A DNA stretch of 64,000 bases from NCBI GenBank assembly GCA_013289795.1, contig JABCZH010000002.1, positions 248,001 to 312,000 on the forward strand. The letters are read 5' to 3'. Source of the DNA: Acidobacteriota bacterium (GTDB taxonomy: Bacteria; Acidobacteriota; Terriglobia; Terriglobales; Acidobacteriaceae). The position numbers and the translations under genes are program-made. The notes under the pieces are model-generated. The model did no database searches, was not told where the DNA came from, and saw nothing but the letters and a program-made list of their open reading frames with translations. Below, in pieces: positions 1-64,000 of this stretch; within the stretch, counting starts at the first letter, position 1, and each line of letters starts with the position of its first letter.

Positions 1-1
1 T

Positions 2-649
2 GGGCTCGACACGCTGCCCGGCACGGCGGCTGAGATTCTTGACGACGACGTGCGCTTTGTTCTCTCTCGCAACAAGCTCACGACCGAACAATGGAAGCAA
101 GTGATTCGCACGGCGCATGGATGCGGCATTCGCAGCACCTCCACACTGATGTATGGACACGTGGAGACTACTGAGCATTGGGTGAATCAACTGCTCTTGT
201 TACGCCAGATCCAGCAGGAAACCGGTGGCTTCACCGAGTTTGTGCCACTGGGTTTCGTGCATCGGAACACGCTCCTGTTTCATCAGGGTATTGCGCGCCC
301 CGGGCCAACCTTGGCGGAGCATTTGAAGGTTCATGCGCTGGCGCGGGTGTTGTTGGCCGGTGCCATCAACAACATTCAAGTATCGTGGGTAAAGCTGAAT
401 TGCGACCTGTCGCGACTCTGCCTGCAGGCCGGCGCGAACGACTACGGCGGAACGCTGATGGAAGAGAATATTTCCCGCGAAGCCGGGGCTACGGCCGGTC
501 AATACACCAGTCCGGAAGACTTCCAGTCGTTGATTCTTGAAGCTGGGCGAATTCCCGCCGAGCGCAACACGACCTACAGCAAAATCAACATCAAGTTGCC
601 GCTGGAAGATTTGGTGGCGGAGCAGTCCCTGGAACCGGAGTTTGCATGA
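2..649 (+). CDS. cofH: CofH, FO synthase subunit 2 (5' truncated)
   Basis: C-terminal part of the radical-SAM enzyme that transfers a 4-hydroxybenzyl group from tyrosine to 5-amino-6-ribitylaminouracil in coenzyme F420 (FO) synthesis. The reading frame is already open at base 2 and begins GLDTLPGTAAEILDDDVR, so the gene starts upstream of the window. Family landmarks seen are the PGTAAEI segment, STLMYGHVET, GGFTEFVPL, NIQVSWVKL and the late GGTLMEENISREAGA. These fit CofH better than the related menaquinone enzymes MqnE and MqnC. The radical-SAM CxxxCxxC motif would lie in the missing N-terminus. The stop overlaps the start of npdG by ATGA, so the two are translationally coupled. Confidence 0.85.
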   Translation, partial: GLDTLPGTAAEILDDDVRFVLSRNKLTTEQWKQVIRTAHGCGIRSTSTLMYGHVETTEHWVNQLLLLRQIQQETGGFTEFVPLGFVHRNTLLFHQGIARPGPTLAEHLKVHALARVLLAGAINNIQVSWVKLNCDLSRLCLQAGANDYGGTLMEENISREAGATAGQYTSPEDFQSLILEAGRIPAERNTTYSKINIKLPLEDLVAEQSLEPEFA

Positions 650-1335
650 GCCGTACGATTGCCGTTCTCGGAGGGACCGGAGCAGAAGGCTTCGGTCTGG
701 CTTTGCGCTGGGCGCAAGCGGGCGAGACAGTGATCATCGGCTCACGCGACGCCAAGCGCGCACAAGCGGCCGCGGACCGAATCAAACAGCAAGCCGGCGC
801 AACTGCGAACGTAGCCGGGGCGGAGAATACCGCCGCGTGCGGAGCCGCAGACCTGTTAGTGCTCACCGTTCCTTTTGAAGGCCACGCTGCTCTGCTCAAG
901 CAGTTGAAACCTGCGCTTCGACCGGGAAGCATCGTGGTAGACGCAACCGTGCCTTTGGCTGCGAGCGTTGGCGGACGAGCCAGCCGCACTCTCGGTGTCT
1001 GGCAAGGATCGGCCGCGCAAGAGACTGCGGAACTGGTTCCGAGCAGTGTTTCTGTAGTTGCCGCATTTCAAAATGTGGGCGCCGAGATACTGAACTCCGG
1101 AGGGCCCGTCGAGTGTGACGTGATCGTATGTAGCGACGACGCGGAAGCCGGCAAGACCATCCGCGCGCTCGCCGCGCAGATCCCTGGAGTGCGCGCTATT
1201 GACGGCGGCAAACTGGAAAATGCACGCATTCTCGAACAAATCACGGCCTTGCTCATCGGATTGAACATCCGCCACAAAGGGCATTCCGGGATTCGCGTCA
1301 CCGGGCTCCCCCCTGCTGCCTACACCGGTCGCTAA
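646..1335 (+). CDS. npdG: F420-dependent NADP reductase (NpdG/Fno)
   Basis: Hydride transfer between reduced F420 and NADP+. The 229-residue product opens with a Rossmann glycine motif (VLGGTGAEGFGLALRWA) followed by GSRDAKRA, the basic region that binds the 2'-phosphate of NADP. Later landmarks are VLTVPFEGH, VVDATVPL, VAAFQNVGAEIL, CDVIVCSDDAEA and DGGKLENARILEQITALLIGLN, the typical NpdG C-terminus. The ATG overlaps the cofH stop (ATGA). The pairing with cofH supports real use of F420 by this organism rather than a stray dehydrogenase. Confidence 0.88.
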   Translation: MSRTIAVLGGTGAEGFGLALRWAQAGETVIIGSRDAKRAQAAADRIKQQAGATANVAGAENTAACGAADLLVLTVPFEGHAALLKQLKPALRPGSIVVDATVPLAASVGGRASRTLGVWQGSAAQETAELVPSSVSVVAAFQNVGAEILNSGGPVECDVIVCSDDAEAGKTIRALAAQIPGVRAIDGGKLENARILEQITALLIGLNIRHKGHSGIRVTGLPPAAYTGR

Positions 1336-1391
1336 CTTCCTCTGCGCTGTCGGGGTGCTTGTGTTTACAATCCTCGCAGGCTCAATCGGCA

Positions 1392-2159
1392 ATGGACACT
1401 CCAACCGCGGACCACGTCGCCATCGAATTCCGCAACGTTTCCTACGGTCTGAACGGCGGCACTGAGGTGCTGCACAACCTGAACATGGACATTCGCCGCG
1501 GCGAAACTCTGGTGTTGCTGGGACGAAGTGGTTCGGGGAAAACCACTACTCTGAAGCTGATCAATCATCTCCTCGCTGCAACCGAGGGTGAAATTCGGGT
1601 GGATGGACGAGCGTTGCGTGAGTGGGATGTGATCCGCCTGCGACGGATGACCGGTTATGTTATTCAGGAAGCCGGCCTGTTTCCTCACTACACCGTTGAG
1701 CGCAACATCGGTTTGGTTCCAAAGATTGAAGGATGGCCGGCAGAACGCATTCGCAATCGGGTGCAGGAACTGCTGCAACTTGTGGGACTGGAGCCACGGA
1801 TAGGGTCGCGCTATCCCCGTGAACTCTCGGGCGGGCAGCGGCAAAGAGTCGGCGTAGCGCGGGCGCTGGCAGTCGATCCTCCTTTCTTGCTGATGGACGA
1901 ACCCTTCGGCGCGCTGGACCCTCTAACCCGCGTGGAATTGCAGCGTGAGTTTCTGGCCTTGCAGAAACGCCTTCAAAAGACAGTTGTCTTCGTAACTCAT
2001 GATCTGCGCGAGGCGCTGTTGCTCGGCTCGCGCATCGCGTTGTTGGAGGCGGGGCGGCTGGTCGCAGTTCACACCAAACCGGAATTTATGGCTTCGCAAG
2101 ATCCGTTGGTGATGGCATACAAGCAGGCATTCGACGCGGGCCTCGGAGAGCATTCATGA
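1392..2159 (+). CDS. Osmoprotectant ABC transporter ATP-binding protein (OpuCA/OsmV-like)
   Basis: Cytoplasmic ATPase of a quaternary-ammonium (glycine betaine, choline or carnitine) importer. All ABC motifs are present: Walker A GRSGSGKTT, Q-loop YVIQEAGLFPHYTV, signature LSGGQRQRVGVARAL, Walker B LLMDEPFGALD and H-loop VFVTHD. I chose the ATG at 1392 (MDTPTADHVAIEFRNVSY). An in-frame GTG at 1359 would add 11 residues that do not resemble the family start. There is no C-terminal CBS pair, so it is the short form at 255 residues. The stop overlaps the permease start by ATGA. First gene of a three-gene operon. Confidence 0.88.
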   Translation: MDTPTADHVAIEFRNVSYGLNGGTEVLHNLNMDIRRGETLVLLGRSGSGKTTTLKLINHLLAATEGEIRVDGRALREWDVIRLRRMTGYVIQEAGLFPHYTVERNIGLVPKIEGWPAERIRNRVQELLQLVGLEPRIGSRYPRELSGGQRQRVGVARALAVDPPFLLMDEPFGALDPLTRVELQREFLALQKRLQKTVVFVTHDLREALLLGSRIALLEAGRLVAVHTKPEFMASQDPLVMAYKQAFDAGLGEHS

Positions 2160-2788
2160 ACCTCTGGCAATTCATGTTGCAAAACCACGTGGAAGTATTC
2201 GAACTCACGCTTGAGCATCTATGGCTGGTGGCGATGTCAACCGGGCTCGCCGTGTTGGCCGGAATCCCGCTGGGTATCTTGGTCACGCGCCAGCCGTGGC
2301 TCAACAAGCCAATCTTGGGAGGCGCGAACATTATTCAAACCATTCCCAGTCTTGCGTTGTTCGGTTTCCTGCTGCCCGCGCCCTGGATCGGAGCGCGGGC
2401 CGACCGCCTGGCCATCCTCGCGCTTATGCTGTACGCGTTGCTGCCGCTGATTCGCAACACCTACGCCGGCATCAAGGGAGTGGATCCCGCGGTGATAGAA
2501 GCCGGACGCGGCATGGGATTGACGGACCGGCAGCTGCTCCTTCAAGTGGAACTGCCACTTGCGCTGGGGGTGATCATCGCGGGCGTGCGGGTTGCGACCG
2601 TCATTTCGGTTGGGCTCGCGACCATTGCCGCCGCCATTGGCGCCGGGGGATTGGGCGAATATATTTTTCGCGGCCTCGCCATGGTGAACAATTCCGTGAT
2701 TTTGGCAGGCGCGATTCCCGCCGCACTGATGGCTCTGGCGGCTGATGTCGGGCTGGGATGGCTGGAGAAGAAACTAAGTCCACACTGA
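2156..2788 (+). CDS. Osmoprotectant ABC transporter permease (OpuCB/OsmW-like)
   Basis: Inner-membrane permease of 210 residues with about five or six hydrophobic helices. It begins MNLWQFMLQNHVEVFELTLEHLWLV, the usual start of OpuCB-type permeases. The EAA coupling loop that contacts the ATPase is recognisable around AVIEAGRGMGLTDRQLLLQVELPLALGVIIAG. The ATG overlaps the ATPase stop. Only one permease gene is present, whereas many OpuC-type systems have two (OpuCB and OpuCD), so a homodimeric permease is implied. Confidence 0.88.
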   Translation: MNLWQFMLQNHVEVFELTLEHLWLVAMSTGLAVLAGIPLGILVTRQPWLNKPILGGANIIQTIPSLALFGFLLPAPWIGARADRLAILALMLYALLPLIRNTYAGIKGVDPAVIEAGRGMGLTDRQLLLQVELPLALGVIIAGVRVATVISVGLATIAAAIGAGGLGEYIFRGLAMVNNSVILAGAIPAALMALAADVGLGWLEKKLSPH

Positions 2789-2831
2789 GAACTGAGAACC
2801 GCGAACTGAGAACGGGTGTTCTATCCTCTTC

Positions 2832-3722
2832 ATGCCAATAGGAAACATTCTTCGGACCTCGTCACTCTTGCTTTGCACCGCGCTGCTTGTCTCCTGCGGC
2901 CCTCCCCGCGAGAATCGCATCGTCGTCGGCTCCAAGAACTTTACCGAGCAGTTGATCCTCGGTGAGCTCATTGCGCAGCAAATTGAAGCCAAGACCAGGT
3001 TGCCGGTCGAGCGGCGTTTCTATCTAGCCGGAACCTACATCTGCCAGCAGGCGATTCTCGCAGGACGAATCGACGTCTATCCCGAATACACTGGCACGGC
3101 GCTCACAGCGGTCCTGAAGCAGAAGGCGGAAGCCGGCCGTGACGCTGTTTACCGGCAAGTGAAGGATGAATACTCCAAGCAATTTAATCTCAGCGTAGGT
3201 TCAACTCTCGGTTTCGACGATACTTTCGCCATCGAAATTCGCGGCGAGGATGCGCGGAGGCTCGGACTAAAGACCATTTCCCAAGCCGGGGCTTACACGC
3301 CGAAATGGCGGGCAGGGTTCGGTTACGAATTCATGGAGCGTCCGGATGGCTACAAGGGCCTGGCGGCAACTTACGGTCTGAGCTTTGCCGAGCCGCCGCG
3401 GATCATGGATCTCGGCCTGCTTGCACGAGCTCTGAAAAACAAGCAGGTGGATTTAATCGCCGGCAATATGACGGATGGTTTGATTCCGGCGTTGGATTTA
3501 TTTGTCTTGGAAGACGACCGTCACTACTTCCCTCCTTATGAGGCTGTGCCCATCATGCGTCAGGAGACGATCTCCCGGCATCCTGAAGTACGGCAGGCGT
3601 TGGACACGCTGGCGGGAAAAATCTCAGATGACGACATGCGGCGGCTTAACTATGCGGTGGATGGGGAGCACCGGGATGTGAAGGAAGTGGTAAGGGAGTT
3701 TCGGCAGGGGAAGCGGCTCTGA
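2832..3722 (+). CDS. Osmoprotectant ABC transporter substrate-binding lipoprotein (OpuCC/OsmX-like)
   Basis: Binding protein that captures the osmolyte outside the membrane. A lipoprotein signal ending LLVSCGPP (lipobox Cys near residue 22) precedes VGSKNFTEQLILGELIAQQIE, the standard start of the OpuAC-like mature domain. Further family landmarks are GRIDVYPEYTGTALTAVL, DLIAGNMTDGLIPALDLFVLEDD and the C-terminal LNYAVDGEHRDVKEVVREF. It follows the permease by 43 bases. That gap contains a short low-complexity repeat of GAACTGA units. The ATPase, permease and binding protein form a complete importer. Confidence 0.88.
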   Translation: MPIGNILRTSSLLLCTALLVSCGPPRENRIVVGSKNFTEQLILGELIAQQIEAKTRLPVERRFYLAGTYICQQAILAGRIDVYPEYTGTALTAVLKQKAEAGRDAVYRQVKDEYSKQFNLSVGSTLGFDDTFAIEIRGEDARRLGLKTISQAGAYTPKWRAGFGYEFMERPDGYKGLAATYGLSFAEPPRIMDLGLLARALKNKQVDLIAGNMTDGLIPALDLFVLEDDRHYFPPYEAVPIMRQETISRHPEVRQALDTLAGKISDDDMRRLNYAVDGEHRDVKEVVREFRQGKRL

Positions 3723-3798
3723 AGCGTCAAGTCGAGCCGCAGCTATCCTAATTGATTGTAAATAAGATAGATAAATCGCTAAAGGGCAGCATTTCAAC

Positions 3799-3827
3799 TT
3801 GACTCATCATGATGAGTCAAATAAACT
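3799..3827 (+). promoter_or_regulatory. Toxin-antitoxin promoter with perfect 22-bp operator palindrome
   Basis: Bases 3799-3820 form a perfect inverted repeat with no gap: TTGACTCATCA followed by its exact reverse complement. The first six bases, TTGACT, also read as a -35 box. A -10 candidate TAAACT lies at 3822-3827 after a 17-base spacer, so the palindrome fills the spacer. The A of the antitoxin ATG (3834) is seven bases past the -10, which predicts a leaderless mRNA, and no Shine-Dalgarno sequence is visible. A self-palindromic site here fits autorepression by the RHH antitoxin. Confidence 0.7.
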
Positions 3828-3833
3828 CATAGC

Positions 3834-4091
3834 ATGGCTAAGAGACTGCAAGTGATTCTGCAAGATCCCGAATACCGCGAGATTCAGCGCATGGCACGCG
3901 CGCGCAGTATGTCGCTGGCGGAGTGGGTCCGCCAAGCGCTGGATCTGGCGCGACGCCGTCAACCCCTCGGGGACATAGAGAAAAAGCTTGAAGCCATTCG
4001 CGCCGCCGCACGGCATGAATCGCCGACCTCCGACATCGATACCATGCTCGCGGAAATCGAGCGGGGATACACCGCCGGTCCGAAGCCGTGA
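3834..4091 (+). CDS. Ribbon-helix-helix antitoxin (VapB-like)
   Basis: Antitoxin of 85 residues. The N-terminal 45 residues look like a ribbon-helix-helix DNA-binding fold: the strand [12 protein letters not shown], then the helices [27 protein letters not shown]. The C-terminal half ([12 protein letters not shown]) would bind and neutralise the toxin. It overlaps the PIN toxin gene by four bases (GTGA). A perfect operator palindrome lies 13 bases upstream. The family is inferred from fold-like pattern and partner; the subfamily is not certain. Confidence 0.8.
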
Positions 4092-4483
4092 TTCTGATTG
4101 ACTCCAATATCCCGATGTATTTGGTGGGTACATCGAGTCTCCACAAGACCGATGCCCAGCGGCTGCTGGAAAGATTGGTCAGTGAGCGCCAGCGCCTGGT
4201 GACCGATGCCGAGGTGTTGCAGGAAATCCTGCATCGCTACGTCGCGATCAACCGCCGCCACGACATCCAGCCCGCCTTCGACTCGCTTCTGAGCGTGGTC
4301 GACGAAGTCCTGCCGGTCGACCGGACTGTCGTCGAGCGCGCAAAACAGATCGTCCTTGGCTACCAGCGCCTCTCAGCGCGTGATGCAGTTCATCTGGCCG
4401 TGATGGAAAAACACGGCATCGAGCGAATCTTGACCTTTGATTCTGGGTTCGACGGGTTTCCGGGAGTGACGCGGCTGTCGTAG
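4088..4483 (+). CDS. PIN-domain ribonuclease toxin (VapC-like)
   Basis: Type II toxin, probably a Mg2+-dependent endoribonuclease acting on RNA. The PIN acidic residues are visible: Asp in [14 protein letters not shown], Glu in [12 protein letters not shown], Asp in [16 protein letters not shown] and Asp in [14 protein letters not shown]. Length is 131 residues, normal for VapC. It starts with GTG overlapping the antitoxin stop, so translation is coupled. The pair stands alone between the osmolyte transporter and a hydrolase gene. Confidence 0.85.
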
Positions 4484-4557
4484 CCAGCTCCGTCGCATTG
4501 GGCCTACTAATCGGAACCTCTCCTACACCAATTTCGTATCAAACTCCGAGAGACCTT

Positions 4558-5592
4558 ATGAGTTTTTTACGCTATGGCCGTCGTTTCTTGTCGTTGGTAG
4601 CGAGTTACTGCCTCGTGTGCGCCGTTCTAGGAGTGTTTCTTGCTGAGAGCGCCCTGCACCCGACGAGGCGGCCGCTGACACCCGAGGAGCAGACATGGGC
4701 ACGAGCCGCAGCCGCGCGCCAAGGTGTGAAACTTGAAAGTGCTTCCATGACGACTCCGGATGGCGCGATTTTGTATGCCTGGAATTTGCAATCTTCGGTA
4801 AACCACGCGCCAGTCGTAATCCTGTTGCATGGCATGGGCGACAACCGCTCCGGCATGATCGGCTATGGCGAGCTGTTACTGAAACATGACTTCAGTATCC
4901 TTCTCCCTGATTCTCGCGCACACGGTGAAAGCGGTGGCAAGGTCGCGACGTATGGACTGCTCGAACGCGAGGATATTCGAGATTGGTTCGAGTGGCTGCA
5001 ACGGAATCAAAATCCGTCGTGCGTCTTCGGTCTGGGCGAGTCAATGGGGGCCGCACAACTGCTTCAAGCCATCCAGTCTGAACCTGGCTTTTGTGCCGTG
5101 GTCGCCGAATCGCCCTTCTCCAGTTTTCGCGAGATTGCTTACGATCGCATCGACCGATTCTTTGGCACAGGTCCGTGGGTCGGACGCTCCGTCCTACGGC
5201 CAGTCGTCGAATCTGCATTTCTCTATACGCGATGGAGGTACGGTTTGCACATGGACCAGGTTTCCCCACGGGACGCAGTGGCCGGTTCGCATGTGCCGAT
5301 CCTTCTTATTCATGGAGCAATTGACCGCAATATCCCGGCGCGTCACTCCCACCTCATTCAGTCCCGGAATAGGGCTGCATCGCTCTGGGAGGTGCCGGGA
5401 GCGGATCACTGTGGCGCAATCAGCACTGCACCCTCGGAGTTCGAAACCAGGGTCACTTCGTGGTTCTCCCTCCACGCCATTCCCGATGGCCGCGCTACAT
5501 CAGCCACAGCGCATCCACATCCACAATCACTTGCGTACGAGGAATCTTCTGTTGCACGGCGTAGGCCAACATCGTTCTTAACAGCCCATTGA
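4558..5592 (+). CDS. Membrane-anchored alpha/beta hydrolase
   Basis: Serine hydrolase-like protein with an N-terminal membrane helix (FLSLVASYCLVCAVLGVFLAES), so probably anchored in the cytoplasmic membrane with the enzyme domain outside. The fold is shown by VVILLHGMGDNRSGM (oxyanion region), DSRAHGESGG, the nucleophile elbow GLGESMGA, the acid loop HGAIDRNIP and the His in GADHCGA. I chose the ATG at 4558; an upstream in-frame start at 4498 would add 20 non-hydrophobic residues. The last 30 or so residues after WFSLHA are read through the 3' end of the convergent priA gene (98-base tail overlap). Substrate unknown. Confidence 0.75.
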   Translation: MSFLRYGRRFLSLVASYCLVCAVLGVFLAESALHPTRRPLTPEEQTWARAAAARQGVKLESASMTTPDGAILYAWNLQSSVNHAPVVILLHGMGDNRSGMIGYGELLLKHDFSILLPDSRAHGESGGKVATYGLLEREDIRDWFEWLQRNQNPSCVFGLGESMGAAQLLQAIQSEPGFCAVVAESPFSSFREIAYDRIDRFFGTGPWVGRSVLRPVVESAFLYTRWRYGLHMDQVSPRDAVAGSHVPILLIHGAIDRNIPARHSHLIQSRNRAASLWEVPGADHCGAISTAPSEFETRVTSWFSLHAIPDGRATSATAHPHPQSLAYEESSVARRRPTSFLTAH

Positions 5593-7930
5593 GCTTTTCC
5601 CGGCTGGCGGATTTCAAGACGAAGTGATAACGGTAGTCACGCTTCAACCGCATGATCGGTGCGGCGGCCGGGCCGAGCACGCGAATCCCTTCGTGACGGG
5701 TTTTCTCGAACCATTTGCCCAGCATGCCGGACCAGGTCAGGGCTTCATCGAGCTTGTCACTTCTTACCAGGACGTTGGCCAGCGAGCTATAGGGTGGATA
5801 GTGCATCCAACTGCGGAAGCGTAGTTCTTTTTCATAGAAACCTGCGAAGTCGTGCTGTGCGGCATATTGAACCGCATAGTGATCGGGGAAGAACGTTTGC
5901 AAGACCACTTTGCCGGGAGTCTGCCCGCGACCGGCGCGTCCCGCCACTTGGGTTAGCAGTTGAAACGTTCGCTCGGCGGCACGGAAGTCGGGGAATCCTA
6001 AAGCTGAATCCGCTCCCACCACGCCGACCAAGGTAACGCCGTGAATGTCATGCCCCTTGGCAATCATCTGGGTCCCCACCAGCAGGTCGAGTTCGCCCTG
6101 GTTCAGAGCATTGAGCGCGCGCTCGAAGTCCTCACGTCCCCGCACGGTATCGCGATCCAGGCGTCCGATGCGGGCCTGAGGGAACAAGCCGTGGAGCAAT
6201 TCCTCCAGCTTCTCCGACCCAGTCCCGAGGAACTGCACATATTCGCTGCCACACTCGCCACAGACCTTCGGCACTGGCGTCATGAAACCACAGTAGTGGC
6301 AGACCATGCGATGCGAGCGCTTGTGATGGGTCATGGCCACGGCGCAATTTCTGCACTCCAGGCGGCTGCCGCAGGCACGGCACAGCACCAGCGGGGAATA
6401 TCCGCGGCGGTTGAGCAGCACCATGACCTGCTCCTTGCGCTCAAGACGTTGTCTGATTTCTTCAGTGAGCTTGCGGGAGATTACTTGCTCATGCCCGGTC
6501 TCCTGAAATTCCTGGCGCATGTCGATGATTTCTACCTCCGGCAGCGGCCGCTTCTCCACACGATCGGGCAATTGAAGCAGAGTGTACTTGTGTTTCAAGG
6601 CATTGAAGTAAGACTCGAGCGAAGGTGTGGCAGAACCCAGAACGACGACGGCGTTTGCCATCTTGGCCCGCATGACGGCTACGTCACGGGCGTGGTAGCG
6701 CGGAGTTTCCTCCTGCTTATAGGACGAATCCTGCTCTTCGTCGACGATGACCAGAGCCAAGTCTGAAACCGGGGCGAACACGCCCGAGCGAGTCGCCACC
6801 ACAATGCGGGCGTCTCCTCGCTTGATGCGGTGCCATTGCTGAGCGCGCTCCTGGTCGGAAAGCGCGGAATGCAGCAGCGCGACTTCATCCCCGAAGATCT
6901 GATGAAGATTCGCTGCGGCCGCGGGAGTCAGCCCGATCTCCGGAACCAGCATGATGGCCGAGCGCCCAGCCTCGAGCACAGAACGCATAGCGGCCTGATA
7001 GACCGCGGTCTTGCCGGATCCGGTGACCCCGTGCAGCAACATGCCGGAGAACTTTCCGGCGGCAACCTCGCCGCGAATGCGGGCCAGCGCGTTTTCCTGC
7101 GCGGAGTTGAACTGAAAGTCTGGTGGCAATGGCGTGGCCTTCACCGTTGACACTGCGAACTTCGCTGGCTCGGCAACGATTTCCACCAGCCCGCGTTTCG
7201 CCAGTGTCGCGAGCGTCGTTCGCGGAACGTCTAACGCTTGCAGCGTCTCGACTGCAACCCTTCCCCCGGCGGCGGCGAGCGTGTCCACCAACCGTTGTTG
7301 ATTGGCATTCAGTTTGCCCTCCGCCGTCTTCAGCAACGCCACTTTGATGGTGCGTTCTGCGTCGCGAGCGTCAGAGTGGTCTTCGCGGGCAATCCATTTT
7401 TTTCGCACCATGCCGGCCAAGACGGACTTCGCTATGCGGGTGGCGGCACACAAAGTTTCTTCGCGCGCCAGCTCGCCCTGGCTGAGGTAGTCGAGCACGC
7501 GGAACTCGGCCAACTGCTCCTGGGGTGTCCTGCGAGCCCGGGCCGACGACCCGGACATTCCCGCGAGATGCAGCGCTGTATGCCCGGCATCGGTGATGCG
7601 GTAGCCAATGGTGCGTTTGAATTCTGCCGCCAGCGGAAGCATGCTGCGGAAGACTTCGCCCAGCGGCGCCAGATAGTAGTCGGCAATCCATTTGCCGAGG
7701 CGCATGAGTTGACTGTCGAGCACCGGCGCGGCGTCCAGCACACTAATGACGTTCTTTGCCTGGACCTTCGGTGTACGCTCGTGGAGCTCTGTAACCACCC
7801 CGGAGACGCGCTGCTGACGGAACGGAACCAGTACCCGCCCACCCACCACAGGCGTCATCCCCTCGGGAATGCGGTAGGTGAACACGGTGTCGAACGGACC
7901 GGCTACGGCGACGTCGCAGAATTCAGGCAT
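5495..7930 (-). CDS. priA: PriA, primosomal replication restart helicase
   Basis: 3'-5' superfamily 2 helicase that reloads the replisome at stalled forks. It has 811 residues. The order is an N-terminal 3'-end-binding domain (FCDVAVAGPFDTVFTYRIPEG), Walker A GVTGSGKT at residues 301-308, DEEQ at about 397-400, GSATPS, and an eight-cysteine zinc-binding insert at about residues 517-560 (CRAC, CRNC, CHYC, CGEC). The C-terminal helicase motif QVAGRAGRG is also present. The start ATG gives the family's usual N-terminus. It converges on the upstream hydrolase gene with overlapping 3' ends. Confidence 0.95.
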   Translation of the reverse strand: MPEFCDVAVAGPFDTVFTYRIPEGMTPVVGGRVLVPFRQQRVSGVVTELHERTPKVQAKNVISVLDAAPVLDSQLMRLGKWIADYYLAPLGEVFRSMLPLAAEFKRTIGYRITDAGHTALHLAGMSGSSARARRTPQEQLAEFRVLDYLSQGELAREETLCAATRIAKSVLAGMVRKKWIAREDHSDARDAERTIKVALLKTAEGKLNANQQRLVDTLAAAGGRVAVETLQALDVPRTTLATLAKRGLVEIVAEPAKFAVSTVKATPLPPDFQFNSAQENALARIRGEVAAGKFSGMLLHGVTGSGKTAVYQAAMRSVLEAGRSAIMLVPEIGLTPAAAANLHQIFGDEVALLHSALSDQERAQQWHRIKRGDARIVVATRSGVFAPVSDLALVIVDEEQDSSYKQEETPRYHARDVAVMRAKMANAVVVLGSATPSLESYFNALKHKYTLLQLPDRVEKRPLPEVEIIDMRQEFQETGHEQVISRKLTEEIRQRLERKEQVMVLLNRRGYSPLVLCRACGSRLECRNCAVAMTHHKRSHRMVCHYCGFMTPVPKVCGECGSEYVQFLGTGSEKLEELLHGLFPQARIGRLDRDTVRGREDFERALNALNQGELDLLVGTQMIAKGHDIHGVTLVGVVGADSALGFPDFRAAERTFQLLTQVAGRAGRGQTPGKVVLQTFFPDHYAVQYAAQHDFAGFYEKELRFRSWMHYPPYSSLANVLVRSDKLDEALTWSGMLGKWFEKTRHEGIRVLGPAAAPIMRLKRDYRYHFVLKSASREKLNGLLRTMLAYAVQQKIPRTQVIVDVDALWLM

Positions 7931-8191
7931 AATACTGATAAGACACGTGTTCCGGCAGTCTGGGGAACCCCCGGCTCATGCCAGAAGGCCCGGCTTCAAT
8001 CATGCTAACAGCGGACGCCGGTTCGTCCTGAGAGACAGGAATTTTACAAACCCGTTACCGCCCACTGACAACCTACTTTCGCATCCGGCCTACTATTCGG
8101 CGATTCACAAATGTATGCTTGGTTGAGTCTGTGTCCGCGTGACACGTACCAGCCTGGACCCTAAACCTCTCGTCGATTAAGGAGAAGCAAC

Positions 8192-9217
8192 ATGCAACGA
8201 TGGTTCAAACGCACTCTCACTTTAGCCGTATCCCTTGGGCTGGTTCTCATGTTTTCTGGTGCAGCCCTCGCACAGTACACCAATGTTGTGCTGGACTCAA
8301 ACGTCTCCGGTCATGGACACGTTGACCCCCTGCTGGTGAATGGCTGGGGATTGGCCTACCTGCCCGGTGGCGCATTCTGGGTTAACGATGAAGGTTCTGG
8401 CTGGTCGACCCTTTATGACGGCAGCGGAAACCCGCAAAGCTTGCAGGTGATCATTCCCTCCGCGAATGGTCAGGCCGCGGGCTCACCTACCGGGATCGCC
8501 GCGAACATCTCCCAACAAGGGTTCCTGGTACAGGGCTGGCCGTCGTATTTCTTGTTCGCCACCCTGGACGGAACCATTCAAGGTTGGTCGCCGATCTCTC
8601 CCAGTTCGTCCATTATTGCCGTCAACAATTCAAGTACGGGCGCCAGCTATACCGGCCTGGCCATCACTAACAAGACCTCCGGAAACATGATCTATGCCGC
8701 CGATACGGCCAACGGTAAGGTGGACATGTACGACAGCAATTTCACGTTGGTTAAGTCCTTCACCGATACCAGCCTTCCCAAGAACGCTACGCCTTTTGGC
8801 ATTCAAGATATTAATGGCAAGCTCCTGGTTGCATACGCGGACGCCACGGGTGGCCCGAATGGGGTCATTGACGTCTTCACCGAGGACGGTGTGTTTGTGA
8901 AGCATTTTGCCAAGGGCGCCCCGTTGAACCAACCCTGGGGCATGGCACTTGCGCCCAGTAATTTTGGCCCGCTTAGCAATACTCTGCTGGTTTCCAACAA
9001 CCTCAATGGCGTCGGCGACATCAACGGTTTCAATGTCAGGACCGGGAAGTTCGTTGGCACAGTGACTTCCAATGGAAAACCGATCCATATCGACCAGATT
9101 TGGGGAATCGAGTTCGGGGGCGGAACCCCATTGAACGGCCAGACCAACCAGCTTTTCTGGGCTGCGGGTCCACTTAACAACGTGGACGGCGCCTTCGGCT
9201 ACATAGCGGCCCAGTAG
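8192..9217 (+). CDS. Secreted propeller-like protein (TIGR03118-type)
   Basis: Exported protein of 341 residues. A clear signal peptide of about 27 residues ends at SGAALAQ. The mature part has repeated strand-rich units (NGWGLAYLPGGAFWVNDEGSG, YTGLAITNKTSGNMIYAADTANGKVDMYD, QPWGMALAPSNFGPLSNTLLVSNN, IWGIEFGGG), consistent with a beta-propeller such as the TIGR03118 hypothetical family common in Acidobacteria. A good ribosome site (AAGGAGA) lies eight bases before the ATG. Function is not known. The 261 bases upstream separate it from the divergent priA gene; I saw no further gene or convincing promoter there. Confidence 0.75.
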   Translation: MQRWFKRTLTLAVSLGLVLMFSGAALAQYTNVVLDSNVSGHGHVDPLLVNGWGLAYLPGGAFWVNDEGSGWSTLYDGSGNPQSLQVIIPSANGQAAGSPTGIAANISQQGFLVQGWPSYFLFATLDGTIQGWSPISPSSSIIAVNNSSTGASYTGLAITNKTSGNMIYAADTANGKVDMYDSNFTLVKSFTDTSLPKNATPFGIQDINGKLLVAYADATGGPNGVIDVFTEDGVFVKHFAKGAPLNQPWGMALAPSNFGPLSNTLLVSNNLNGVGDINGFNVRTGKFVGTVTSNGKPIHIDQIWGIEFGGGTPLNGQTNQLFWAAGPLNNVDGAFGYIAAQ

Positions 9218-9253
9218 TTTGTAACGGCTGACCGTTGGTTGAAATGTATCGAG

Positions 9254-9293
9254 GCCGGACAGCTTTGATGCCCCACGGGCAAGGCTGTCCGGC
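9254..9293 (+). terminator. Hairpin after the propeller-like gene
   Basis: A 10-bp perfect stem (GCCGGACAGC pairing with GCTGTCCGGC) encloses a 20-base loop. It lies 37 bases after the stop. The tract that follows (TATTCGTTCT) is only moderately T-rich, so it may be a weak intrinsic terminator or an mRNA-stabilising hairpin. Confidence 0.5.
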
Positions 9294-9362
9294 TATTCGT
9301 TCTGAATGTGCAATCCTCTCCACGACTAGCGACCGGTGATGGTCCCTGCTAACATCCCCTTA

Positions 9363-10295
9363 ATGACCCTTCGCAAGGTTGGGAGAAGCAATCCGAAGAG
9401 CCGCAAGGCTCTCCGCGCGGCAGCCCCACCCGCGGGCAGAATGCCGGCTGAGCTGGTGATCATCACGGGCATGAGCGGATCGGGGAAAGCCTCAGTGTTG
9501 AAGGCTTTCGAGGATCTAGGCTACTACTGCGTGGACAATCTGCCAGTCGGGCTGATCCCACGCTTCGCCGAGTTGGTGGGCCAGTCTTCGGAAATCAAGA
9601 GCACGGCGCTGGTGGTGGATGTTCGTGAAGGGGCGCAGCTCGAGGACTTGCCGGAAATCGTGAAGTCGGTCAAGCGCATGCTCCCGACCAAGATGATTTT
9701 CCTGGAGGCAGCCGACGCCATACTAGTGCGTCGTTTCAGTGAGACTCGCCGCCCGCACCCGTTGGGAAGGGATACACCGGTCAAGGCATCTTTGGCTGCG
9801 GAACGCCGGCACTTGCGAGCGATTCGGGCGCTGGCTGACTTGGTCATTGACACTTCCAAGTTCAACGTTCACGAATTGCGCGCCCACATCACCGAGCGTT
9901 TTCAAAAGCGCGAGTCGGATAAGAATATTCTGGTTTCCTGCGTGAGCTTCGGCTTCCGGCATGGCGTACCGGAAGATGCGGACCTGGTCTTCGACGTGCG
10001 TTTTTTGCCCAATCCGCATTTTGTGCCGGAATTTCGACCACTGACGGGGCGCGACCCCAAGGTTGCGAAGTACATTCGCTCCTTCCCCCAGACGCGGGAG
10101 TTTATCAAGCGGATTTCGGGGCTGCTCATCTATCTGCTGCCGCACTACATTCGCGAAGGCAAGAGCTATTTGACCATCTCGTTCGGCTGTACGGGTGGCC
10201 AGCACCGCTCGGTGATGATTGCCGAAGATGTCAGCAAACGGCTGCGGAAGGCGGGATATCGGGTGAAGGTAGTTCACCGGGACAGTCCGGGGTGA
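9363..10295 (+). CDS. rapZ: RapZ/YvcJ-family nucleotide-binding regulator
   Basis: P-loop protein. In enterobacteria RapZ guides RNase E to the GlmZ small RNA and so senses glucosamine-6-phosphate; the role elsewhere is less clear. Landmarks are LVIITGMSGSGKASVLKAFEDLGYYCVDNLP, VVDVREG, FLEAADAILVRRFSETRRPHPL, CVSFGFRHGVPEDADLVFDVRFLPNPHFVP and ISFGCTGGQHRSV. The P-loop carries Ala right after the Lys where Ser or Thr is usual. The start is uncertain: ATGs at 9339, 9363 and 9441 are all in frame, none has a good ribosome site, and 9441 would begin at MPAELVIITG, closest to other family members. It heads a run of housekeeping genes. Confidence 0.88.
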   Translation: MTLRKVGRSNPKSRKALRAAAPPAGRMPAELVIITGMSGSGKASVLKAFEDLGYYCVDNLPVGLIPRFAELVGQSSEIKSTALVVDVREGAQLEDLPEIVKSVKRMLPTKMIFLEAADAILVRRFSETRRPHPLGRDTPVKASLAAERRHLRAIRALADLVIDTSKFNVHELRAHITERFQKRESDKNILVSCVSFGFRHGVPEDADLVFDVRFLPNPHFVPEFRPLTGRDPKVAKYIRSFPQTREFIKRISGLLIYLLPHYIREGKSYLTISFGCTGGQHRSVMIAEDVSKRLRKAGYRVKVVHRDSPG

Positions 10296-10431
10296 TGAAT
10301 CGCTGTTGGTGGTGAGTCGCTGGCCAACGACCAACGACGAACGATCCGCGACTGAAGTAGAATAAGACCTTGCTACGCATGCCGATTCCATCCGCTGCAG
10401 GCCGCGCCTGGCTGCGCATGGGGAGCCCCCG

Positions 10432-12288
10432 ATGCGGCAACTGACACGTCTGGTCCGCTACGTGCTGCCCTATCTGCTGCAGTTGGTGCCTGGGATTTTG
10501 CTGTTGGCTGGAGTTGGTTTCCTGGAGGCGTTCCGGTTAGTCCTAGTCAAACCAATCCTCGATCGCGTGTGGAATCCGGCTTCCGGATCGGACAACATTC
10601 AGCTCTTTACTTTTCCTGGCACGTCCCGAACGGTTTACCTTCAACAGTTTGTTCCTTCCCATCTCCACAACGCGTGGACGATCGTGGCCTACGCGCTGGT
10701 GGCATCCACCATCCTCAAAGGTATCTGCGATTACTCAGGCACCTACCTCGTGAACCACGCCGGCTTCGGCATGATTACCGATCTGCGAAATGATCTGTAC
10801 AACTCGATATTGCGGCGCTCAGCCGCCTTTTTTCAAAAACACACGACGGGGACGCTGATTTCCACCATCATCAACGACATTGAACGGGTGCAGTACGCCA
10901 TGTCGAGCGTGCTGGCGGAATCTCTGCAACAGTTCTTTACGTTTCTTTTCACCGCCGTGGCGGTGGTGTTTCTGGGGCACGGACTGGCTTGGGTACTCTT
11001 GTTATTTATTCCCTTTGTGATCTTTTCGGCGGCGAAAATCGGCCGCCGCGTGCGCCATACCACTCGGGGCGGTCAGGACAAACTGGCCGATATTCAGAAC
11101 ATATTGCATGAGACCATCACCGGAAACCGCATCGTGAAGGCCTTCAGTATGGAGTCCTGGGAGATCGCGCGCTTTCGCAAAGCGGCGGGGCGGCTGTTTC
11201 GTGCCAACCTGCGCTCGGTGGCCGCAGCAGCCATCAGTTCCCCCCTCATGGATATCTTCGGGGCTATCGCCATTGCTTTGCTCTTGCTGTTGGGCCGCGA
11301 GAAGATCGTTCATAACGAATTTACATTGGGAACATTCGGCGCATTCATCGCCGTGGTGTTCAGCCTGTATAACCCGGTTCGCAAGTTTGCTCTTTTCAAC
11401 AACAATCTCCAGCAGGCCCTCGGCGCCTCGTCCGAGATCTTTAAGTTCATGGATTCGCAGGACGAAATTCGTGAAAAGCCCGGCGCGCAACCCTTGCCTC
11501 CGTTTTCCCGCAGCATTCGCTTTGAAGCCGTGTGCTTCTCCTACGACGGAAATGGCGAGGAGAACCGGGAGATTTTGCGCGACATCGATTTGGAAGTCAA
11601 CGCCGGCGAAGTTCTGGCGGTCGTGGGCTCGAGCGGCGCGGGCAAGACAACCCTGGTCCATTTGATTCCCCGCTTTTTCGACGTTAGCTCCGGCCGCATA
11701 CTGATCGACGGCCGCGATGTCCGCGACACTACGCTGGCTTCGCTGCGTTCGCAGATTGGAGTTGTTTCCCAGGACACAGTTCTTTTTAACGATACTGTGC
11801 GCAACAATATTGCCTATGGACAGCCGGACGTTCCCCAGAAACTGGTTGAGGCGGCAGCCAAGGCTGCCTTGGCCCATGAGTTTATTCTGGGGCTGCCTTC
11901 GGGCTATGACAGCGTGATCGGTGAGCGCGGCGTAAGGCTTTCTGGTGGTGAGCGACAACGCCTTGCCATTGCACGCGCCCTGTTGAAGAATGCCCCCATT
12001 CTGATTCTTGACGAAGCCACCTCTGCACTGGACAGCGAATCGGAGGCGCTGGTGCAATCCGCCCTGCACAACCTCATGAGCGGGCGTACCGTAGTAGTGA
12101 TCGCTCATCGCTTGTCCACGGTGCGAAGGGCAGACCGGATCGTGGTGTTGGAGCATGGAGCTATCGCGGATATTGGCAGTCACGAAGATCTGATGAAGAA
12201 GCTCGGCACTTACCGGCGCCTGTACGATCTGCAGTTCGTGGATCTGGAACCGGCCCGGCAAAGCGCGGCTCCGGTAGGCAACGACTGA
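10432..12288 (+). CDS. MsbA-like lipid/multidrug ABC exporter (TMD-NBD fusion)
   Basis: Half-transporter of 618 residues, expected to act as a homodimer flipping lipid A-core or another lipid or drug across the inner membrane. The N-terminal 320 residues contain about six membrane helices (LPYLLQLVPGILLLAGVGFLEA onward). The NBD has Walker A GSSGAGKTT, Q-loop GVVSQDTVLFND, signature LSGGERQRLAIARAL, Walker B ILILDEATSALD and H-loop IAHRLST. The stop overlaps the yicC start (TGATG). MsbA is the likeliest identity, since Acidobacteria have LPS, but exporter substrate cannot be read from sequence. Confidence 0.82.
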   Translation: MRQLTRLVRYVLPYLLQLVPGILLLAGVGFLEAFRLVLVKPILDRVWNPASGSDNIQLFTFPGTSRTVYLQQFVPSHLHNAWTIVAYALVASTILKGICDYSGTYLVNHAGFGMITDLRNDLYNSILRRSAAFFQKHTTGTLISTIINDIERVQYAMSSVLAESLQQFFTFLFTAVAVVFLGHGLAWVLLLFIPFVIFSAAKIGRRVRHTTRGGQDKLADIQNILHETITGNRIVKAFSMESWEIARFRKAAGRLFRANLRSVAAAAISSPLMDIFGAIAIALLLLLGREKIVHNEFTLGTFGAFIAVVFSLYNPVRKFALFNNNLQQALGASSEIFKFMDSQDEIREKPGAQPLPPFSRSIRFEAVCFSYDGNGEENREILRDIDLEVNAGEVLAVVGSSGAGKTTLVHLIPRFFDVSSGRILIDGRDVRDTTLASLRSQIGVVSQDTVLFNDTVRNNIAYGQPDVPQKLVEAAAKAALAHEFILGLPSGYDSVIGERGVRLSGGERQRLAIARALLKNAPILILDEATSALDSESEALVQSALHNLMSGRTVVVIAHRLSTVRRADRIVVLEHGAIADIGSHEDLMKKLGTYRRLYDLQFVDLEPARQSAAPVGND

Positions 12289-13175
12289 TGTCCATCCGCT
12301 CTATGACCGGCTTCGCGCAGGTAAAAGGACAAATCAACGGCCAGCTCAGTTTTACTCTCTCGCTTAAATCGGTGAATCATCGTTTTCTGGATTTGCACTT
12401 CCGCATGCCGTCGGATAGCGACGATCTGGAGATGAAACTTCGACGACGCCTGAAGGAAAAGCTGGCGCGTGGCCATATCGAGCTGACTCTGAGTCTGGAG
12501 CGGGGTGCAACCGAGAACTTCTCGCTCAATCGGGAGTTAGTGGGAGGGTACATTCAGGCGTTTCGCGCCGCGGCGGCGGAATTCAACTTGGCAGCGGACC
12601 CGGACCTCAATGTTGTTTTACGCATCCCGGGTGCGCTGGAGTCAGCGGTCCTGCCGGCCGATGGTGAAGTGGAGCCGGTGGTGCTCGCGAAAATGGAGGA
12701 AGCCCTCGCTGCCTTGAATGAAATGCGGGAGGAAGAAGGACACGGCACCGAGCGCGAACTGCGTCAGCGTATGGCCGGCGTGCAACGCGCCCGGGAAGAA
12801 GTTGAGAAACATCGCCAAGCGACTTTACGGACCTATGCCGACAAGTTGAAAACCCGCTTGCAGGAGTTGATCGGGTCCCAAATGGAACCGGAGCGGATTT
12901 TGCAGGAAGCGGCACTGCTGGTGGACCGCAGCGATATTCAGGAGGAACTGGTCCGCCTGAATTCGCACGTCAAGCATTTTCTGGGTTTGCTCGATGAAGG
13001 CGGCGAAGTGGGCAAGAAGCTGGACTTCCTGTTGCAGGAGATGAACCGCGAAGCCAACACTCTGCTTTCGAAGACCTCGGGGCTGGCGGGTGAGGCCTTG
13101 AAGATCACCGAGTCTGGGCTATCCATGAAGGCCGATATCGAAAAAGCGCGTGAGCAGGTGCAGAACCTCGAATGA
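12288..13175 (+). CDS. yicC: YicC-family endoribonuclease
   Basis: Member of the YicC/YloC stress-protein family, for which endoribonuclease activity has been described. The N-terminus SIRSMTGFAQVKGQ and SVNHRFLDLHFRMP are family hallmarks, and the C-terminal DUF1732 segment is clear: RSDIQEELVRLNSHVKHFLGLLDEGGEVGKKLDFLLQEMNREANTLLSKT. Length is 295 residues, normal. It overlaps the exporter by one base upstream and gmk by four bases downstream (ATGA). The yicC-gmk-rpoZ order is conserved in many bacteria. Confidence 0.92.
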   Translation: MSIRSMTGFAQVKGQINGQLSFTLSLKSVNHRFLDLHFRMPSDSDDLEMKLRRRLKEKLARGHIELTLSLERGATENFSLNRELVGGYIQAFRAAAAEFNLAADPDLNVVLRIPGALESAVLPADGEVEPVVLAKMEEALAALNEMREEEGHGTERELRQRMAGVQRAREEVEKHRQATLRTYADKLKTRLQELIGSQMEPERILQEAALLVDRSDIQEELVRLNSHVKHFLGLLDEGGEVGKKLDFLLQEMNREANTLLSKTSGLAGEALKITESGLSMKADIEKAREQVQNLE

Positions 13176-13864
13176 CGACGGTCTACATCATTTCGGCGCC
13201 ATCGGGATCGGGCAAGTCCACGCTGGTGGAGAAGGTTCGCCAGATTGTTCCCGGCCTGGATTTTTCCATTTCCTATACGACGCGGCCGCCGCGTGGCAAC
13301 GAGCAGAACGGGCGGGAGTATTTCTTCATCACACGTGAGCAATTCGAGGAAATGATTCGCAAGGATGAGTTCCTGGAATATGCCGAGGTTTTCGGCAATT
13401 ATTACGGAACTGCCAAAGATGTTCTGGCCAAGGCCAGGGAAAATGGGCACGATCTGCTGCTCGACATTGACGTGCAGGGAGCCGCGCAAATCAAAGGCAA
13501 ACTCCCGGATGCGGTGAGCGTCTTTATCCTGCCGCCCGACCGCAAGACATTGGAGTCGCGTCTACGAACTCGCAGTCTGGATGCGGAAAAGGTCATCCAG
13601 AACCGGTTGGCCACGGCCAGCCGTGAGATTGAGAATTATATGAAATACGACTATATTCTGGTTAATGACCGCCTAGACGAATCGGTCGAGACGCTGAAAG
13701 CGGTTCTTCTGGGAGAACGGTTGAAAAGTTCAGGAAGGCAGTTATCGGTTGCCGACAAAGATCTACTGGCCAGAGCTGAGCACTGCCGTTTAGGCAACGT
13801 GCGCGGGCGCCTGCAGCCGATCTTGGCCTCGTTTGTGGCAACCGCAACCCCCGGTGGACGTTAG
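13172..13864 (+). CDS. gmk: Guanylate kinase
   Basis: Phosphorylates GMP to GDP. Walker A is [10 protein letters not shown] near the N-terminus. The GMP-binding region is FSISYTTRPPRGNEQNGREYFFITREQFEEMI, and LLDIDVQGAAQIK and IFILPP-type motifs (VFILPPDRKTLESRLRTR) follow. At 230 residues it is about 25 longer than typical Gmk. The extra C-terminal tail (LARAEHCRLGNVRGRLQPILASFVATATPGGR) is not part of the fold and may be a lineage extension. The ATG overlaps the yicC stop. Confidence 0.94.
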   Translation: MTTVYIISAPSGSGKSTLVEKVRQIVPGLDFSISYTTRPPRGNEQNGREYFFITREQFEEMIRKDEFLEYAEVFGNYYGTAKDVLAKARENGHDLLLDIDVQGAAQIKGKLPDAVSVFILPPDRKTLESRLRTRSLDAEKVIQNRLATASREIENYMKYDYILVNDRLDESVETLKAVLLGERLKSSGRQLSVADKDLLARAEHCRLGNVRGRLQPILASFVATATPGGR

Positions 13865-13881
13865 CAACAAGGGAGAACACC

Positions 13882-14118
13882 ATGAAGTTGATAGAAGGAT
13901 TTGACAGCAACTATCGTTACATCCTGGTGGCGGCTCGCAGAGCCAGACAATTGCAAGGCGGCGCGCCGCCCGTGATTGACACTAGTTCCCGCAAACCCTG
14001 CCGCATTGCGCAGGATGAAATCCGCGCCGGCAAGGTCAAGTGGCTGATTCCGGAGACGCCGAAGTCGGCGGCCGAGATTGCCAACGAAACCCTGGACAAG
14101 GTGCTGGGCCAGGAGTGA
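13882..14118 (+). CDS. rpoZ: RNA polymerase omega subunit
   Basis: Small RNA polymerase subunit that helps fold and recruit beta-prime and binds ppGpp in some bacteria. The 78-residue product has the omega core: a conserved helix YRYILVAARRARQLQGG and the segment KPCRIAQDEIRAGKVKW. A strong ribosome site (AAGGGAGA) lies ahead of the ATG. It sits directly after gmk and 10 bases before coaBC, a common order. Confidence 0.9.
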   Translation: MKLIEGFDSNYRYILVAARRARQLQGGAPPVIDTSSRKPCRIAQDEIRAGKVKWLIPETPKSAAEIANETLDKVLGQE

Positions 14119-14128
14119 ACGCTGTCTC

Positions 14129-15340
14129 ATGAAAGTAGCACTCGGCGTCAGCGGCGGAATTGCAGCGTACAAAGCGGCGGAAATTGTGCGCCTGCTGCAG
14201 GAACGCGGCATCCGGGTGCAAGTCATCATGACCCGCGCCGCGCAAGAGTTTGTGCGGCCTCTCACCTTCGCGGCTCTTTCCGGCGAGAAAGTTATCACTG
14301 ACATGTTTGCCGCGGGTAACGAGCAGCCGAACATCGATTCCGCGGTCGAACACATCGCAGTAGCACAGTCGATAGATGCGCTGCTGGTCGCTCCGGCGAC
14401 GGCTGACGTACTGGCCCGGTTCGCGCAGGGCATTTCTTCCGACTTTCTTTCCACGCTTTATCTCGCCACTGTCGCTCCCGTGGTCGTTGCTCCCGCCATG
14501 AATGTGAACATGTGGAGCCATCCTGCAACACAGGCGAATCTGGCGATCCTCAAGAAGCGCGGCGTGCGGGTGGTCGAACCTAGTGAAGGATATCTGGCGT
14601 GCGGCATGACCGGGCCGGGGCGCCTGGCAGAAAACGAATTGATTGTCGCCGCAACTCTGGAAGCGCTGGGTGCTTCGCAGGAACTGGCGGGTGAGACAGT
14701 GCTGATCACCGCTGGGCCGACGCGAGAGAAGATTGATCCGGTGCGCTATCTGACTAATCGATCCAGCGGACGCATGGGATATGCTCTGGCAGAGGCTGCG
14801 CTGCGGCGTGGAGCACGCGTGCTGCTGGTGAGTGGGCCCACGGCACTGACGCCACCGGGAGCAGCAGAGGTCACACAAGTGGAATCTGCCGAAGAGATGC
14901 GCCAGGCGGTGTTGAGGCTATTGCCCGACGCGACAATCGTGATTAAGACCGCCGCAGTTGCTGACTATCGGCCGAAGGCCGCGGCGTCCCAGAAGATAAA
15001 GCGCACCGGACCCATGGCTCTCGAACTTGAGCCAACGGCCGACATCCTGAGCGAAGTGGCACGCCACAAGCAGTCGCAGATCGTCGTGGGCTTTGCCGCC
15101 GAGACCCAGAACGCTCTGGAAAACGCCCGCAAGAAGCTTGGCTCGAAGTCACTCGACGCGATCGTGGTGAACGATGTTTCGCGCGAGGGCGTCGGCTTCG
15201 ACTCAGATCGCAATGCGGTGACCATCATCACGCAGCACGTCGTGGTTGAAGTGCCCGAGACTACCAAGTGGGAAGTGGCGCAGCGGGTGCTTGATCAGGT
15301 GGTGAGGCTGCGTGAACGGAAGCCGGCATTGAAGAACTGA
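14129..15340 (+). CDS. coaBC: CoaBC bifunctional phosphopantothenoylcysteine synthetase/decarboxylase
   Basis: Makes 4'-phosphopantetheine for coenzyme A in two steps. The N-terminal FMN-dependent decarboxylase (Dfp) is shown by LGVSGGIAAYKAAEIVR, APATADVLARFAQG, PAMNVNMW and the Cys in ACGMTGPGRLAE. The C-terminal synthetase is shown by ITAGPTREKIDPVRYLTNRSSGRMGYALAEAA, KTAAVADYRP and VNDVSREGVGF. I set the start at the ATG at 14129 (MKVALGVSGG). An open frame extends back to 14078 but that part lies inside rpoZ. Confidence 0.94.
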   Translation: MKVALGVSGGIAAYKAAEIVRLLQERGIRVQVIMTRAAQEFVRPLTFAALSGEKVITDMFAAGNEQPNIDSAVEHIAVAQSIDALLVAPATADVLARFAQGISSDFLSTLYLATVAPVVVAPAMNVNMWSHPATQANLAILKKRGVRVVEPSEGYLACGMTGPGRLAENELIVAATLEALGASQELAGETVLITAGPTREKIDPVRYLTNRSSGRMGYALAEAALRRGARVLLVSGPTALTPPGAAEVTQVESAEEMRQAVLRLLPDATIVIKTAAVADYRPKAAASQKIKRTGPMALELEPTADILSEVARHKQSQIVVGFAAETQNALENARKKLGSKSLDAIVVNDVSREGVGFDSDRNAVTIITQHVVVEVPETTKWEVAQRVLDQVVRLRERKPALKN

Positions 15341-15366
15341 GTTTTCTGGAGCTGCACGGTTCCACC

Positions 15367-15618
15367 ATGACAAACATGAATTCCAGCGACACCCCTGGAT
15401 TGCTCTTCATGGGCGCTGCTTTCTTCGCTTTTGGATTGACCATGATTGTCCGGCCCGGTTACGTCAGGACGAGCTTTGACCGACTCCATAACAGCTGGAA
15501 GCAGGACAGTTGGCATCCATACAAGCTGCCTTTTTGGGGATTGCGCTCTGCCGGTGTTGTCATAGTCACCATAGCGACGATTCTCTTTTATGCCGCTTAT
15601 CTCTCTTACGTTCGCTAG
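15367..15618 (+). CDS. Small membrane protein of unknown function
   Basis: An 83-residue protein with two likely membrane helices (LLFMGAAFFAFGLTMIV and SAGVVIVTIATILFYAAYLSY) joined by a charged loop with several Trp residues (SWKQDSWHPYKLPFWGL). I do not recognise a family. No strong ribosome site is visible before the ATG. It lies between coaBC and the uracil-DNA glycosylase gene on the same strand and may be cotranscribed. Confidence 0.6.
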   Translation: MTNMNSSDTPGLLFMGAAFFAFGLTMIVRPGYVRTSFDRLHNSWKQDSWHPYKLPFWGLRSAGVVIVTIATILFYAAYLSYVR

Positions 15619-15659
15619 GCCTGCTTTTCCAGTCCTTTTCCTGATACTCTCGTTCACGC

Positions 15660-16475
15660 ATGCCACGAACGCTTGATCCCCAGCTCAAACGCGCTCTCAC
15701 CGAACGTGTCCGTTACTACCGGGAACTGGGGATTTACGACTTTTATCAGCGGCCAATCGCTGAAGCAACGGCCAACTCTGTTCAAGAACTCTGGCCAGAA
15801 TTACGAGATGAAATGACTCCCAGGAGCAAAGCTGCTGTTGCCGTGGACGAAGACGAACTATTTGTTGTACCCAAACCTGAGGCTGGAGCCGGCGATCCGG
15901 CCGCAGCACTGCGAATGATCCGCGAGGATCTGGGCGACTGCACCCGCTGTCCTCTCCACAAACAGGGACGAAAGCAGATCGTCTTCGGCGTGGGCAATCC
16001 GCGGGCTGAGTTAATGTTCATCGGAGAAGCGCCGGGCGCGGACGAAGATCAACAAGGCGAACCGTTCGTCGGGCGCGCCGGACAACTGCTCAACAACATG
16101 ATCAAAGCGATGGGGATCAGGCGCGAAGATGTGTACATCGCCAACATCATCAAGTGCCGGCCGCCGGGAAACCGCACGCCGGAGCGCGATGAGTGCGAAA
16201 CCTGCTCGCCATTTCTGATGCGGCAGATCGCGGCGATTGGACCCAAAGCCATCGTCGCACTGGGAGCGGTGGCCGCTAAGACGCTACTGGCGATCAATGC
16301 GCCCATGTCCGAGTTCCGCGGCCATTGGTATGACTTCCGTGGCACGAAGTTGGCAGTCACTTATCACCCGGCGTTCTTGTTGCGCGATCCGCGCCAGAAA
16401 AAAGAAACCTGGAAAGATTTGCAGATGGTGATGAAGGAGTTGGGGCTGGCAGTGCCGGCGAAGGGTGTGGAGTAG
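15660..16475 (+). CDS. Type-4 (4Fe-4S) uracil-DNA glycosylase
   Basis: Removes uracil from DNA. Family 4 landmarks: [19 protein letters not shown] with the first two cluster cysteines, [23 protein letters not shown] (water-activating motif), [21 protein letters not shown] with the other two cysteines, and the late [11 protein letters not shown] motif. Four cysteines fit one 4Fe-4S cluster. The extra N-terminal 85 residues ([19 protein letters not shown]) form a helical extension of unknown role. Length is 271 residues. Confidence 0.9.
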
Positions 16476-16553
16476 AAACTGCTTTTCGAAGTCGGCTTGT
16501 GCGGCGAGGCGAGGCGGACAGAAGTGATCTAAATCGTTATACGCAGACCGACC

Positions 16554-17093
16554 ATGCCCTCCGAGAACGAAATCAAGATCAACGAAGCGTACCGAAACTA
16601 CACGCCTCCGGTTAACGCCTCGATGATAGTCCGCAAACTTCTATCCACAGTTCCCGATAAGTACCTTCAAGGTTTGGACTGCGTCGTCTTGACGAATGAG
16701 GTCGCCCTGTCTCGAAGGGACCGCCTAGGACGGGTCTGGTCACGTGGACGTAAGTTCGACAAGTCACGTGTGTTCGGTCGTTATCACCCAAGCTCCCGTA
16801 ACTCCTTGCCTTACATCGAACTCCGAGTGGATAAAATCGTTGCTGGCTTGAAGGCAGGGCCCTTCCTTCTTCGTGACACCTCGTTTTTGAGGGACCTGGT
16901 CTTCGGGCACGTGCTCTTTCACGAACTTGGACATCACATTCATCACACGATTCGTCCCGAACATACCGAAAAGGAAGACTTGGCGGACACATGGGCGGGA
17001 AGGCTCAATGCTAACTTCGCCCGGAAGACATACTGGTACGGGGTTCCTGTGCTAAGGATCTACAAGTTCATGAGAAGCAGGAAGTGGATCTGA
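16554..17093 (+). CDS. Putative zinc metallopeptidase with HELGHH motif
   Basis: A 179-residue protein of unknown family. The clear signal is HELGHHIHH (His-123, Glu-124, His-127), a zinc-binding HExxH motif, with acidic candidates for a third ligand in EKEDLADTWAGRL about 20 residues later. There is no signal peptide, so it is probably cytoplasmic. Its base composition looks lower in GC than its neighbours, and it ends inside a partial copy of a small membrane gene on the other strand; both hint at acquisition from elsewhere. Fold resemblance to ImmA/IrrE-like peptidases is only motif-level. Confidence 0.65.
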   Translation: MPSENEIKINEAYRNYTPPVNASMIVRKLLSTVPDKYLQGLDCVVLTNEVALSRRDRLGRVWSRGRKFDKSRVFGRYHPSSRNSLPYIELRVDKIVAGLKAGPFLLRDTSFLRDLVFGHVLFHELGHHIHHTIRPEHTEKEDLADTWAGRLNANFARKTYWYGVPVLRIYKFMRSRKWI

Positions 17094-17277
17094 ATCCGAC
17101 CCTGGCCTCCTTCGCGAGGATCACGCCCGGAACGGCAGCCACCAAGAGCCTTGCAGGCAGAGTTACTACCGCCCAGACGAGCTTCAAAGCTCCCTCGACC
17201 GCAATCCCGACCAACCGGAAGGGCAACAGGAACAGCCACACCAGACGCGTAACCAGCACTGGCCAATTAGCCCGCAC
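17068..17277 (-). pseudogene. Partial copy of the small membrane-protein gene at 18911-19111
   Basis: The minus-strand product shares the core LVWLFLLPFRLVGIAVEGALK-VWAVVTLPARLL with the intact gene at 18911-19111 but lacks its first membrane helix (MAAFFLWCILFLICWPLAMLAL). It has a different tail that runs into the 3' end of the metallopeptidase gene. Purely silent-looking differences in the shared core suggest coding constraint persisted for a time after duplication. It could still be expressed as a 69-residue protein; I favour a truncated paralogue. Confidence 0.5.
17153..17244. repeat. Direct repeat, copy 1 (92 bp)
   Basis: Aligns without gaps to 18942-19033 with about 80 of 92 bases identical by eye. 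The two copies are in the same orientation and flank the pseudokinase-TonB gene. Confidence 0.85.
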
Positions 17278-17359
17278 AGGGTGTCGATCCTCGATTCTGG
17301 CCCCCCGCTTCTGTTACCTTGGCTCGGGCAGGCACGCAGGCCACACTACCGGAAACGCC

Positions 17360-18898
17360 ATGTCCAGCTCGCCCCGGTTGCACTATCCGCAGGAGACCAA
17401 TTCGCGTTCAAGCGCATACAATGGCGCGGTGAGCATGCCACAACAAATCAGGGCGGGCATGAGGGACATCTGGAAACAGTGGGAAGGCCGGGTTGTCGAT
17501 GGAGTATTTCCATTGCAACGCTTCCTGGGAGGCTCCGACCGCAGCGCTGTGTTCCTGACACAGTACGGTCAGGGCGTGGCGCAAAGGGCTGTGATCAAGC
17601 TCGTTTTGGTTGATCCGAACACAGCTGATGCCCAGCTTTTTCGATGGAGGCTGGCGACGAAATTGCCCTCCCCCGGGCTGATCCGCATCTTCACCATGGG
17701 CGAGTCGAAACTGGATGCCACCGAGCTGCTCTACCTCGTGATGGAGTGCGCGGACGAGGATCTGGCACAGATTCTTCCCGAGCGGTCGCTGACCCCGCAG
17801 GAGACGCAGGACATGCTCCTCCCGGTGCTGGAGACTCTGGCATACGTTCACAGCCAGGGTTTTATCCATGGAAACGTAAGTCCCTCCAACATCGTGGCGG
17901 TCGCGGATTGCGTGAAGATGTCGAGTGACAGCCTTTGCGCTTTGCAAGAGGCGGCCAAGTGTGAGCGTGGAGTGTCCCGCTATGCGGCGCCGGAAGTAGC
18001 CCAAGGATCAATTTCAACCGCGTCCGATGTCTGGTCGCTCGGAATGACGCTGGTCGAGGTGCTCACACAGCGGCTGCCTGCTGCGGATCCGGCACGACCG
18101 GGCGCCGTGGTCCTGCCCGACGGAATGCCAGAACCATTCTTGGGTGTCGCAAAACAATGTCTGCAATCAGACCCTCTGCAGCGATGCACGATTGCTGACG
18201 TTGCGGCACAGCTCAAGCCTGTGCCGGCTGCGACTCGGGTAAGGGAAACGTTGGCACCCGCGGCTCACAAGAGACAATTTCTAGCCAGGTGGCTGATGGC
18301 GGCGGTCGCGGCAGGTTTGGTGGCGCTGTTATGGAAGTCCAGTTGGACGAAGAGGACATCCAATCCGCCGGATCGGCCGGCACAGGTAGGGTCGAGCCAA
18401 GGGCAGTCCGGGGGTGCCATTCAGTCAGTGTTACCGAAGCCAAGTCCAGGGGCACCGGCAGGAAACCAGGCCGGGGAAACTAGGGAACCAACGGCCTCGA
18501 CCGCCGCTGCGCCTATGGCTGCGACTGTGCCCTCCGGAACCGCGCCAAAGAGTGAAGCAGCGCCTGATCTCAATGGCAGCACTGCAACCGGGCCTAAGGT
18601 GCTGGGTGTGGTTCATGCCGTCATGCCCGAGGTGTCCCGGAGCGCGCGCAATACCATCGAAGGTAAAGTGAGAGTGCGAGTACGAGTCCAGGTGGACGCC
18701 TCCGGCAACGTGGTGTCCGCCAAGCTGGACTCGCATGGCCCCAGCAAGTATTTCGCACGCCTCGCCCTGGAGGCCGCTCAAGGCTGGAAGTTTACTCCGG
18801 TACAAGCCCAGGGACAGTACGTCGCGAGCGAATGGGCTTTAAGGTTCGTTTTCAGCCGCAGCGATACTGTCGTCGTGCCGAAGCAAATCACCCCTTAG
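17360..18898 (+). CDS. Pseudokinase with membrane anchor and TonB C-terminal domain
   Basis: Layout: a kinase-like domain of about 250 residues, a membrane helix (WLMAAVAAGLVALLW), a Pro/Ala/Ser-rich linker, then a TonB-type C-terminal domain (VSRSARNTIEGKVRVRVRVQVDASGNVVSAKLDSHGPSKYFARLALEAAQGWKFTP). The kinase fold is recognisable from AVIKLVL, YLVMECADEDL, YAAPEV and DVWSLGMTLVEVLT. The catalytic loop reads HGNVSPSN instead of HRDxKPxN, so the catalytic Asp is Asn, and no DFG follows. It is therefore probably catalytically dead and may act as a sensor or scaffold linked to the periplasm. Start is uncertain: ATG 17360 or 17435 (MPQQIRAGMRDIW, with GGTGAG upstream). A frame open back to 17084 crosses the repeat and looks non-coding. 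Confidence 0.75.
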   Translation: MSSSPRLHYPQETNSRSSAYNGAVSMPQQIRAGMRDIWKQWEGRVVDGVFPLQRFLGGSDRSAVFLTQYGQGVAQRAVIKLVLVDPNTADAQLFRWRLATKLPSPGLIRIFTMGESKLDATELLYLVMECADEDLAQILPERSLTPQETQDMLLPVLETLAYVHSQGFIHGNVSPSNIVAVADCVKMSSDSLCALQEAAKCERGVSRYAAPEVAQGSISTASDVWSLGMTLVEVLTQRLPAADPARPGAVVLPDGMPEPFLGVAKQCLQSDPLQRCTIADVAAQLKPVPAATRVRETLAPAAHKRQFLARWLMAAVAAGLVALLWKSSWTKRTSNPPDRPAQVGSSQGQSGGAIQSVLPKPSPGAPAGNQAGETREPTASTAAAPMAATVPSGTAPKSEAAPDLNGSTATGPKVLGVVHAVMPEVSRSARNTIEGKVRVRVRVQVDASGNVVSAKLDSHGPSKYFARLALEAAQGWKFTPVQAQGQYVASEWALRFVFSRSDTVVVPKQITP

Positions 18899-18910
18899 GT
18901 AGATCTGAAG

Positions 18911-19111
18911 TCACACCCTAAACGGTACGGTCAGCAGTCGCGCGGGCAGCGTTACCACTGCCCACACCACCTTCAAAGCTCCCTCGACCGCAATCCCGAC
19001 CAGTCGGAATGGCAACAAGAATAGCCACACCAGCGGATACAGGATCAGCGCGAGCATGGCCAGCGGCCAGCAGATCAAGAATAGGATGCACCACAGAAAG
19101 AAGGCAGCCAT
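18911..19111 (-). CDS. Small hydrophobic membrane protein
   Basis: A 66-residue protein consisting almost entirely of two or three hydrophobic segments (MAAFFLWCILFLICWPLAMLALILYPLVWLFLLPF, then GIAVEGALKVVWAVVTLPARLL). I do not know a function. The existence of a diverged second copy at 17068-17277 with a preserved core protein sequence supports it as a real gene. It converges on the pseudokinase gene, 12 bases away. Confidence 0.6.
   Translation of the reverse strand: MAAFFLWCILFLICWPLAMLALILYPLVWLFLLPFRLVGIAVEGALKVVWAVVTLPARLLTVPFRV
18942..19033. repeat. Direct repeat, copy 2 (92 bp)
   Basis: Partner of 17153-17244; lies within the intact small membrane-protein gene, so this copy is probably the parent. 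Confidence 0.85.
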
Positions 19112-19188
19112 GGTTGACCTCGTTATGTCTCTGACTTATTTTACGTAGAATCCGGCCGAGAAGTTCCGTGCGCCAAAAGCAAAACCTT

Positions 19189-19220
19189 CACCACAGGGGG
19201 CACAGAGGCCACAGAGGAAC
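19189..19220. repeat. Intergenic ACAGAGG-type repeat
   Basis: Short run of CACAG and ACAGAGG units (CACCACAGGGGGCACAGAGG and on), related to the hairpin-forming copy at 42513-42590. Here only one arm is present, directly after the stop of the minus-strand hydrolase gene. Confidence 0.6.
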
Positions 19221-19221
19221 A

Positions 19222-19881
19222 TCACGCAGCCAGATGTTGATTCAGAAACGCCAGCGTGCGCAGGCCGGAATCTCGCCAGATTTCCCCGCTGAAGCCGTGG
19301 CCCACGCCGGGGTAGATCTTCATTTCGTACGGAATCTGCTTCTTCTCCAGCATTTGCTGTAGATGATAGGCTTCGGCGACGGGCACGGTTGCATCCTGCT
19401 CACCGTGCAGGATTAGCACCGGGCAGAAACGGCGCATGAACAGCTTCATCTCTTTAGGAAAACCGCCGAAGTAGTCCACCACAATCTTGACGCGGGAATC
19501 GATGGCGGCGGCTGAGAGGGCGAGATAGGCTCCGAGAGAAAACCCAAGCAGGCCGATGCGCTCGGGATCGACCGACGGCTGACGGGCCACGAAGCTGACT
19601 GCATCCCAAAGAGTTTTCATCCAGGCGGGGAAATGGCGGAAGACGGTTTGCAGGCTGTCGATCTGGGCGGTTTCAGTGCGCTCGAAATAATGCAGCACGT
19701 ACACGGCATAACCTTGAGCGGCCAGAAGGCTGGCGGGTTCGGCCATGCTGGCATGGCCGCCGCCGGAACCATGCAGTCCGATGATCGCGGGAAAGCGCTG
19801 CCCGTTGGCCGAAGGCAAGAAACAATCCAGGCGAATGCTTTTGCCGCCGCTGTCGAAAGCGAGTTGGGATTGGGAGAACAA
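19222..19881 (-). CDS. Dienelactone hydrolase-family protein (Ser nucleophile)
   Basis: Alpha/beta hydrolase of 219 residues without signal peptide, so cytoplasmic. The fold is clear: IIGLHGSGGGHASMAEPASLLAAQGYAVYVLHYF, elbow LLGFSLGAYLALSAA, acid loop LILHGEQDATVPVAEAYHLQQML and His in YPGVGHGFSGEIW. The nucleophile is Ser (GFSLG) where classical dienelactone hydrolases have Cys, so an ester or peptide-like substrate is more likely. It lies downstream of mtnA, separated by a hairpin-forming repeat. Confidence 0.8.
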   Translation of the reverse strand: MFSQSQLAFDSGGKSIRLDCFLPSANGQRFPAIIGLHGSGGGHASMAEPASLLAAQGYAVYVLHYFERTETAQIDSLQTVFRHFPAWMKTLWDAVSFVARQPSVDPERIGLLGFSLGAYLALSAAAIDSRVKIVVDYFGGFPKEMKLFMRRFCPVLILHGEQDATVPVAEAYHLQQMLEKKQIPYEMKIYPGVGHGFSGEIWRDSGLRTLAFLNQHLAA

Positions 19882-19892
19882 ATCTTGCGCTC

Positions 19893-19983
19893 AGCATTCA
19901 GCATTCAGCAATCAGCATTCAGCCCTTTTAGGATCAGCACGAGCCCAGCCTGACTGAATGCTGATTGCTGAGTGCTGAATGCT
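19893..19983. repeat. Inverted repeat of AGCATTC units between mtnA and hydrolase genes
   Basis: The left arm 19893-19923 is built of AGCATTC and AGCAATC units. The right arm 19953-19983 is its reverse complement at 29 of 31 positions by eye. The 29-base centre would be the loop of a long hairpin. The right arm reaches into the mtnA stop codon, so the structure may end or stabilise mtnA transcripts. Confidence 0.8.
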
Positions 19984-21034
19984 AGCCACTCATTGCCGCC
20001 TGCCCCGCCAATCTCGCCAACGTCTCTCCGTAAGGCGCTCGGGCGATGCCGCGCTCGGTCACGATGGCGGTCACGTACTTGGCCGGAGTGACGTCGAATG
20101 CGGGATTTTCCACCGCGACTCCGTCGGGCACCATCTGCTTGCCAGCGATGTGGGTGACTTCTTTGGTGTTGCGCTGCTCGATGGGAATCTTGCTTCCGTC
20201 GGGCATTTCCATGTCTATTGTTGAGAATGGCGCTGCCACGTAGAACGGGATGTCATGTTCTTTGGCCAGCACTGCGACGGTATAGGTCCCGATCTTGTTG
20301 GCGACGTCGCCGTTGGCGGCAATGCGGTCGGCGCCCACGACAATCGCAGCGATCTTTCCCTGCTTCATCATGGCCCCAGCCATGTTGTCGGAGATCACCG
20401 TGGTTGGGATTCCGTCTTTCATCAGCTCCCAGGCGGTCAAGCGAGAGCCTTGTAGGAACGGCCTGGTCTCGTCGGCGTAGACGTGGATCTTCTTGCCTTG
20501 CTCGACGGCAGCGCGAATCACGCCCAGCGCGGTTCCATAGCCGCAGGTGGCAAGCGCTCCGGCGTTGCAATGGGTGAGCACGCCGCCGCTGGGGGGCATG
20601 AGCATGGCGCCAAAGCGCCCCATGGCCTGGTTGGCGGCAATGTCCTCGGCGTGCATGCGTTGGGCTTCTTCGATGATGGCCTTTTTGATTTCTGGCAGCG
20701 GACGAACTCTGAGGGCTTCGAACTTCTCGCGCATTCGGCGAATAGCCCAAAAGAGATTGACGGCTGTGGGCCGAGTCTGCCCGATGACTTCGCAGCAACG
20801 CTCGAACTCCGGCTTCAACTCGCCAACGGTTTTCGCTTTCGAGTGCTGGACTCCCAGCGCGATGCCCATGGCGGCAGCCACGCCAATCGCGGGCGCGCCG
20901 CGCACCACCATGTTGCGGATCACGTCGGCAACTTGATCACAGGTCCGGCAGGTGACGTAGGTCTCTTCCATGGGCAGCTTCGTCTGATCGATGAAGCGTA
21001 CGCCGGATTCGGTCCATTCGAGGGTTTGAATCAT
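19982..21034 (-). CDS. mtnA: S-methyl-5-thioribose-1-phosphate isomerase
   Basis: Methionine salvage enzyme that converts methylthioribose-1-phosphate to methylthioribulose-1-phosphate. The 350-residue product has [17 protein letters not shown], the active-site Cys in [38 protein letters not shown], the acid in [20 protein letters not shown] and [14 protein letters not shown]. These separate it from the related eIF2B subunits. No other methionine-salvage genes are next to it. It is upstream of the hairpin repeat and downstream of pyrE on the same strand. Confidence 0.93.
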
Positions 21035-21071
21035 GTTTCGGTCGTTGGTCGTTGATCTTTGGTCTTGGCCG

Positions 21072-21758
21072 CTACATCCTGTGCGCGGCGCAGCGATTCC
21101 TCGGCATGTTGGTCACGGCTTGCCGACCGCACACTTCGCATATTGCGGCCACAGCGAAAGTTGGAGAAGAAGCCACGCCTCTGGTGGTTCGACGCACCTT
21201 AACGGGCTTGTGAACTTTTCTTACATCATTCGCAGTGAAGATAGCCACGAACGGCGCCGGCGACGCAGCCTGCTCCACGTTTGGACGGCCGTTGGCTTCT
21301 TCGCGTTCCACCAGGCACATCACTCCGATGACTTTGAATCCGAACTCGCGCGCCGCTTCAATCGCCTGAACCGTGGAAGCTCCGGTGGTGCAAACGTCGT
21401 CGACGATCACGACACGCGCGCCAGGTTCGCGAAAGCCTTCGATCCGCTGGCCGGTTCCGTGCTGCTTCTCGCCTTTCCTCACCAGAAAGCCGTTAATCTT
21501 TCCACTGGCCACGGCAACGGACACGACAATCGGATCGGCGCCCATGGTCAGTCCGCCGATGGCTCGCGGCTTCCATCTCTGCTTCGTTATTTCTTGCAGA
21601 AACACCTTACCTGTCAGCCGTGCGCCGCGTGCGTCGAGCGTAGTGGTACGGCAGTCCACGTAGTAGTCGCTGGTGCCGCCGGACGAGAGCTTGAACTCCC
21701 CCAGACGAAACGACTTCTTGGCTAACAGGCGTAGCAGTTCCTGGCGGGCGGAAGGCAT
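21072..21758 (-). CDS. pyrE: Orotate phosphoribosyltransferase
   Basis: Pyrimidine synthesis: joins orotate to PRPP. The N-terminal part has [21 protein letters not shown], the central [14 protein letters not shown], and the PRPP loop [25 protein letters not shown]. At 228 residues it is somewhat longer than usual. The C-terminal 60 residues are atypical and end [22 protein letters not shown], a cysteine-rich tail with a CxxC pair. A 37-base low-complexity spacer separates it from mtnA. Confidence 0.9.
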
Positions 21759-21810
21759 GAATTCTTAAGATAACAGCGGGTGGCGGCTAGTGGCTAGTCG
21801 CGGGCTTGCA

Positions 21811-22689
21811 CTATTGGGTCAACCGCTCCAGGTGTCGAAAGCCGTCGGTGCCGACAAAGAGCGCCACCGAAAGCGTGGTGTTGTAGGCGACGTGAATCAG
21901 AAAGCCTGGTGCGACGGACTTAGTTACGGCGCGAGTGATGGTCAGTGTCAATCCGACGAGAAAGACCACCAGTACCGGCCCCCACGCATGTCCTAATTGC
22001 GGGGCGTGGATGAGGCCAAAACTGGCGGCGGTGAGGACGATGGCTGCCGCGGTTCCCAGGCGGCGTACCAGCACCGGATAGAGAAAACCCCGAAAAAACA
22101 ATTCCTCCATCAGAGGAGCTACGGCCGTGCCGAAGAGCGACAGCGTCCAGGCCTCCTGCGCGGTGCGGAAGAAGCGGTCCATGGGCAGCTCTTTAGGCAT
22201 GGGTAGCAGATGGGCGAAAGCCTGAAGCGTCACCGACAACATAAACCCAACCACCAGGTACACCGGCCAGTTCCGGGGCCATCGCCAACGTAGTTCGCGC
22301 CAGAAATCTTGGCCGGGAACGCGCTTGACCAGAGCCACCATGAAGCCCAGAACCAGAAGATAAGCGAGCAACTGCGCCGCGACCGTGACCAGCGGGAACT
22401 GTGCGACCTCAACGAATGCGGTATGCGGATAAAGAAGGCGTTGAACCACGACGGCTGACAGCAGTAGAAAAATGACGATGGAAACGACTGTGAGCAGGGC
22501 GATCTGGAGCAGGTCCCAACCACTCCAGACGGGATTCTCGGACGGTGCGGGTGTGGCCGGAACTGGCGATTCCGGAAACGAGGGAGCGCCTGGATCAGGC
22601 CACGGATTTTGGAAAGAAGACACGGGATGGAATATCTCGAATTTACACGAAAAGAAGAGGTAGTGCAGGGAGCGACCAAAAGCCTTCAT
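21811..22689 (-). CDS. CPBP-family intramembrane glutamic protease
   Basis: Membrane protease family related to Rce1 and bacteriocin-immunity proteins. About seven or eight membrane segments are visible. The three family motifs are present: EELFFRG (motif 1), FGLIHAP (motif 2) and HVAYN (motif 3). I set the start at the ATG at 22689 (MKAFGRSLHYLFF). The frame is open further back to 22896, but that part overlaps the uvrA 3' end and has no hydrophobic or family-like sequence. A proline-rich stretch (PDPGAPSFPESPVPATPAPSE) precedes the first helix. Substrate unknown. Confidence 0.82.
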   Translation of the reverse strand: MKAFGRSLHYLFFSCKFEIFHPVSSFQNPWPDPGAPSFPESPVPATPAPSENPVWSGWDLLQIALLTVVSIVIFLLLSAVVVQRLLYPHTAFVEVAQFPLVTVAAQLLAYLLVLGFMVALVKRVPGQDFWRELRWRWPRNWPVYLVVGFMLSVTLQAFAHLLPMPKELPMDRFFRTAQEAWTLSLFGTAVAPLMEELFFRGFLYPVLVRRLGTAAAIVLTAASFGLIHAPQLGHAWGPVLVVFLVGLTLTITRAVTKSVAPGFLIHVAYNTTLSVALFVGTDGFRHLERLTQ

Positions 22690-22750
22690 CAAGAGGTCGC
22701 CGAGAAATGCTGCGGAGATCGCAGAGAAAGACTCGGGACTTCCGCGTAGA

Positions 22751-25552
22751 TCACGCCGTCGAAAGACTCTTCTCGGCGTTCCTGCCGAAGTACTGTGCCA
22801 GCGCCTGGCCGGTGTACGACTTCTTGTTTCTTGCCACTTGCTCGGGGGGACCCTGGGCCACGACTCGACCGCCGTCCTCGCCGCCCTCGGGGCCAAGGTC
22901 GATGATCCAATCGGCGTTCCGGATCACATCCAGATTGTGTTCGATGATGATGATGGTGTTGCCGAGATCGGTGAGGCGGTGCAACACGTCGAGCAGTTTT
23001 CTCACGTCGTCGAAGTGCAGTCCGGTGGTTGGCTCGTCGAGCAGATAGAGCGTCTTTCCGGTTTGGCGCTTGCTTAACTCTCGCGCCAGCTTTATGCGCT
23101 GAGCTTCGCCGCCGGAGAGCGTCACGGCCGATTGCCCGAGGTGAATGTATCCCAGGCCGACATCCACCAGGGTTTGCAGTTTCTGCTTCACCTGCGGGAT
23201 ATTTTCGAGAATCGGCAAAGCGTCGGCAACCGGACTCTCGAGTAGATCGGCGATTGAGCATCCCTTGTATTTCACGGCCAGCGTCTCGTGGTTGTAACGC
23301 TTGCCACCGCAGACTTCGCACAGCACATACACATCGGGGAGAAAATTCATTTCGATGCGGCGCTGGCCTTCGCCCTGGCAAGCTTCGCAACGGCCCCCGC
23401 ATACGTTGAAAGAGAACCGGCCCGGCTTGTATCCGCGTTCGCGCGACTCGGGCAGCATGGCATAGAGATCGCGAATCTGGGCAAACACTCCGGTGTAGGT
23501 GGCTGGATTCGAGCGCGGCGTGCGCCCGATGGGGGATTGATCGATGCGGATGACTTTGTCAACGTTCTCTGCGCCGGTGATGGCCTTATGCGTCCCCGGC
23601 TCTTCACGCGAGCGATACAGAGCCTTGGCCAGCGCGCGATACAGAATGTCATTTACCAACGTTGATTTGCCTGAACCGGATACGCCGGTCACTACCGTCA
23701 TCACGCCCAGGGGAAACGTCACATCGAGATTCTTAAGATTGTTTTGCCGGGCTCCCAGAATGGTGATGCCAGCGCCATTCGTGCGGCGGCGTTGCGCCTT
23801 CATTTCGATGTGCGTTCGCCCCGAAATGTAAGCCCCAGTGAGCGACGCGGGCACATTCATGATTTCTTGCGGAGTGCCGTGGGCTACCAGCTGGCCGCCA
23901 TGCCGTCCGGCCCCGGGGCCGAGGTCGATCACGTAGTCGGCGCGGTTGATGGTTTCTTCGTCATGCTCGACAACTAAGACAGTATTGCCGAGGTCGCGCA
24001 GTTCTTCCAATGCGTGCAGCAAGCGGTCGTTGTCGCGGTGGTGAAGGCCGATGGAGGGCTCGTCGAGAACGTAAAGAACGCCGCGCAGCTTCGATCCGAT
24101 CTGCGTGGCGAGGCGAATGCGCTGGCCCTCACCGCCGGAAAGCGTCGCTGCCGAACGGTCGAGCGAAATGTAACCCAGCCCAACGGCGTCCAGGAATTGC
24201 AATCGCTCGACGATCTCATGCACGATTCGGCTGGCGATGAGCGCTTCCCTTCCCGTGAGCTTGATTCTTCTGGCGGCTTCCAGTGCACGGGAAACCGGCA
24301 GTCCAGTGAATTCCGCAATGGACATGCCGTTGACCTTGACCGCCAAGCTTTCCGGACGCAGCCTCTGGCCCTTGCAGAAGGGACATTCCGTGGCCGACAT
24401 GTAGTCGAGCAGGAAATCGCGATAACCGTCGGAACTCGATTCCTCGAGAGCGCGCTTTAGATAGGCCAGAATGCCTACGAATCCAGTCTTGCCGCTCTTG
24501 CCCGCCTCTCCGTTGAGCAGCAGGCTCTGGATCTTCTCGGGAAATCTCTCGAAGGGCATGCTCAGGTCGAAGCCGTGGGCCGCAGCGGTGATCTGCAACA
24601 TGTGAACCAGATTGTGTGAGGCTGAACCCGGGCCCAGCCCGCCATCGAGCAAAGGCTTGGACCAATCGGTGATGACCTTGCCGGGATCGAAGTCGTAGCG
24701 GCTGCCGAGTCCGTGACATTCGGGGCAAGCACCGTAGGCGCTATTGAATGAGAACGACCGCGGTTCGAGTTGCGGCACGCTGACGCCGCAATCCGGACAG
24801 GCCAGCTTCTCCGAATAAAGCTGCTCATCTCCACCGACCACTGCGAGCTGCACCAACCCGCCAGCCAGTTTCATGGCCAAGCCTACAGAAAGCTCCAGGC
24901 GATGTTCAATTCCCGGCTTCACCAACAGCCGGTCTACCACGACTTCAATGGTATGGTTCTTGCGCTTGTCGAGTGGAATGTCGTCGTCCAGATTGACCAA
25001 TTCGCCATCGATGCGGGCCCGGGTAAAACCGTGCTGGACCAGTTTCTCCATTTCCTTTTTGAATTCGCCTTTGCGGCCGCGCACGATGGGCGCAAGAACC
25101 ATGATCCTGTCCTCGGGCGTCAGCGCCATGACCCGCTGCACAATCTGCTCCGCCGACTGCCGGGCGATGGCGCGACCGCATTTGGGGCAATGCGGCGATC
25201 CGATGGAGGCAAAAAGAAGGCGAAGGTAGTCGTAGATCTCGGTGATCGTCCCGACGGTAGAGCGCGGGCTGCGGCTGGTGGTTTTCTGTTCAATTGAGAT
25301 CGACGGGCTGAGGCCGTCGATGGCATCCACGTCGGGACGCTCCATCTGGTCCAGAAACTGGCGCGCGTAGGCGGAAAGCGTCTCCACGTAACGGCGCTGG
25401 CCCTCGGCGTAGATGGTGTCGAAAGCGAGCGAGGACTTGCCTGAGCCGCTCAAACCGGTGATTACCGTCAGGGCATTGCGGGGGATGTCAACGTCGATGT
25501 TCTTTAGATTGTGCTGGCGCGCCCCGCGCACCGAAATCTTCGTGATTGCCAT
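22751..25552 (-). CDS. uvrA: UvrA, excinuclease ABC subunit A
   Basis: DNA damage recognition ATPase of nucleotide excision repair; works as a dimer with UvrB. The 933-residue protein has two ABC cassettes: Walker [13 protein letters not shown] and [12 protein letters not shown], with signatures [12 protein letters not shown] and [12 protein letters not shown]. Zinc modules include CPKC and CPDC...CPEC in the first half and CEAC...CEVC in the second. Length and domain order are normal. The ATG is followed by [24 protein letters not shown], the standard UvrA start. Confidence 0.96.
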
Positions 25553-25760
25553 AAGCCCGAGACTAATGCCCTTCCGTAACGTGGACGAGTCAGCAGAAAT
25601 GGTGGAAAGTGAGGGTGCGCAACTCTACTCACGTATCTTATTTGCTAACAGCAGCCAGCGTCAACGCGGGTAGATTGAGAAGGCGCGCTGCCGGCGGGAA
25701 ACCGGCCGGAGAGTCGGAATTGCGGCTGCGGCAATTCATTCATAGGAAAGTGGGCTGAAC

Positions 25761-25952
25761 TTGGGTGGCTTGCTAAGTGCTTTTGTGCTCTTTTTCACAG
25801 TGCTCTTGGTGGTAGCAACTGGAATTCTGGCGGCTTATGCCGCCATCATTGGTATTCTGCACGCTCTCGCTCCTCGACGCTTCGCGCGTGCCAAAGAGGC
25901 CCCGTTGGTGGCTGCGGGTCAGACCCGCGCGGCTCACGCTGGCGGACATTGA
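25761..25952 (+). CDS. Putative small membrane protein (TTG start)
   Basis: A 63-residue reading frame with one strong hydrophobic segment (LLSAFVLFFTVLLVVATGILAAYAAIIGIL) followed by a basic tail. It begins with TTG; the purine-rich AGGAAAG about ten bases upstream could serve as ribosome site. It stands alone between uvrA and the STN gene. I do not recognise a family, and a chance frame cannot be excluded. Confidence 0.45.
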   Translation: MGGLLSAFVLFFTVLLVVATGILAAYAAIIGILHALAPRRFARAKEAPLVAAGQTRAAHAGGH

Positions 25953-26107
25953 GATTCTCTTCCTCTGAATATTCTGCGCTGACTAAATGAGCGAGCCTCG
26001 GCCCGGCGCTGATCAAAGGACCTAGAACATCCATTGCGTGTGAGAAGGGCGCCTGGCAACCGGCAGGGCGATCCGACCCATGGGGTTTATCGCCGGCCGA
26101 GCCGCCA

Positions 26108-26935
26108 TTACTGCGGCTGGGCTGGTTGGATGCCGCCGGGCGCGGGCAGTCCGCGTGGAATTTGCAAGCCTGGGTTAATTCCCAACTGCTGCTGGCGTTG
26201 TTGAATCTGTTGTTGAATCTCCTGCTGATGCTGCTGCATATCCTGCAACATCTGTTCCGGAGTCCGGGTGTTGGCCGCGGGCTGCTGCCCGAAAGGATTT
26301 TGGGCCTGGTCCTCGGCCGGAGTTGCCGGGTCTTCGGCAAACAGGTTGTTTTCTTCCGGCGCCTGATCGCCCTGGTCCTCGGCCGCCATCTCGGGGTTGT
26401 CCGCCGGCCCGGGAGGAATGGCGGAGGCAGTTTCGGTCGCGGGCGCAGCCTGTTCAGTGGTGCCGGACTTGAGCGTAAGGATCACATGCTCAAGCGCGTC
26501 GGGATTAGTAGCCGACCCCAGCAAAACATAGTTGAAATGAGATCCGTTCAGCAGAGCGGACAAGACGTCCCGCGCCGGGCCGGGGCCAAAATTGCCGGCC
26601 ACGCGCTCGGTGGCGTTAGCAGGAACCTCTACTGCGGCGCCGGTCTGATTGCGCACTGCCCGCAGGATGTCCCCCAGAGTGCAATTCTGCGCGCTGATGG
26701 TCAACCGCCCGCCGCGGAAACTGACCTGCGGAGGCGTCGCTGGCATTTGCTCCGGCCGAAGCGGCATGGTAGGCGCTGGTTGAGACGGAACAACGGCGCG
26801 CACTGGCGGCGCAACTCGGGCCGGTCGACGCGAAGCAGCTGCTGGCGCTGGATCAACCGGCTCCCACTGCATAGCTAGACACGAGCCCACCGCAAGACAA
26901 ATCGTAGTCGCAACCAGCCAAACTCGACGCTGCAT
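26108..26935 (-). CDS. Exported STN-domain (secretin/TonB short N-terminal) protein with Q-rich tail
   Basis: A 275-residue exported protein. N-terminal hydrophobic signal: RRVWLVATTICLAVGSCLA. After a Pro/Ala-rich stretch comes an STN-like domain (LTISAQNCTLGDILRAVRNQTGAAVEVPANATERVAGNF, then ARDVLSALLNGSHFNYVLLG), the fold found at the N-terminus of secretins and TonB receptors. No secretin or receptor domain follows; instead there is an acidic linker and a Gln-rich tail (MLQDMQQHQQEIQQQIQQRQQQ). I chose the ATG at 26935; the open frame further upstream is not protein-like. It lies downstream of the VWA gene on the same strand. Confidence 0.7.
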   Translation of the reverse strand: MQRRVWLVATTICLAVGSCLAMQWEPVDPAPAAASRRPARVAPPVRAVVPSQPAPTMPLRPEQMPATPPQVSFRGGRLTISAQNCTLGDILRAVRNQTGAAVEVPANATERVAGNFGPGPARDVLSALLNGSHFNYVLLGSATNPDALEHVILTLKSGTTEQAAPATETASAIPPGPADNPEMAAEDQGDQAPEENNLFAEDPATPAEDQAQNPFGQQPAANTRTPEQMLQDMQQHQQEIQQQIQQRQQQLGINPGLQIPRGLPAPGGIQPAQPQ

Positions 26936-27071
26936 TCGTACACCTGCTACTGGGAACGCTCGGCCCGTCCGGCCTTGCACACAAACTCCCCATGAAATTG
27001 TAGCACTGCCACTTGCCCACAATCCGGGGAAAAAGGGGCCGGAGAAGGGCGTTGGGTCTGGGCCTTCCGGC

Positions 27072-28064
27072 CTACTGTCGGGGCGCATAGTAGCCTTTGC
27101 GGGCCCGGACCTGCGTGTCCTTCTTGAATGAAGTAATCTCGATGGGGCGGTAGCGTCCGTCGGCCTCGAAGTCAGCGGGATGATAAGAGATAGCGTACTG
27201 GCTGCGCAGTTCATCCTCGATGGCGGCGAATGAGTTCTTGACGTCCTTGGTTTTGTAGGGGAAGAACGCCCGGCCCCCGGTCCAGTCAGCCAGCTGCTGC
27301 AAGGCCGTGTCACCGCGAAGAATCAGGCCGCTGTCGTCGGTGGAGATGGCATAAATGATGACCTCGGCGCGCTCCGCCATTTCAATAGCCTGCATAGCAC
27401 TGACTTCACTCTGGTTGTCTTCTCCGTCACTGACCACGATGATAGCCCGCCGGAGAGGACGGCTTTCCTGCTCCTTGGCAAGCTTGGTCTGGCAAGCGTG
27501 ATAGATGGCATCGTATAGCGCGGTGCCGCCGCCATTCTGCAAACGCTGAACTCCGGCGGCCAGCAGCGCAGAATCATCGGTGAAATCCTGCGTGACCAAG
27601 CTGTGTGTGCTGAAGCCCATTACAAAGGCCCGGTCAAAATTGCGCCGCAGAGTTTGTTGCAGAAAACTGACGGCAGCTTCCTGCTCGAACGCGAAGCGAG
27701 TGCGCACCGAACCGCTGGTATCAATCAGGAGCCCTAGCCGCAGGGGCAGATCGGTCTCACGCCGGAAGTTCACGATCGCTTGAGGCGGCTTGTGGTCGTC
27801 GAGAATGGAAAAGTCCTTCTCGTTCAGGTTGCGGACGAACTTGCCGTGCTTGTCGGTGGCGATGAAAAGCAGATTAACTTCGTTGACCCGTTTCTTGATG
27901 GTCAGTATAGATTGATCAGAGGCAGCGGAGTCTACGCCGGTAGCGGGCCCCGGCGAAACCAGAGAATGATCGGGCGCGAGGTAGCTGACCTGCGCCAGCG
28001 CCGCTAGAGGAGCGGCTGCCAGCGACAAGACTACGAGAAAAAAATACAACTTCGTGTACTTCAT
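27072..28064 (-). CDS. Exported VWA-domain protein (TIGR03436-type)
   Basis: A 330-residue protein with a signal peptide (YFFLVVLSLAAAPLAALAQ). The von Willebrand A domain has the metal-ion site DTSGS (in LGLLIDTSGSVRTRF), the Thr in GGGTALYDAIY and Asp in IIVVSDGEDNQSE. The N-terminal strand VNEVNLLFIATDKHGKFVRNLNEKDFSILDDHKP is typical of the VWFA-related family expanded in Acidobacteria. Probably periplasmic or surface protein-protein interaction; partner unknown. Confidence 0.82.
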   Translation of the reverse strand: MKYTKLYFFLVVLSLAAAPLAALAQVSYLAPDHSLVSPGPATGVDSAASDQSILTIKKRVNEVNLLFIATDKHGKFVRNLNEKDFSILDDHKPPQAIVNFRRETDLPLRLGLLIDTSGSVRTRFAFEQEAAVSFLQQTLRRNFDRAFVMGFSTHSLVTQDFTDDSALLAAGVQRLQNGGGTALYDAIYHACQTKLAKEQESRPLRRAIIVVSDGEDNQSEVSAMQAIEMAERAEVIIYAISTDDSGLILRGDTALQQLADWTGGRAFFPYKTKDVKNSFAAIEDELRSQYAISYHPADFEADGRYRPIEITSFKKDTQVRARKGYYAPRQ

Positions 28065-28287
28065 TCCACGTCCGATAGGGCCTGGCCCGGTAAACCCTCA
28101 CCGCATAGTAGCCCGGAACCCAAGATGCACGTCAGGGGCCGAAAGTCCACTCCGCCTGACTGCTCTGACTCTAGGAGAGGCCTAGGCCAGTGCCAAGTTA
28201 CAAAAGGAGCACCCGTTTGGTCATGGAATATCGCTTGCTCTCCACGCAGGGTAGAATAGCTCTACAACAACATTTCAAGGAGACTCC

Positions 28288-28998
28288 ATGAAAACGCTTC
28301 TGGCAGTGCTTCTGGTGTGTGCCATGCTTGTGCCGGCCTTCGCCGCGGACAACGGCACGGAAGAAGATCGAGTGGAACAATCGGGTGAAGTACTCAAGGA
28401 AATTCTGAATATCCCGGATGACATTCCGCAGGACCTGCTGGACAAAGCCGAGTGCATCATTGTGCTGCCCTCGGTGAAGAAGGCGGCGTTCGGGGTCGGC
28501 GCCAGCTACGGCCGCGGGGTGATGATTTGCCGCGGTGGGGTCAACTACAACGGCCCCTGGGGGCCACCTGCGTTGTACGCCCTTGAAGGCGCCAGCATCG
28601 GTTTCCAGATTGGCGGGCAGGCCACCGACTTTGTGCTGCTGGTAATGAATCCCAAGGGCGCGCGCTCGCTGTTGAGCAGTAAAGTCAAGCTTGGTGCCGA
28701 CGCCTCGGCTGCCGCCGGGCCAAAAGGCCGCACCGCTGAGGGTGCCACTGACATCGTGATGAACGCCGAAATCCTTTCCTATTCAAGGAACAAAGGACTG
28801 TTTGCCGGCATTTCACTCGAAGGCTCGACCCTGCGATCCGATGGCAGTGCCAACCAAAAGCTCTATGGGCAGGAACTGAGCGCGCGGGACATCATTCGTC
28901 GAGGCAAGGTAAAGACACCAGCCTGCGCCCGGGAACTGGTGGCACTGTTGGACAAGAAGAGCCCGAAGAACCGCTCCGACCCAAAATCGTTGCAGTAA
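28288..28998 (+). CDS. Exported SYLF-domain (YSC84-type) lipid-binding protein
   Basis: A 236-residue protein with a signal peptide ending VPAFA. The SYLF domain is clear: KAECIIVLPSVKKAAFGVGASYGRGVMICR, PPALYALEGASIGFQIGGQATDFVLLVMN and ILSYSRNKGLFAGISLEGSTLR. Eukaryotic members bind phosphoinositides; the bacterial exported forms are of unknown role. A strong ribosome site (AAGGAGA) precedes the ATG. The 223 bases upstream hold no other gene. Confidence 0.85.
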   Translation: MKTLLAVLLVCAMLVPAFAADNGTEEDRVEQSGEVLKEILNIPDDIPQDLLDKAECIIVLPSVKKAAFGVGASYGRGVMICRGGVNYNGPWGPPALYALEGASIGFQIGGQATDFVLLVMNPKGARSLLSSKVKLGADASAAAGPKGRTAEGATDIVMNAEILSYSRNKGLFAGISLEGSTLRSDGSANQKLYGQELSARDIIRRGKVKTPACARELVALLDKKSPKNRSDPKSLQ

Positions 28999-29043
28999 TC
29001 TAGAATTGTGGAGGATGGGCGTCCCCGCCCGTCCTCCCGCGTC

Positions 29044-29631
29044 ATGAAGAAAGCCCACAGTCCCAGCTCTGTCATCCGCTGCTCCTGGGCGAGGAACGAA
29101 CTCTCCATTCGTTATCACGATGAAGAATGGGGCGTTCCCACGCACGACGACCGCACGCTTTTCGAGTTTCTCATTCTCGAAGGCGCGCAAGCCGGGCTGA
29201 GCTGGGACACGATTCTCAAGAAGCGGGAGAACTATCGCGCCGCTTTCGATGGCTTCCATCCCGCAAAGATCGCTGCTTATGATCGCCGCAAGGTGCAGGC
29301 TTTGCTACGTGATCCCGGCATCGTGCGCAATCGGCTGAAGATCGCCTCGGCGATCAAGAATGCGCAGGCGTTTCTCAGCGTGCAGAAAGAATTCGGCAGC
29401 TTTGACCGCTATATCTGGCAGTTTGTCGGCGGGGAACCGAAGCAGAATTCGCGGCGCTCGTTGAGGCAGGTGCCGGCGTTCACGCCGGAATCGGATGCCA
29501 TGAGCAAAGATCTGAGGAAGTGCGGTTTCACTTTCGTCGGAACCACGATCTGTTACGCCTTCATGCAGGCCGTGGGCATGGTGAATGATCACCTCACCGA
29601 TTGCTTCCGCTGGCGTCCGCTTAGCCGCTAG
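29044..29631 (+). CDS. tag: DNA-3-methyladenine glycosylase I
   Basis: Removes 3-methyladenine from DNA (alkylation repair). Tag family landmarks: CSWARNELSIRYHDEEWGVPTHDDRTLFEFLILEGAQAGLSWDTILKKRENYRAAFDGF and the C-terminal LRKCGFTFVGTTICYAFMQAVGMVNDH. The Cys near the start and the late Cys/His residues supply the structural zinc site. I chose the ATG at 29044, giving 195 residues as usual; a GTG at 29008 would add 12. Confidence 0.92.
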   Translation: MKKAHSPSSVIRCSWARNELSIRYHDEEWGVPTHDDRTLFEFLILEGAQAGLSWDTILKKRENYRAAFDGFHPAKIAAYDRRKVQALLRDPGIVRNRLKIASAIKNAQAFLSVQKEFGSFDRYIWQFVGGEPKQNSRRSLRQVPAFTPESDAMSKDLRKCGFTFVGTTICYAFMQAVGMVNDHLTDCFRWRPLSR

Positions 29632-29690
29632 CGAATCCGACCGCCTCCGGTATACTGACGGCTCCGTCTCGACTTGGAGAGGCGTCTCAG

Positions 29691-30989
29691 ATGCCGGCAG
29701 CCCGTGCAGGGACCGTTGCAGGGACCGATGAGGTTGCAATCCACACCCGCCGCCAGATCGCGGTGCGGCTGCTTCCCTTCTTGTTCGTTCTTTACGTCGC
29801 CAATTATCTCGACCGCACCAGTGTGGCCTACGCGGCGCTGGAAATGTCTCGCGACCTGGGCTTCAACGACCGGGTGATCGGGCTGAGCGCCGGCATTTTT
29901 TTCGTCGGATATGTCGCCTTGCAGATTCCCGGCGCGCTGATGGTGGAGCACTGGAGCGCCCGCCGCTGCGTTGCTGTGATCATGATGGTGTGGGGATCGC
30001 TGACCGTCTTGACCGGACTCGTGCATACCGCCAATCAGCTCTATGCGGCGCGGTTGGTGCTGGGTGCGGCGGAAGCCGGCTTTTTTCCCGGTGTGATGGT
30101 TTACCTGAGCCATTGGTTCACCTGCCAGGACCGCGCCAAAGCGACGGCAAACTTTATGGCGGCGATCCCGTTGTCGTTCATTCTGGGTTCGCCGCTTGCG
30201 GGCTGGATCCTCGGGCACCACTGGCTGGGGATGCAGGGCTGGCGCTGGCTCTTTGCGCTGGAGGGCATGCCAGCGGTGGTGTTGGGCATGGTCGCATACT
30301 TCTACCTGACGGATTGGCCTGCGGAAGCCCGCTGGCTCCCCGTGGCGCAGCGTGAATGGATCGTGAAGGCGCTCGAAGCGGAGAAGGCCGAAGTGCGAAG
30401 GGTCAGTTCATGGCAGGCGCTGCGCTCCGGTCGAGTTCAGTTGCTGGCAGCGGCTGCGTTCACCGAGTACTTCGTCTTCTACTCGCTTGCGTTCTGGTTT
30501 CCCACCATTCTGAAACGCTGGACTGGGATTTCCGATGCGCGCATCGGCTGGCTGGGAGCGATTCCGTACGTGGTATGCCTGGCCGCGATGGTATTCAATG
30601 GCTGGCATTCCGACAGACACCGTGAACGGCGCTTGCACTCTGCCATTCCGGTGCTTCTCGGGACGATTCCGCTGCTGGCTCTTCTGGCGATGCCACGATC
30701 GATTGGGCTGATCATTGCTCTTTTCAGCATGCTGGTTGTCATCCAAGCGTTTCTTCCGACTTTCTGGGCGCTGGTCACCGAGAGCCTCTGCAAAACTGAG
30801 GCGGCGACGGCGGTGGGCTTTATCAACGCGGTGGGCAGCATTGCGGGTTTTGCCGGGCCGTACGCGTTCGGCTACCTGGCTAATCGGACGGGAAGCTTTT
30901 CAGCAGGATTGACCACCATGCTGATCAGTTGTGCGATCTCGGGCCTGCTGCTGCTCAGGGTGCCGGAGGCGCCTAAATCGCCGGCCTGA
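29691..30989 (+). CDS. MFS transporter, anion:cation symporter (ACS) type
   Basis: Twelve-helix major facilitator of 432 residues. The N-terminal RLLPFLFVLYVANYLDRTSVAYAALEMSRDLG and GIFFVGYVALQIPGALMVEHWSARR are typical of the ACS/phthalate-permease group that imports organic anions such as sugar acids, tartrate or allantoate. GGAGAGG ahead of the ATG is a usable ribosome site. It lies 59 bases after tag. No catabolic genes are adjacent, so the substrate cannot be guessed. Confidence 0.85.
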   Translation: MPAARAGTVAGTDEVAIHTRRQIAVRLLPFLFVLYVANYLDRTSVAYAALEMSRDLGFNDRVIGLSAGIFFVGYVALQIPGALMVEHWSARRCVAVIMMVWGSLTVLTGLVHTANQLYAARLVLGAAEAGFFPGVMVYLSHWFTCQDRAKATANFMAAIPLSFILGSPLAGWILGHHWLGMQGWRWLFALEGMPAVVLGMVAYFYLTDWPAEARWLPVAQREWIVKALEAEKAEVRRVSSWQALRSGRVQLLAAAAFTEYFVFYSLAFWFPTILKRWTGISDARIGWLGAIPYVVCLAAMVFNGWHSDRHRERRLHSAIPVLLGTIPLLALLAMPRSIGLIIALFSMLVVIQAFLPTFWALVTESLCKTEAATAVGFINAVGSIAGFAGPYAFGYLANRTGSFSAGLTTMLISCAISGLLLLRVPEAPKSPA

Positions 30990-31132
30990 TCGGGCTGAGT
31001 TCGCCCCTCAGTAACCTGGGTAACCTGCCGGTGATCACAGCGGTGTGATATAAAACCAGCAGTACCAAGCCAAAACTTTATGCGGAGACGCTCGCGAGTG
31101 GCGGAGCGTTTGTCGCGAGCCTGAGGAAACTC

Positions 31133-31720
31133 TTGAGTTTCATCAACTTTGCAGCCCGGGAAATCAATTGCAAGATCGTCTACTACGGCGCCGGGCTGGG
31201 TGGAAAGACCACGAATCTCCAGTTCATCTACCAGAAAACTGCCGAACAGCAGAAGGGGAAGATGATCTCGCTGGCGACGGAAACCGACCGTACGTTGTTC
31301 TTCGACTTTCTGCCCCTCGATCTCGGCTCGGTGCGCGGCTTCAAGACCCGTATTCACCTCTACACCGTTCCCGGACAGGTGTTCTATGACGCCAGCCGCA
31401 AACTGATTCTGCGTGGCGTGGATGGCATTGTTTTCGTCGCCGACTCCCAGCAGGAGCGCATGGACGCCAACCACGAAGCCCTCGACAACTTGATGGACAA
31501 CCTCAAGGAGCACGGCTACGACTTCAAGAAGATTCCCTACGTATTGCAGCTGAATAAGCGGGACCTGCCCAACATTCTTCCCGTGGATAAACTAACCGCG
31601 GAATTGAAGCGCAAAGATGAACCCGTGCTGGAAGCCATCGCCTTCAAGGGCAACGGCGTGTTCGAGACCCTCAAAGAGATCGCCCGCCAGGTGCTGGTGG
31701 AATTGAAGGCGGGATCGTAG
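31133..31720 (+). CDS. mglA: MglA-family small GTPase
   Basis: Ras-like polarity GTPase; in Myxococcus MglA sets the leading pole for type IV pili and gliding. The 195-residue product begins [32 protein letters not shown] (P-loop GAGLGGKTT), has the MglA-specific [29 protein letters not shown] (Thr in place of the usual Asp of DxxG) and the base motif LNKRDLP. It starts with TTG preceded by GAGGAAA, the only start giving the family N-terminus. No mglB is next to it. pilT lies about 8.6 kb away in this window. Confidence 0.9.
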
Positions 31721-31875
31721 TGCCGAGTGGCGAGCGCCGCGTACTCGGCGTCAAGCAGATTGCTTTCCTAAACCCGCAACAAGAGTCTAATCCCGGTTAC
31801 GCTGCCCGCGCTTGATCTACAATGGGCACGCGGAATTCAAGCCTAACTTCAAATGTCCCAGGAGAATAAGGTTTT

Positions 31876-33903
31876 ATGCGTCTCTTGATCGCGTCGCTAT
31901 GCATCTTCCTGTCCGCGCCATTTTTATTTCCTCAGACTTCTTCACTCCACGGCATTGACGTCACCGATCTCGACCGCCAGATCGACCCCTGCACCGATTT
32001 CTACGAATTTGCCAATGGCGCCTGGCGGGCGAACCATCCGATCCCTTCGACCATGCTGCGCTGGAGCAAGCGCTGGGAGTCAGGCGAGACCACGAAAGAC
32101 AAATTGAAAGACATCCTCGAGACGGCACGGCAAGATAAGACTGCCGCCAAAGGCAGCAGCGATCAAATCATCGGCGACTACTATGGCGCCTGCACCGACG
32201 AGGCTCGGGTGAATGCGCGCGGCATCGAGCCGCTGAAGAAATGGTTCGCTGAAATTGATGGAGTAAAGGACAGTGCCGGCCTGGAACCCGTAATGGCCGA
32301 CCTGCACGACATCCTCATCACCGTGCCTTTCAATCTTTCCAGTTCCACCGACCCCCACAAGCCCACCTGGGTGCTGGCCGATCTCGGGGCCAGCGGCTAC
32401 GCCCTGCCTGATCGCGATTACTACTTGAAGCCCGACGCGCGCTTCAAGGAAGCCCGCGAGAAGTACGTGGTACATGTCGCCAAGATGTTTACCCTGGTGG
32501 GTTGGGACCAGAAGTCCGCGGCAGCGGGCGCACAGACCGTCATGACCATGGAAACCAAGTTCGCGGAAGCGGCTCTCGACAACGTCACTCTCCGCGACCC
32601 CAGCGCGACCGACCACAACATCACATTTGCTCAGTTACGGACCATGGTCCCTCATTTTGATTGGACCAGTTACTTCAAACACAAGCAATTGGCTCAAGAC
32701 GTGGACATGAACGTTGACCAGCCCAAATACATGCAGGAATTCGATCGCCAGTTGCAGCAGACTTCGCTGGCGGATTGGAAGATCTATCTCAAGTGGCAAG
32801 TGCTGAACTCCGCCGCGGAAGCTCTCTCGGCTCCCATCGTGGAAGAGGACTTTGCTTTCTTTGGCAAGTATTTGCGCGGCCAGGCAGAGATCAAGCCGCG
32901 CTGGAAGCGCTGCGTGGAATCCACCGACCAGCTTTTGGGCGAGGCTTTAGGCAAGAAGTACACCGAAAAATACTTCCCGCCGGAAGCCAAAGCACGAGCA
33001 CAGGAAATGGTGCGCAACCTGCTTTTGGCAATGCGGGACGACATTCTCACCCGGCCCTGGATGAGCGACGAGACCAAAGAGCGGGCAATGGCCAAGATCG
33101 CCACGTTTAACCCGAAGATCGGCTATCCCGACCATTGGAAGGACTACAGCAAAGTCGAAATCCGGCGCGACGCATTCTTCGAGGACTACCTGGCCGGCCG
33201 CCGCTTCGTGATGCGTGACGACCTTGAAACCGTGGGCAAGCCGGTGGATCGCAGCCGTTGGGGAATGACGCCGCCCACCTCGAATGCCTACTACAACCCG
33301 CTGTGGAATGAGATTGTTTTCCCGGCTGGGATCTTGCAGCCTCCCGGATTTGATAACAACGCCACGGACGCTGTGAACTACGGCTCGGTCGGAGTCGTGA
33401 TCGGCCACGAGATTTCCCACGGCTTCGACGATCAGGGCGCGCAGTACGACTATCTGGGACGCCTGCGGAACTGGTGGACTGACAACGATCTCAAACAATT
33501 TAAAGAGCGCGGTGCTTGTGTCGTGGACCAGTTCGACAATTACTTCATTGAACCGGGCGTCCACCATAACGGAAAGATGGTGCTGGGCGAAAGCATCGGC
33601 GACCTGGGCGGTGCGAAAGTCGCGTTTCTGGCATATCAGAAGTCACTCGAGGGCAAACCACGCCCCGCGGACATCGACGGTTTCACGCCGGAACAGCAGT
33701 TCTTCATCGCCTGGGGACAATGGCGTGGAGATGCCATCCGCATTGAAGAACAGCGGGTGATGATGCAATCGGACCCGCATCCCATTGGGAAATACCGTGT
33801 CAATGGCCCGCTTTCGAACTTGACGGAGTTTCAGCAAGCATTCAGTTGCAAAGCTGACGCCGTCATGGTCAGGCCCGAGGGTAAGAAGTGTGACGTGTGG
33901 TAG
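31876..33903 (+). CDS. Exported M13-family (neprilysin-like) metallopeptidase
   Basis: Zinc endopeptidase acting on small peptides. It has 675 residues with a signal peptide (LLIASLCIFLSAPFLFP). The zinc motif HEISH lies at His-511/Glu-512/His-515 in VVIGHEISHGFDDQGAQYD. The third ligand Glu is near residue 572 in GESIGDLGG. The substrate-binding NAYYNP and the C-terminal FSCKADAVMVRPEGKKCDVW end are also typical. A clear hairpin terminator follows. Confidence 0.93.
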   Translation: MRLLIASLCIFLSAPFLFPQTSSLHGIDVTDLDRQIDPCTDFYEFANGAWRANHPIPSTMLRWSKRWESGETTKDKLKDILETARQDKTAAKGSSDQIIGDYYGACTDEARVNARGIEPLKKWFAEIDGVKDSAGLEPVMADLHDILITVPFNLSSSTDPHKPTWVLADLGASGYALPDRDYYLKPDARFKEAREKYVVHVAKMFTLVGWDQKSAAAGAQTVMTMETKFAEAALDNVTLRDPSATDHNITFAQLRTMVPHFDWTSYFKHKQLAQDVDMNVDQPKYMQEFDRQLQQTSLADWKIYLKWQVLNSAAEALSAPIVEEDFAFFGKYLRGQAEIKPRWKRCVESTDQLLGEALGKKYTEKYFPPEAKARAQEMVRNLLLAMRDDILTRPWMSDETKERAMAKIATFNPKIGYPDHWKDYSKVEIRRDAFFEDYLAGRRFVMRDDLETVGKPVDRSRWGMTPPTSNAYYNPLWNEIVFPAGILQPPGFDNNATDAVNYGSVGVVIGHEISHGFDDQGAQYDYLGRLRNWWTDNDLKQFKERGACVVDQFDNYFIEPGVHHNGKMVLGESIGDLGGAKVAFLAYQKSLEGKPRPADIDGFTPEQQFFIAWGQWRGDAIRIEEQRVMMQSDPHPIGKYRVNGPLSNLTEFQQAFSCKADAVMVRPEGKKCDVW

Positions 33904-33938
33904 CGAACGTAGTCGATCTCTAATCGCAGCTACAAAAG

Positions 33939-33969
33939 AAAAGCGCCGGCTGGTTGACCGGCGCTTTTT
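33939..33969. terminator. Bidirectional terminator between M13 peptidase and ClpB-like genes
   Basis: An 11-bp stem (AAAAGCGCCGG with CCGGCGCTTTT) has a run of A on one side and T on the other, so it can work on both strands. It lies between two convergent genes, as expected. Confidence 0.85.
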
Positions 33970-33989
33970 GTCTGCAGACTACTTACAAA

Positions 33990-35150
<1,161 letters not shown>

Positions 35151-35503
35151 AGGGTGACGGCCCTTGTCTTCCTTAGCTGGGCTTAACCTTGCTGACTGAC
35201 AAAATCTGTCACTCCCAGGCGGCCCATGATAAGCTCTATGCTTATCGCTTTACCTCCACTGCAAATGATTCGCCATCGGGTGGAACTGCTTGTGGCTGAG
35301 GTTTTTGCCAGAATTCGGAAGCCTTAGCCCCTCCCCAAAGCCGCCATCCCTTTATGGGACTCGACCCAGTAGAGGAAATACTTTGCGCATGCAGGGAGTT
35401 TTCTGCTACCCGCAAGGCGGCCACACGTGGCTCTGGCCGGACGTAACTAGCCCGCAAAAAGCTGCCCAAGTAACCTCGGATACAGCGTTTGGGAGATCAA
35501 ACT
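35151..35503. other. Intergenic region between divergent AAA and LysM genes
   Basis: 353 bases with no convincing gene. A near-palindrome GCCACACGTGGC lies at 35420-35431. I looked for c-di-GMP and c-di-AMP riboswitch cores here and did not find them. Confidence 0.5.
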
Positions 35504-36988
35504 GTGCGACGTTTTGGCTTGATTCTGGTGCTTGTGGCGGTTGTTCTAACCCTGGGAATTTTTCTTCGCCATCTGCCCTCGGCGGCGGCGCAGTCAAGGC
35601 AGGCGGCGGCGTTGGTACGCACGTCTGGCTCCCTGGCGCTCGCACCCAAGTCACAGGTGACGGGCTCGCTAGCGACTCCAGTCGTTCCTTCTGGCAGCAT
35701 TCTGTACTTGGCCAAGCGTGGGGACACTGTTTCCTCGGTTGCGCATCACTTCCTGTCGCAGACTTCGTTTCTGACCTCGAGTGAGGTGGCCGACGCGATT
35801 CGCAAAGCGAACGTTGATCTGGAGAAGAAGACTTTCCTCAAGGCCGGCGAGCAAGTGGTTGTGCCTGGAATTCTGGATGCGCCCATCATCGAGAAAACAG
35901 TCCCCGTGGCTCGCGACTTCGAAGTTCGCGCCATCTATCTGACTGGCCTCATGGCTGGCAGCGATCACGGAGTACGCATTATCCGCCACTGGCGTGAAGT
36001 TGGCGGAAACGCGGTGGTGTTCGACATCAAGGACAGCGATGGCAGCGTGAATATCACTTTCGAGCATCCGCTGCTCGGCAAACACCACACGCCGCTTCCA
36101 GATCTGCCCAAGTTCGTCAGATTCTTGCACTCACAAAACATGCATGCCATCGCGCGAGTGGCAATATTTCGCGATCAACGGCTGGTGGTGGAACATCCGG
36201 AGCTGGCGGTGAAGTCGGATCGCACCGGCCAGCCGTGGCTGGAGAACGGAAAGCTGGTATGGACCGACCCTTCGCAGGCGAAGGTTCAGGAATACAACAT
36301 CGCCTTGGCGATGAGAGTTGCCCAGTCGGGCGTGGATGAAGTGCAGTTCGACTATGTCCGCTTCCCGGCTGAGGGCGACCAGAAAGACGCGAGCTTCGTC
36401 TTTCAAGCTGAGCACGCTGCCTGGCACCGCACTGACGTGATTACAGATTTCCTGAAGCGTGCCTACACCGAGCTGCACCCAACCGGCGTGTTGCTTTCGC
36501 TCGACGTATTTGGCGTGATGGCCTGGCAACGCCCAGTCGACCTAGCACATACTGGCCAGGACATCGTCGGGATGGCTCAGCATTGCGATGTGCTCTCGCC
36601 CATGATTTATCCCTCGCACTTCTTTGGCATGGACGGGATCGCCCATCCGGGAGACGCGCCGGAGCACTTCATCGGCACCTCGATGGACCGGTTCATACTG
36701 ATCACCAAGGGCAGCGGCGTGGTCATTCGTCCCTGGTTGCAGGCTTTCCACTGGCGCACCAAGACATACTCTCCGCAGTACATTGAAGTGCAGGTGCAGA
36801 CCGCGAAAAACAAGGGCGGAATCGGCTTCTTGTTCTGGAATGCCGCCAACGATTACAGCAAGCCTTACGCGGCCATGCCCGAGATGCGGGCAGCCAAGGG
36901 AAAATACTTCCGCGGGGATGAAATATCCGCCAATGTTCAGGCCAATCTTGCTCATGACACGCCTGCGCCGTCCCCCGAAGTCCCATAA
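35504..36988 (+). CDS. Membrane-anchored LysM protein with putative glycoside hydrolase (DUF4015) domain
   Basis: A 494-residue protein: N-terminal membrane anchor or signal (FGLILVLVAVVLTLGIFL), a LysM-like peptidoglycan-binding unit (YLAKRGDTVSSVAHHFL...LKAGEQVVVPG), then a DUF4015-type putative glycoside hydrolase domain. That domain shows VRAIYLTGLMAG, AVVFDIKDSDGSVNI, ARVAIFRD, VDEVQFDYVRFPAEG and LSPMIYPSHF; the Asp and Glu residues in the barrel-strand ends are catalytic candidates. I chose the GTG at 35504 because GGGAG sits eight bases upstream; an in-frame TTG at 35489 has no such site. Confidence 0.82.
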   Translation: MRRFGLILVLVAVVLTLGIFLRHLPSAAAQSRQAAALVRTSGSLALAPKSQVTGSLATPVVPSGSILYLAKRGDTVSSVAHHFLSQTSFLTSSEVADAIRKANVDLEKKTFLKAGEQVVVPGILDAPIIEKTVPVARDFEVRAIYLTGLMAGSDHGVRIIRHWREVGGNAVVFDIKDSDGSVNITFEHPLLGKHHTPLPDLPKFVRFLHSQNMHAIARVAIFRDQRLVVEHPELAVKSDRTGQPWLENGKLVWTDPSQAKVQEYNIALAMRVAQSGVDEVQFDYVRFPAEGDQKDASFVFQAEHAAWHRTDVITDFLKRAYTELHPTGVLLSLDVFGVMAWQRPVDLAHTGQDIVGMAQHCDVLSPMIYPSHFFGMDGIAHPGDAPEHFIGTSMDRFILITKGSGVVIRPWLQAFHWRTKTYSPQYIEVQVQTAKNKGGIGFLFWNAANDYSKPYAAMPEMRAAKGKYFRGDEISANVQANLAHDTPAPSPEVP

Positions 36989-37075
36989 AACCCGGTCTCA
37001 AACGTTTCAACACCACCGACCGAAGACAAAAGACTCCCGTTTCGTGCGAGCCGTAAAAGGGGGGCACGAAAAACG

Positions 37076-37164
37076 CCCTGCATTATTACTGGCTCGGTTA
37101 TAATCTGATTCGTTCTTCAAAGACCGTGGCCGCTTGCGCGCCAAACAGGCGGGTCCGCCCACGG
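37076..37164 (+). promoter_or_regulatory. Promoter and structured leader of ilvE
   Basis: A perfect TATAAT at 37099-37104 has a weak -35 candidate (CCTGCA, 37076-37081) 17 bases upstream. It implies a leader of about 120 bases before the ATG at 37231. Within it, CCGTGG (37124-37129) can pair with CCACGG (37159-37164) around an inner CGCC/GGCG stem. No riboswitch family is recognised; attenuation is only a possibility. Confidence 0.45.
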
Positions 37165-37230
37165 CAGAAAACTTGGCCAAAGAAACGCATCCTTCGACCG
37201 TACGAGTGAATCCTAGACTTAGGAGTGCCC

Positions 37231-38178
37231 ATGGCGATTCAGCAGACCGAGAAAATCTGGCATAACGGCAAGTTTATCCCCTGGAACGAAGCGCACCTTC
37301 ACGTGATGTCGCACGTAGTGAATTACGGCTCGTCGGTGTTTGAAGGGATCCGCTGTTACTCGCTGCCTTCGGGCCCGGCGATATTTCGTGCCCAGGAACA
37401 CATGCAGCGCCTGCTGGATTCGGCCAAGGTATATCGCATCGATGTCGATTTCACTCGCGAAGAACTGATCGCGGGCATGACGGAGTTGATCAAGAACAAC
37501 GGCGTTTGGCCGTGCTATGTGCGCCCCATCGTGCTGCGTGGATATGGCGAAGCCGGGGTCAATCCGTTCAACTCTCCCACCGAGGTCTACATCTGCAATT
37601 ACCCCTGGGGCAAGTATCTGGGCTCCGATGCCGAGCAGGGTGTGGACATCTGTGTCTCCTCGTGGACGCGCATCGCCCCCAACACGCTGCCCGCGATGGC
37701 AAAGTCCGGCGCCAACTACATGAACTCGCAGCTCATCAAGATGGAAGCCATTTTGAACGGCTACGTCGAGGGCATTGCCTTGGACGTCAATGGCTACGTC
37801 AGCGAAGGCTCAGGCGAGAACGTGTTTGTAGTGCGCCACGGAGTGTTGCAGACGGCGCCCTTGGGGAATTCGGTCCTGCCGGGCATTACCCGAGATTCAG
37901 TTCTGAAGATTGCGCAGGACCTCGGGATTCCGGTGGCGGAGCAGGGCATTCCGCGGGAACTGCTCTACCTGGCGGACGAAGCATTCTTCACCGGGACCGC
38001 AGCCGAAATCACGCCGATTCGCTCAGTAGATAAGATCAGCGTCGGCAAAGGCGTCACCGGGCCGATTACACGATCGATCCAGAAGGAGTTTTTCGGAATC
38101 ATTCGCGGGGAGAAACCGGACCGCTTTAACTGGCTGACTCCAGTGCCGGTCAAGAGCAAGCAACCGGTTGGCGTGTGA
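37231..38178 (+). CDS. ilvE: Branched-chain amino acid aminotransferase
   Basis: PLP enzyme that makes or degrades leucine, isoleucine and valine. The 315-residue product has KIWHNGKFIPWNEAHLHVMSHVVNYGSSVFEGIRCY, PWGKYLG, the PLP-lysine region AKSGANYMNSQLIKMEAI, the GYVSEGSGENVFVV motif and LPGITRDSVLKIAQDLG. These match group I IlvE. AGGAG lies five bases before the ATG at 37231; a GTG at 37225 would overlap this site. A strong terminator follows. Confidence 0.93.
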   Translation: MAIQQTEKIWHNGKFIPWNEAHLHVMSHVVNYGSSVFEGIRCYSLPSGPAIFRAQEHMQRLLDSAKVYRIDVDFTREELIAGMTELIKNNGVWPCYVRPIVLRGYGEAGVNPFNSPTEVYICNYPWGKYLGSDAEQGVDICVSSWTRIAPNTLPAMAKSGANYMNSQLIKMEAILNGYVEGIALDVNGYVSEGSGENVFVVRHGVLQTAPLGNSVLPGITRDSVLKIAQDLGIPVAEQGIPRELLYLADEAFFTGTAAEITPIRSVDKISVGKGVTGPITRSIQKEFFGIIRGEKPDRFNWLTPVPVKSKQPVGV

Positions 38179-38195
38179 GCATAGAGATTCTACCC

Positions 38196-38222
38196 AAAGC
38201 CGCCCTGCGGGGCGGCTTTTTC
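38196..38222. terminator. Terminator between ilvE and vapC
   Basis: A 10-bp stem (AAAGCCGCCC with GGGCGGCTTT) and a four-base loop, followed by T residues on the plus strand. It ends four bases before the convergent toxin gene stop and may serve both. Confidence 0.88.
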
Positions 38223-38225
38223 TTA

Positions 38226-38621
38226 TCAGTGCGCGGCCCACAGCAGTTCCACGGGATAATTGGCAAACGCTCGATCTGCGCTGACCAGGACCATATTTTC
38301 GAAGTTTGCCTGCGCCGCCAGCAAGCGATCAAACGGATCACGATGATGAGGGTGTAGTTGGGAGACCGCCAGGGCGTGCTGGTGCGAAACCTCCAACGGA
38401 CGCACGCCCTGCTCCCCCATTCGACGCGGCACAAAGGTTACAGCCGGTTCCGGCAAGCGCAGTTTTCCTGAACTCGATTTGATCGCGATTTCCCAGGCGG
38501 ACGCGGCCGACAAAAAGACTTCCTGCCCGGTTCCAGCGATTACTTCTCTCGCCTTCGAAGAGAGCCGATCGGGGTCGAAGAGAGTCCACAGCCAAACGCC
38601 CGTGTCGAGCAGGTATTTCAT
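38226..38621 (-). CDS. vapC: PIN-domain ribonuclease toxin (VapC)
   Basis: 131-residue PIN toxin of a type II system. The acidic residues are visible: Asp in YLLDTGVWLW, Glu in SAASAWEIAIK, Asp in HHRDPFDRLLAAQ and Asp in VLVSADRAF. The motif arrangement (SAASxWEIAIKxxxGKL and HRDPFDRLLxAQ) is classic for the VapC subgroup paired with Phd/YefM antitoxins. The start overlaps the antitoxin stop by ATGA. Confidence 0.9.
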   Translation of the reverse strand: MKYLLDTGVWLWTLFDPDRLSSKAREVIAGTGQEVFLSAASAWEIAIKSSSGKLRLPEPAVTFVPRRMGEQGVRPLEVSHQHALAVSQLHPHHRDPFDRLLAAQANFENMVLVSADRAFANYPVELLWAAH

Positions 38622-38902
38622 TTCTTCTTTTTCTTCCTGGCGGGTTTGGCCTCGGCCTCACTCGTTGTGAACGGGGCATCGTAGAACAAAGCCTCGATCT
38701 CAGGATCAGGAGCATCGAAGTCGTCCGCCACCCAGATTCTGCCTCGATCCATCCCCATCGGGCGAACACCGGATTGGGGTTTCTTGGGAATGATCGTCGC
38801 GATTGCTTTACCCGCCCGTGCGATGGTGATCTCCTCTCCGTTCTCAACTCGCTGAAGAAGCTTTGAGAAATGGGTCTTAGCCTGATGGATATTGACTTCC
38901 AT
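38618..38902 (-). CDS. Phd/YefM-family antitoxin
   Basis: 94-residue antitoxin. The N-terminal Phd fold is clear: MEVNIHQAKTHFSKLLQRVENGEEITIARAGKAIATIIP. The C-terminal part (DPEIEALFYDAPF) is the likely toxin-binding segment and it ends with a lysine run. It would bind and repress its own promoter just upstream. It is of a different DNA-binding family from the RHH antitoxin at 3834, yet the two promoters have the same layout. Confidence 0.88.
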   Translation of the reverse strand: MEVNIHQAKTHFSKLLQRVENGEEITIARAGKAIATIIPKKPQSGVRPMGMDRGRIWVADDFDAPDPEIEALFYDAPFTTSEAEAKPARKKKKK

Positions 38903-38908
38903 TGCGTA

Positions 38909-38938
38909 TTTATAGACTAAGTCTGTGGACTAAGTCAA
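38909..38938 (-). promoter_or_regulatory. Toxin-antitoxin promoter with paired operator sites
   Basis: On the minus strand a -35 TTGACT (38938-38933) and a -10 TATAAA (38914-38909) are separated by 18 bases. The region holds two copies of the self-palindromic 9-mer GACTTAGTC (38936-38928 and 38923-38915), 13 bases apart, which overlap the -35 and fill the spacer. The A of the ATG is seven bases past the -10, so the mRNA is predicted to be leaderless. No Shine-Dalgarno sequence is seen. Confidence 0.7.
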
Positions 38939-39046
38939 TACTTCGGACGGCAGATCAACAACTGTAAACGCCTGAGCTCAACACCCAAGCACCAGAAGGC
39001 TGGCTTGCAAGTACAAGACATTCGGCAACTGCCGTAAAATCGCTAC

Positions 39047-39598
39047 ATGACACGTGCGCCTGCCTACAATTCGCTAGCTCGTTCCGGCAACAGGGATACC
39101 AGTCATCTTTGGAATTACCCTTGTTATCTCTACAACCGCTCACTGGGGAGTCTCACTGGGCAGCACGTGCAGGAGGACGCACATAAGTCGTTCATGTTGA
39201 ATTCGCAGGCCGCCGAATCGGGAATGAAAGACGCAGTTCTTGCAATGGGCTGGTTTTACCTCAACGGTGTTGGCGTTGAACAGGACGTAGAGCAAGCTCG
39301 ACGTTGGTACAGGAAGTCGGCACGGCAAGGCGACTCCAGAGCAATGTTTAGCCTTGGCCAAATGGCCTTCGACGAGCAGGACTTTGCGGATGCCCAGGTC
39401 TGGTTCAGGCGGGCAAGCGACAAGGGGCACGCTAGATCATTATTCTGGCTTGGCAAGTTGTGCTTGCGCGGCTATGGAGTCCCCGAAGATCGAAAACAAG
39501 CGATGGCACTTTTCCAGAAGGCCGCAGCGAGTAAAGTTCCAGAGGCGCGGCGCGTGCTAGGGTTCTTGTCACGCAAGAGTCGACAATCCCAGCGTTAA
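39047..39598 (+). CDS. Sel1-like repeat protein
   Basis: 183-residue protein with three or four Sel1-type TPR repeats: AVLAMGWFYLNGVGVEQDVEQARRWYRKSARQGD, AMFSLGQMAFDEQDFADAQVWFRRASDKGH and SLFWLGKLCLRGYGVPEDRKQAMALFQKAAASKV. These solenoids bind other proteins. There is no obvious signal peptide. The first 45 residues are not repeat-like and the start ATG at 39047 lacks a ribosome site, so the true start may be later. Confidence 0.7.
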   Translation: MTRAPAYNSLARSGNRDTSHLWNYPCYLYNRSLGSLTGQHVQEDAHKSFMLNSQAAESGMKDAVLAMGWFYLNGVGVEQDVEQARRWYRKSARQGDSRAMFSLGQMAFDEQDFADAQVWFRRASDKGHARSLFWLGKLCLRGYGVPEDRKQAMALFQKAAASKVPEARRVLGFLSRKSRQSQR

Positions 39599-39760
39599 AT
39601 TCGCTACACGAACGGATTGCCTGAGGTCGTCAGCGAAGTATCACCATTACACTCTTTGACTTCCCGATACTCCAAAGCTCGGCCTTGCACCCGTTACTTA
39701 GGTCATCTTGGGAGAACCCGGTTTTCAGGCGATGATACGAGAGGCCTCAAGGAACTCTCG

Positions 39761-40882
39761 ATGAACATTGATGACCTGCTTCGCATCGCCATGGAGCGGC
39801 GCGCCTCCGACTTGCATCTGAAAGTCGGCAACTATCCGCACCTGCGCATTGACGGCGAACTGGTTCCGCTGACCGATCAGCCTCGCATCAGCGCCGAAGA
39901 CATGCTCACCATGGCCTTCAGCATGATGTCGGCGCGGCAGAAGCAGAAGTTCAAAGAGAGCACGGAAATCGACATGGCCTACGGCGTGGCCGGACTGGGC
40001 CGGTTCCGCGTGAACGTATTTCAGCAGCGCGGCAATGTGGGGCTGGTGCTGCGTGTTATTCCCACCAAGATTCGGGCTTTGGACGAACTGTATTTGCCAA
40101 AAGTCGTCGAACAGATTTGCGACTTGCCGCGCGGCCTGATTCTGGTCACCGGCGTCACCGGTTCCGGTAAGTCAACGACCCTGGCCGCCATGGTGGACCG
40201 CATCAACTCCACCCGCGCCGAACACATCATCACCATTGAAGACCCCATCGAATTCCTGCACCGCGATAAGAAGGGCTACGTCAACCAGCGCGAAATTGAG
40301 GTGGACACGCCCTCATTCGGTGCAGCGTTACGCGCTTCCTTGCGTCAGGATCCGGACGTGATTCTGGTGGGCGAAATGCGCGACGTTGAAACCATTGCCA
40401 CCGCTCTCCACGCCGCCGAAACTGGACACATGGTGTTCTCCACCTTGCATACGCTCGACGCTGTCGAAACCATCAACCGTATTATTGCCGTATTCCCTCC
40501 GCCGGAACAGAAGCAGATTCGCTTGCAGCTCGCGGCAGTGCTGCGTGCGGTCATCAGCCAGCGCCTGGTCAAACGTTGCGACGGTGAAGGCCGTGTCCCT
40601 GCAGTCGAAATCATGATCAACACCGCGTATATCCGGGAATGCATTCTGGTGCCGGAAAAAACCCGTGCCATCCGCGATGCCATCTCCGCCGGAACTTCGC
40701 AGTATGGCATGCAGACCTTCGACCAATCTCTGTGGGACCTTTTCCAGGCGGGACTCATCAACTACGAAACCGCTTTGGAGAACGCCTCCAACGCCGACGA
40801 CTTCAAACTGCGCATGCAGGGCATCTCTTCCACCAGCGACATATCGAAGAACGCCATGCAGTCTTCTGGCTACGGCAACTAG
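39761..40882 (+). CDS. pilT: PilT, type IV pilus retraction ATPase
   Basis: Hexameric motor that depolymerises type IV pili for twitching motility. The 373-residue protein begins MNIDDLLRIAMERRASDLHLKVG, has Walker A GVTGSGKST, the Asp box TIEDPIEFLH, Walker B region DVILVGEMRDVETI, the His box ALHAAETGHMVFSTLHT, and C-terminal RAIRDAI. I chose the ATG at 39761 preceded by AAGGAA; an open frame extends back to 39617 but is not PilT-like. No other pilus genes are in the window. Confidence 0.95.
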   Translation: MNIDDLLRIAMERRASDLHLKVGNYPHLRIDGELVPLTDQPRISAEDMLTMAFSMMSARQKQKFKESTEIDMAYGVAGLGRFRVNVFQQRGNVGLVLRVIPTKIRALDELYLPKVVEQICDLPRGLILVTGVTGSGKSTTLAAMVDRINSTRAEHIITIEDPIEFLHRDKKGYVNQREIEVDTPSFGAALRASLRQDPDVILVGEMRDVETIATALHAAETGHMVFSTLHTLDAVETINRIIAVFPPPEQKQIRLQLAAVLRAVISQRLVKRCDGEGRVPAVEIMINTAYIRECILVPEKTRAIRDAISAGTSQYGMQTFDQSLWDLFQAGLINYETALENASNADDFKLRMQGISSTSDISKNAMQSSGYGN

Positions 40883-40901
40883 GCATTTGCTTCAGAAACG
40901 T

Positions 40902-40928
40902 AAAAGGCGCGCCTTGAGCGCGCCTTTT
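40902..40928 (+). terminator. Terminator after pilT
   Basis: An 11-bp stem (AAAAGGCGCGC with GCGCGCCTTTT) and a five-base loop, with a T-rich 3' side; 19 bases after the pilT stop. It is symmetrical enough to act on both strands. Confidence 0.88.
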
Positions 40929-41014
40929 CAATTTGGAGGGAGGGCCAGAATTTCCTGTGGAGGCGAATGGGGTGTTATCTTCTGCCCCTTACGAAGATCA
41001 ATACCAAGGCCGAT

Positions 41015-41386
41015 TCAGTAGCTCGCAGCCACCCGGGTGTAGCAACAGGGGTTCCCGCCCAATACCATCAAAGCGTGATCGAGAGTGGAGACGTCGAACA
41101 CATGGTCGAGCTGGGTGCGGGTCAGAATCTCGCGTACGAAATGCGACGGATTCACCAGCTTGAGCTGTACTCCGCGGCTGCGTGCCCACTGATGCAGCGA
41201 GAGCAGCGTAGTCAACCCGCCGGCATCGAGCATCTCGACTTCCGACAAATCCAGCACCACGATACGGCTGCCTTTCTCTGACACTACTGCGCTCCGGAGC
41301 GTGCGAACCTCTTCGCCGCGCACAATTCGTCCGTTGCATCTCACGACTGCCACATCTCCGGTTTTTTCTACATCGACGGTAAGCAT
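41015..41386 (-). CDS. STAS-domain protein (anti-anti-sigma-like)
   Basis: 123-residue single STAS domain. The fold is shown by LTVDVEKTGDVAVVRCNGRIVRGEEVRTLRSAV, SRIVVLDLSEVEMLDAGGLTTLLSLHQWARSRGVQLKLVN and DHALMVL. The usual DSSGL phosphorylation site reads DAGGL, so the phosphoacceptor Ser is absent and control by a partner kinase of the SpoIIAB type is unlikely in the usual way. No sigma factor or kinase is adjacent. The 147 bases between it and pilT hold the pilT terminator. Confidence 0.82.
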   Translation of the reverse strand: MLTVDVEKTGDVAVVRCNGRIVRGEEVRTLRSAVVSEKGSRIVVLDLSEVEMLDAGGLTTLLSLHQWARSRGVQLKLVNPSHFVREILTRTQLDHVFDVSTLDHALMVLGGNPCCYTRVAASY

Positions 41387-41561
41387 GACTGGCTACCTCT
41401 CAATCTCAATTGTTACTACGGGAATAGACGGGCAAAAGTTCCCGCTGTCACCAAAAAGGATGTAAAAAGAAGTAAAAGCTGCGGAACTATTGTTCGGCAG
41501 CTTTGGTGCACAATAAGGTGTGGCGGCTCTATGAGATCGGATAGGGTTGCGGGGTCTTAAC

Positions 41562-42095
41562 ATGTCGTTTCCACGTCCCAAAAAGACGGACTCGGAGAAT
41601 GAACTCTACGAATACGCGGTCGGGGCGTTGGGGCGGCGCATGCTCTCGGTGGCGGAGCTGAAACGCCGGCTCCGGCCCCGTGTTGAGGCAGAGACTGAGT
41701 ATGGGCAGACGCTGGTGGAACTGGTCATCCGGCGACTGAAGGATCAAGGCTATTTGAACGACGCGCGCTACGCCGCCGCCTACTCTTCTTTCCGCCGGGA
41801 AAACGAAAAGTTCGGGCGCCGCCGTGTGATCACTGATCTAAAAATCAAAGGCGTTCACGCCGAGGTAATCGAGAAAGCAGTCGCATCGGTGTACGGGGAA
41901 GTCAACGAAGAGCGCCTGGCACGAGAGTACTTGAAACGCAAACGGCTAGTTAAACCTAAAGACAAAAAGCAGAGTGCGCGCATTTTTCGTCAACTCATGC
42001 GCGCCGGGTTCGGGGCCAAGACGATCTTCGGCATCCTGAAAAAATGGGATGTGGACGATGACACCTTAAGCGCCCTGGAGAGCGAGATCGAGTAG
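41562..42095 (+). CDS. recX: RecX regulatory protein
   Basis: Inhibitor of RecA filament growth. 177 residues of three-helix repeats: LYEYAVGALGRRMLSVAELKRRLRPR, LVELVIRRLKDQGYLNDARYAAAYSSFRRENEKFGRRRVITDLKIKGV and ARIFRQLMRAGFGAKTIFGIL. The motif GYLNDxxYA is diagnostic. I used the ATG at 41562; a TTG at 41547 would add five residues. recA is not in the window. Confidence 0.92.
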   Translation: MSFPRPKKTDSENELYEYAVGALGRRMLSVAELKRRLRPRVEAETEYGQTLVELVIRRLKDQGYLNDARYAAAYSSFRRENEKFGRRRVITDLKIKGVHAEVIEKAVASVYGEVNEERLAREYLKRKRLVKPKDKKQSARIFRQLMRAGFGAKTIFGILKKWDVDDDTLSALESEIE

Positions 42096-42174
42096 GGGCT
42101 CTACATTTAAAGTTGAAATCCCGGCTGAGATCAGCCATACTTTACCGTCCCAATCCAACCCACAGGAGAACACT

Positions 42175-42495
42175 ATGAGACTCAATTTCGGGAGAGCCCT
42201 GGCGCTCGCTATCGCGTTGTTGGCTTGTTCAGCTTTGGTGTATGCCCAAGACGCAGCAACCACCGCCGCCAAAGACACCGGCCATGCTACCAAGGTCGCT
42301 GCCAAAGACACCGCCCACGCCACCAAGGTCGCCGCCAAGGATACGGCGAAAGGCACCGATAAAGCCGCTGACAAGACTGCCAAAGGCACCGACGACGTTG
42401 CCCACGAGACAGCACATGGCGTCAAGAAAGCTGGCAAAGCTGTAGGTCACGGGGTAAAGAAGGGCGCCACCAAGACCGCCGACGCAGTGAAGTAA
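42175..42495 (+). CDS. Exported LEA-like repeat protein
   Basis: 106-residue protein with a signal peptide (LALAIALLACSALVYA). The mature part is only Ala, Lys, Thr, Asp, His and Gly in degenerate 11-residue repeats (AAKDTAHATKV, AAKDTAKGTDK, ADKTAKGTDDV, and so on), followed by HGVKKAGKAVGHGVKK. This resembles late-embryogenesis-abundant group 3 proteins, which are disordered and form amphipathic helices on drying. The low complexity leaves room for other roles. Ribosome site CAGGAGAA precedes the ATG. Confidence 0.7.
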   Translation: MRLNFGRALALAIALLACSALVYAQDAATTAAKDTGHATKVAAKDTAHATKVAAKDTAKGTDKAADKTAKGTDDVAHETAHGVKKAGKAVGHGVKKGATKTADAVK

Positions 42496-42512
42496 GTTCG
42501 AAGCAAGTATCC

Positions 42513-42590
42513 AACCACAGAGGACACAGAGATCACAGGGCGCCGAGGTACAACCGGTTCGCCTCTGTGACCCCTGTGTCCTCTGTGGTT
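42513..42590. repeat. Hairpin-forming ACAGAGG repeat upstream of alaS
   Basis: AACCACAGAGGACACAG starting at 42513 pairs with CTGTGTCCTCTGTGGTT ending at 42590, with further partial pairing inside. The same motif in one-armed form is at 19189-19220. It lies 15 bases before alaS and could be part of its leader or simply an intergenic repeat. Confidence 0.75.
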
Positions 42591-42605
42591 TAGAATTGAT
42601 TTCTG

Positions 42606-45557
<2,952 letters not shown>

Positions 45558-45604
45558 AAACAGCTATCAGTTGCCAGTTTCCGGTTCTCAGTGAGGAGCT
45601 TCCG

Positions 45605-45967
45605 ATGAAAGATCGCATCCGGTTCATCGCCCATAAGGGCAAACGAGTCCTGTTCGTGGATTGTTCGCACTGCACCGCCGACGAATTGGAGAAGATCGCG
45701 CGCTTCGTTCCCAGCTACGTAAGTGCAGAGCCCAAGAATTCGTTGCTCCTGCTGGCGGATTTCACGGGAGCGCACTTTGACCGCAATGCCGTCGAACAAA
45801 TGAAACAAGGCACGGTTTACGACCGTCCCTACGTGAAGCGTTCGGCTTGGTTCGGGACCGATACCCTGCCCGATGTCTTCTACGAACACCTCAAGAACTT
45901 TTCCCAGCGCGACCTGCCGACTTTTAAGACGAAAGAAGAAGCGTTGGATTGGCTGGTGCAAGACTAG
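45605..45967 (+). CDS. Small protein, possibly STAS/SEC14-like (SpoIIAA-like fold)
   Basis: 120-residue cytoplasmic protein. The pattern of alternating strands and helices (VLFVDCSHCTADELEKIARFV, SLLLLADFTGAHFDRNAVEQM, and the C-terminal FKTKEEALDWLVQD) resembles the STAS/SEC14-like group, but no diagnostic motif is visible and the family call is tentative. GAGGAG lies ahead of the ATG, a good ribosome site. It follows alaS by 47 bases. Confidence 0.65.
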   Translation: MKDRIRFIAHKGKRVLFVDCSHCTADELEKIARFVPSYVSAEPKNSLLLLADFTGAHFDRNAVEQMKQGTVYDRPYVKRSAWFGTDTLPDVFYEHLKNFSQRDLPTFKTKEEALDWLVQD

Positions 45968-45989
45968 AACGCGGTTCTCTCGACACCTG

Positions 45990-46730
45990 TTATTTCAATC
46001 CTTCAGCGAACAACTGCGTGAGCTTTTCGAAGGCACGTTCCGCCTGCGGGTGATTGTAGACATGGCCTCCGGGCACCGTCCAACCGTGCAGGGCGCCTTC
46101 GTAGATCTCGCTCTGGTAGCGCCCTCCCCAAGCTTTCAGCGCCTCCTCGAATTTTGCGGTCTGTTCGGCGGGCATGCTCTTGTCATCGACCGCGTGACCG
46201 AAGTAAAGACGAGCTTTGATGCGCGGCAGTTCGCGATGTGGACTGCTCGGCTGATCGGTACAGAGGCGGCCCCCGTGGAAGGAAGCAACGGCGGCAATGC
46301 GATCGGGACGGGCAGCGGCGGCGCGCATCGCCATACTTCCAGAGAAACAGAAACCGACCACGCCCATCGCTCCCGGAGCAACGCCGTTGCTGGCGGCGAG
46401 GAAATCCACATAGGCAGATGCATCGCGCTCCATCGCGTCCGGCGTCAGCGGTGCGGATAGTTCGCCGAGTCGCTTCGTAGTGCGTTCCTCCCCAAACTGA
46501 AGCGGAAAGTCGAAGACCGGAAGCTTGCTGGTACGGTAGAAGATGTTCGGAACCAAAACCGCGTATCCCTGCGCTGCCAGGCGGCGGGCCATGCTGAGGT
46601 TCGCCGCGCGGACGCCGGCGATGTCAACGTAATACAAGACGGCAGGGTAGGGCTCGCCGGAATCAGGGATAAAAAGAGTGCTTTCGGCTGTTCCATCAGG
46701 CATGGAGATGATGACGGAATGTTCGATCAC
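45990..46730 (-). CDS. Dienelactone hydrolase family protein (Cys nucleophile)
   Basis: 246-residue cytoplasmic alpha/beta hydrolase. Landmarks: the nucleophile elbow VVGFCFSGSMAMRAAA with Cys as in true dienelactone hydrolases, acid in YFGHAVDDKSMPAEQ and His in EGALHGWTVPGG. The N-terminal VIISMPDGTAESTLFIP is also typical. Dienelactone hydrolases act in chloroaromatic breakdown; the Rieske oxygenase gene just upstream on the same strand (26 bases apart) makes a shared catabolic role plausible but unproven. Confidence 0.87.
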   Translation of the reverse strand: MIEHSVIISMPDGTAESTLFIPDSGEPYPAVLYYVDIAGVRAANLSMARRLAAQGYAVLVPNIFYRTSKLPVFDFPLQFGEERTTKRLGELSAPLTPDAMERDASAYVDFLAASNGVAPGAMGVVGFCFSGSMAMRAAAARPDRIAAVASFHGGRLCTDQPSSPHRELPRIKARLYFGHAVDDKSMPAEQTAKFEEALKAWGGRYQSEIYEGALHGWTVPGGHVYNHPQAERAFEKLTQLFAEGLK

Positions 46731-46756
46731 TCATCTCTCCAATTTTCTATATCAAT

Positions 46757-47866
46757 TTAGCTGCGCCACTTTAGCGTGACCGGTCCGGCTATCGGATGCT
46801 TCACCTCAGCCCCAGTGCGTTTGGCTTCGAGGTGCGCGGCCTTCAGAGCGAAGTACCACTTCGCGGGACGGTCGGCGTCGTCGATCAGCATCAGATGAGG
46901 GTTGTGCTTCAGGCCTTCCGATTGCTTCTCCATGGTCTGGCGGTCTTGCTCGACAAACTTTGCGAATACAAACTTCAGCAATCCGGCGCCGAACGGCACC
47001 CAGTGAAACAGGTTCCAGCAGGCGACGACGTCGATGCGGCAGTGATTGCGGGTGATGGGCGTGACCGTGGTCAAGCTGGCGAACCAATACTTCCCGGCCT
47101 GGATGGTCTCGTAGCGTTGGTTGGGAAGCACGAAGTCGATGGTGGTAGTGATGGCCTCGGCGTCGGCGTACATTCGCAGGAGCTTATAGGGCGCGCTGTT
47201 GGAGCTGGGCGTGTGCGCGCTCATGCGGAAACCCATCGGGATCGGCTCGAAATTCTTCTGTTTCTCGTGGATGCTGTGGCGCGAACGCCACCACCACGCC
47301 TGATGGACGAACGGCCCGTGCGCCGGATCCATGAGGCCGATGATGCCGTGGTCCACGCCGCAAGGCAGTTCGGCGGTCAAGTGGGCAATCTTGTGCTTGT
47401 CACTGAAGGTCGGCACTCGCGGCACCGGAATCGGCGGCTCGGCAGCCTTGGTGAATCCCGCCCCGGGCGGCGGTGGGTCCGGGATGAAGACCCAGACGTA
47501 GTTGTCATGTTCCTCGCAGGCGTGTGCCCCGGCATAGATGCGGTCGCACTTGAGGTCCTGGTCGGCGGTTAGCGAAGGAATCAGCTGGCACTGGCCGCTA
47601 TGCGCGTCAAACCGCCAGCCGTGATAGCTGCATTCAAGCTGCTGACCGTCGAAGTGGCCGTGAGAAAGCGGCATGCCACGGTGGGGGCAGGCATCGCGAA
47701 GGGCGAATGGCTTCCCCTCGCGATCCCGGCCCAGAACGAGGGGCGTTTCGAGCAGCATCGTCTTGTGGAGGCGGTTGCGGGTAAGCGCGCCACTGGCCAT
47801 TGCCCGATACCAGAAGCCGAAGAGCATCAGGGAGTCGGGGGCCTGAGGTTGAGGCTCTGGTGTCAT
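46757..47866 (-). CDS. Rieske [2Fe-2S] non-heme iron oxygenase
   Basis: 369-residue oxygenase subunit. The Rieske cluster ligands are C60/H62 (CPHRG) and C79/H82 (CSYHGW). The catalytic domain follows with a probable iron site in CGVDHGIIGLMDPAHGPFVHQ. The single-chain layout suggests a demethylase- or phenylpropionate-type oxygenase that needs a separate reductase, which is not in the window. It is followed by the dienelactone hydrolase gene. Substrate unknown. Confidence 0.87.
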   Translation of the reverse strand: MTPEPQPQAPDSLMLFGFWYRAMASGALTRNRLHKTMLLETPLVLGRDREGKPFALRDACPHRGMPLSHGHFDGQQLECSYHGWRFDAHSGQCQLIPSLTADQDLKCDRIYAGAHACEEHDNYVWVFIPDPPPPGAGFTKAAEPPIPVPRVPTFSDKHKIAHLTAELPCGVDHGIIGLMDPAHGPFVHQAWWWRSRHSIHEKQKNFEPIPMGFRMSAHTPSSNSAPYKLLRMYADAEAITTTIDFVLPNQRYETIQAGKYWFASLTTVTPITRNHCRIDVVACWNLFHWVPFGAGLLKFVFAKFVEQDRQTMEKQSEGLKHNPHLMLIDDADRPAKWYFALKAAHLEAKRTGAEVKHPIAGPVTLKWRS

Positions 47867-47886
47867 GAGTGATCATTGGCAGCGTA

Positions 47887-49134
47887 CTACAGCGGGCTTG
47901 CAGCGCCAACCGGCCTATTGGCGAATTTCTCGGACCATTTAACCCTGCCAGTCAGTTGCATCACCACGAACAGGGTAACAATAGCTCCGATGGTGACTGC
48001 GAGACCTGTGAACCCTTTGAAGAAGAATGCGTAGGAGAACAGGACGAGATAGATCAATTGTGCGAGGCCCGCCTCCAGAGCGGCAAATCGCAGGCCGACT
48101 AGCAGGCGCAAATAGCTGATGACAAGAAACACCGAAACTACCGAACACACCACAAACGCCAGATGGATCGAGATGTGATCCACCAGATAGGCCATAAGCA
48201 GGTGAAAGGCAAAGAAAGCCGTGGCCAAGAAAAAGTAGTTCACGGGATGAAGATCGATTCCGCGAAGCGTCGTAATGATGAAAATGACAAAGAAAAAGAA
48301 GAACAGGGAAACCGGTGCAAAGTAACTAATCTGGCCTGCCAGAGGACCTGGTTGGAGCCGCTGCGGCATCGTGGTACCGATCTCGACTCCGGAAAGCAAG
48401 TTCTTGTACCTCCAACTCAAGAGCCACCCGCCCGGAGTTGCGTGTCTCTCAGTGGGGGAGAGAGTATTCTGCGGAAAATCCACATCTTTGAAATTGGTCT
48501 TGAGGTCCAAGGTAAAGTTACGAACCTGAGCAACATCGTCCCCGAACTTGTAGACCCAGCTCTCCATTCCCTGAGAGCGATAGGTGAAAGTGACCGCTGC
48601 AGGGCTGTCGGCAGGCACCGCGACCGAAGCGGAAGCGCCATTGCCGTTCGTCGTGATGGTTACCGGCCTGCCGTTCACTAGGATTGCCAGATCATCGTAA
48701 ACTGCTTGGGCGGCAGGTAACTGCATCTGAAAGGTCACATTCTCCTCGTGGGAACTGGTATTGCGGAATCCGTATTCGCCCGAAAAGTCCACGGCGTAGG
48801 TGCTGTACCAAAGCAGGCCCTTTTGGCGGTAATCGAGGTTCAGGGCAACCGTGATGCGGCTGCTTTCGAGCGGTAGGACCACCGGCATCGATTGTTCAAG
48901 CTGACGGGACACCTTCTGTCCGTTCTGAACCGACTCGTCCGTCTTAGCCATGCTTGCCCAATACGTCGCATTAGGCGGGGCCTGGATTTGTCGCGCGCCC
49001 CAACTGGAAGCGACCTTGCTCTCCAAGCGGCTATCGGCATCGTAAGTACGCGAAAAGATGGTCGCACCCAAAATCATCCAAGCGACCGTGGTACAGAAAA
49101 AGATGAAGGCAATCGCCATGATTCGCTTATTCAT
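47887..49134 (-). CDS. creD: CreD-like inner-membrane protein
   Basis: 415-residue membrane protein. One N-terminal helix (IMAIAFIFFCTTVAWMILGATIF) is followed by a large outer domain of about 250 residues and then six helices starting YFAPVSLFFFFFVIFIITTLRGIDLHPVNYFFLATAFFAFHLLMAYLVDHI, the CreD signature region. CreD is linked to envelope stress and beta-lactam response in proteobacteria. I chose the ATG at 49134 (MNKRIMAIAF) because the promoter ends just upstream; the frame extends to 49158 inside the promoter. Confidence 0.85.
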   Translation of the reverse strand: MNKRIMAIAFIFFCTTVAWMILGATIFSRTYDADSRLESKVASSWGARQIQAPPNATYWASMAKTDESVQNGQKVSRQLEQSMPVVLPLESSRITVALNLDYRQKGLLWYSTYAVDFSGEYGFRNTSSHEENVTFQMQLPAAQAVYDDLAILVNGRPVTITTNGNGASASVAVPADSPAAVTFTYRSQGMESWVYKFGDDVAQVRNFTLDLKTNFKDVDFPQNTLSPTERHATPGGWLLSWRYKNLLSGVEIGTTMPQRLQPGPLAGQISYFAPVSLFFFFFVIFIITTLRGIDLHPVNYFFLATAFFAFHLLMAYLVDHISIHLAFVVCSVVSVFLVISYLRLLVGLRFAALEAGLAQLIYLVLFSYAFFFKGFTGLAVTIGAIVTLFVVMQLTGRVKWSEKFANRPVGAASPL

Positions 49135-49143
49135 AATGCAGAG

Positions 49144-49174
49144 TACTTTATAGTACAAAGTATAAGAAAGTCAA
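49144..49174 (-). promoter_or_regulatory. Promoter of creD overlapped by an inverted repeat
   Basis: On the minus strand: -35 TTGACT (49174-49169), 16-base spacer, -10 TATAAA (49152-49147). The inverted repeat TACTTT (49144-49149) and AAAGTA (49157-49162), seven bases apart, covers the -10, as expected for a repressor site. Predicted transcription start is within about six bases of the ATG at 49134, so the leader is very short. Confidence 0.65.
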
Positions 49175-49284
49175 CCTCAATTTCATTGGCATCCTTGAAG
49201 TTACATCCTCCTAGGACTGCACCGAGACGACGGTAACTTTGCCGCCGCCCCAAGGGCTCTTACCATTGGTGGTTGAGATGAGAG

Positions 49285-49578
49285 ATGAAACGCGCATTGC
49301 GAGCAGTGGGGATCGGCACCGCCCTCGTGACTGCGGTCGGACTCCTGGCGGCGGTCAACTACGACCAGCCCCTGGCTATGTTGCTTTGGCCTGGGTTCCT
49401 GATCATAAACTGCGTTTTCTCCCTGTTGGGCTTCAATGGGATCGCGTTTACAGACTTTGGATGGCTGTTCTGGCCTGCATTGCTGATCAACGTCGTGTTA
49501 TATGGAGTACTGTCCTTTCTGTTTCGCAAAGTCGCTGGCTCAAGAAGGAAGAAGGTTGCGGCCCGGCAGCGAGTCTAG
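49285..49578 (+). CDS. Small membrane protein of unknown function
   Basis: 97-residue protein with three likely membrane helices (AVGIGTALVTAVGLLAAV, LAMLLWPGFLIINCVFSLLGF, LFWPALLINVVLYGVLSFLF) and a basic C-terminus (KVAGSRRKKVAARQR). A ribosome site is plausible (GAGATGAGAG before the ATG). Not recognised. It is divergent from creD; the intervening 150 bases hold the creD promoter. Confidence 0.6.
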   Translation: MKRALRAVGIGTALVTAVGLLAAVNYDQPLAMLLWPGFLIINCVFSLLGFNGIAFTDFGWLFWPALLINVVLYGVLSFLFRKVAGSRRKKVAARQRV

Positions 49579-49654
49579 GTTACTGCCAGGTTAAGACCTT
49601 ATATTTCAGCAGTTTACCTAGATTACCACCGTGGTTCTATGCCCCTTCGATAGA

Positions 49655-49683
49655 TTGCCCACCCCCTCCTCAAGGCCTATAAT
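49655..49683 (+). promoter_or_regulatory. Promoter of the lytic transglycosylase gene
   Basis: TTGCCC at 49655-49660 and a perfect TATAAT at 49678-49683, with a 17-base spacer. The predicted leader is about 85 bases long. Confidence 0.55.
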
Positions 49684-49774
49684 CGACCTACTCTGGTAAG
49701 GGTTCTTCGTCAGGCTCTGTGCAGGTAGGCGTGGGGGATGGTTGTGTGTCCACCCGCCGATGTCGATACCGACT

Positions 49775-50611
49775 ATGCGAAAGCACCTGCAACTCGTCCT
49801 GATGGCGCCCGTAATCGCGACCTTCCTTTCTCTCACGCCATGGGTGCGGGCAGAAACCGGTTCCGACAACACCGTGATCACTTCCACGACCGATAACGAC
49901 GGACGGACTGTCTATGTGAACGAGTCTCTGCCTCCGGCCAGCAAGCGGTCGCAGACCACGGCCCGGCAGAGTTCGCTGGTGTTCTGGAGTCCAACCGAGC
50001 GCCGCTGGAAGCCGGTTCCTTCGGCCAACGTCCGGGCCGCCCGCTCGGCGGCGGAAGAAGTGAACCACCTGCTGGCATCGACCGAAGACTTGGCTCCGGC
50101 GGCGCGACCGATTCGAGGCCGGGCTTTCTCGCAGCAGGAGATCGATGCTGCCATTGACCAGGCGGCGGCGCGGCATAACGTGGATCCCAGCCTGGTACGG
50201 GCAGTGATCAAGGTGGAGTCGAATTTCAACCCCAACGCGGTTTCCCGCAAGGGCGCTATGGGGCTGATGCAACTGATGCCGCAAACCGCGCGTCGGCTGA
50301 ATGTGTCCAATCCTTTCGACCCAGAACAGAACGTGGATGCGGGCGTCCGTCAACTAAAGCAGTTGATGGAAAACTACGGCGGCGACGTGAAGCTCACGCT
50401 GGCGGCCTACAATGCCGGGCCCGGAGCAGTGGCTCGCAGCGCGGGTGTGCCGCACTACGCGGAGACCCGCAAATATGTGAAACGCATCACGCAACTCTAT
50501 TACGGCGGAACGGATTCAACCGAGGATCGCATCCTGGGAAGTTCGTTCCATGAGCCGATCCAGGTGCAACGAGACTCCCGGGGCGTATTGCACATCAGCA
50601 ACACTGAATAA
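49775..50611 (+). CDS. Exported lytic transglycosylase (SLT domain)
   Basis: Cuts peptidoglycan between MurNAc and GlcNAc. A signal peptide (LQLVLMAPVIATFLSLTPWVRA) leads to about 100 residues of linker and then an SLT domain. The catalytic Glu is in AVIKVESNFNPNAVS, followed by KGAMGLMQLMPQTARRLNV, DAGVRQLKQLMENY and TLAAYNAGPGAVARSAGVP. I chose the ATG at 49775 as giving a standard signal peptide; ATG 49760 is also possible. The amidase gene follows on the same strand, so the two may act together on the wall. Confidence 0.88.
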   Translation: MRKHLQLVLMAPVIATFLSLTPWVRAETGSDNTVITSTTDNDGRTVYVNESLPPASKRSQTTARQSSLVFWSPTERRWKPVPSANVRAARSAAEEVNHLLASTEDLAPAARPIRGRAFSQQEIDAAIDQAAARHNVDPSLVRAVIKVESNFNPNAVSRKGAMGLMQLMPQTARRLNVSNPFDPEQNVDAGVRQLKQLMENYGGDVKLTLAAYNAGPGAVARSAGVPHYAETRKYVKRITQLYYGGTDSTEDRILGSSFHEPIQVQRDSRGVLHISNTE

Positions 50612-50659
50612 GCACGGACGCATCTCACAGGTAGAACAGGTTCAGGACAGGCTGGTAGG

Positions 50660-52834
50660 TTGATAAACAAGTACCCAGGAAGATGTGGGCGGCTGAAGCT
50701 GGCTGCTGCACCCGTAGCGGTGTTGCTGCTGCTGTTGCCGGCGTATGCCCGTTCCTACAAGTCCGAGGCCTGGGCCCGATCTCAGTTTGCCGCTGCTCAA
50801 CGCCTGCACCAGTCGCTCGAGGCCCGGCCCGCCCAGCAGCTAACCCGCGCTGACTACGAGCGCGTGATCAATGCTTACCGAGTGGTCTACTTCGAAGCTC
50901 CTTCCTCGACCCGGGCCGATCCCAGCGTAGTCGCCATCGCCCAACTGAAGGAGGAAATGGGCCGGCGGTTTGAGGACGACGATATTCTGCGGTCAGCCAT
51001 CGAACAGTACCAGTTCCTGCGCCGCCAGTATCCCGGCAGCAAGGCGCGCTTCGGAGCGCTGTTCCGCATCGGCGAAATCTACCAGGACGATTTGAACGAC
51101 AAGACACATGCCGACCAGATCTTCCGCGAGTTTTTGCACCGTTATCCGCGCAACCAGTTCGCCGAACAGGCGCGGAAGGCGCTGGCGGAGCCGGTGGAGA
51201 AAGCAAACCTGAAGACAGCATTGAAAAAGCCTGCCGCGCCCGAGTCAAAGGACACCGACGACGCAGAAGATGATCAAACGAACGACAACGATGCTGACAA
51301 GGATGCAAGCGTTCGGGCTGACGCTCAACCCCGCAAACCCGTGCTCGTCACCGGAATCCGGCACTGGTCAACGCCGGACTATAGTCGCATCGCTGTCGAT
51401 CTGGACGGAGGGGTAAAGTTCGAATCGCAGCGCATCGACGGGCCCGACCGCATCTTTTTCGACTTGTTGAATGCCCGGCTCGATCCCCAGCTTCTCGCAA
51501 GAAGCTTTGACGTTGATGACAGTTTCCTGAAAAAGATCCGCATTTCGCAATTCCAGCCCGGACGGACTCGCGTGGTGCTGGAAGTGAACGATGTTTCCGA
51601 CTTTCAGGCCTCTTTGAAATCGGACCCGCCGCGGCTGGTCATTGATGTGCGCAATAAGGATGTCCGCAATAAGCCGAATGCCGTGTCACCCAAGGAGGAA
51701 GCACCTTCCGCATCCACAGCCGAAGGGACTGGCGCGCAAGCTACCATTGCCAACACTGCGACGGGCGCAAAGTCGAAAGCAGCGCCGATAGATCCCTGCC
51801 AGAATGCCAACTCAGACTCGGAAACCTGCGTCGCCGCCGGCGAGGAAAAGCCAGCAAAGAAAACCGTCGTGGTGGGCGGCAGCGGGCTGGAGAAGACAAT
51901 TGTGGACGCGGACGATGACGACACGCCTGCCGCGAAGACCGTTGCCAAGCTAGGCCCCCCGGAGATCAAACCGGTCCGCAAGGCAGCGCCAGCGGTTGCA
52001 CCCACCGAGTTGGCGGCCGGCAAGAAAGCCAAGCGACCGGCGTTGTCAGACGATGTCGTGGTCCGTGAAGCCCAGCCTACGGCAACCGGCGATCGTTCGC
52101 TCACCCGCGCCCTCGGTCTGAAAATTGGCAAGATCGTCATCGACCCCGGCCACGGCGGCCACGACACCGGGACCATCGGTCCCAAGGGCCTGCAAGAGAA
52201 AGATCTGGTACTCGACGTCAGCCGCCGTCTGGGCAAGCTGCTGACCACACGGCTGGGATCTGAAGTGGTCTACACCCGCAGCGACGACACCTTCATTCCT
52301 CTCGAAACTCGAACTGCCATTGCCAATCAGGAAAGCGCCGACCTGTTCGTCTCTGTCCATGCCAACTCCAGTCATGACCCCGACGCTCGCGGCGTTGAAA
52401 CCTACTATCTCAATTTCACCTCCTCACCGGATGCCCTCGAGGTTGCCGCCCGCGAAAATGCGGTCTCGGACAAAACCATTCACGAACTGCAAGACCTGGT
52501 GAAGAAGATCGCATTGAAGGAAAAGATCGAAGAATCGCAGGAGTTCGCGGGCGATGTGGAAAGCTCGCTGCACGAAGGCCTGGCGGTCAAGAACCCAGGG
52601 TTGCGAAACCGGGGTGTCAAGAAGGCCCCGTTCATTGTGCTGATCGGAGCCAACATGCCGTCGATACTGGCGGAGATTTCATTCGTCAGCAACCCCAGCG
52701 ACGAGCGCAAGCTCCGCACTCCCGACTATCGCCAGCGTATCGCCGAATCGCTCTACCGTGGGATTGCCAAGTATGTCAGCGGTTTGAGTGGGGTAAAAGT
52801 CGCCAGCAAAATCGAAAGGACTGGCACCGAGTAA
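50660..52834 (+). CDS. N-acetylmuramoyl-L-alanine amidase with TPR-like and AMIN domains
   Basis: 724-residue exported amidase. Order: signal or anchor (LAAAPVAVLLLLLPAYA), a TPR-like helical region (residues about 60-175, for example SAIEQYQFLRRQYPGSKARFGALFRIGEIYQ), an acidic linker, an AMIN domain (VTGIRHWSTPDYSRIAVDLDGGVKFESQRI), a long Ala/Lys/Pro linker and an Amidase_3 domain. The amidase zinc ligands and catalytic residues fit IDPGHGGHDTG, LQEKDLVLDVSRRLG, SVHANSS and LAEISFVSNP. It starts with TTG at 50660 with no strong ribosome site, so the start is uncertain. The AMIN domain targets amidases to the division site in AmiC. Confidence 0.9.
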   Translation: MINKYPGRCGRLKLAAAPVAVLLLLLPAYARSYKSEAWARSQFAAAQRLHQSLEARPAQQLTRADYERVINAYRVVYFEAPSSTRADPSVVAIAQLKEEMGRRFEDDDILRSAIEQYQFLRRQYPGSKARFGALFRIGEIYQDDLNDKTHADQIFREFLHRYPRNQFAEQARKALAEPVEKANLKTALKKPAAPESKDTDDAEDDQTNDNDADKDASVRADAQPRKPVLVTGIRHWSTPDYSRIAVDLDGGVKFESQRIDGPDRIFFDLLNARLDPQLLARSFDVDDSFLKKIRISQFQPGRTRVVLEVNDVSDFQASLKSDPPRLVIDVRNKDVRNKPNAVSPKEEAPSASTAEGTGAQATIANTATGAKSKAAPIDPCQNANSDSETCVAAGEEKPAKKTVVVGGSGLEKTIVDADDDDTPAAKTVAKLGPPEIKPVRKAAPAVAPTELAAGKKAKRPALSDDVVVREAQPTATGDRSLTRALGLKIGKIVIDPGHGGHDTGTIGPKGLQEKDLVLDVSRRLGKLLTTRLGSEVVYTRSDDTFIPLETRTAIANQESADLFVSVHANSSHDPDARGVETYYLNFTSSPDALEVAARENAVSDKTIHELQDLVKKIALKEKIEESQEFAGDVESSLHEGLAVKNPGLRNRGVKKAPFIVLIGANMPSILAEISFVSNPSDERKLRTPDYRQRIAESLYRGIAKYVSGLSGVKVASKIERTGTE

Positions 52835-52847
52835 GTGGGGTTCGACT

Positions 52848-53453
52848 TTATCTTATTCGCACCCATCGCGCGATGGTCTTTTCAACAACCCTTCCAACCA
52901 AGCTGTTGGTTCTCTCTTGGCCAAGCACCACTGAGATGAGCACATAGCACACGGCCGTTGCGGCGGCTCCGGCCCACAGGTAAAACCCCATTGCCTCTCT
53001 GCTTGCGTCGATATTAAAGTGCGCCGCAGCCAATATCAGAAATACTAGGAGCATAACTAAAATGACCGCAGTGCTCCATAGCTTGGCGAGATCGCCGCGC
53101 GGTCTGGTCGAGAGGCCCGCCCGCCTGATCATCACAAGAATGTAATGGTCTTCGTTGCTGAGAATCCCAATCGCTTCAGCCCACAACTTCCCGTCCGCGG
53201 CGTTTGCTTCTCGATCCCGATTACGCGCGGTTTTGATGAGTCGAACAATCTTGTCTTCGTAGCTGTCTTGGTCGAACATTTGCTCGAACTCTTTATTAAT
53301 CTGCGCCATGTTCGGAAGTGTCCAAGCGGTTTCAGACAGGTAGAGTTCCTTGCGCTCGGTTTCGCTCAGCGGGATGCCTTCGAGCTGTGCCTCGGAGGCA
53401 ATTCTTGAGACCAGAAACTCTTTTGCCTCCTCCGAATTGGCGAAATTGCTCAC
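52848..53453 (-). CDS. Membrane protein of unknown function
   Basis: 201-residue protein with an N-terminal charged, helical cytoplasmic part (SEEAKEFLVSRIASEAQLEGIPLSETERKELYLSETAW) and two membrane helices near residues 130-175 (LWSTAVILVMLLVFLILAAA and FYLWAGAAATAVCYVLISVVLG). Not recognised. Its composition is less GC-rich than neighbours, which may indicate recent acquisition. It converges on the amidase gene. Confidence 0.65.
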   Translation of the reverse strand: MSNFANSEEAKEFLVSRIASEAQLEGIPLSETERKELYLSETAWTLPNMAQINKEFEQMFDQDSYEDKIVRLIKTARNRDREANAADGKLWAEAIGILSNEDHYILVMIRRAGLSTRPRGDLAKLWSTAVILVMLLVFLILAAAHFNIDASREAMGFYLWAGAAATAVCYVLISVVLGQERTNSLVGRVVEKTIARWVRIR

Positions 53454-53566
53454 GATTTCCCTATTGTTTGACCAGACAATCGCATTCTATATCTTACTGA
53501 ATCCCACCTCCTGGAAACTTTCTCCGTTCCCCGGTAGTCTAATCTCACAGCGTTTTCTGCGCTCTC

Positions 53567-54691
53567 ATGCGGCTTTTCAAGGTCCATTTCGTACTGGTGG
53601 TGATGCTCGCAGGGCATCTGTACGCCGCCGCTGATGCCCCTGCCGCTCGAATCCTGCCCCCCCAGTTCGGGGGATGGAAGGTTTCCGGTGCGGCCCGGAC
53701 CAGCCCCGATCCCGCCGTGGCCGACCCAGTGAACGCGGCCGTGCTCAAAGAATACGGCTTCAACGATTTCGAGTCCGCCACATACATTCGTGATGACGGC
53801 CGCAAACTGACGCTCAGGGCAGCTCGCTTTGCCGATACCAGCGGCGCCTACGGCGCTTTCACTTTCTACAAGACCCTGCCCATGCTGGTGGAGAAGATCG
53901 GGGACCAGGCCGGGTCGCTCAATGAGCGAGTATTGTTCTACCGAGGCAATATCCTGATCGATGCGGTCTTCCAGCGGCTCTCCGCGATGTCCGCCGCCGA
54001 GTTGCGCGAATTGGCCAGCGGCCTTCCCATAGCCACGGGCAGCACTCAGGGTCTGCCGGGGTTGCCCGCGTACCTGCCTTCTCAGGCGTACGTAAAGAAT
54101 TCAGCCAAGTATGTGTTGGGACCGCTGGCGCTTGAGCGAGTCGGGGCGCCCATACCGGCGCAGTTGGTTGACTTCGGCACCGGCGCGGAAATCGTGCTGG
54201 GAAAATACGCCAGCTCAGGCGGCGAAGCCACCTTGATGCTGATCTCTTATCCCACGCCGCAAATCGCCGGCGATCACTTGCGGAAAATCGAAGCGGCCCA
54301 ATCGCAGAATGCTCCCGCGACTTTCTTCTCCCGGCGCACCGGACCGCTGGTGGTTGTGGTCAGCGGCGCGCTTTCGCAGAGCGAAGCCAAGTCGCTGCTG
54401 GCTTCGGTGAACTATGAAGCAGACGTCACCTGGAATGAGAACACCTACTTCGACAAGAGAAACAATATCGGAAACCTGGTGTGGAACGCCCTGGTGCTCT
54501 GCGGCATCCTGATGCTCTTCGCGTTGGTCGTCGGTATCGCTTTCGGCGGTCTGCGCGTGCTGGTGCAGCGCATCATTCCTGAAAAGGTCTTTCATCGTGA
54601 AGAGCAGGTGGATTTCATCTCCCTGCAGCTCGGGGAAAAGCCCTCCGAAACCCGCGATGCAAACGTAAGCCCATCAATCAAAGCAGTTTAG
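53567..54691 (+). CDS. Exported membrane-anchored protein (DUF6599-like)
   Basis: 374-residue protein: a signal peptide (VHFVLVVMLAGHLYAAA), an outer domain with two similar halves (ILPPQFGGWKVSGAARTSPDPA through LREYGF-type motifs, then AYVKNSAKYVLGPLALERVGAP), and a C-terminal membrane helix (LVWNALVLCGILMLFALVVGIAFGGLRVLVQ) with a short cytoplasmic tail. It resembles the DUF6599 group seen in Acidobacteria; I give this from memory and it should be treated as tentative. Function unknown. Confidence 0.65.
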   Translation: MRLFKVHFVLVVMLAGHLYAAADAPAARILPPQFGGWKVSGAARTSPDPAVADPVNAAVLKEYGFNDFESATYIRDDGRKLTLRAARFADTSGAYGAFTFYKTLPMLVEKIGDQAGSLNERVLFYRGNILIDAVFQRLSAMSAAELRELASGLPIATGSTQGLPGLPAYLPSQAYVKNSAKYVLGPLALERVGAPIPAQLVDFGTGAEIVLGKYASSGGEATLMLISYPTPQIAGDHLRKIEAAQSQNAPATFFSRRTGPLVVVVSGALSQSEAKSLLASVNYEADVTWNENTYFDKRNNIGNLVWNALVLCGILMLFALVVGIAFGGLRVLVQRIIPEKVFHREEQVDFISLQLGEKPSETRDANVSPSIKAV

Positions 54692-54793
54692 GTTCCACAG
54701 ACCGTTTTTCGTCTCACAATGAGGCAGTGGAAATATCTGTTAACCTATTTTCTAAGTGATTGAAACTAAAGCTATTTATTTCATAGAAATTCC

Positions 54794-54823
54794 TTGACAC
54801 CCCCCTTTTTCGGCTCATAAGAT
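54794..54823 (+). promoter_or_regulatory. Strong sigma-70-like promoter in the 54.7-55.0 kb intergenic region
   Basis: A perfect -35 TTGACA (54794-54799), an 18-base spacer and -10 TAAGAT (54818-54823), in an AT-rich surrounding. Predicted start is about 54830. Together with the hairpin at 54878-54909 this brackets a short transcript. Confidence 0.6.
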
Positions 54824-54829
54824 TTCGCC

Positions 54830-54912
54830 AGAAAGTTTTGACGGTCGAATCTCCGTTGGAACTATTCTCCCTTGAAAGAAGAGGTCGCCTTTTGCCGGGC
54901 GGCCTTTTCGTT
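54830..54912 (+). ncRNA. Candidate small RNA (or attenuated leader), about 80 nt
   Basis: Starts at the predicted start of the promoter just upstream and ends with a terminator-like hairpin: AAGAGGTCGCC (54879 onward) pairing with GGCGGCCTTTT ending at 54908, including G-U pairs. An internal small hairpin ACGG...CCGT lies near 54841-54856. No long reading frame fits. Alternatives: an attenuator in the leader of the zinc-ribbon gene at 55013, or simply the terminator of the upstream gene. Confidence 0.4.
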
Positions 54913-55012
54913 TGTAGCGAGGTTTTTCCAGGCCCGGGAACATTAACCCCTCATTAACCCCTTGTTGTTCGTACCTGTAGATAGTAGAAAGTGTGTGCGG
55001 TAAGGAGGAACC

Positions 55013-55516
55013 ATGTTCTGCGACAAATGTGGTACCGCCATTCAAGGGGATCAGCGTTTCTGCGGCAAGTGCGGAAAAGAATTTGCGGGTGGTGCGGGCA
55101 CCGGGTATCCGCAACGCAGCCGCGTGCGCGAGCACATTCGTATGCTGGGGATTCTCTGGCTGGCGCTATCAGCGTTTAACGCGGTCGGCGCGGTCATCCT
55201 CTACGTGATCGCCAACACGTTGTTCCGGCAGATGGCAAATATCGGTGGGCCCGAAGGAGCTAGCACGTGGTTGCGTCCTTTCCTCGGAGTAGTGGCCCTG
55301 ATCATCGCCGCGAAGGCCGCTCTCGGATTCACAACCGGCTGGGGCCTGTTGCAACGCGAACCCTGGGCGCGCATGCTTACCATCGTTCTGGCTTTCCTGG
55401 CGTTGTTCAACATCCCGTTTGGAACTGCTGTCGGCATCTACACTCTATGGGTGCTGTTGCCAGCGGAGTCTGACGCGGAGTATCACCAACAGGTACGCGA
55501 GATTCACGCGGCGTAA
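55013..55516 (+). CDS. Zinc-ribbon membrane protein
   Basis: 167-residue protein: an N-terminal zinc ribbon (MFCDKCGTAIQGDQRFCGKCGKEF, two CxxC pairs), then four likely membrane helices (MLGILWLALSAFNAVGAVILYVI, FLGVVALIIAAKAALGFTTGWG, and others). A strong ribosome site (AAGGAGGAA) precedes the ATG. The pattern of zinc ribbon plus helices is common in uncharacterised bacterial membrane proteins. Function unknown. Confidence 0.75.
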   Translation: MFCDKCGTAIQGDQRFCGKCGKEFAGGAGTGYPQRSRVREHIRMLGILWLALSAFNAVGAVILYVIANTLFRQMANIGGPEGASTWLRPFLGVVALIIAAKAALGFTTGWGLLQREPWARMLTIVLAFLALFNIPFGTAVGIYTLWVLLPAESDAEYHQQVREIHAA

Positions 55517-55521
55517 GCCGT

Positions 55522-56685
55522 CTATGCGGTCCACAGTGTCCGAAACGGACGACAGAACTCCCGCACATCCTGCGCCAGCAGCTCTGGCTCTTCCCATGCG
55601 GCAAAGTGCCCGCCTCTCGGCATCTCTGTCCAGCGCTGAATGTTGTAGACGCGTTCCGCCCAGCAGCGCGGCGGCATCGGCTCTTCTTTGGGGAATCGGG
55701 CCACGCCGCAGGGAACGTCAATGCGCTCGCCTTTCGCGAAGTGCAGGGGAGCTTTCGAGCTCTCCAGATACAGCCGCACGGATGAGCCAATCGTTTCCGT
55801 GAGCCAATACAACGAGACGTGCGCCAGCAGTTCGTCCTTGGTGAACCGGCGCTCGACGTCCCCATCGCAATCCGCCCAATCACGGTATTTGTCGATCAAC
55901 CACGCCGCCAGTCCCATCGGGGAATCATTGAGGGCGGCGGCGAGGGTCTGCGGCTCATTCCGCTGCACATGCCAGTAGGCCCCTTTTTTGTCGATCCAGC
56001 GCTCGGCGGACGCGAGGAAGGCCTTCTCTTCCACGGTCGTTGGCGCCGAAGCATCCACGAACGGAAAATACGATCCCGGGATGTAGTTCAAATGAAATGC
56101 CATCACCTGCTGCGGATGTTTCCACGCCAGAACCGTGGACACATTGGCGCCAAAATCTCCACCTTGGGCCACAAACCTCTCGTATCCCAGTTGCCGCATA
56201 AGCTCGGTCCAGACTTCGGCGATTTTGAACGTGTTCCAGCCCGGCGTGCTCGGCCTGCCTGAAAAACCAAACCCGGGAAGCGAGGGCACAATCACGTCGA
56301 ATGCGTCGCCGGGATCTCCGCCAAAATCCCCGGGATTCGCCAGCATCGGGACAATCTTCTCCATCTCTAAGAACGTTCCGGGCCAGCCATGCGTCATGAT
56401 GATGGGCAGCGGCCGCTTCCCCGCCCCGCGCACATGAATGAAGTGGATCTTGAGCCCCTGGATTTCCGCCTGAAAGTGCGGCAAGCGGCCCCACTCTCGC
56501 TCTTGCCGCCGCCAGTCGAAGCGGTGCAGCCAGTAGTCACGGAGAGAATGCAGGTATTCGCTGTCGAAACCGTAAGTCCAGCCAGAATCGACGATCTCAT
56601 CGGGGAACCGCGTGCGGGCGAGCCGCTCTCGCAAGTCGGCCAGATGCGCTTCCGGGACGTTGATTTTGAATGGGGAAATGGACAC
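55522..56685 (-). CDS. Epoxide hydrolase (EHN + alpha/beta hydrolase)
   Basis: 387-residue microsomal-type epoxide hydrolase. It has an N-terminal EHN domain (FKINVPEAHLADLRERLARTRFPDE), the oxyanion motif HGWPGTFLEM, the nucleophile Asp in FVAQGGDFGANVS, Tyr residues in the lid that would activate the epoxide, and the late His in MPRGGHFAAWEEP. Catalytic triad members are thus all visible. It lies between the zinc-ribbon gene and the tRNA, convergent with the former. Confidence 0.88.
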   Translation of the reverse strand: MSISPFKINVPEAHLADLRERLARTRFPDEIVDSGWTYGFDSEYLHSLRDYWLHRFDWRRQEREWGRLPHFQAEIQGLKIHFIHVRGAGKRPLPIIMTHGWPGTFLEMEKIVPMLANPGDFGGDPGDAFDVIVPSLPGFGFSGRPSTPGWNTFKIAEVWTELMRQLGYERFVAQGGDFGANVSTVLAWKHPQQVMAFHLNYIPGSYFPFVDASAPTTVEEKAFLASAERWIDKKGAYWHVQRNEPQTLAAALNDSPMGLAAWLIDKYRDWADCDGDVERRFTKDELLAHVSLYWLTETIGSSVRLYLESSKAPLHFAKGERIDVPCGVARFPKEEPMPPRCWAERVYNIQRWTEMPRGGHFAAWEEPELLAQDVREFCRPFRTLWTA

Positions 56686-56754
56686 GGAAAGATTATACGG
56701 ATGAAGTGGCCCGCCCTTTACGCCTCATCCCCGCACATTTAGAATCGATGACAG

Positions 56755-56830
56755 GCCGACGTAGCTCAGTTGGTAGAGCAGCCGATTCGTAATCGGCAGG
56801 TCAGCGGTTCAACTCCGCTCGTCGGCTCCA
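56755..56830 (+). tRNA. tRNA-Thr (anticodon CGT)
   Basis: 76-nt cloverleaf: acceptor GCCGACG with CGTCGGC, D-arm GCTC/GAGC, anticodon stem GCCGA/TCGGC with loop TTCGTAA, T-stem AGCGG/CCGCT with loop TTCAACT, and an encoded CCA end. The anticodon CGT reads the threonine codon ACG. Confidence 0.95.
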
Positions 56831-56836
56831 TTTTCT

Positions 56837-58237
56837 TCAACTCTTTGCCTCCCGTTTCCCTGGCTGCACATTCTGATTCAGCCGAAAAAAGTTCTTGGGA
56901 TCATAGTGTGACTTCACCGCGACCATACGATCCCAGCGTTCGTGATAAGCCTCGGGCACGCGATCCTGCTCATCACCGCTCATGAAGTTCACGTAAACGC
57001 CCGGCTTCATCGCCGGCCGAAGTTTATTGAATAGTCCGCGAATCCAGGAAATATGGCCGGCATCAGCTGAGGCCTCCGACCAGTTTGCCAACAAATTCAT
57101 GATGAAAGGCGCGCTGCGTTCGCCGAAAGCGGTCTCGCTCGCGGCCACCTGCCCCGCTGCCCCGCCAAGATAAGCAAGTTCAATCTGGGTTTCCGATGAA
57201 GGAATCGTGGCAACTGCCTCCACCATGCGATCAATCGTGCTGTCATCGAGATAAGGGAAATAACCCGACTTGGTGTAATAACGCCGGCCGTGGGGAAAAG
57301 CGGAGTCCGCCATGGTTTGCAAATCCAGGAACGACATAATCTTGCTGCTCACAGAAGCGGGGCTGCACATGGCAAGCGCGCGCTCCAAATATGGACGCCC
57401 AGCTTCGGGATCTCCAGTCCAAACCAAAGAACTGCTGGCCACCGGCCGCCCGCGCAGCTCCATGGGCACATTCTCTGCATGCGGGGCGAGACGTAAATCA
57501 ACATTCCACTTCAAGTCGATTGGCGCTTCGCCCATGAAATCTCGCCAGCGTTGAAGCAGCGGGCGAATGCGAGGTTCGGGACACAATCCTTCGGCGAGCA
57601 CTACTGCAGTAAGTGGATGCAGCTTCACTTCGAATTCTGTGACTACTCCAAAATTGCCGCCGCCTCCCCGCAAAGCCCAAAATAAATCCGGGTTCTCTTT
57701 AGCGTTGGCACGTACGACGGAACCATCCGCAGTGACCAGAGTGAACCCCTCGACGTTGTCGCATGACAGTCCGAATCGCCGCGTGAGCCATCCCGTCCCT
57801 CCGCCCAAGACCAGTCCGGCAGCACCGGTATGAGAAACGACGCCGGAAGGAAAGACTAATCCTGCTTTTTGGGTTGCGGTATCAATCGATCCCAGCAGAC
57901 ACCCACCGGCGAACCGCGCCCGGCGCGCACTGGGATCAACTGTGACTTGGCGCATCCTCGATAGGTCAATCACCAGGCCGCCATCGCAGGTGCTGAAGCC
58001 AGCCAGGCTATGCCCTCCACAACGAACGGCAGTAAGAATCCCGGCCTCAGAACCGGCTCGGACGGCGTTTTGCACATCGCTTACATCGGCACAGCGCGCA
58101 ATCAGCCCAGGGGTGCGCGCTACCATCCCATTCCAAATGGCACGGGCATCTTTATACCCGCCTTCGCCGGGGCGCAGCAAATCGCCCTTGAATCGCCGGT
58201 GTAGGGCAGAGTGAACCTCCTCACAGGCTTCGACCAT
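56837..58237 (-). CDS. FAD-linked oxidoreductase of the berberine-bridge enzyme type
   Basis: 466-residue oxidase. The FAD-binding domain has VRCGGHSLAGFS (His for covalent FAD), GGGTGWLTRRFGLSCDNVEGFTLVTADG and GGGGNFGVVTEFE. The C-terminal BBE segment YHERWDRMVAVKSHYDPKNFFRLNQNV is clear. I chose the ATG at 58237, which has AGGAGA eight bases upstream; the frame is open to 58510 but that part overlaps the permease gene and is not protein-like. No signal peptide. It is the last gene of a probable four-gene operon. Confidence 0.86.
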   Translation of the reverse strand: MVEACEEVHSALHRRFKGDLLRPGEGGYKDARAIWNGMVARTPGLIARCADVSDVQNAVRAGSEAGILTAVRCGGHSLAGFSTCDGGLVIDLSRMRQVTVDPSARRARFAGGCLLGSIDTATQKAGLVFPSGVVSHTGAAGLVLGGGTGWLTRRFGLSCDNVEGFTLVTADGSVVRANAKENPDLFWALRGGGGNFGVVTEFEVKLHPLTAVVLAEGLCPEPRIRPLLQRWRDFMGEAPIDLKWNVDLRLAPHAENVPMELRGRPVASSSLVWTGDPEAGRPYLERALAMCSPASVSSKIMSFLDLQTMADSAFPHGRRYYTKSGYFPYLDDSTIDRMVEAVATIPSSETQIELAYLGGAAGQVAASETAFGERSAPFIMNLLANWSEASADAGHISWIRGLFNKLRPAMKPGVYVNFMSGDEQDRVPEAYHERWDRMVAVKSHYDPKNFFRLNQNVQPGKREAKS

Positions 58238-58263
58238 CTGGCGCTCTCCTTGCAGAATCTCGT

Positions 58264-59631
58264 CTAAAGGGTATTGGGGCTCCGGCTTCGCAGGTACAAC
58301 AGAGAGATCATACCCAGAAAAACCGAAAATGCCGGAACCGACCATTGCAGCCCGTCCACGAAGAACGTCGTAACTGAGATGGCAAGCAACAGCAGAATAC
58401 CAACCACGGTGAAAAACGGATGCGCCCGCAGATGCATGGGCAAACTCGAAAGCCGTTCGGCGGTGATTGCCTTGCGAAAACGAAGGTGAGTGTTCAGAAT
58501 GACCAACCACACAAAAAGCATTCCGGCGACCGCCGTCCCATAAAGCATGAGGAAGGCATTCTTAGGAGCAAAAATGGCCAGCAGAATGGCTGCTATGATC
58601 CCCGCGGTTGAAGCCAACAGCGCCCGATGCGGCACGCCGTTGCGGCTGACCCTGCCCATCCACCCGGGCCCATAGCCTTCCCGGCCCAAAGAGAAAAGCA
58701 TTCGAGTTGAAAGGTAAAGGTTAGTGTTCACGCTCGACAGCGCAGCCGTGAGTACTACGAAGTTCATGATTGCAGCGGCAAACGGTATATGCGCCGCAGC
58801 GAACGCGGTCACAAAAGGACTGCCAGAAAGCCCCGACCCGCCGCCGGCCTGGTTCCAGGGAACCATTGTCACCATGATCGCAATCGCCAGCACGTAAAAC
58901 AGAATCAGTCGCCAAACAATACTCCGCATGGCGTGTGGAATCGTCACTTCCGGATTCTGCGCCTCTCCCGCGGTGACCGCGATAATCTCCACTCCCATGT
59001 AACTGGTAACCGTGATGGTGAGCGAAAGCCACACTCCTTTCCATCCCGCCGGGAAGAATCCTCCATGCTGAGTCAGATTCGCCAAGCCAATCGCATTGTG
59101 GGAACCAACCCCAACAATCAAAGATATTCCTACAATGATGAAAGCGACGATGGCGGTCACCTTGATCATGGCGAACCAATATTCAAACTCACCCAGGCGG
59201 TTCACTTGCATGGAGTTAAGCGTCACCAGAGCGGCAGAAACTAATAACACCCAAATCCACTGCGGCACATTCGGGAGCCAATAGGAAATGTAGATGCCGG
59301 CGGCTGTGACTTCAGCTCCAATGGCGATGATTTGCGCGACCCCGTAAGTGGCGCGAACCGAAAAACCTGCCCAGGGATTGAGATACTTCTCCGCGTAAAC
59401 TCCGAATGCACCGGCGACGGGATGGACCACCGCCATCTCAGCCAGCACATAAGACATGATGAGAGCAATACCTGCTCCCAGCAGATAGGAAAGAATAACG
59501 GCGGGTCCTGCCAGGCGAATGGTGACACTGCTTCCCAAAAACAAACCCACACCGATGGCGCCGCCGATGGCCATCATAGTAAGCTGCCTCTGGCTCAAGC
59601 GGCGGTGGAGACCCTCCACTTCGGGCGGCAT
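58264..59631 (-). CDS. Amino acid permease (APC superfamily)
   Basis: 455-residue, twelve-helix amino acid/proton symporter. The first segment RRLSQRQLTMMAIGGAIGVGLFLGSSVTIRLAGPAVILSYLLGAGIALIMSYVLAEMAV has the APC GGAIGVGLFLGSG-type motif and the E of LxEMA. The group includes GABA, D-serine/D-alanine and aromatic amino acid permeases; the substrate cannot be told. Its start overlaps the stop of the upstream PLP enzyme by one base (TGATG). Confidence 0.88.
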   Translation of the reverse strand: MPPEVEGLHRRLSQRQLTMMAIGGAIGVGLFLGSSVTIRLAGPAVILSYLLGAGIALIMSYVLAEMAVVHPVAGAFGVYAEKYLNPWAGFSVRATYGVAQIIAIGAEVTAAGIYISYWLPNVPQWIWVLLVSAALVTLNSMQVNRLGEFEYWFAMIKVTAIVAFIIVGISLIVGVGSHNAIGLANLTQHGGFFPAGWKGVWLSLTITVTSYMGVEIIAVTAGEAQNPEVTIPHAMRSIVWRLILFYVLAIAIMVTMVPWNQAGGGSGLSGSPFVTAFAAAHIPFAAAIMNFVVLTAALSSVNTNLYLSTRMLFSLGREGYGPGWMGRVSRNGVPHRALLASTAGIIAAILLAIFAPKNAFLMLYGTAVAGMLFVWLVILNTHLRFRKAITAERLSSLPMHLRAHPFFTVVGILLLLAISVTTFFVDGLQWSVPAFSVFLGMISLLYLRSRSPNTL

Positions 59632-60887
59632 CAGTGACTTGTCATTTCAGCCAGCGCACTTCCGAACCTGCGAACGTCTTCGACGGTGTTGTAGTGCACA
59701 AGCGACGCTCGGACTTCGCCACTCTCTTTGGCCAGACCCAACCTCTTCATCAGCCGTGGCGAATACATGTGTCCATCGCGTACTCCGATGTTTCTCTTCG
59801 CGAGTTCCTCAGTGACTTTAGCTGGCGAGATACCGGGAAGATTGAAGCCAAACGTCGGCGTCCGATGCGCGATCTGATCCTTTGTGGTAATTCCATAGAC
59901 AGTAGCCTTCGCACTTGCCAGCGCGTCAAGCATCGCGCCCGAGAGCTGTGCCTCATAGCACTTGATGGCCTCTGTAGACGCTACCAGCGCCGCACGTCGC
60001 GAGGTTGCCGCCGGATTGATTTTCCGTCCAAGGTCTTCGAGATAACGCACAGCGGCATCCATGCCGGCTACATTCTCATAGACATAAGTACCAACCTCCA
60101 GCTTAGAGGGTGTGGTGTCAGGCACAAAGTCTTCGCGAAAGGTGGGCAACGCGTTGAGTGTTTCCAGACGACCCCAAAGGAATCCCATGTGCGGAGAAAA
60201 CATTTTATAGCCTGAGCAAACCAGATAATCGCAGTCAAACGCCTGAACATCGATGGTCCCATGCGGGCCATAATGCACGGCATCAATGAATACTTCGGCT
60301 CCGGCAGCATGAGCTCGTTTTGAAACCTCGGCGACATTGAGTATGGACCCGATTGCGTTAGATGCCAGCGTGCAGGCCACGATCCGGGTTCGCGGGGAGA
60401 GCAGCTTCTCCAGGTCTTCGAGGTGAAGCCGGCCATCGTCTCTGAAATTCCACCACACGATCTTCGCGCCTTCGCGCTCCAGGGCCAACCAGACGGCAAT
60501 GTTGGCTTCATGGTCAAGATCGGTCACGATGATTTCACGACGGTCGTTTTCGCGATGATCGCCCAACGATTGACCGATGGCGATGCTGACGAGTCGCATG
60601 AAAGAGGTGGCATTCATGCCAAACGAGATTTCGTCGGAGTGCCGGGCATTCACCAGCAGAGCCACGCTGGTACGGGCTTGCGCGATGGCTTCATCCACCT
60701 CCTGCGACTTCTTGTATCGTCCACCTCTTTGAACATTTCGATGAAGCAGATGGTTGGCGACAGCGTTCAGCACGGTCTGGGGTGACTGCGCTCCCGCCGC
60801 ATTGTCGAAGAAGACGAAATCATCCTGCAAAGCGGGAAACGCAGCACGGACCTCGCTTATGGGAAACTCTGCCATGGTCGAAATCAT
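59631..60887 (-). CDS. PLP enzyme of the cysteine desulfurase-like group (class V, TIGR01976-type)
   Basis: 418-residue PLP-dependent enzyme. Landmarks: FPALQDDFVFFDNAAGAQSP, SDEISFGMNATSFMRL, VTDLDHEANIAVW, IDAVHYGPHGTIDVQAFDCDYLVCSGYKMFSPHMGFLWG (PLP lysine in SGYK) and the C-terminal RASLVHYNTVEDVRR. The catalytic Cys loop of true desulfurases is missing: no Cys lies in the last 100 residues. So it is probably another class V activity such as a lyase or aminotransferase. It shares one base with the permease start and lies 48 bases downstream of phoU. Confidence 0.85.
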   Translation of the reverse strand: MISTMAEFPISEVRAAFPALQDDFVFFDNAAGAQSPQTVLNAVANHLLHRNVQRGGRYKKSQEVDEAIAQARTSVALLVNARHSDEISFGMNATSFMRLVSIAIGQSLGDHRENDRREIIVTDLDHEANIAVWLALEREGAKIVWWNFRDDGRLHLEDLEKLLSPRTRIVACTLASNAIGSILNVAEVSKRAHAAGAEVFIDAVHYGPHGTIDVQAFDCDYLVCSGYKMFSPHMGFLWGRLETLNALPTFREDFVPDTTPSKLEVGTYVYENVAGMDAAVRYLEDLGRKINPAATSRRAALVASTEAIKCYEAQLSGAMLDALASAKATVYGITTKDQIAHRTPTFGFNLPGISPAKVTEELAKRNIGVRDGHMYSPRLMKRLGLAKESGEVRASLVHYNTVEDVRRFGSALAEMTSH

Positions 60888-60935
60888 ATACCTGTCACGG
60901 TTTCAGATCCTGCCAAGGCGAGTCTTGCGGAATCT

Positions 60936-61622
60936 TCACCCGCTGCTGCGGGAGATTTTCGGGCGCTTGGGTTCGTGCCGCAGGCTGCGGCCTTCCACCA
61001 GATGGAATAACTCCTCGCCCAGGTTCTTGGCGTGGTCGCCGGCACGTTCGAAGGCCTGCGCCATAAATAGCAGGTTGGTGCTGTAGTCGCGGCGTCGATC
61101 CTTGCTCTCCAGGTGGCGGCGAAACACTGCGTGGCAGACGTGGTCAATCTGCGAATCGGTTTTCATCACCCAGTTGGCCGAGTCAAGGTTCCGTTTCACG
61201 AATCCCTGATAGACGTTCTCCAGCATTTTCTCCAGCACATCAGCCATGGCGATCAGGTCGCGGCGGTCGTCTTTCTGCAGCCGCGCCGACAAATGCTGCA
61301 AGCGCATGGCGATCGACCAGGTCAGGTCGCCAATGCGTTCCAGGTCAATGATGAATTTCAGACAGGCCAGCAGTTCACGTGCCTCAGGTTCGGTAACCTG
61401 CGTGATCGCACTGGTAATCCGCTCATCGATGGCGCGCTCCATACGGTCGAGCTCTTTTTCGCAATCCTTCACCGCGATAGACGCCATATTGGATGAGTTC
61501 TCGATGAAGTCGCGCAGGTTGAAGGCAGCGTCTTTGGCCACCAGGCAGGACTGTTCGATGAGCGCGGTCATCTCCTTGGTGGAATCGTGTTCGCGGACGG
61601 CCTTACGCCGGGCTGCAGTCAT
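60936..61622 (-). CDS. phoU: PhoU-like phosphate signalling protein
   Basis: 228-residue all-helical protein with the two PhoU three-helix bundles (VAKDAAFNLRDFIENSSNMASIAVKDCEKELDRMERAIDERI, and VMKTDSQIDHVCHAVFRRHL...AFERAGDHAKNLGEEL). Conserved metal-contact residues are in the ExxxD patterns such as LERIGDLTWSIA and FERAGDHAKNL. PhoU links the Pst transporter to the PhoR kinase; no pst or phoR genes are nearby. ATG at 61622 is used, GTG at 61625 is an alternative. Confidence 0.9.
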   Translation of the reverse strand: MTAARRKAVREHDSTKEMTALIEQSCLVAKDAAFNLRDFIENSSNMASIAVKDCEKELDRMERAIDERITSAITQVTEPEARELLACLKFIIDLERIGDLTWSIAMRLQHLSARLQKDDRRDLIAMADVLEKMLENVYQGFVKRNLDSANWVMKTDSQIDHVCHAVFRRHLESKDRRRDYSTNLLFMAQAFERAGDHAKNLGEELFHLVEGRSLRHEPKRPKISRSSG

Positions 61623-61716
61623 CACACAGAAATCATAGTCCCCGCAGCGGGGTTTTCACCGGCAAGGATTATTAAAAGTTGGTGAATGCCGGAGTTTCGC
61701 CGTGCGCCCTCCTAAC

Positions 61717-61811
61717 TGCAAGAATTTGCACCAACCTCTATGCAAGTTGCCGTTTCAGGTTCTTTAGGCCCGGATTTGCACTTGCATACGCGATTCAAGG
61801 TTAGGGATAAT
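61717..61811 (+). promoter_or_regulatory. TTGCA box cluster and promoter upstream of the MerR-TPR gene
   Basis: An inverted repeat TGCAAGAATTTGCA (61717-61730), a TGCAA at 61741, and the direct pair TTGCACTTGCA (61776-61786) lie within 75 bases. The promoter uses TTGCAT (61782-61787) as -35 and GATAAT (61806-61811) as -10 with an 18-base spacer, so the last box overlaps the -35. Such clusters fit autoregulation by the MerR-like protein that follows. Confidence 0.5.
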
Positions 61812-61831
61812 ACAAACAGCAGTCCTTAATC

Positions 61832-62716
61832 GTGAGATACAGTCGAGCAGATCTGCTCCGGATTTTACGGCTCACGGCGCGGCAGTTGGCAGCATGGGAA
61901 AAGGCTGAACTGGTCGCCGCCGCGGAGAATTATTCTTTCTTCGATCTCCTTCAAATCAAGAAAGTGCGCGACCTGTGCGCCCACAAGGTGCGCCCAGCGG
62001 TGATCCGGGAATCTCTTGCGGCCATGCAGAAACAAGCGGCAGGAATGGAGAATCCGCTGCTTGAGGCAGGATCGTTCAACGCCGGACGCCGGGTTGCGTT
62101 CCGCCATCAGGGCAAGGTCTTCGAACCGATCGCCGGCCAGTTCATGCTTGATTTTGCTCCCCGTGACAATGTGGTCACTCGGAACTCGATTGCGATGGTC
62201 AAGCCGGCCGCTGAGCCCAAAGATGTGACCGAGCTCTTCGCCCGCGGAATCGCCCTGGAAGAAGACCCCACCACGCAGACGCAGGCGATTGCGGTTTATC
62301 AGGCGGTGCTGGATCAGGACCCTGAGCACGCCGCCGCCAATATTAATCTAGGAACGCTCTACTACAACCGCCAGGATTACGCTCTGGCCGAAAAGCACTA
62401 CCGCTTGGCGATTGGGATTGATCCGCGTTATGCCCTGGCCTACTTCGACTTGGGCAATGTGCTGGACGAGACCGGGCGGGTGATGAAGGCAATCCAAGCC
62501 TATAGTACTGCCCTACAACTCGCTCCCACCTACGGTGATGCCCATTACAACGTCGCCTTGGCTTACGAGAAAATCAAACAACCTCGCAAAGCGTTGCAAC
62601 ACTGGCGCGCCTATTTGAAGCTCGATACGGTTGGCCCCTGGGCGGTCCATGCCCGCAACCAGATCAAGCGCATTCTGCAGACGGACGGACTGAAACTGGT
62701 GCGTGCTTCTGACTGA
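61832..62716 (+). CDS. MerR-like DNA-binding protein fused to TPR repeats
   Basis: 294-residue fusion. The N-terminal 70 residues are a MerR-type winged helix: YSRADLLRILRLTARQLAAWEKAELVAAAENYSFFDLLQIKKVRDLCAHKVRPAVIRESLAAM. The C-terminal 150 residues hold at least three TPR repeats (AAANINLGTLYYNRQDYALAEKHYRLAIGIDP, ALAYFDLGNVLDETGRVMKAIQAYSTALQLAP, GDAHYNVALAYEKIKQPRKALQHWRAYLKL). There is no effector domain of known type, so the TPR part may sense a protein partner. It starts with GTG. TTGCA boxes precede it. Confidence 0.8.
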   Translation: MRYSRADLLRILRLTARQLAAWEKAELVAAAENYSFFDLLQIKKVRDLCAHKVRPAVIRESLAAMQKQAAGMENPLLEAGSFNAGRRVAFRHQGKVFEPIAGQFMLDFAPRDNVVTRNSIAMVKPAAEPKDVTELFARGIALEEDPTTQTQAIAVYQAVLDQDPEHAAANINLGTLYYNRQDYALAEKHYRLAIGIDPRYALAYFDLGNVLDETGRVMKAIQAYSTALQLAPTYGDAHYNVALAYEKIKQPRKALQHWRAYLKLDTVGPWAVHARNQIKRILQTDGLKLVRASD

Positions 62717-62791
62717 ATTCTCAGCTGACTTTCCTGCTTTCCCGGCATTTTTTGACGGAACCTCATAAGTGTCCTTTGCGTAGCCTTAGTC

Positions 62792-63514
62792 ATGATGATC
62801 TTGCTGCGTCAAAAATCGATGGTTCTGCTGTACTGCGTCCTGTTCGCGGGCGTCTTGCATACGCTTAACGCGTCTGCCGAAGACCACGATTCCATGAGCT
62901 GTCCGGGGACGCTGCCGGCCACTCATGCGACCCTGGCCGATGGCGACCAAAACAGAGCCAGCCATCTGCAAGTGAGCCGCAAGATTGACGCCGGGGCAGA
63001 ATTCGATCTCGACATCTGCGCTGCCGATGTCACCCTCACCGCAACCACGGACAACACGCTTCGAGTCACGGTGGATATCGAGAACCCGTCACAACAGCAC
63101 ACGGCTGCCGATTACCTGCAGAAACTCGACATCACAACCTCTCACGTGAAGCTGCAGTTGCATCTGTTCCGGCCACTCCACGCCAAGGTTACGATAGAGC
63201 TTCCCGCGGCGACGCCGGAGTTTACCGCCAACCTGGGTCGTGGTGATCTCACTCTGACGGCGGACCGGATTGGCGGCAAGCGCGAGACCATCAACGTCGG
63301 TTACGGTCACGTGGATTTCCAGGGCAACGCCGATGCCTACGAAGACCTGCAAGTGAACGTTGGACTGGGCAGCCTGCACGACCATCGCAAAGACGGTCGA
63401 AGCCACCGCTTCATCGTTGCTCGCTCATTCGAAGGTACGGGCCGGGGATCGATCACGGTGAATGTGGGCATGGGCAGCGTGGACCTGAATCCCGGACAAA
63501 GCAAGCCCATCTAG
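62792..63514 (+). CDS. Exported DUF4097-like beta-solenoid protein
   Basis: 240-residue protein with a signal peptide (SMVLLYCVLFAGVLHTLNASA). The mature part has repeated beta-strand units: LDICAADVTLTATTDNTLRVTVDIE, VKLQLHLFRPLHAKVTIELPAATPEFTANLGRGDLTLTADRIGG, INVGYGHVDFQGNADAYEDLQVNVGLGSL and ITVNVGMGSVDLNPG. This resembles DUF4097/adhesin-type beta-helices. Start: double ATG at 62792. Function unknown. Confidence 0.6.
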   Translation: MMILLRQKSMVLLYCVLFAGVLHTLNASAEDHDSMSCPGTLPATHATLADGDQNRASHLQVSRKIDAGAEFDLDICAADVTLTATTDNTLRVTVDIENPSQQHTAADYLQKLDITTSHVKLQLHLFRPLHAKVTIELPAATPEFTANLGRGDLTLTADRIGGKRETINVGYGHVDFQGNADAYEDLQVNVGLGSLHDHRKDGRSHRFIVARSFEGTGRGSITVNVGMGSVDLNPGQSKPI

Positions 63515-63520
63515 CGGCTA

Positions 63521-64000
63521 CTACTTCCCAATCTTCCCCCGGATAACCACGATCGAGGCCGGCGGCAAGTCGTATGACGTGTCTCTTCCGGCGTTTTGTT
63601 TAATGTGCCGCACCGGGCCGTCGGGGTCCGCCCGGCCGGGCAGATACGCCACTATCGGCCAGGCGCTGGGTTCCTCGGCGTGCGCGGAAAAGCGTGTGCT
63701 GGCAGCATGCCACTGATATTGATTCCTGCCGAATTCCGCAATTTCCACCGGACCTGCGAACCCGCTCGTGCCGCTTCCCAACTGGTCTTCGAAAGCAATT
63801 TTCACGCTGTGGCCATTGTGTTGATCGCGATTCACAATCATGAGCGACCATTGGCCGTCGGGACGCTTCAATGCGTAGGTGGTGACCAGCGCATGGCCGG
63901 CGCCGTCGTCCACATCGCTCTTTGCGGGAAACAGGTCGTGCGCACCCCAGCCTGGCTGTACCCACTCCAGGTTGATCATCTGCGACGCAAAGAACTGCGA
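63521..64000 (-). CDS. Glycoside hydrolase, C-terminal part (5' end beyond the window)
   Basis: The minus-strand frame stays open to the window edge, continuing upstream as SQFFASQMINLEWVQPGWGAHDLFPA, so only the last 160 or so residues are seen. The content (LVTTYALKRPDGQWSLMIVNRDQHNGHSVKIAFED, SAWPIVAYLPGRADPDGPVRH, YDLPPASIVVIRGKI) fits the C-terminal beta-sandwich of a clan GH-A hydrolase such as GH30 or GH39, with ALKRPDGQWSLMIVNRD as the strand pattern. The catalytic barrel is outside the window. Confidence 0.6.
   Translation of the reverse strand, partial: SQFFASQMINLEWVQPGWGAHDLFPAKSDVDDGAGHALVTTYALKRPDGQWSLMIVNRDQHNGHSVKIAFEDQLGSGTSGFAGPVEIAEFGRNQYQWHAASTRFSAHAEEPSAWPIVAYLPGRADPDGPVRHIKQNAGRDTSYDLPPASIVVIRGKIGK

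Follow-up and report, generated by a model that had tools for sequence, protein, structure and literature searches.

Membrane pseudokinases are known from actinobacteria, Firmicutes and other bacteria, and few of them have known functions. In Mycobacterium tuberculosis, the pseudokinase of the MviN/MurJ protein (ActPs3) recruits FhaA and serves as a recruitment scaffold in the control of the cell wall, and in Firmicutes type VII secretion the single-pass membrane pseudokinase EssB/YukC likewise serves as a scaffold (PMC12599244). Here we describe a gene from a window of 64,000 nucleotides, the whole stretch of Acidobacteriota DNA that was analysed, whose product belongs to a family of membrane pseudokinases and is to that extent of a kind already known. 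Like MviN it is linked to the membrane, but MviN is a transmembrane peptidoglycan-synthesis protein of actinobacteria that has lost the beta3 lysine and part of the activation loop, whereas the window family keeps the beta3 lysine and carries an outer TonB_C or SPOR domain. The ActPs3/MviN group is defined by degradation of all three catalytic motifs together with an activation-loop deletion (PMC12599244), and the window protein, in which the beta3 Lys and the APE motif are retained, falls outside that definition. EssB/YukC differs from the window family in taxon, in motifs and in outer domain; the window protein gave no match to this family in the Pfam or NCBIfam listings at E values up to 1, and clustering of the genes around its homologues brought up no recognisable secretion genes. 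The layout is also that of the PASTA kinases (PknB, StkP), which combine a kinase fold, one membrane helix and an outer envelope domain, but PknB is active and bears PASTA repeats, whereas the window protein is a predicted pseudokinase with no Pfam match to PASTA at E values up to 1.

The gene lies on the forward strand, in a frame that is open without interruption from 17360 to 18898. Most homologues begin at a conserved W-K-x-W-E-G tag, and because the window protein reads MRDIWKQWEG from the ATG at 17459, this codon is more likely to be the start than position 17360, from which the preliminary description had taken the gene and which is probably 99 bases too early; position 17435 is a further alternative. 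The resulting coding sequence (17459..18898) specifies 479 amino acids in the order kinase fold, membrane helix, Ala/Pro-rich linker and TonB_C, so that the kinase-like domain, membrane helix and TonB-like domain first read from the sequence are all borne out by hydropathy and by Pfam matches above cut-offs to Pkinase (E=4e-20 to 5e-20) and TonB_C (E=3e-8). The pseudokinase domain occupies about residues 10-255 (17486..18223), and is followed by a transmembrane helix at residues 274-292 (18278..18334), a linker of about 91 residues rich in Ala, Pro, Ser and Thr (18335..18607), and a TonB_C-like domain at residues 384-467 (18608..18859). The kinase part presumably lies in the cytoplasm and the TonB_C part in the periplasm. 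The membrane helix is preserved in 63 of 64 aligned TonB-type homologues, the set from which the residue counts below are taken. A small ORF upstream of the gene (16554-17093, forward strand) contains HELGHHIHH and appears metallopeptidase-like by eye, with no Pfam match at 0.001.

Structure prediction of both ends of the protein, as the preliminary description had suggested, yielded a full two-lobed kinase fold and a modelled TonB_C block. AlphaFold2 gave the kinase domain a mean pLDDT of 92.2 from an alignment of 24 sequences, kinases from viral contigs included, that consists mostly of canonical kinases and hence favours a canonical fold; PknB is the closest solved structure (Z 25.1, 238 residues, 2.5 A). 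In an earlier model with four close homologues the TonB_C block reached a pLDDT of about 71-93 and a helix was placed at residues 273-295 with low confidence; its kinase part stood at about 30, and fold searches with that model were uninformative.

Residues were assigned by aligning the family profile to PknB, together with the alignment that includes kinases from viral contigs. In active kinases the Asp of HRD is the catalytic base and that of DFG binds metal, and both are required for catalysis. In the window protein HRDxKxxN has become HGNVSPSN (residues 137-144, 17867..17890), with Asn139 at the Asp position; His or Arg stands there in 55/64 homologues and Asp in a single one, L065, which has no DFG Asp. 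The former DFG site, within VKMSSDSL, reads S155-S156-D157-S158 (17921..17932), the PknB DFG Asp aligning to a family Ser (Ser156 here) and the PknB Phe to a family Asp (D157); none of the 64 homologues has Asp at the first of these positions, while 63 have Asp or Glu at the second. No member of the aligned set has the HRD and DFG aspartates together, and because 64 homologues share this pattern of loss it is not due to chance. There is also no conserved Glu at the alphaC position (Arg in 34/64, Glu in 1/64, and none that aligns in the window protein), and the HRD Lys, which 43/64 relatives retain, is replaced by S141 in the window copy. Retained, on the other hand, are the beta3 Lys47 in AVIK (17597..17599; Lys in 60/64), the catalytic-loop Asn144 (Asn in 62/64), the APE motif as AAPE (residues 176-179, 17984..17995) and DVWSLG (residues 190-195, 18026..18043; D190 in 64/64, W192 in 63/64). 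The preliminary description, which had reported VAIK-like, APE and DxWxxG motifs, an Asn for the HRD Asp and no DFG, thus holds at each of these sites, and so does its term dead kinase: the domain is, as predicted from these substitutions, nearly certainly a catalytically dead pseudokinase.

With Lys47 and Asn144 still in place, the domain may yet bind nucleotide and might even support some unusual form of catalysis. An active kinase in which Asp157, residue 139 and Lys47 substitute for the lost residues would draw on the near-universal presence of the lysine, the catalytic-loop Asn and the acidic residue at DFG+1, and on the DYD pseudokinases, in whose models an Asp has moved so as to form a bridge to the beta3 residue (PMC12599244). 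We regard such activity as very unlikely, since both aspartates essential to catalysis are gone, the alphaC Glu is not conserved, SPOR-type relatives from the same taxonomic family have exchanged Lys47 for Arg as well, and the fusion persists even in relatives (L240, L245, L134 and L251) in which part of the activation segment or the C-lobe is missing and TonB_C is still present.

The family is by no means confined to this genome. In profile searches it turned up in 176/300 genomes from its own taxonomic family and in 54/200 from another order in the same class, and a single-sequence search recovered it from 70/200 genomes of its own taxonomic family. Those relatives that carry a name are MAGs of Acidobacteria or Terriglobia. 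Comparison of the window gene with its nearest relative gives dN/dS values of 0.23 for the kinase and 0.20 for TonB_C, and both halves are therefore constrained by purifying selection. That the gene is a decaying kinase or an assembly chimera is hardly credible: its kinase domain is the lowest-scoring one found in its own genome, but the same fusion occurs in many independent genomes and the dN/dS values are well under 1 in both domains. Judged from the alignments, the catalytic loss is ancestral and maintained, and does not reflect decay. We note that three members from the other order (L236, L246 and L247) have an N-terminal extension that looks receiver-like by eye (KTALILDxDxxFAxWL); the extensions of L246 and L247 gave no Pfam match.

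The family is apparently both widespread and undescribed. TonB, SPOR and Acidobacteria go unmentioned in a review of bacterial pseudokinase families (PMC12599244), and no description of a kinase and TonB fusion in Acidobacteria was found in a full-text literature search whose coverage was partial, most subscription literature lying outside it; the family may be listed by name in the large kinase classification behind that review. With its conserved motif change, its maintenance in at least two bacterial orders and the varied envelope domains of its relatives, this pseudokinase offers a natural comparison for the role of dead kinases at the membrane.

The preliminary description had envisaged an unusual signalling or energy-coupling link, and it is the second half of this proposal that the TonB_C domain, the helix and the linker fail to support. 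The TonB_C domain scores 34.4 bits against a Pfam cut-off of 24.6, all 12 of its PDB sequence matches are TonB structures, and the host genome has six MotA/ExbB-family and 24 TonB_C matches; these observations would suit a TonB-type energy transducer whose helix couples to ExbB/ExbD and whose pseudokinase controls, from the cytoplasmic side, import that depends on TonB. That reading nevertheless strikes us as quite improbable. The protein shares its C-terminal domain family with the TonB transducer, but the Tyr of the YP motif is present in 0/64 homologues and replaced by V, I or P in nearly all (the position is mostly V-S or V-P, and PEVS in the window protein), whereas most ordinary TonB_C domains in the host genome retain YP; the family domain has instead its own conserved motif GPSxYFAR, which reads GPSKYFAR in the window copy. 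The helix comes after a domain of 270 residues; only 2/64 homologues have a His in it and the window protein lacks one, whereas E. coli TonB is inactivated by the H20A mutation (PMC11658791). Linkers have a median length of 53.5 residues and range from 31 to 124 in intact members, with many of only 31-50, and in relatives SPOR takes the place of TonB_C. At the level of sequence, the loss of YP, the lack of a conserved His in the helix and the linker lengths argue against coupling driven by ExbB/ExbD. A TonB_C match need not, in other words, imply nutrient import, and signalling or scaffolding is still the best reading of the link.

The exchange of the outer domain is seen in a related group (L073, L113-L133 and L135-L137) that has a homologous pseudokinase and membrane helix with a C-terminal SPOR domain in place of TonB_C, some of the SPOR Pfam matches being under the curated cut-off. 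Over 204 residues the window kinase shares 35% identity with a SPOR-type kinase (E=1e-39), and in a quick tree the pseudokinases of both types group on one branch (SH-aLRT 99). The SPOR-type relatives share the loss of the HRD and DFG Asp, those of the same taxonomic family differing in having Arg for the beta3 lysine, and both the TonB_C and the SPOR forms occur in the other order. A restriction of each genome to one type was considered and rejected, as some genomes carry two or three family matches, possibly of both types (G779, G798 and G850, all of genus g9). A more distant pseudokinase (L260, 1581-3011), with the loop CRTVEPDA and a retained DFG Asp, ends in DPBB_1, a domain of lytic-transglycosylase fold. 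SPOR domains are brought to septa through their binding to denuded glycans, the same glycans that RlpA cleaves (PMC12288456). On the simplest reading, the outer domain is predicted to be an interchangeable envelope-binding head; because in this family the outer half can be a cell-wall-binding domain, a link between cell interior and cell wall is a likelier role for the protein than the powering of nutrient import.

We therefore propose, with moderate confidence, that the window protein would be a catalytically inactive, single-pass scaffold of the inner membrane whose periplasmic TonB_C-like domain anchors to or reads the envelope, the most likely target being peptidoglycan or a protein associated with it; in function it may thus be comparable to MviN or EssB. 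The kinase fold would bind partner proteins in the cytoplasm, and perhaps nucleotide, with no phosphorylation; the TonB_C-like domain would anchor to the envelope or sense its state; and binding there would alter the pseudokinase in its conformation, clustering or location, so that the scaffold would couple the state of the envelope to its cytoplasmic partners. The envelope role, the ligand, the partners and the direction in which a signal would pass are all predicted here, and it is the domain exchange in relatives that suggests peptidoglycan. The TonB_C domains of known TonBs bind proteins, and the family domain has a conserved motif of its own, both of which would accord with a membrane scaffold whose periplasmic partner is an outer-membrane or periplasmic protein unrelated to peptidoglycan; with SPOR in close relatives pointing to glycan binding, we think such a partner somewhat unlikely. 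Returning to the peptidoglycan-linked scaffold, a broader and decidedly speculative extension is that lineage-wide membrane pseudokinases with exchangeable heads (TonB_C, SPOR and perhaps RlpA-like) report the state of the wall to the cytoplasm, and that their pocket would bind nucleotide in a metal-free manner through Lys47, the usually basic residue that stands in for the HRD Asp, and the acidic residue at DFG+1, which is nearly invariant.

Clustering of the ORFs around about 70 homologues revealed no conserved operon partner, yielding only shadow ORFs of the gene and genus-level neighbours (gapA, trmH-like and two-component genes in some). Elsewhere in the host genome (4.67 Mb, with 34 kinase-domain matches), 30/33 of the other kinase domains have both HRD and DFG, and the remaining three read HKD/DFG, HLD/DLG and, in one case, as a pseudokinase. 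The last of these (L198, G000:C12:16240-16962) is a second predicted pseudokinase, in which the HRD loop reads HCSLEPAK and DFG reads GFG, and has a hydrophobic helix and then PEGA-like repeats downstream of its kinase domain. L200 (G000:C7:59533-60192) has a kinase-like domain (HLDLKPDN, DLG) followed by an apparent HD phosphohydrolase domain, and in L199 (G000:C4:260427-260780) a kinase (HKDLKPAN, DFG) is preceded by a domain that resembles a DNA-binding winged helix.
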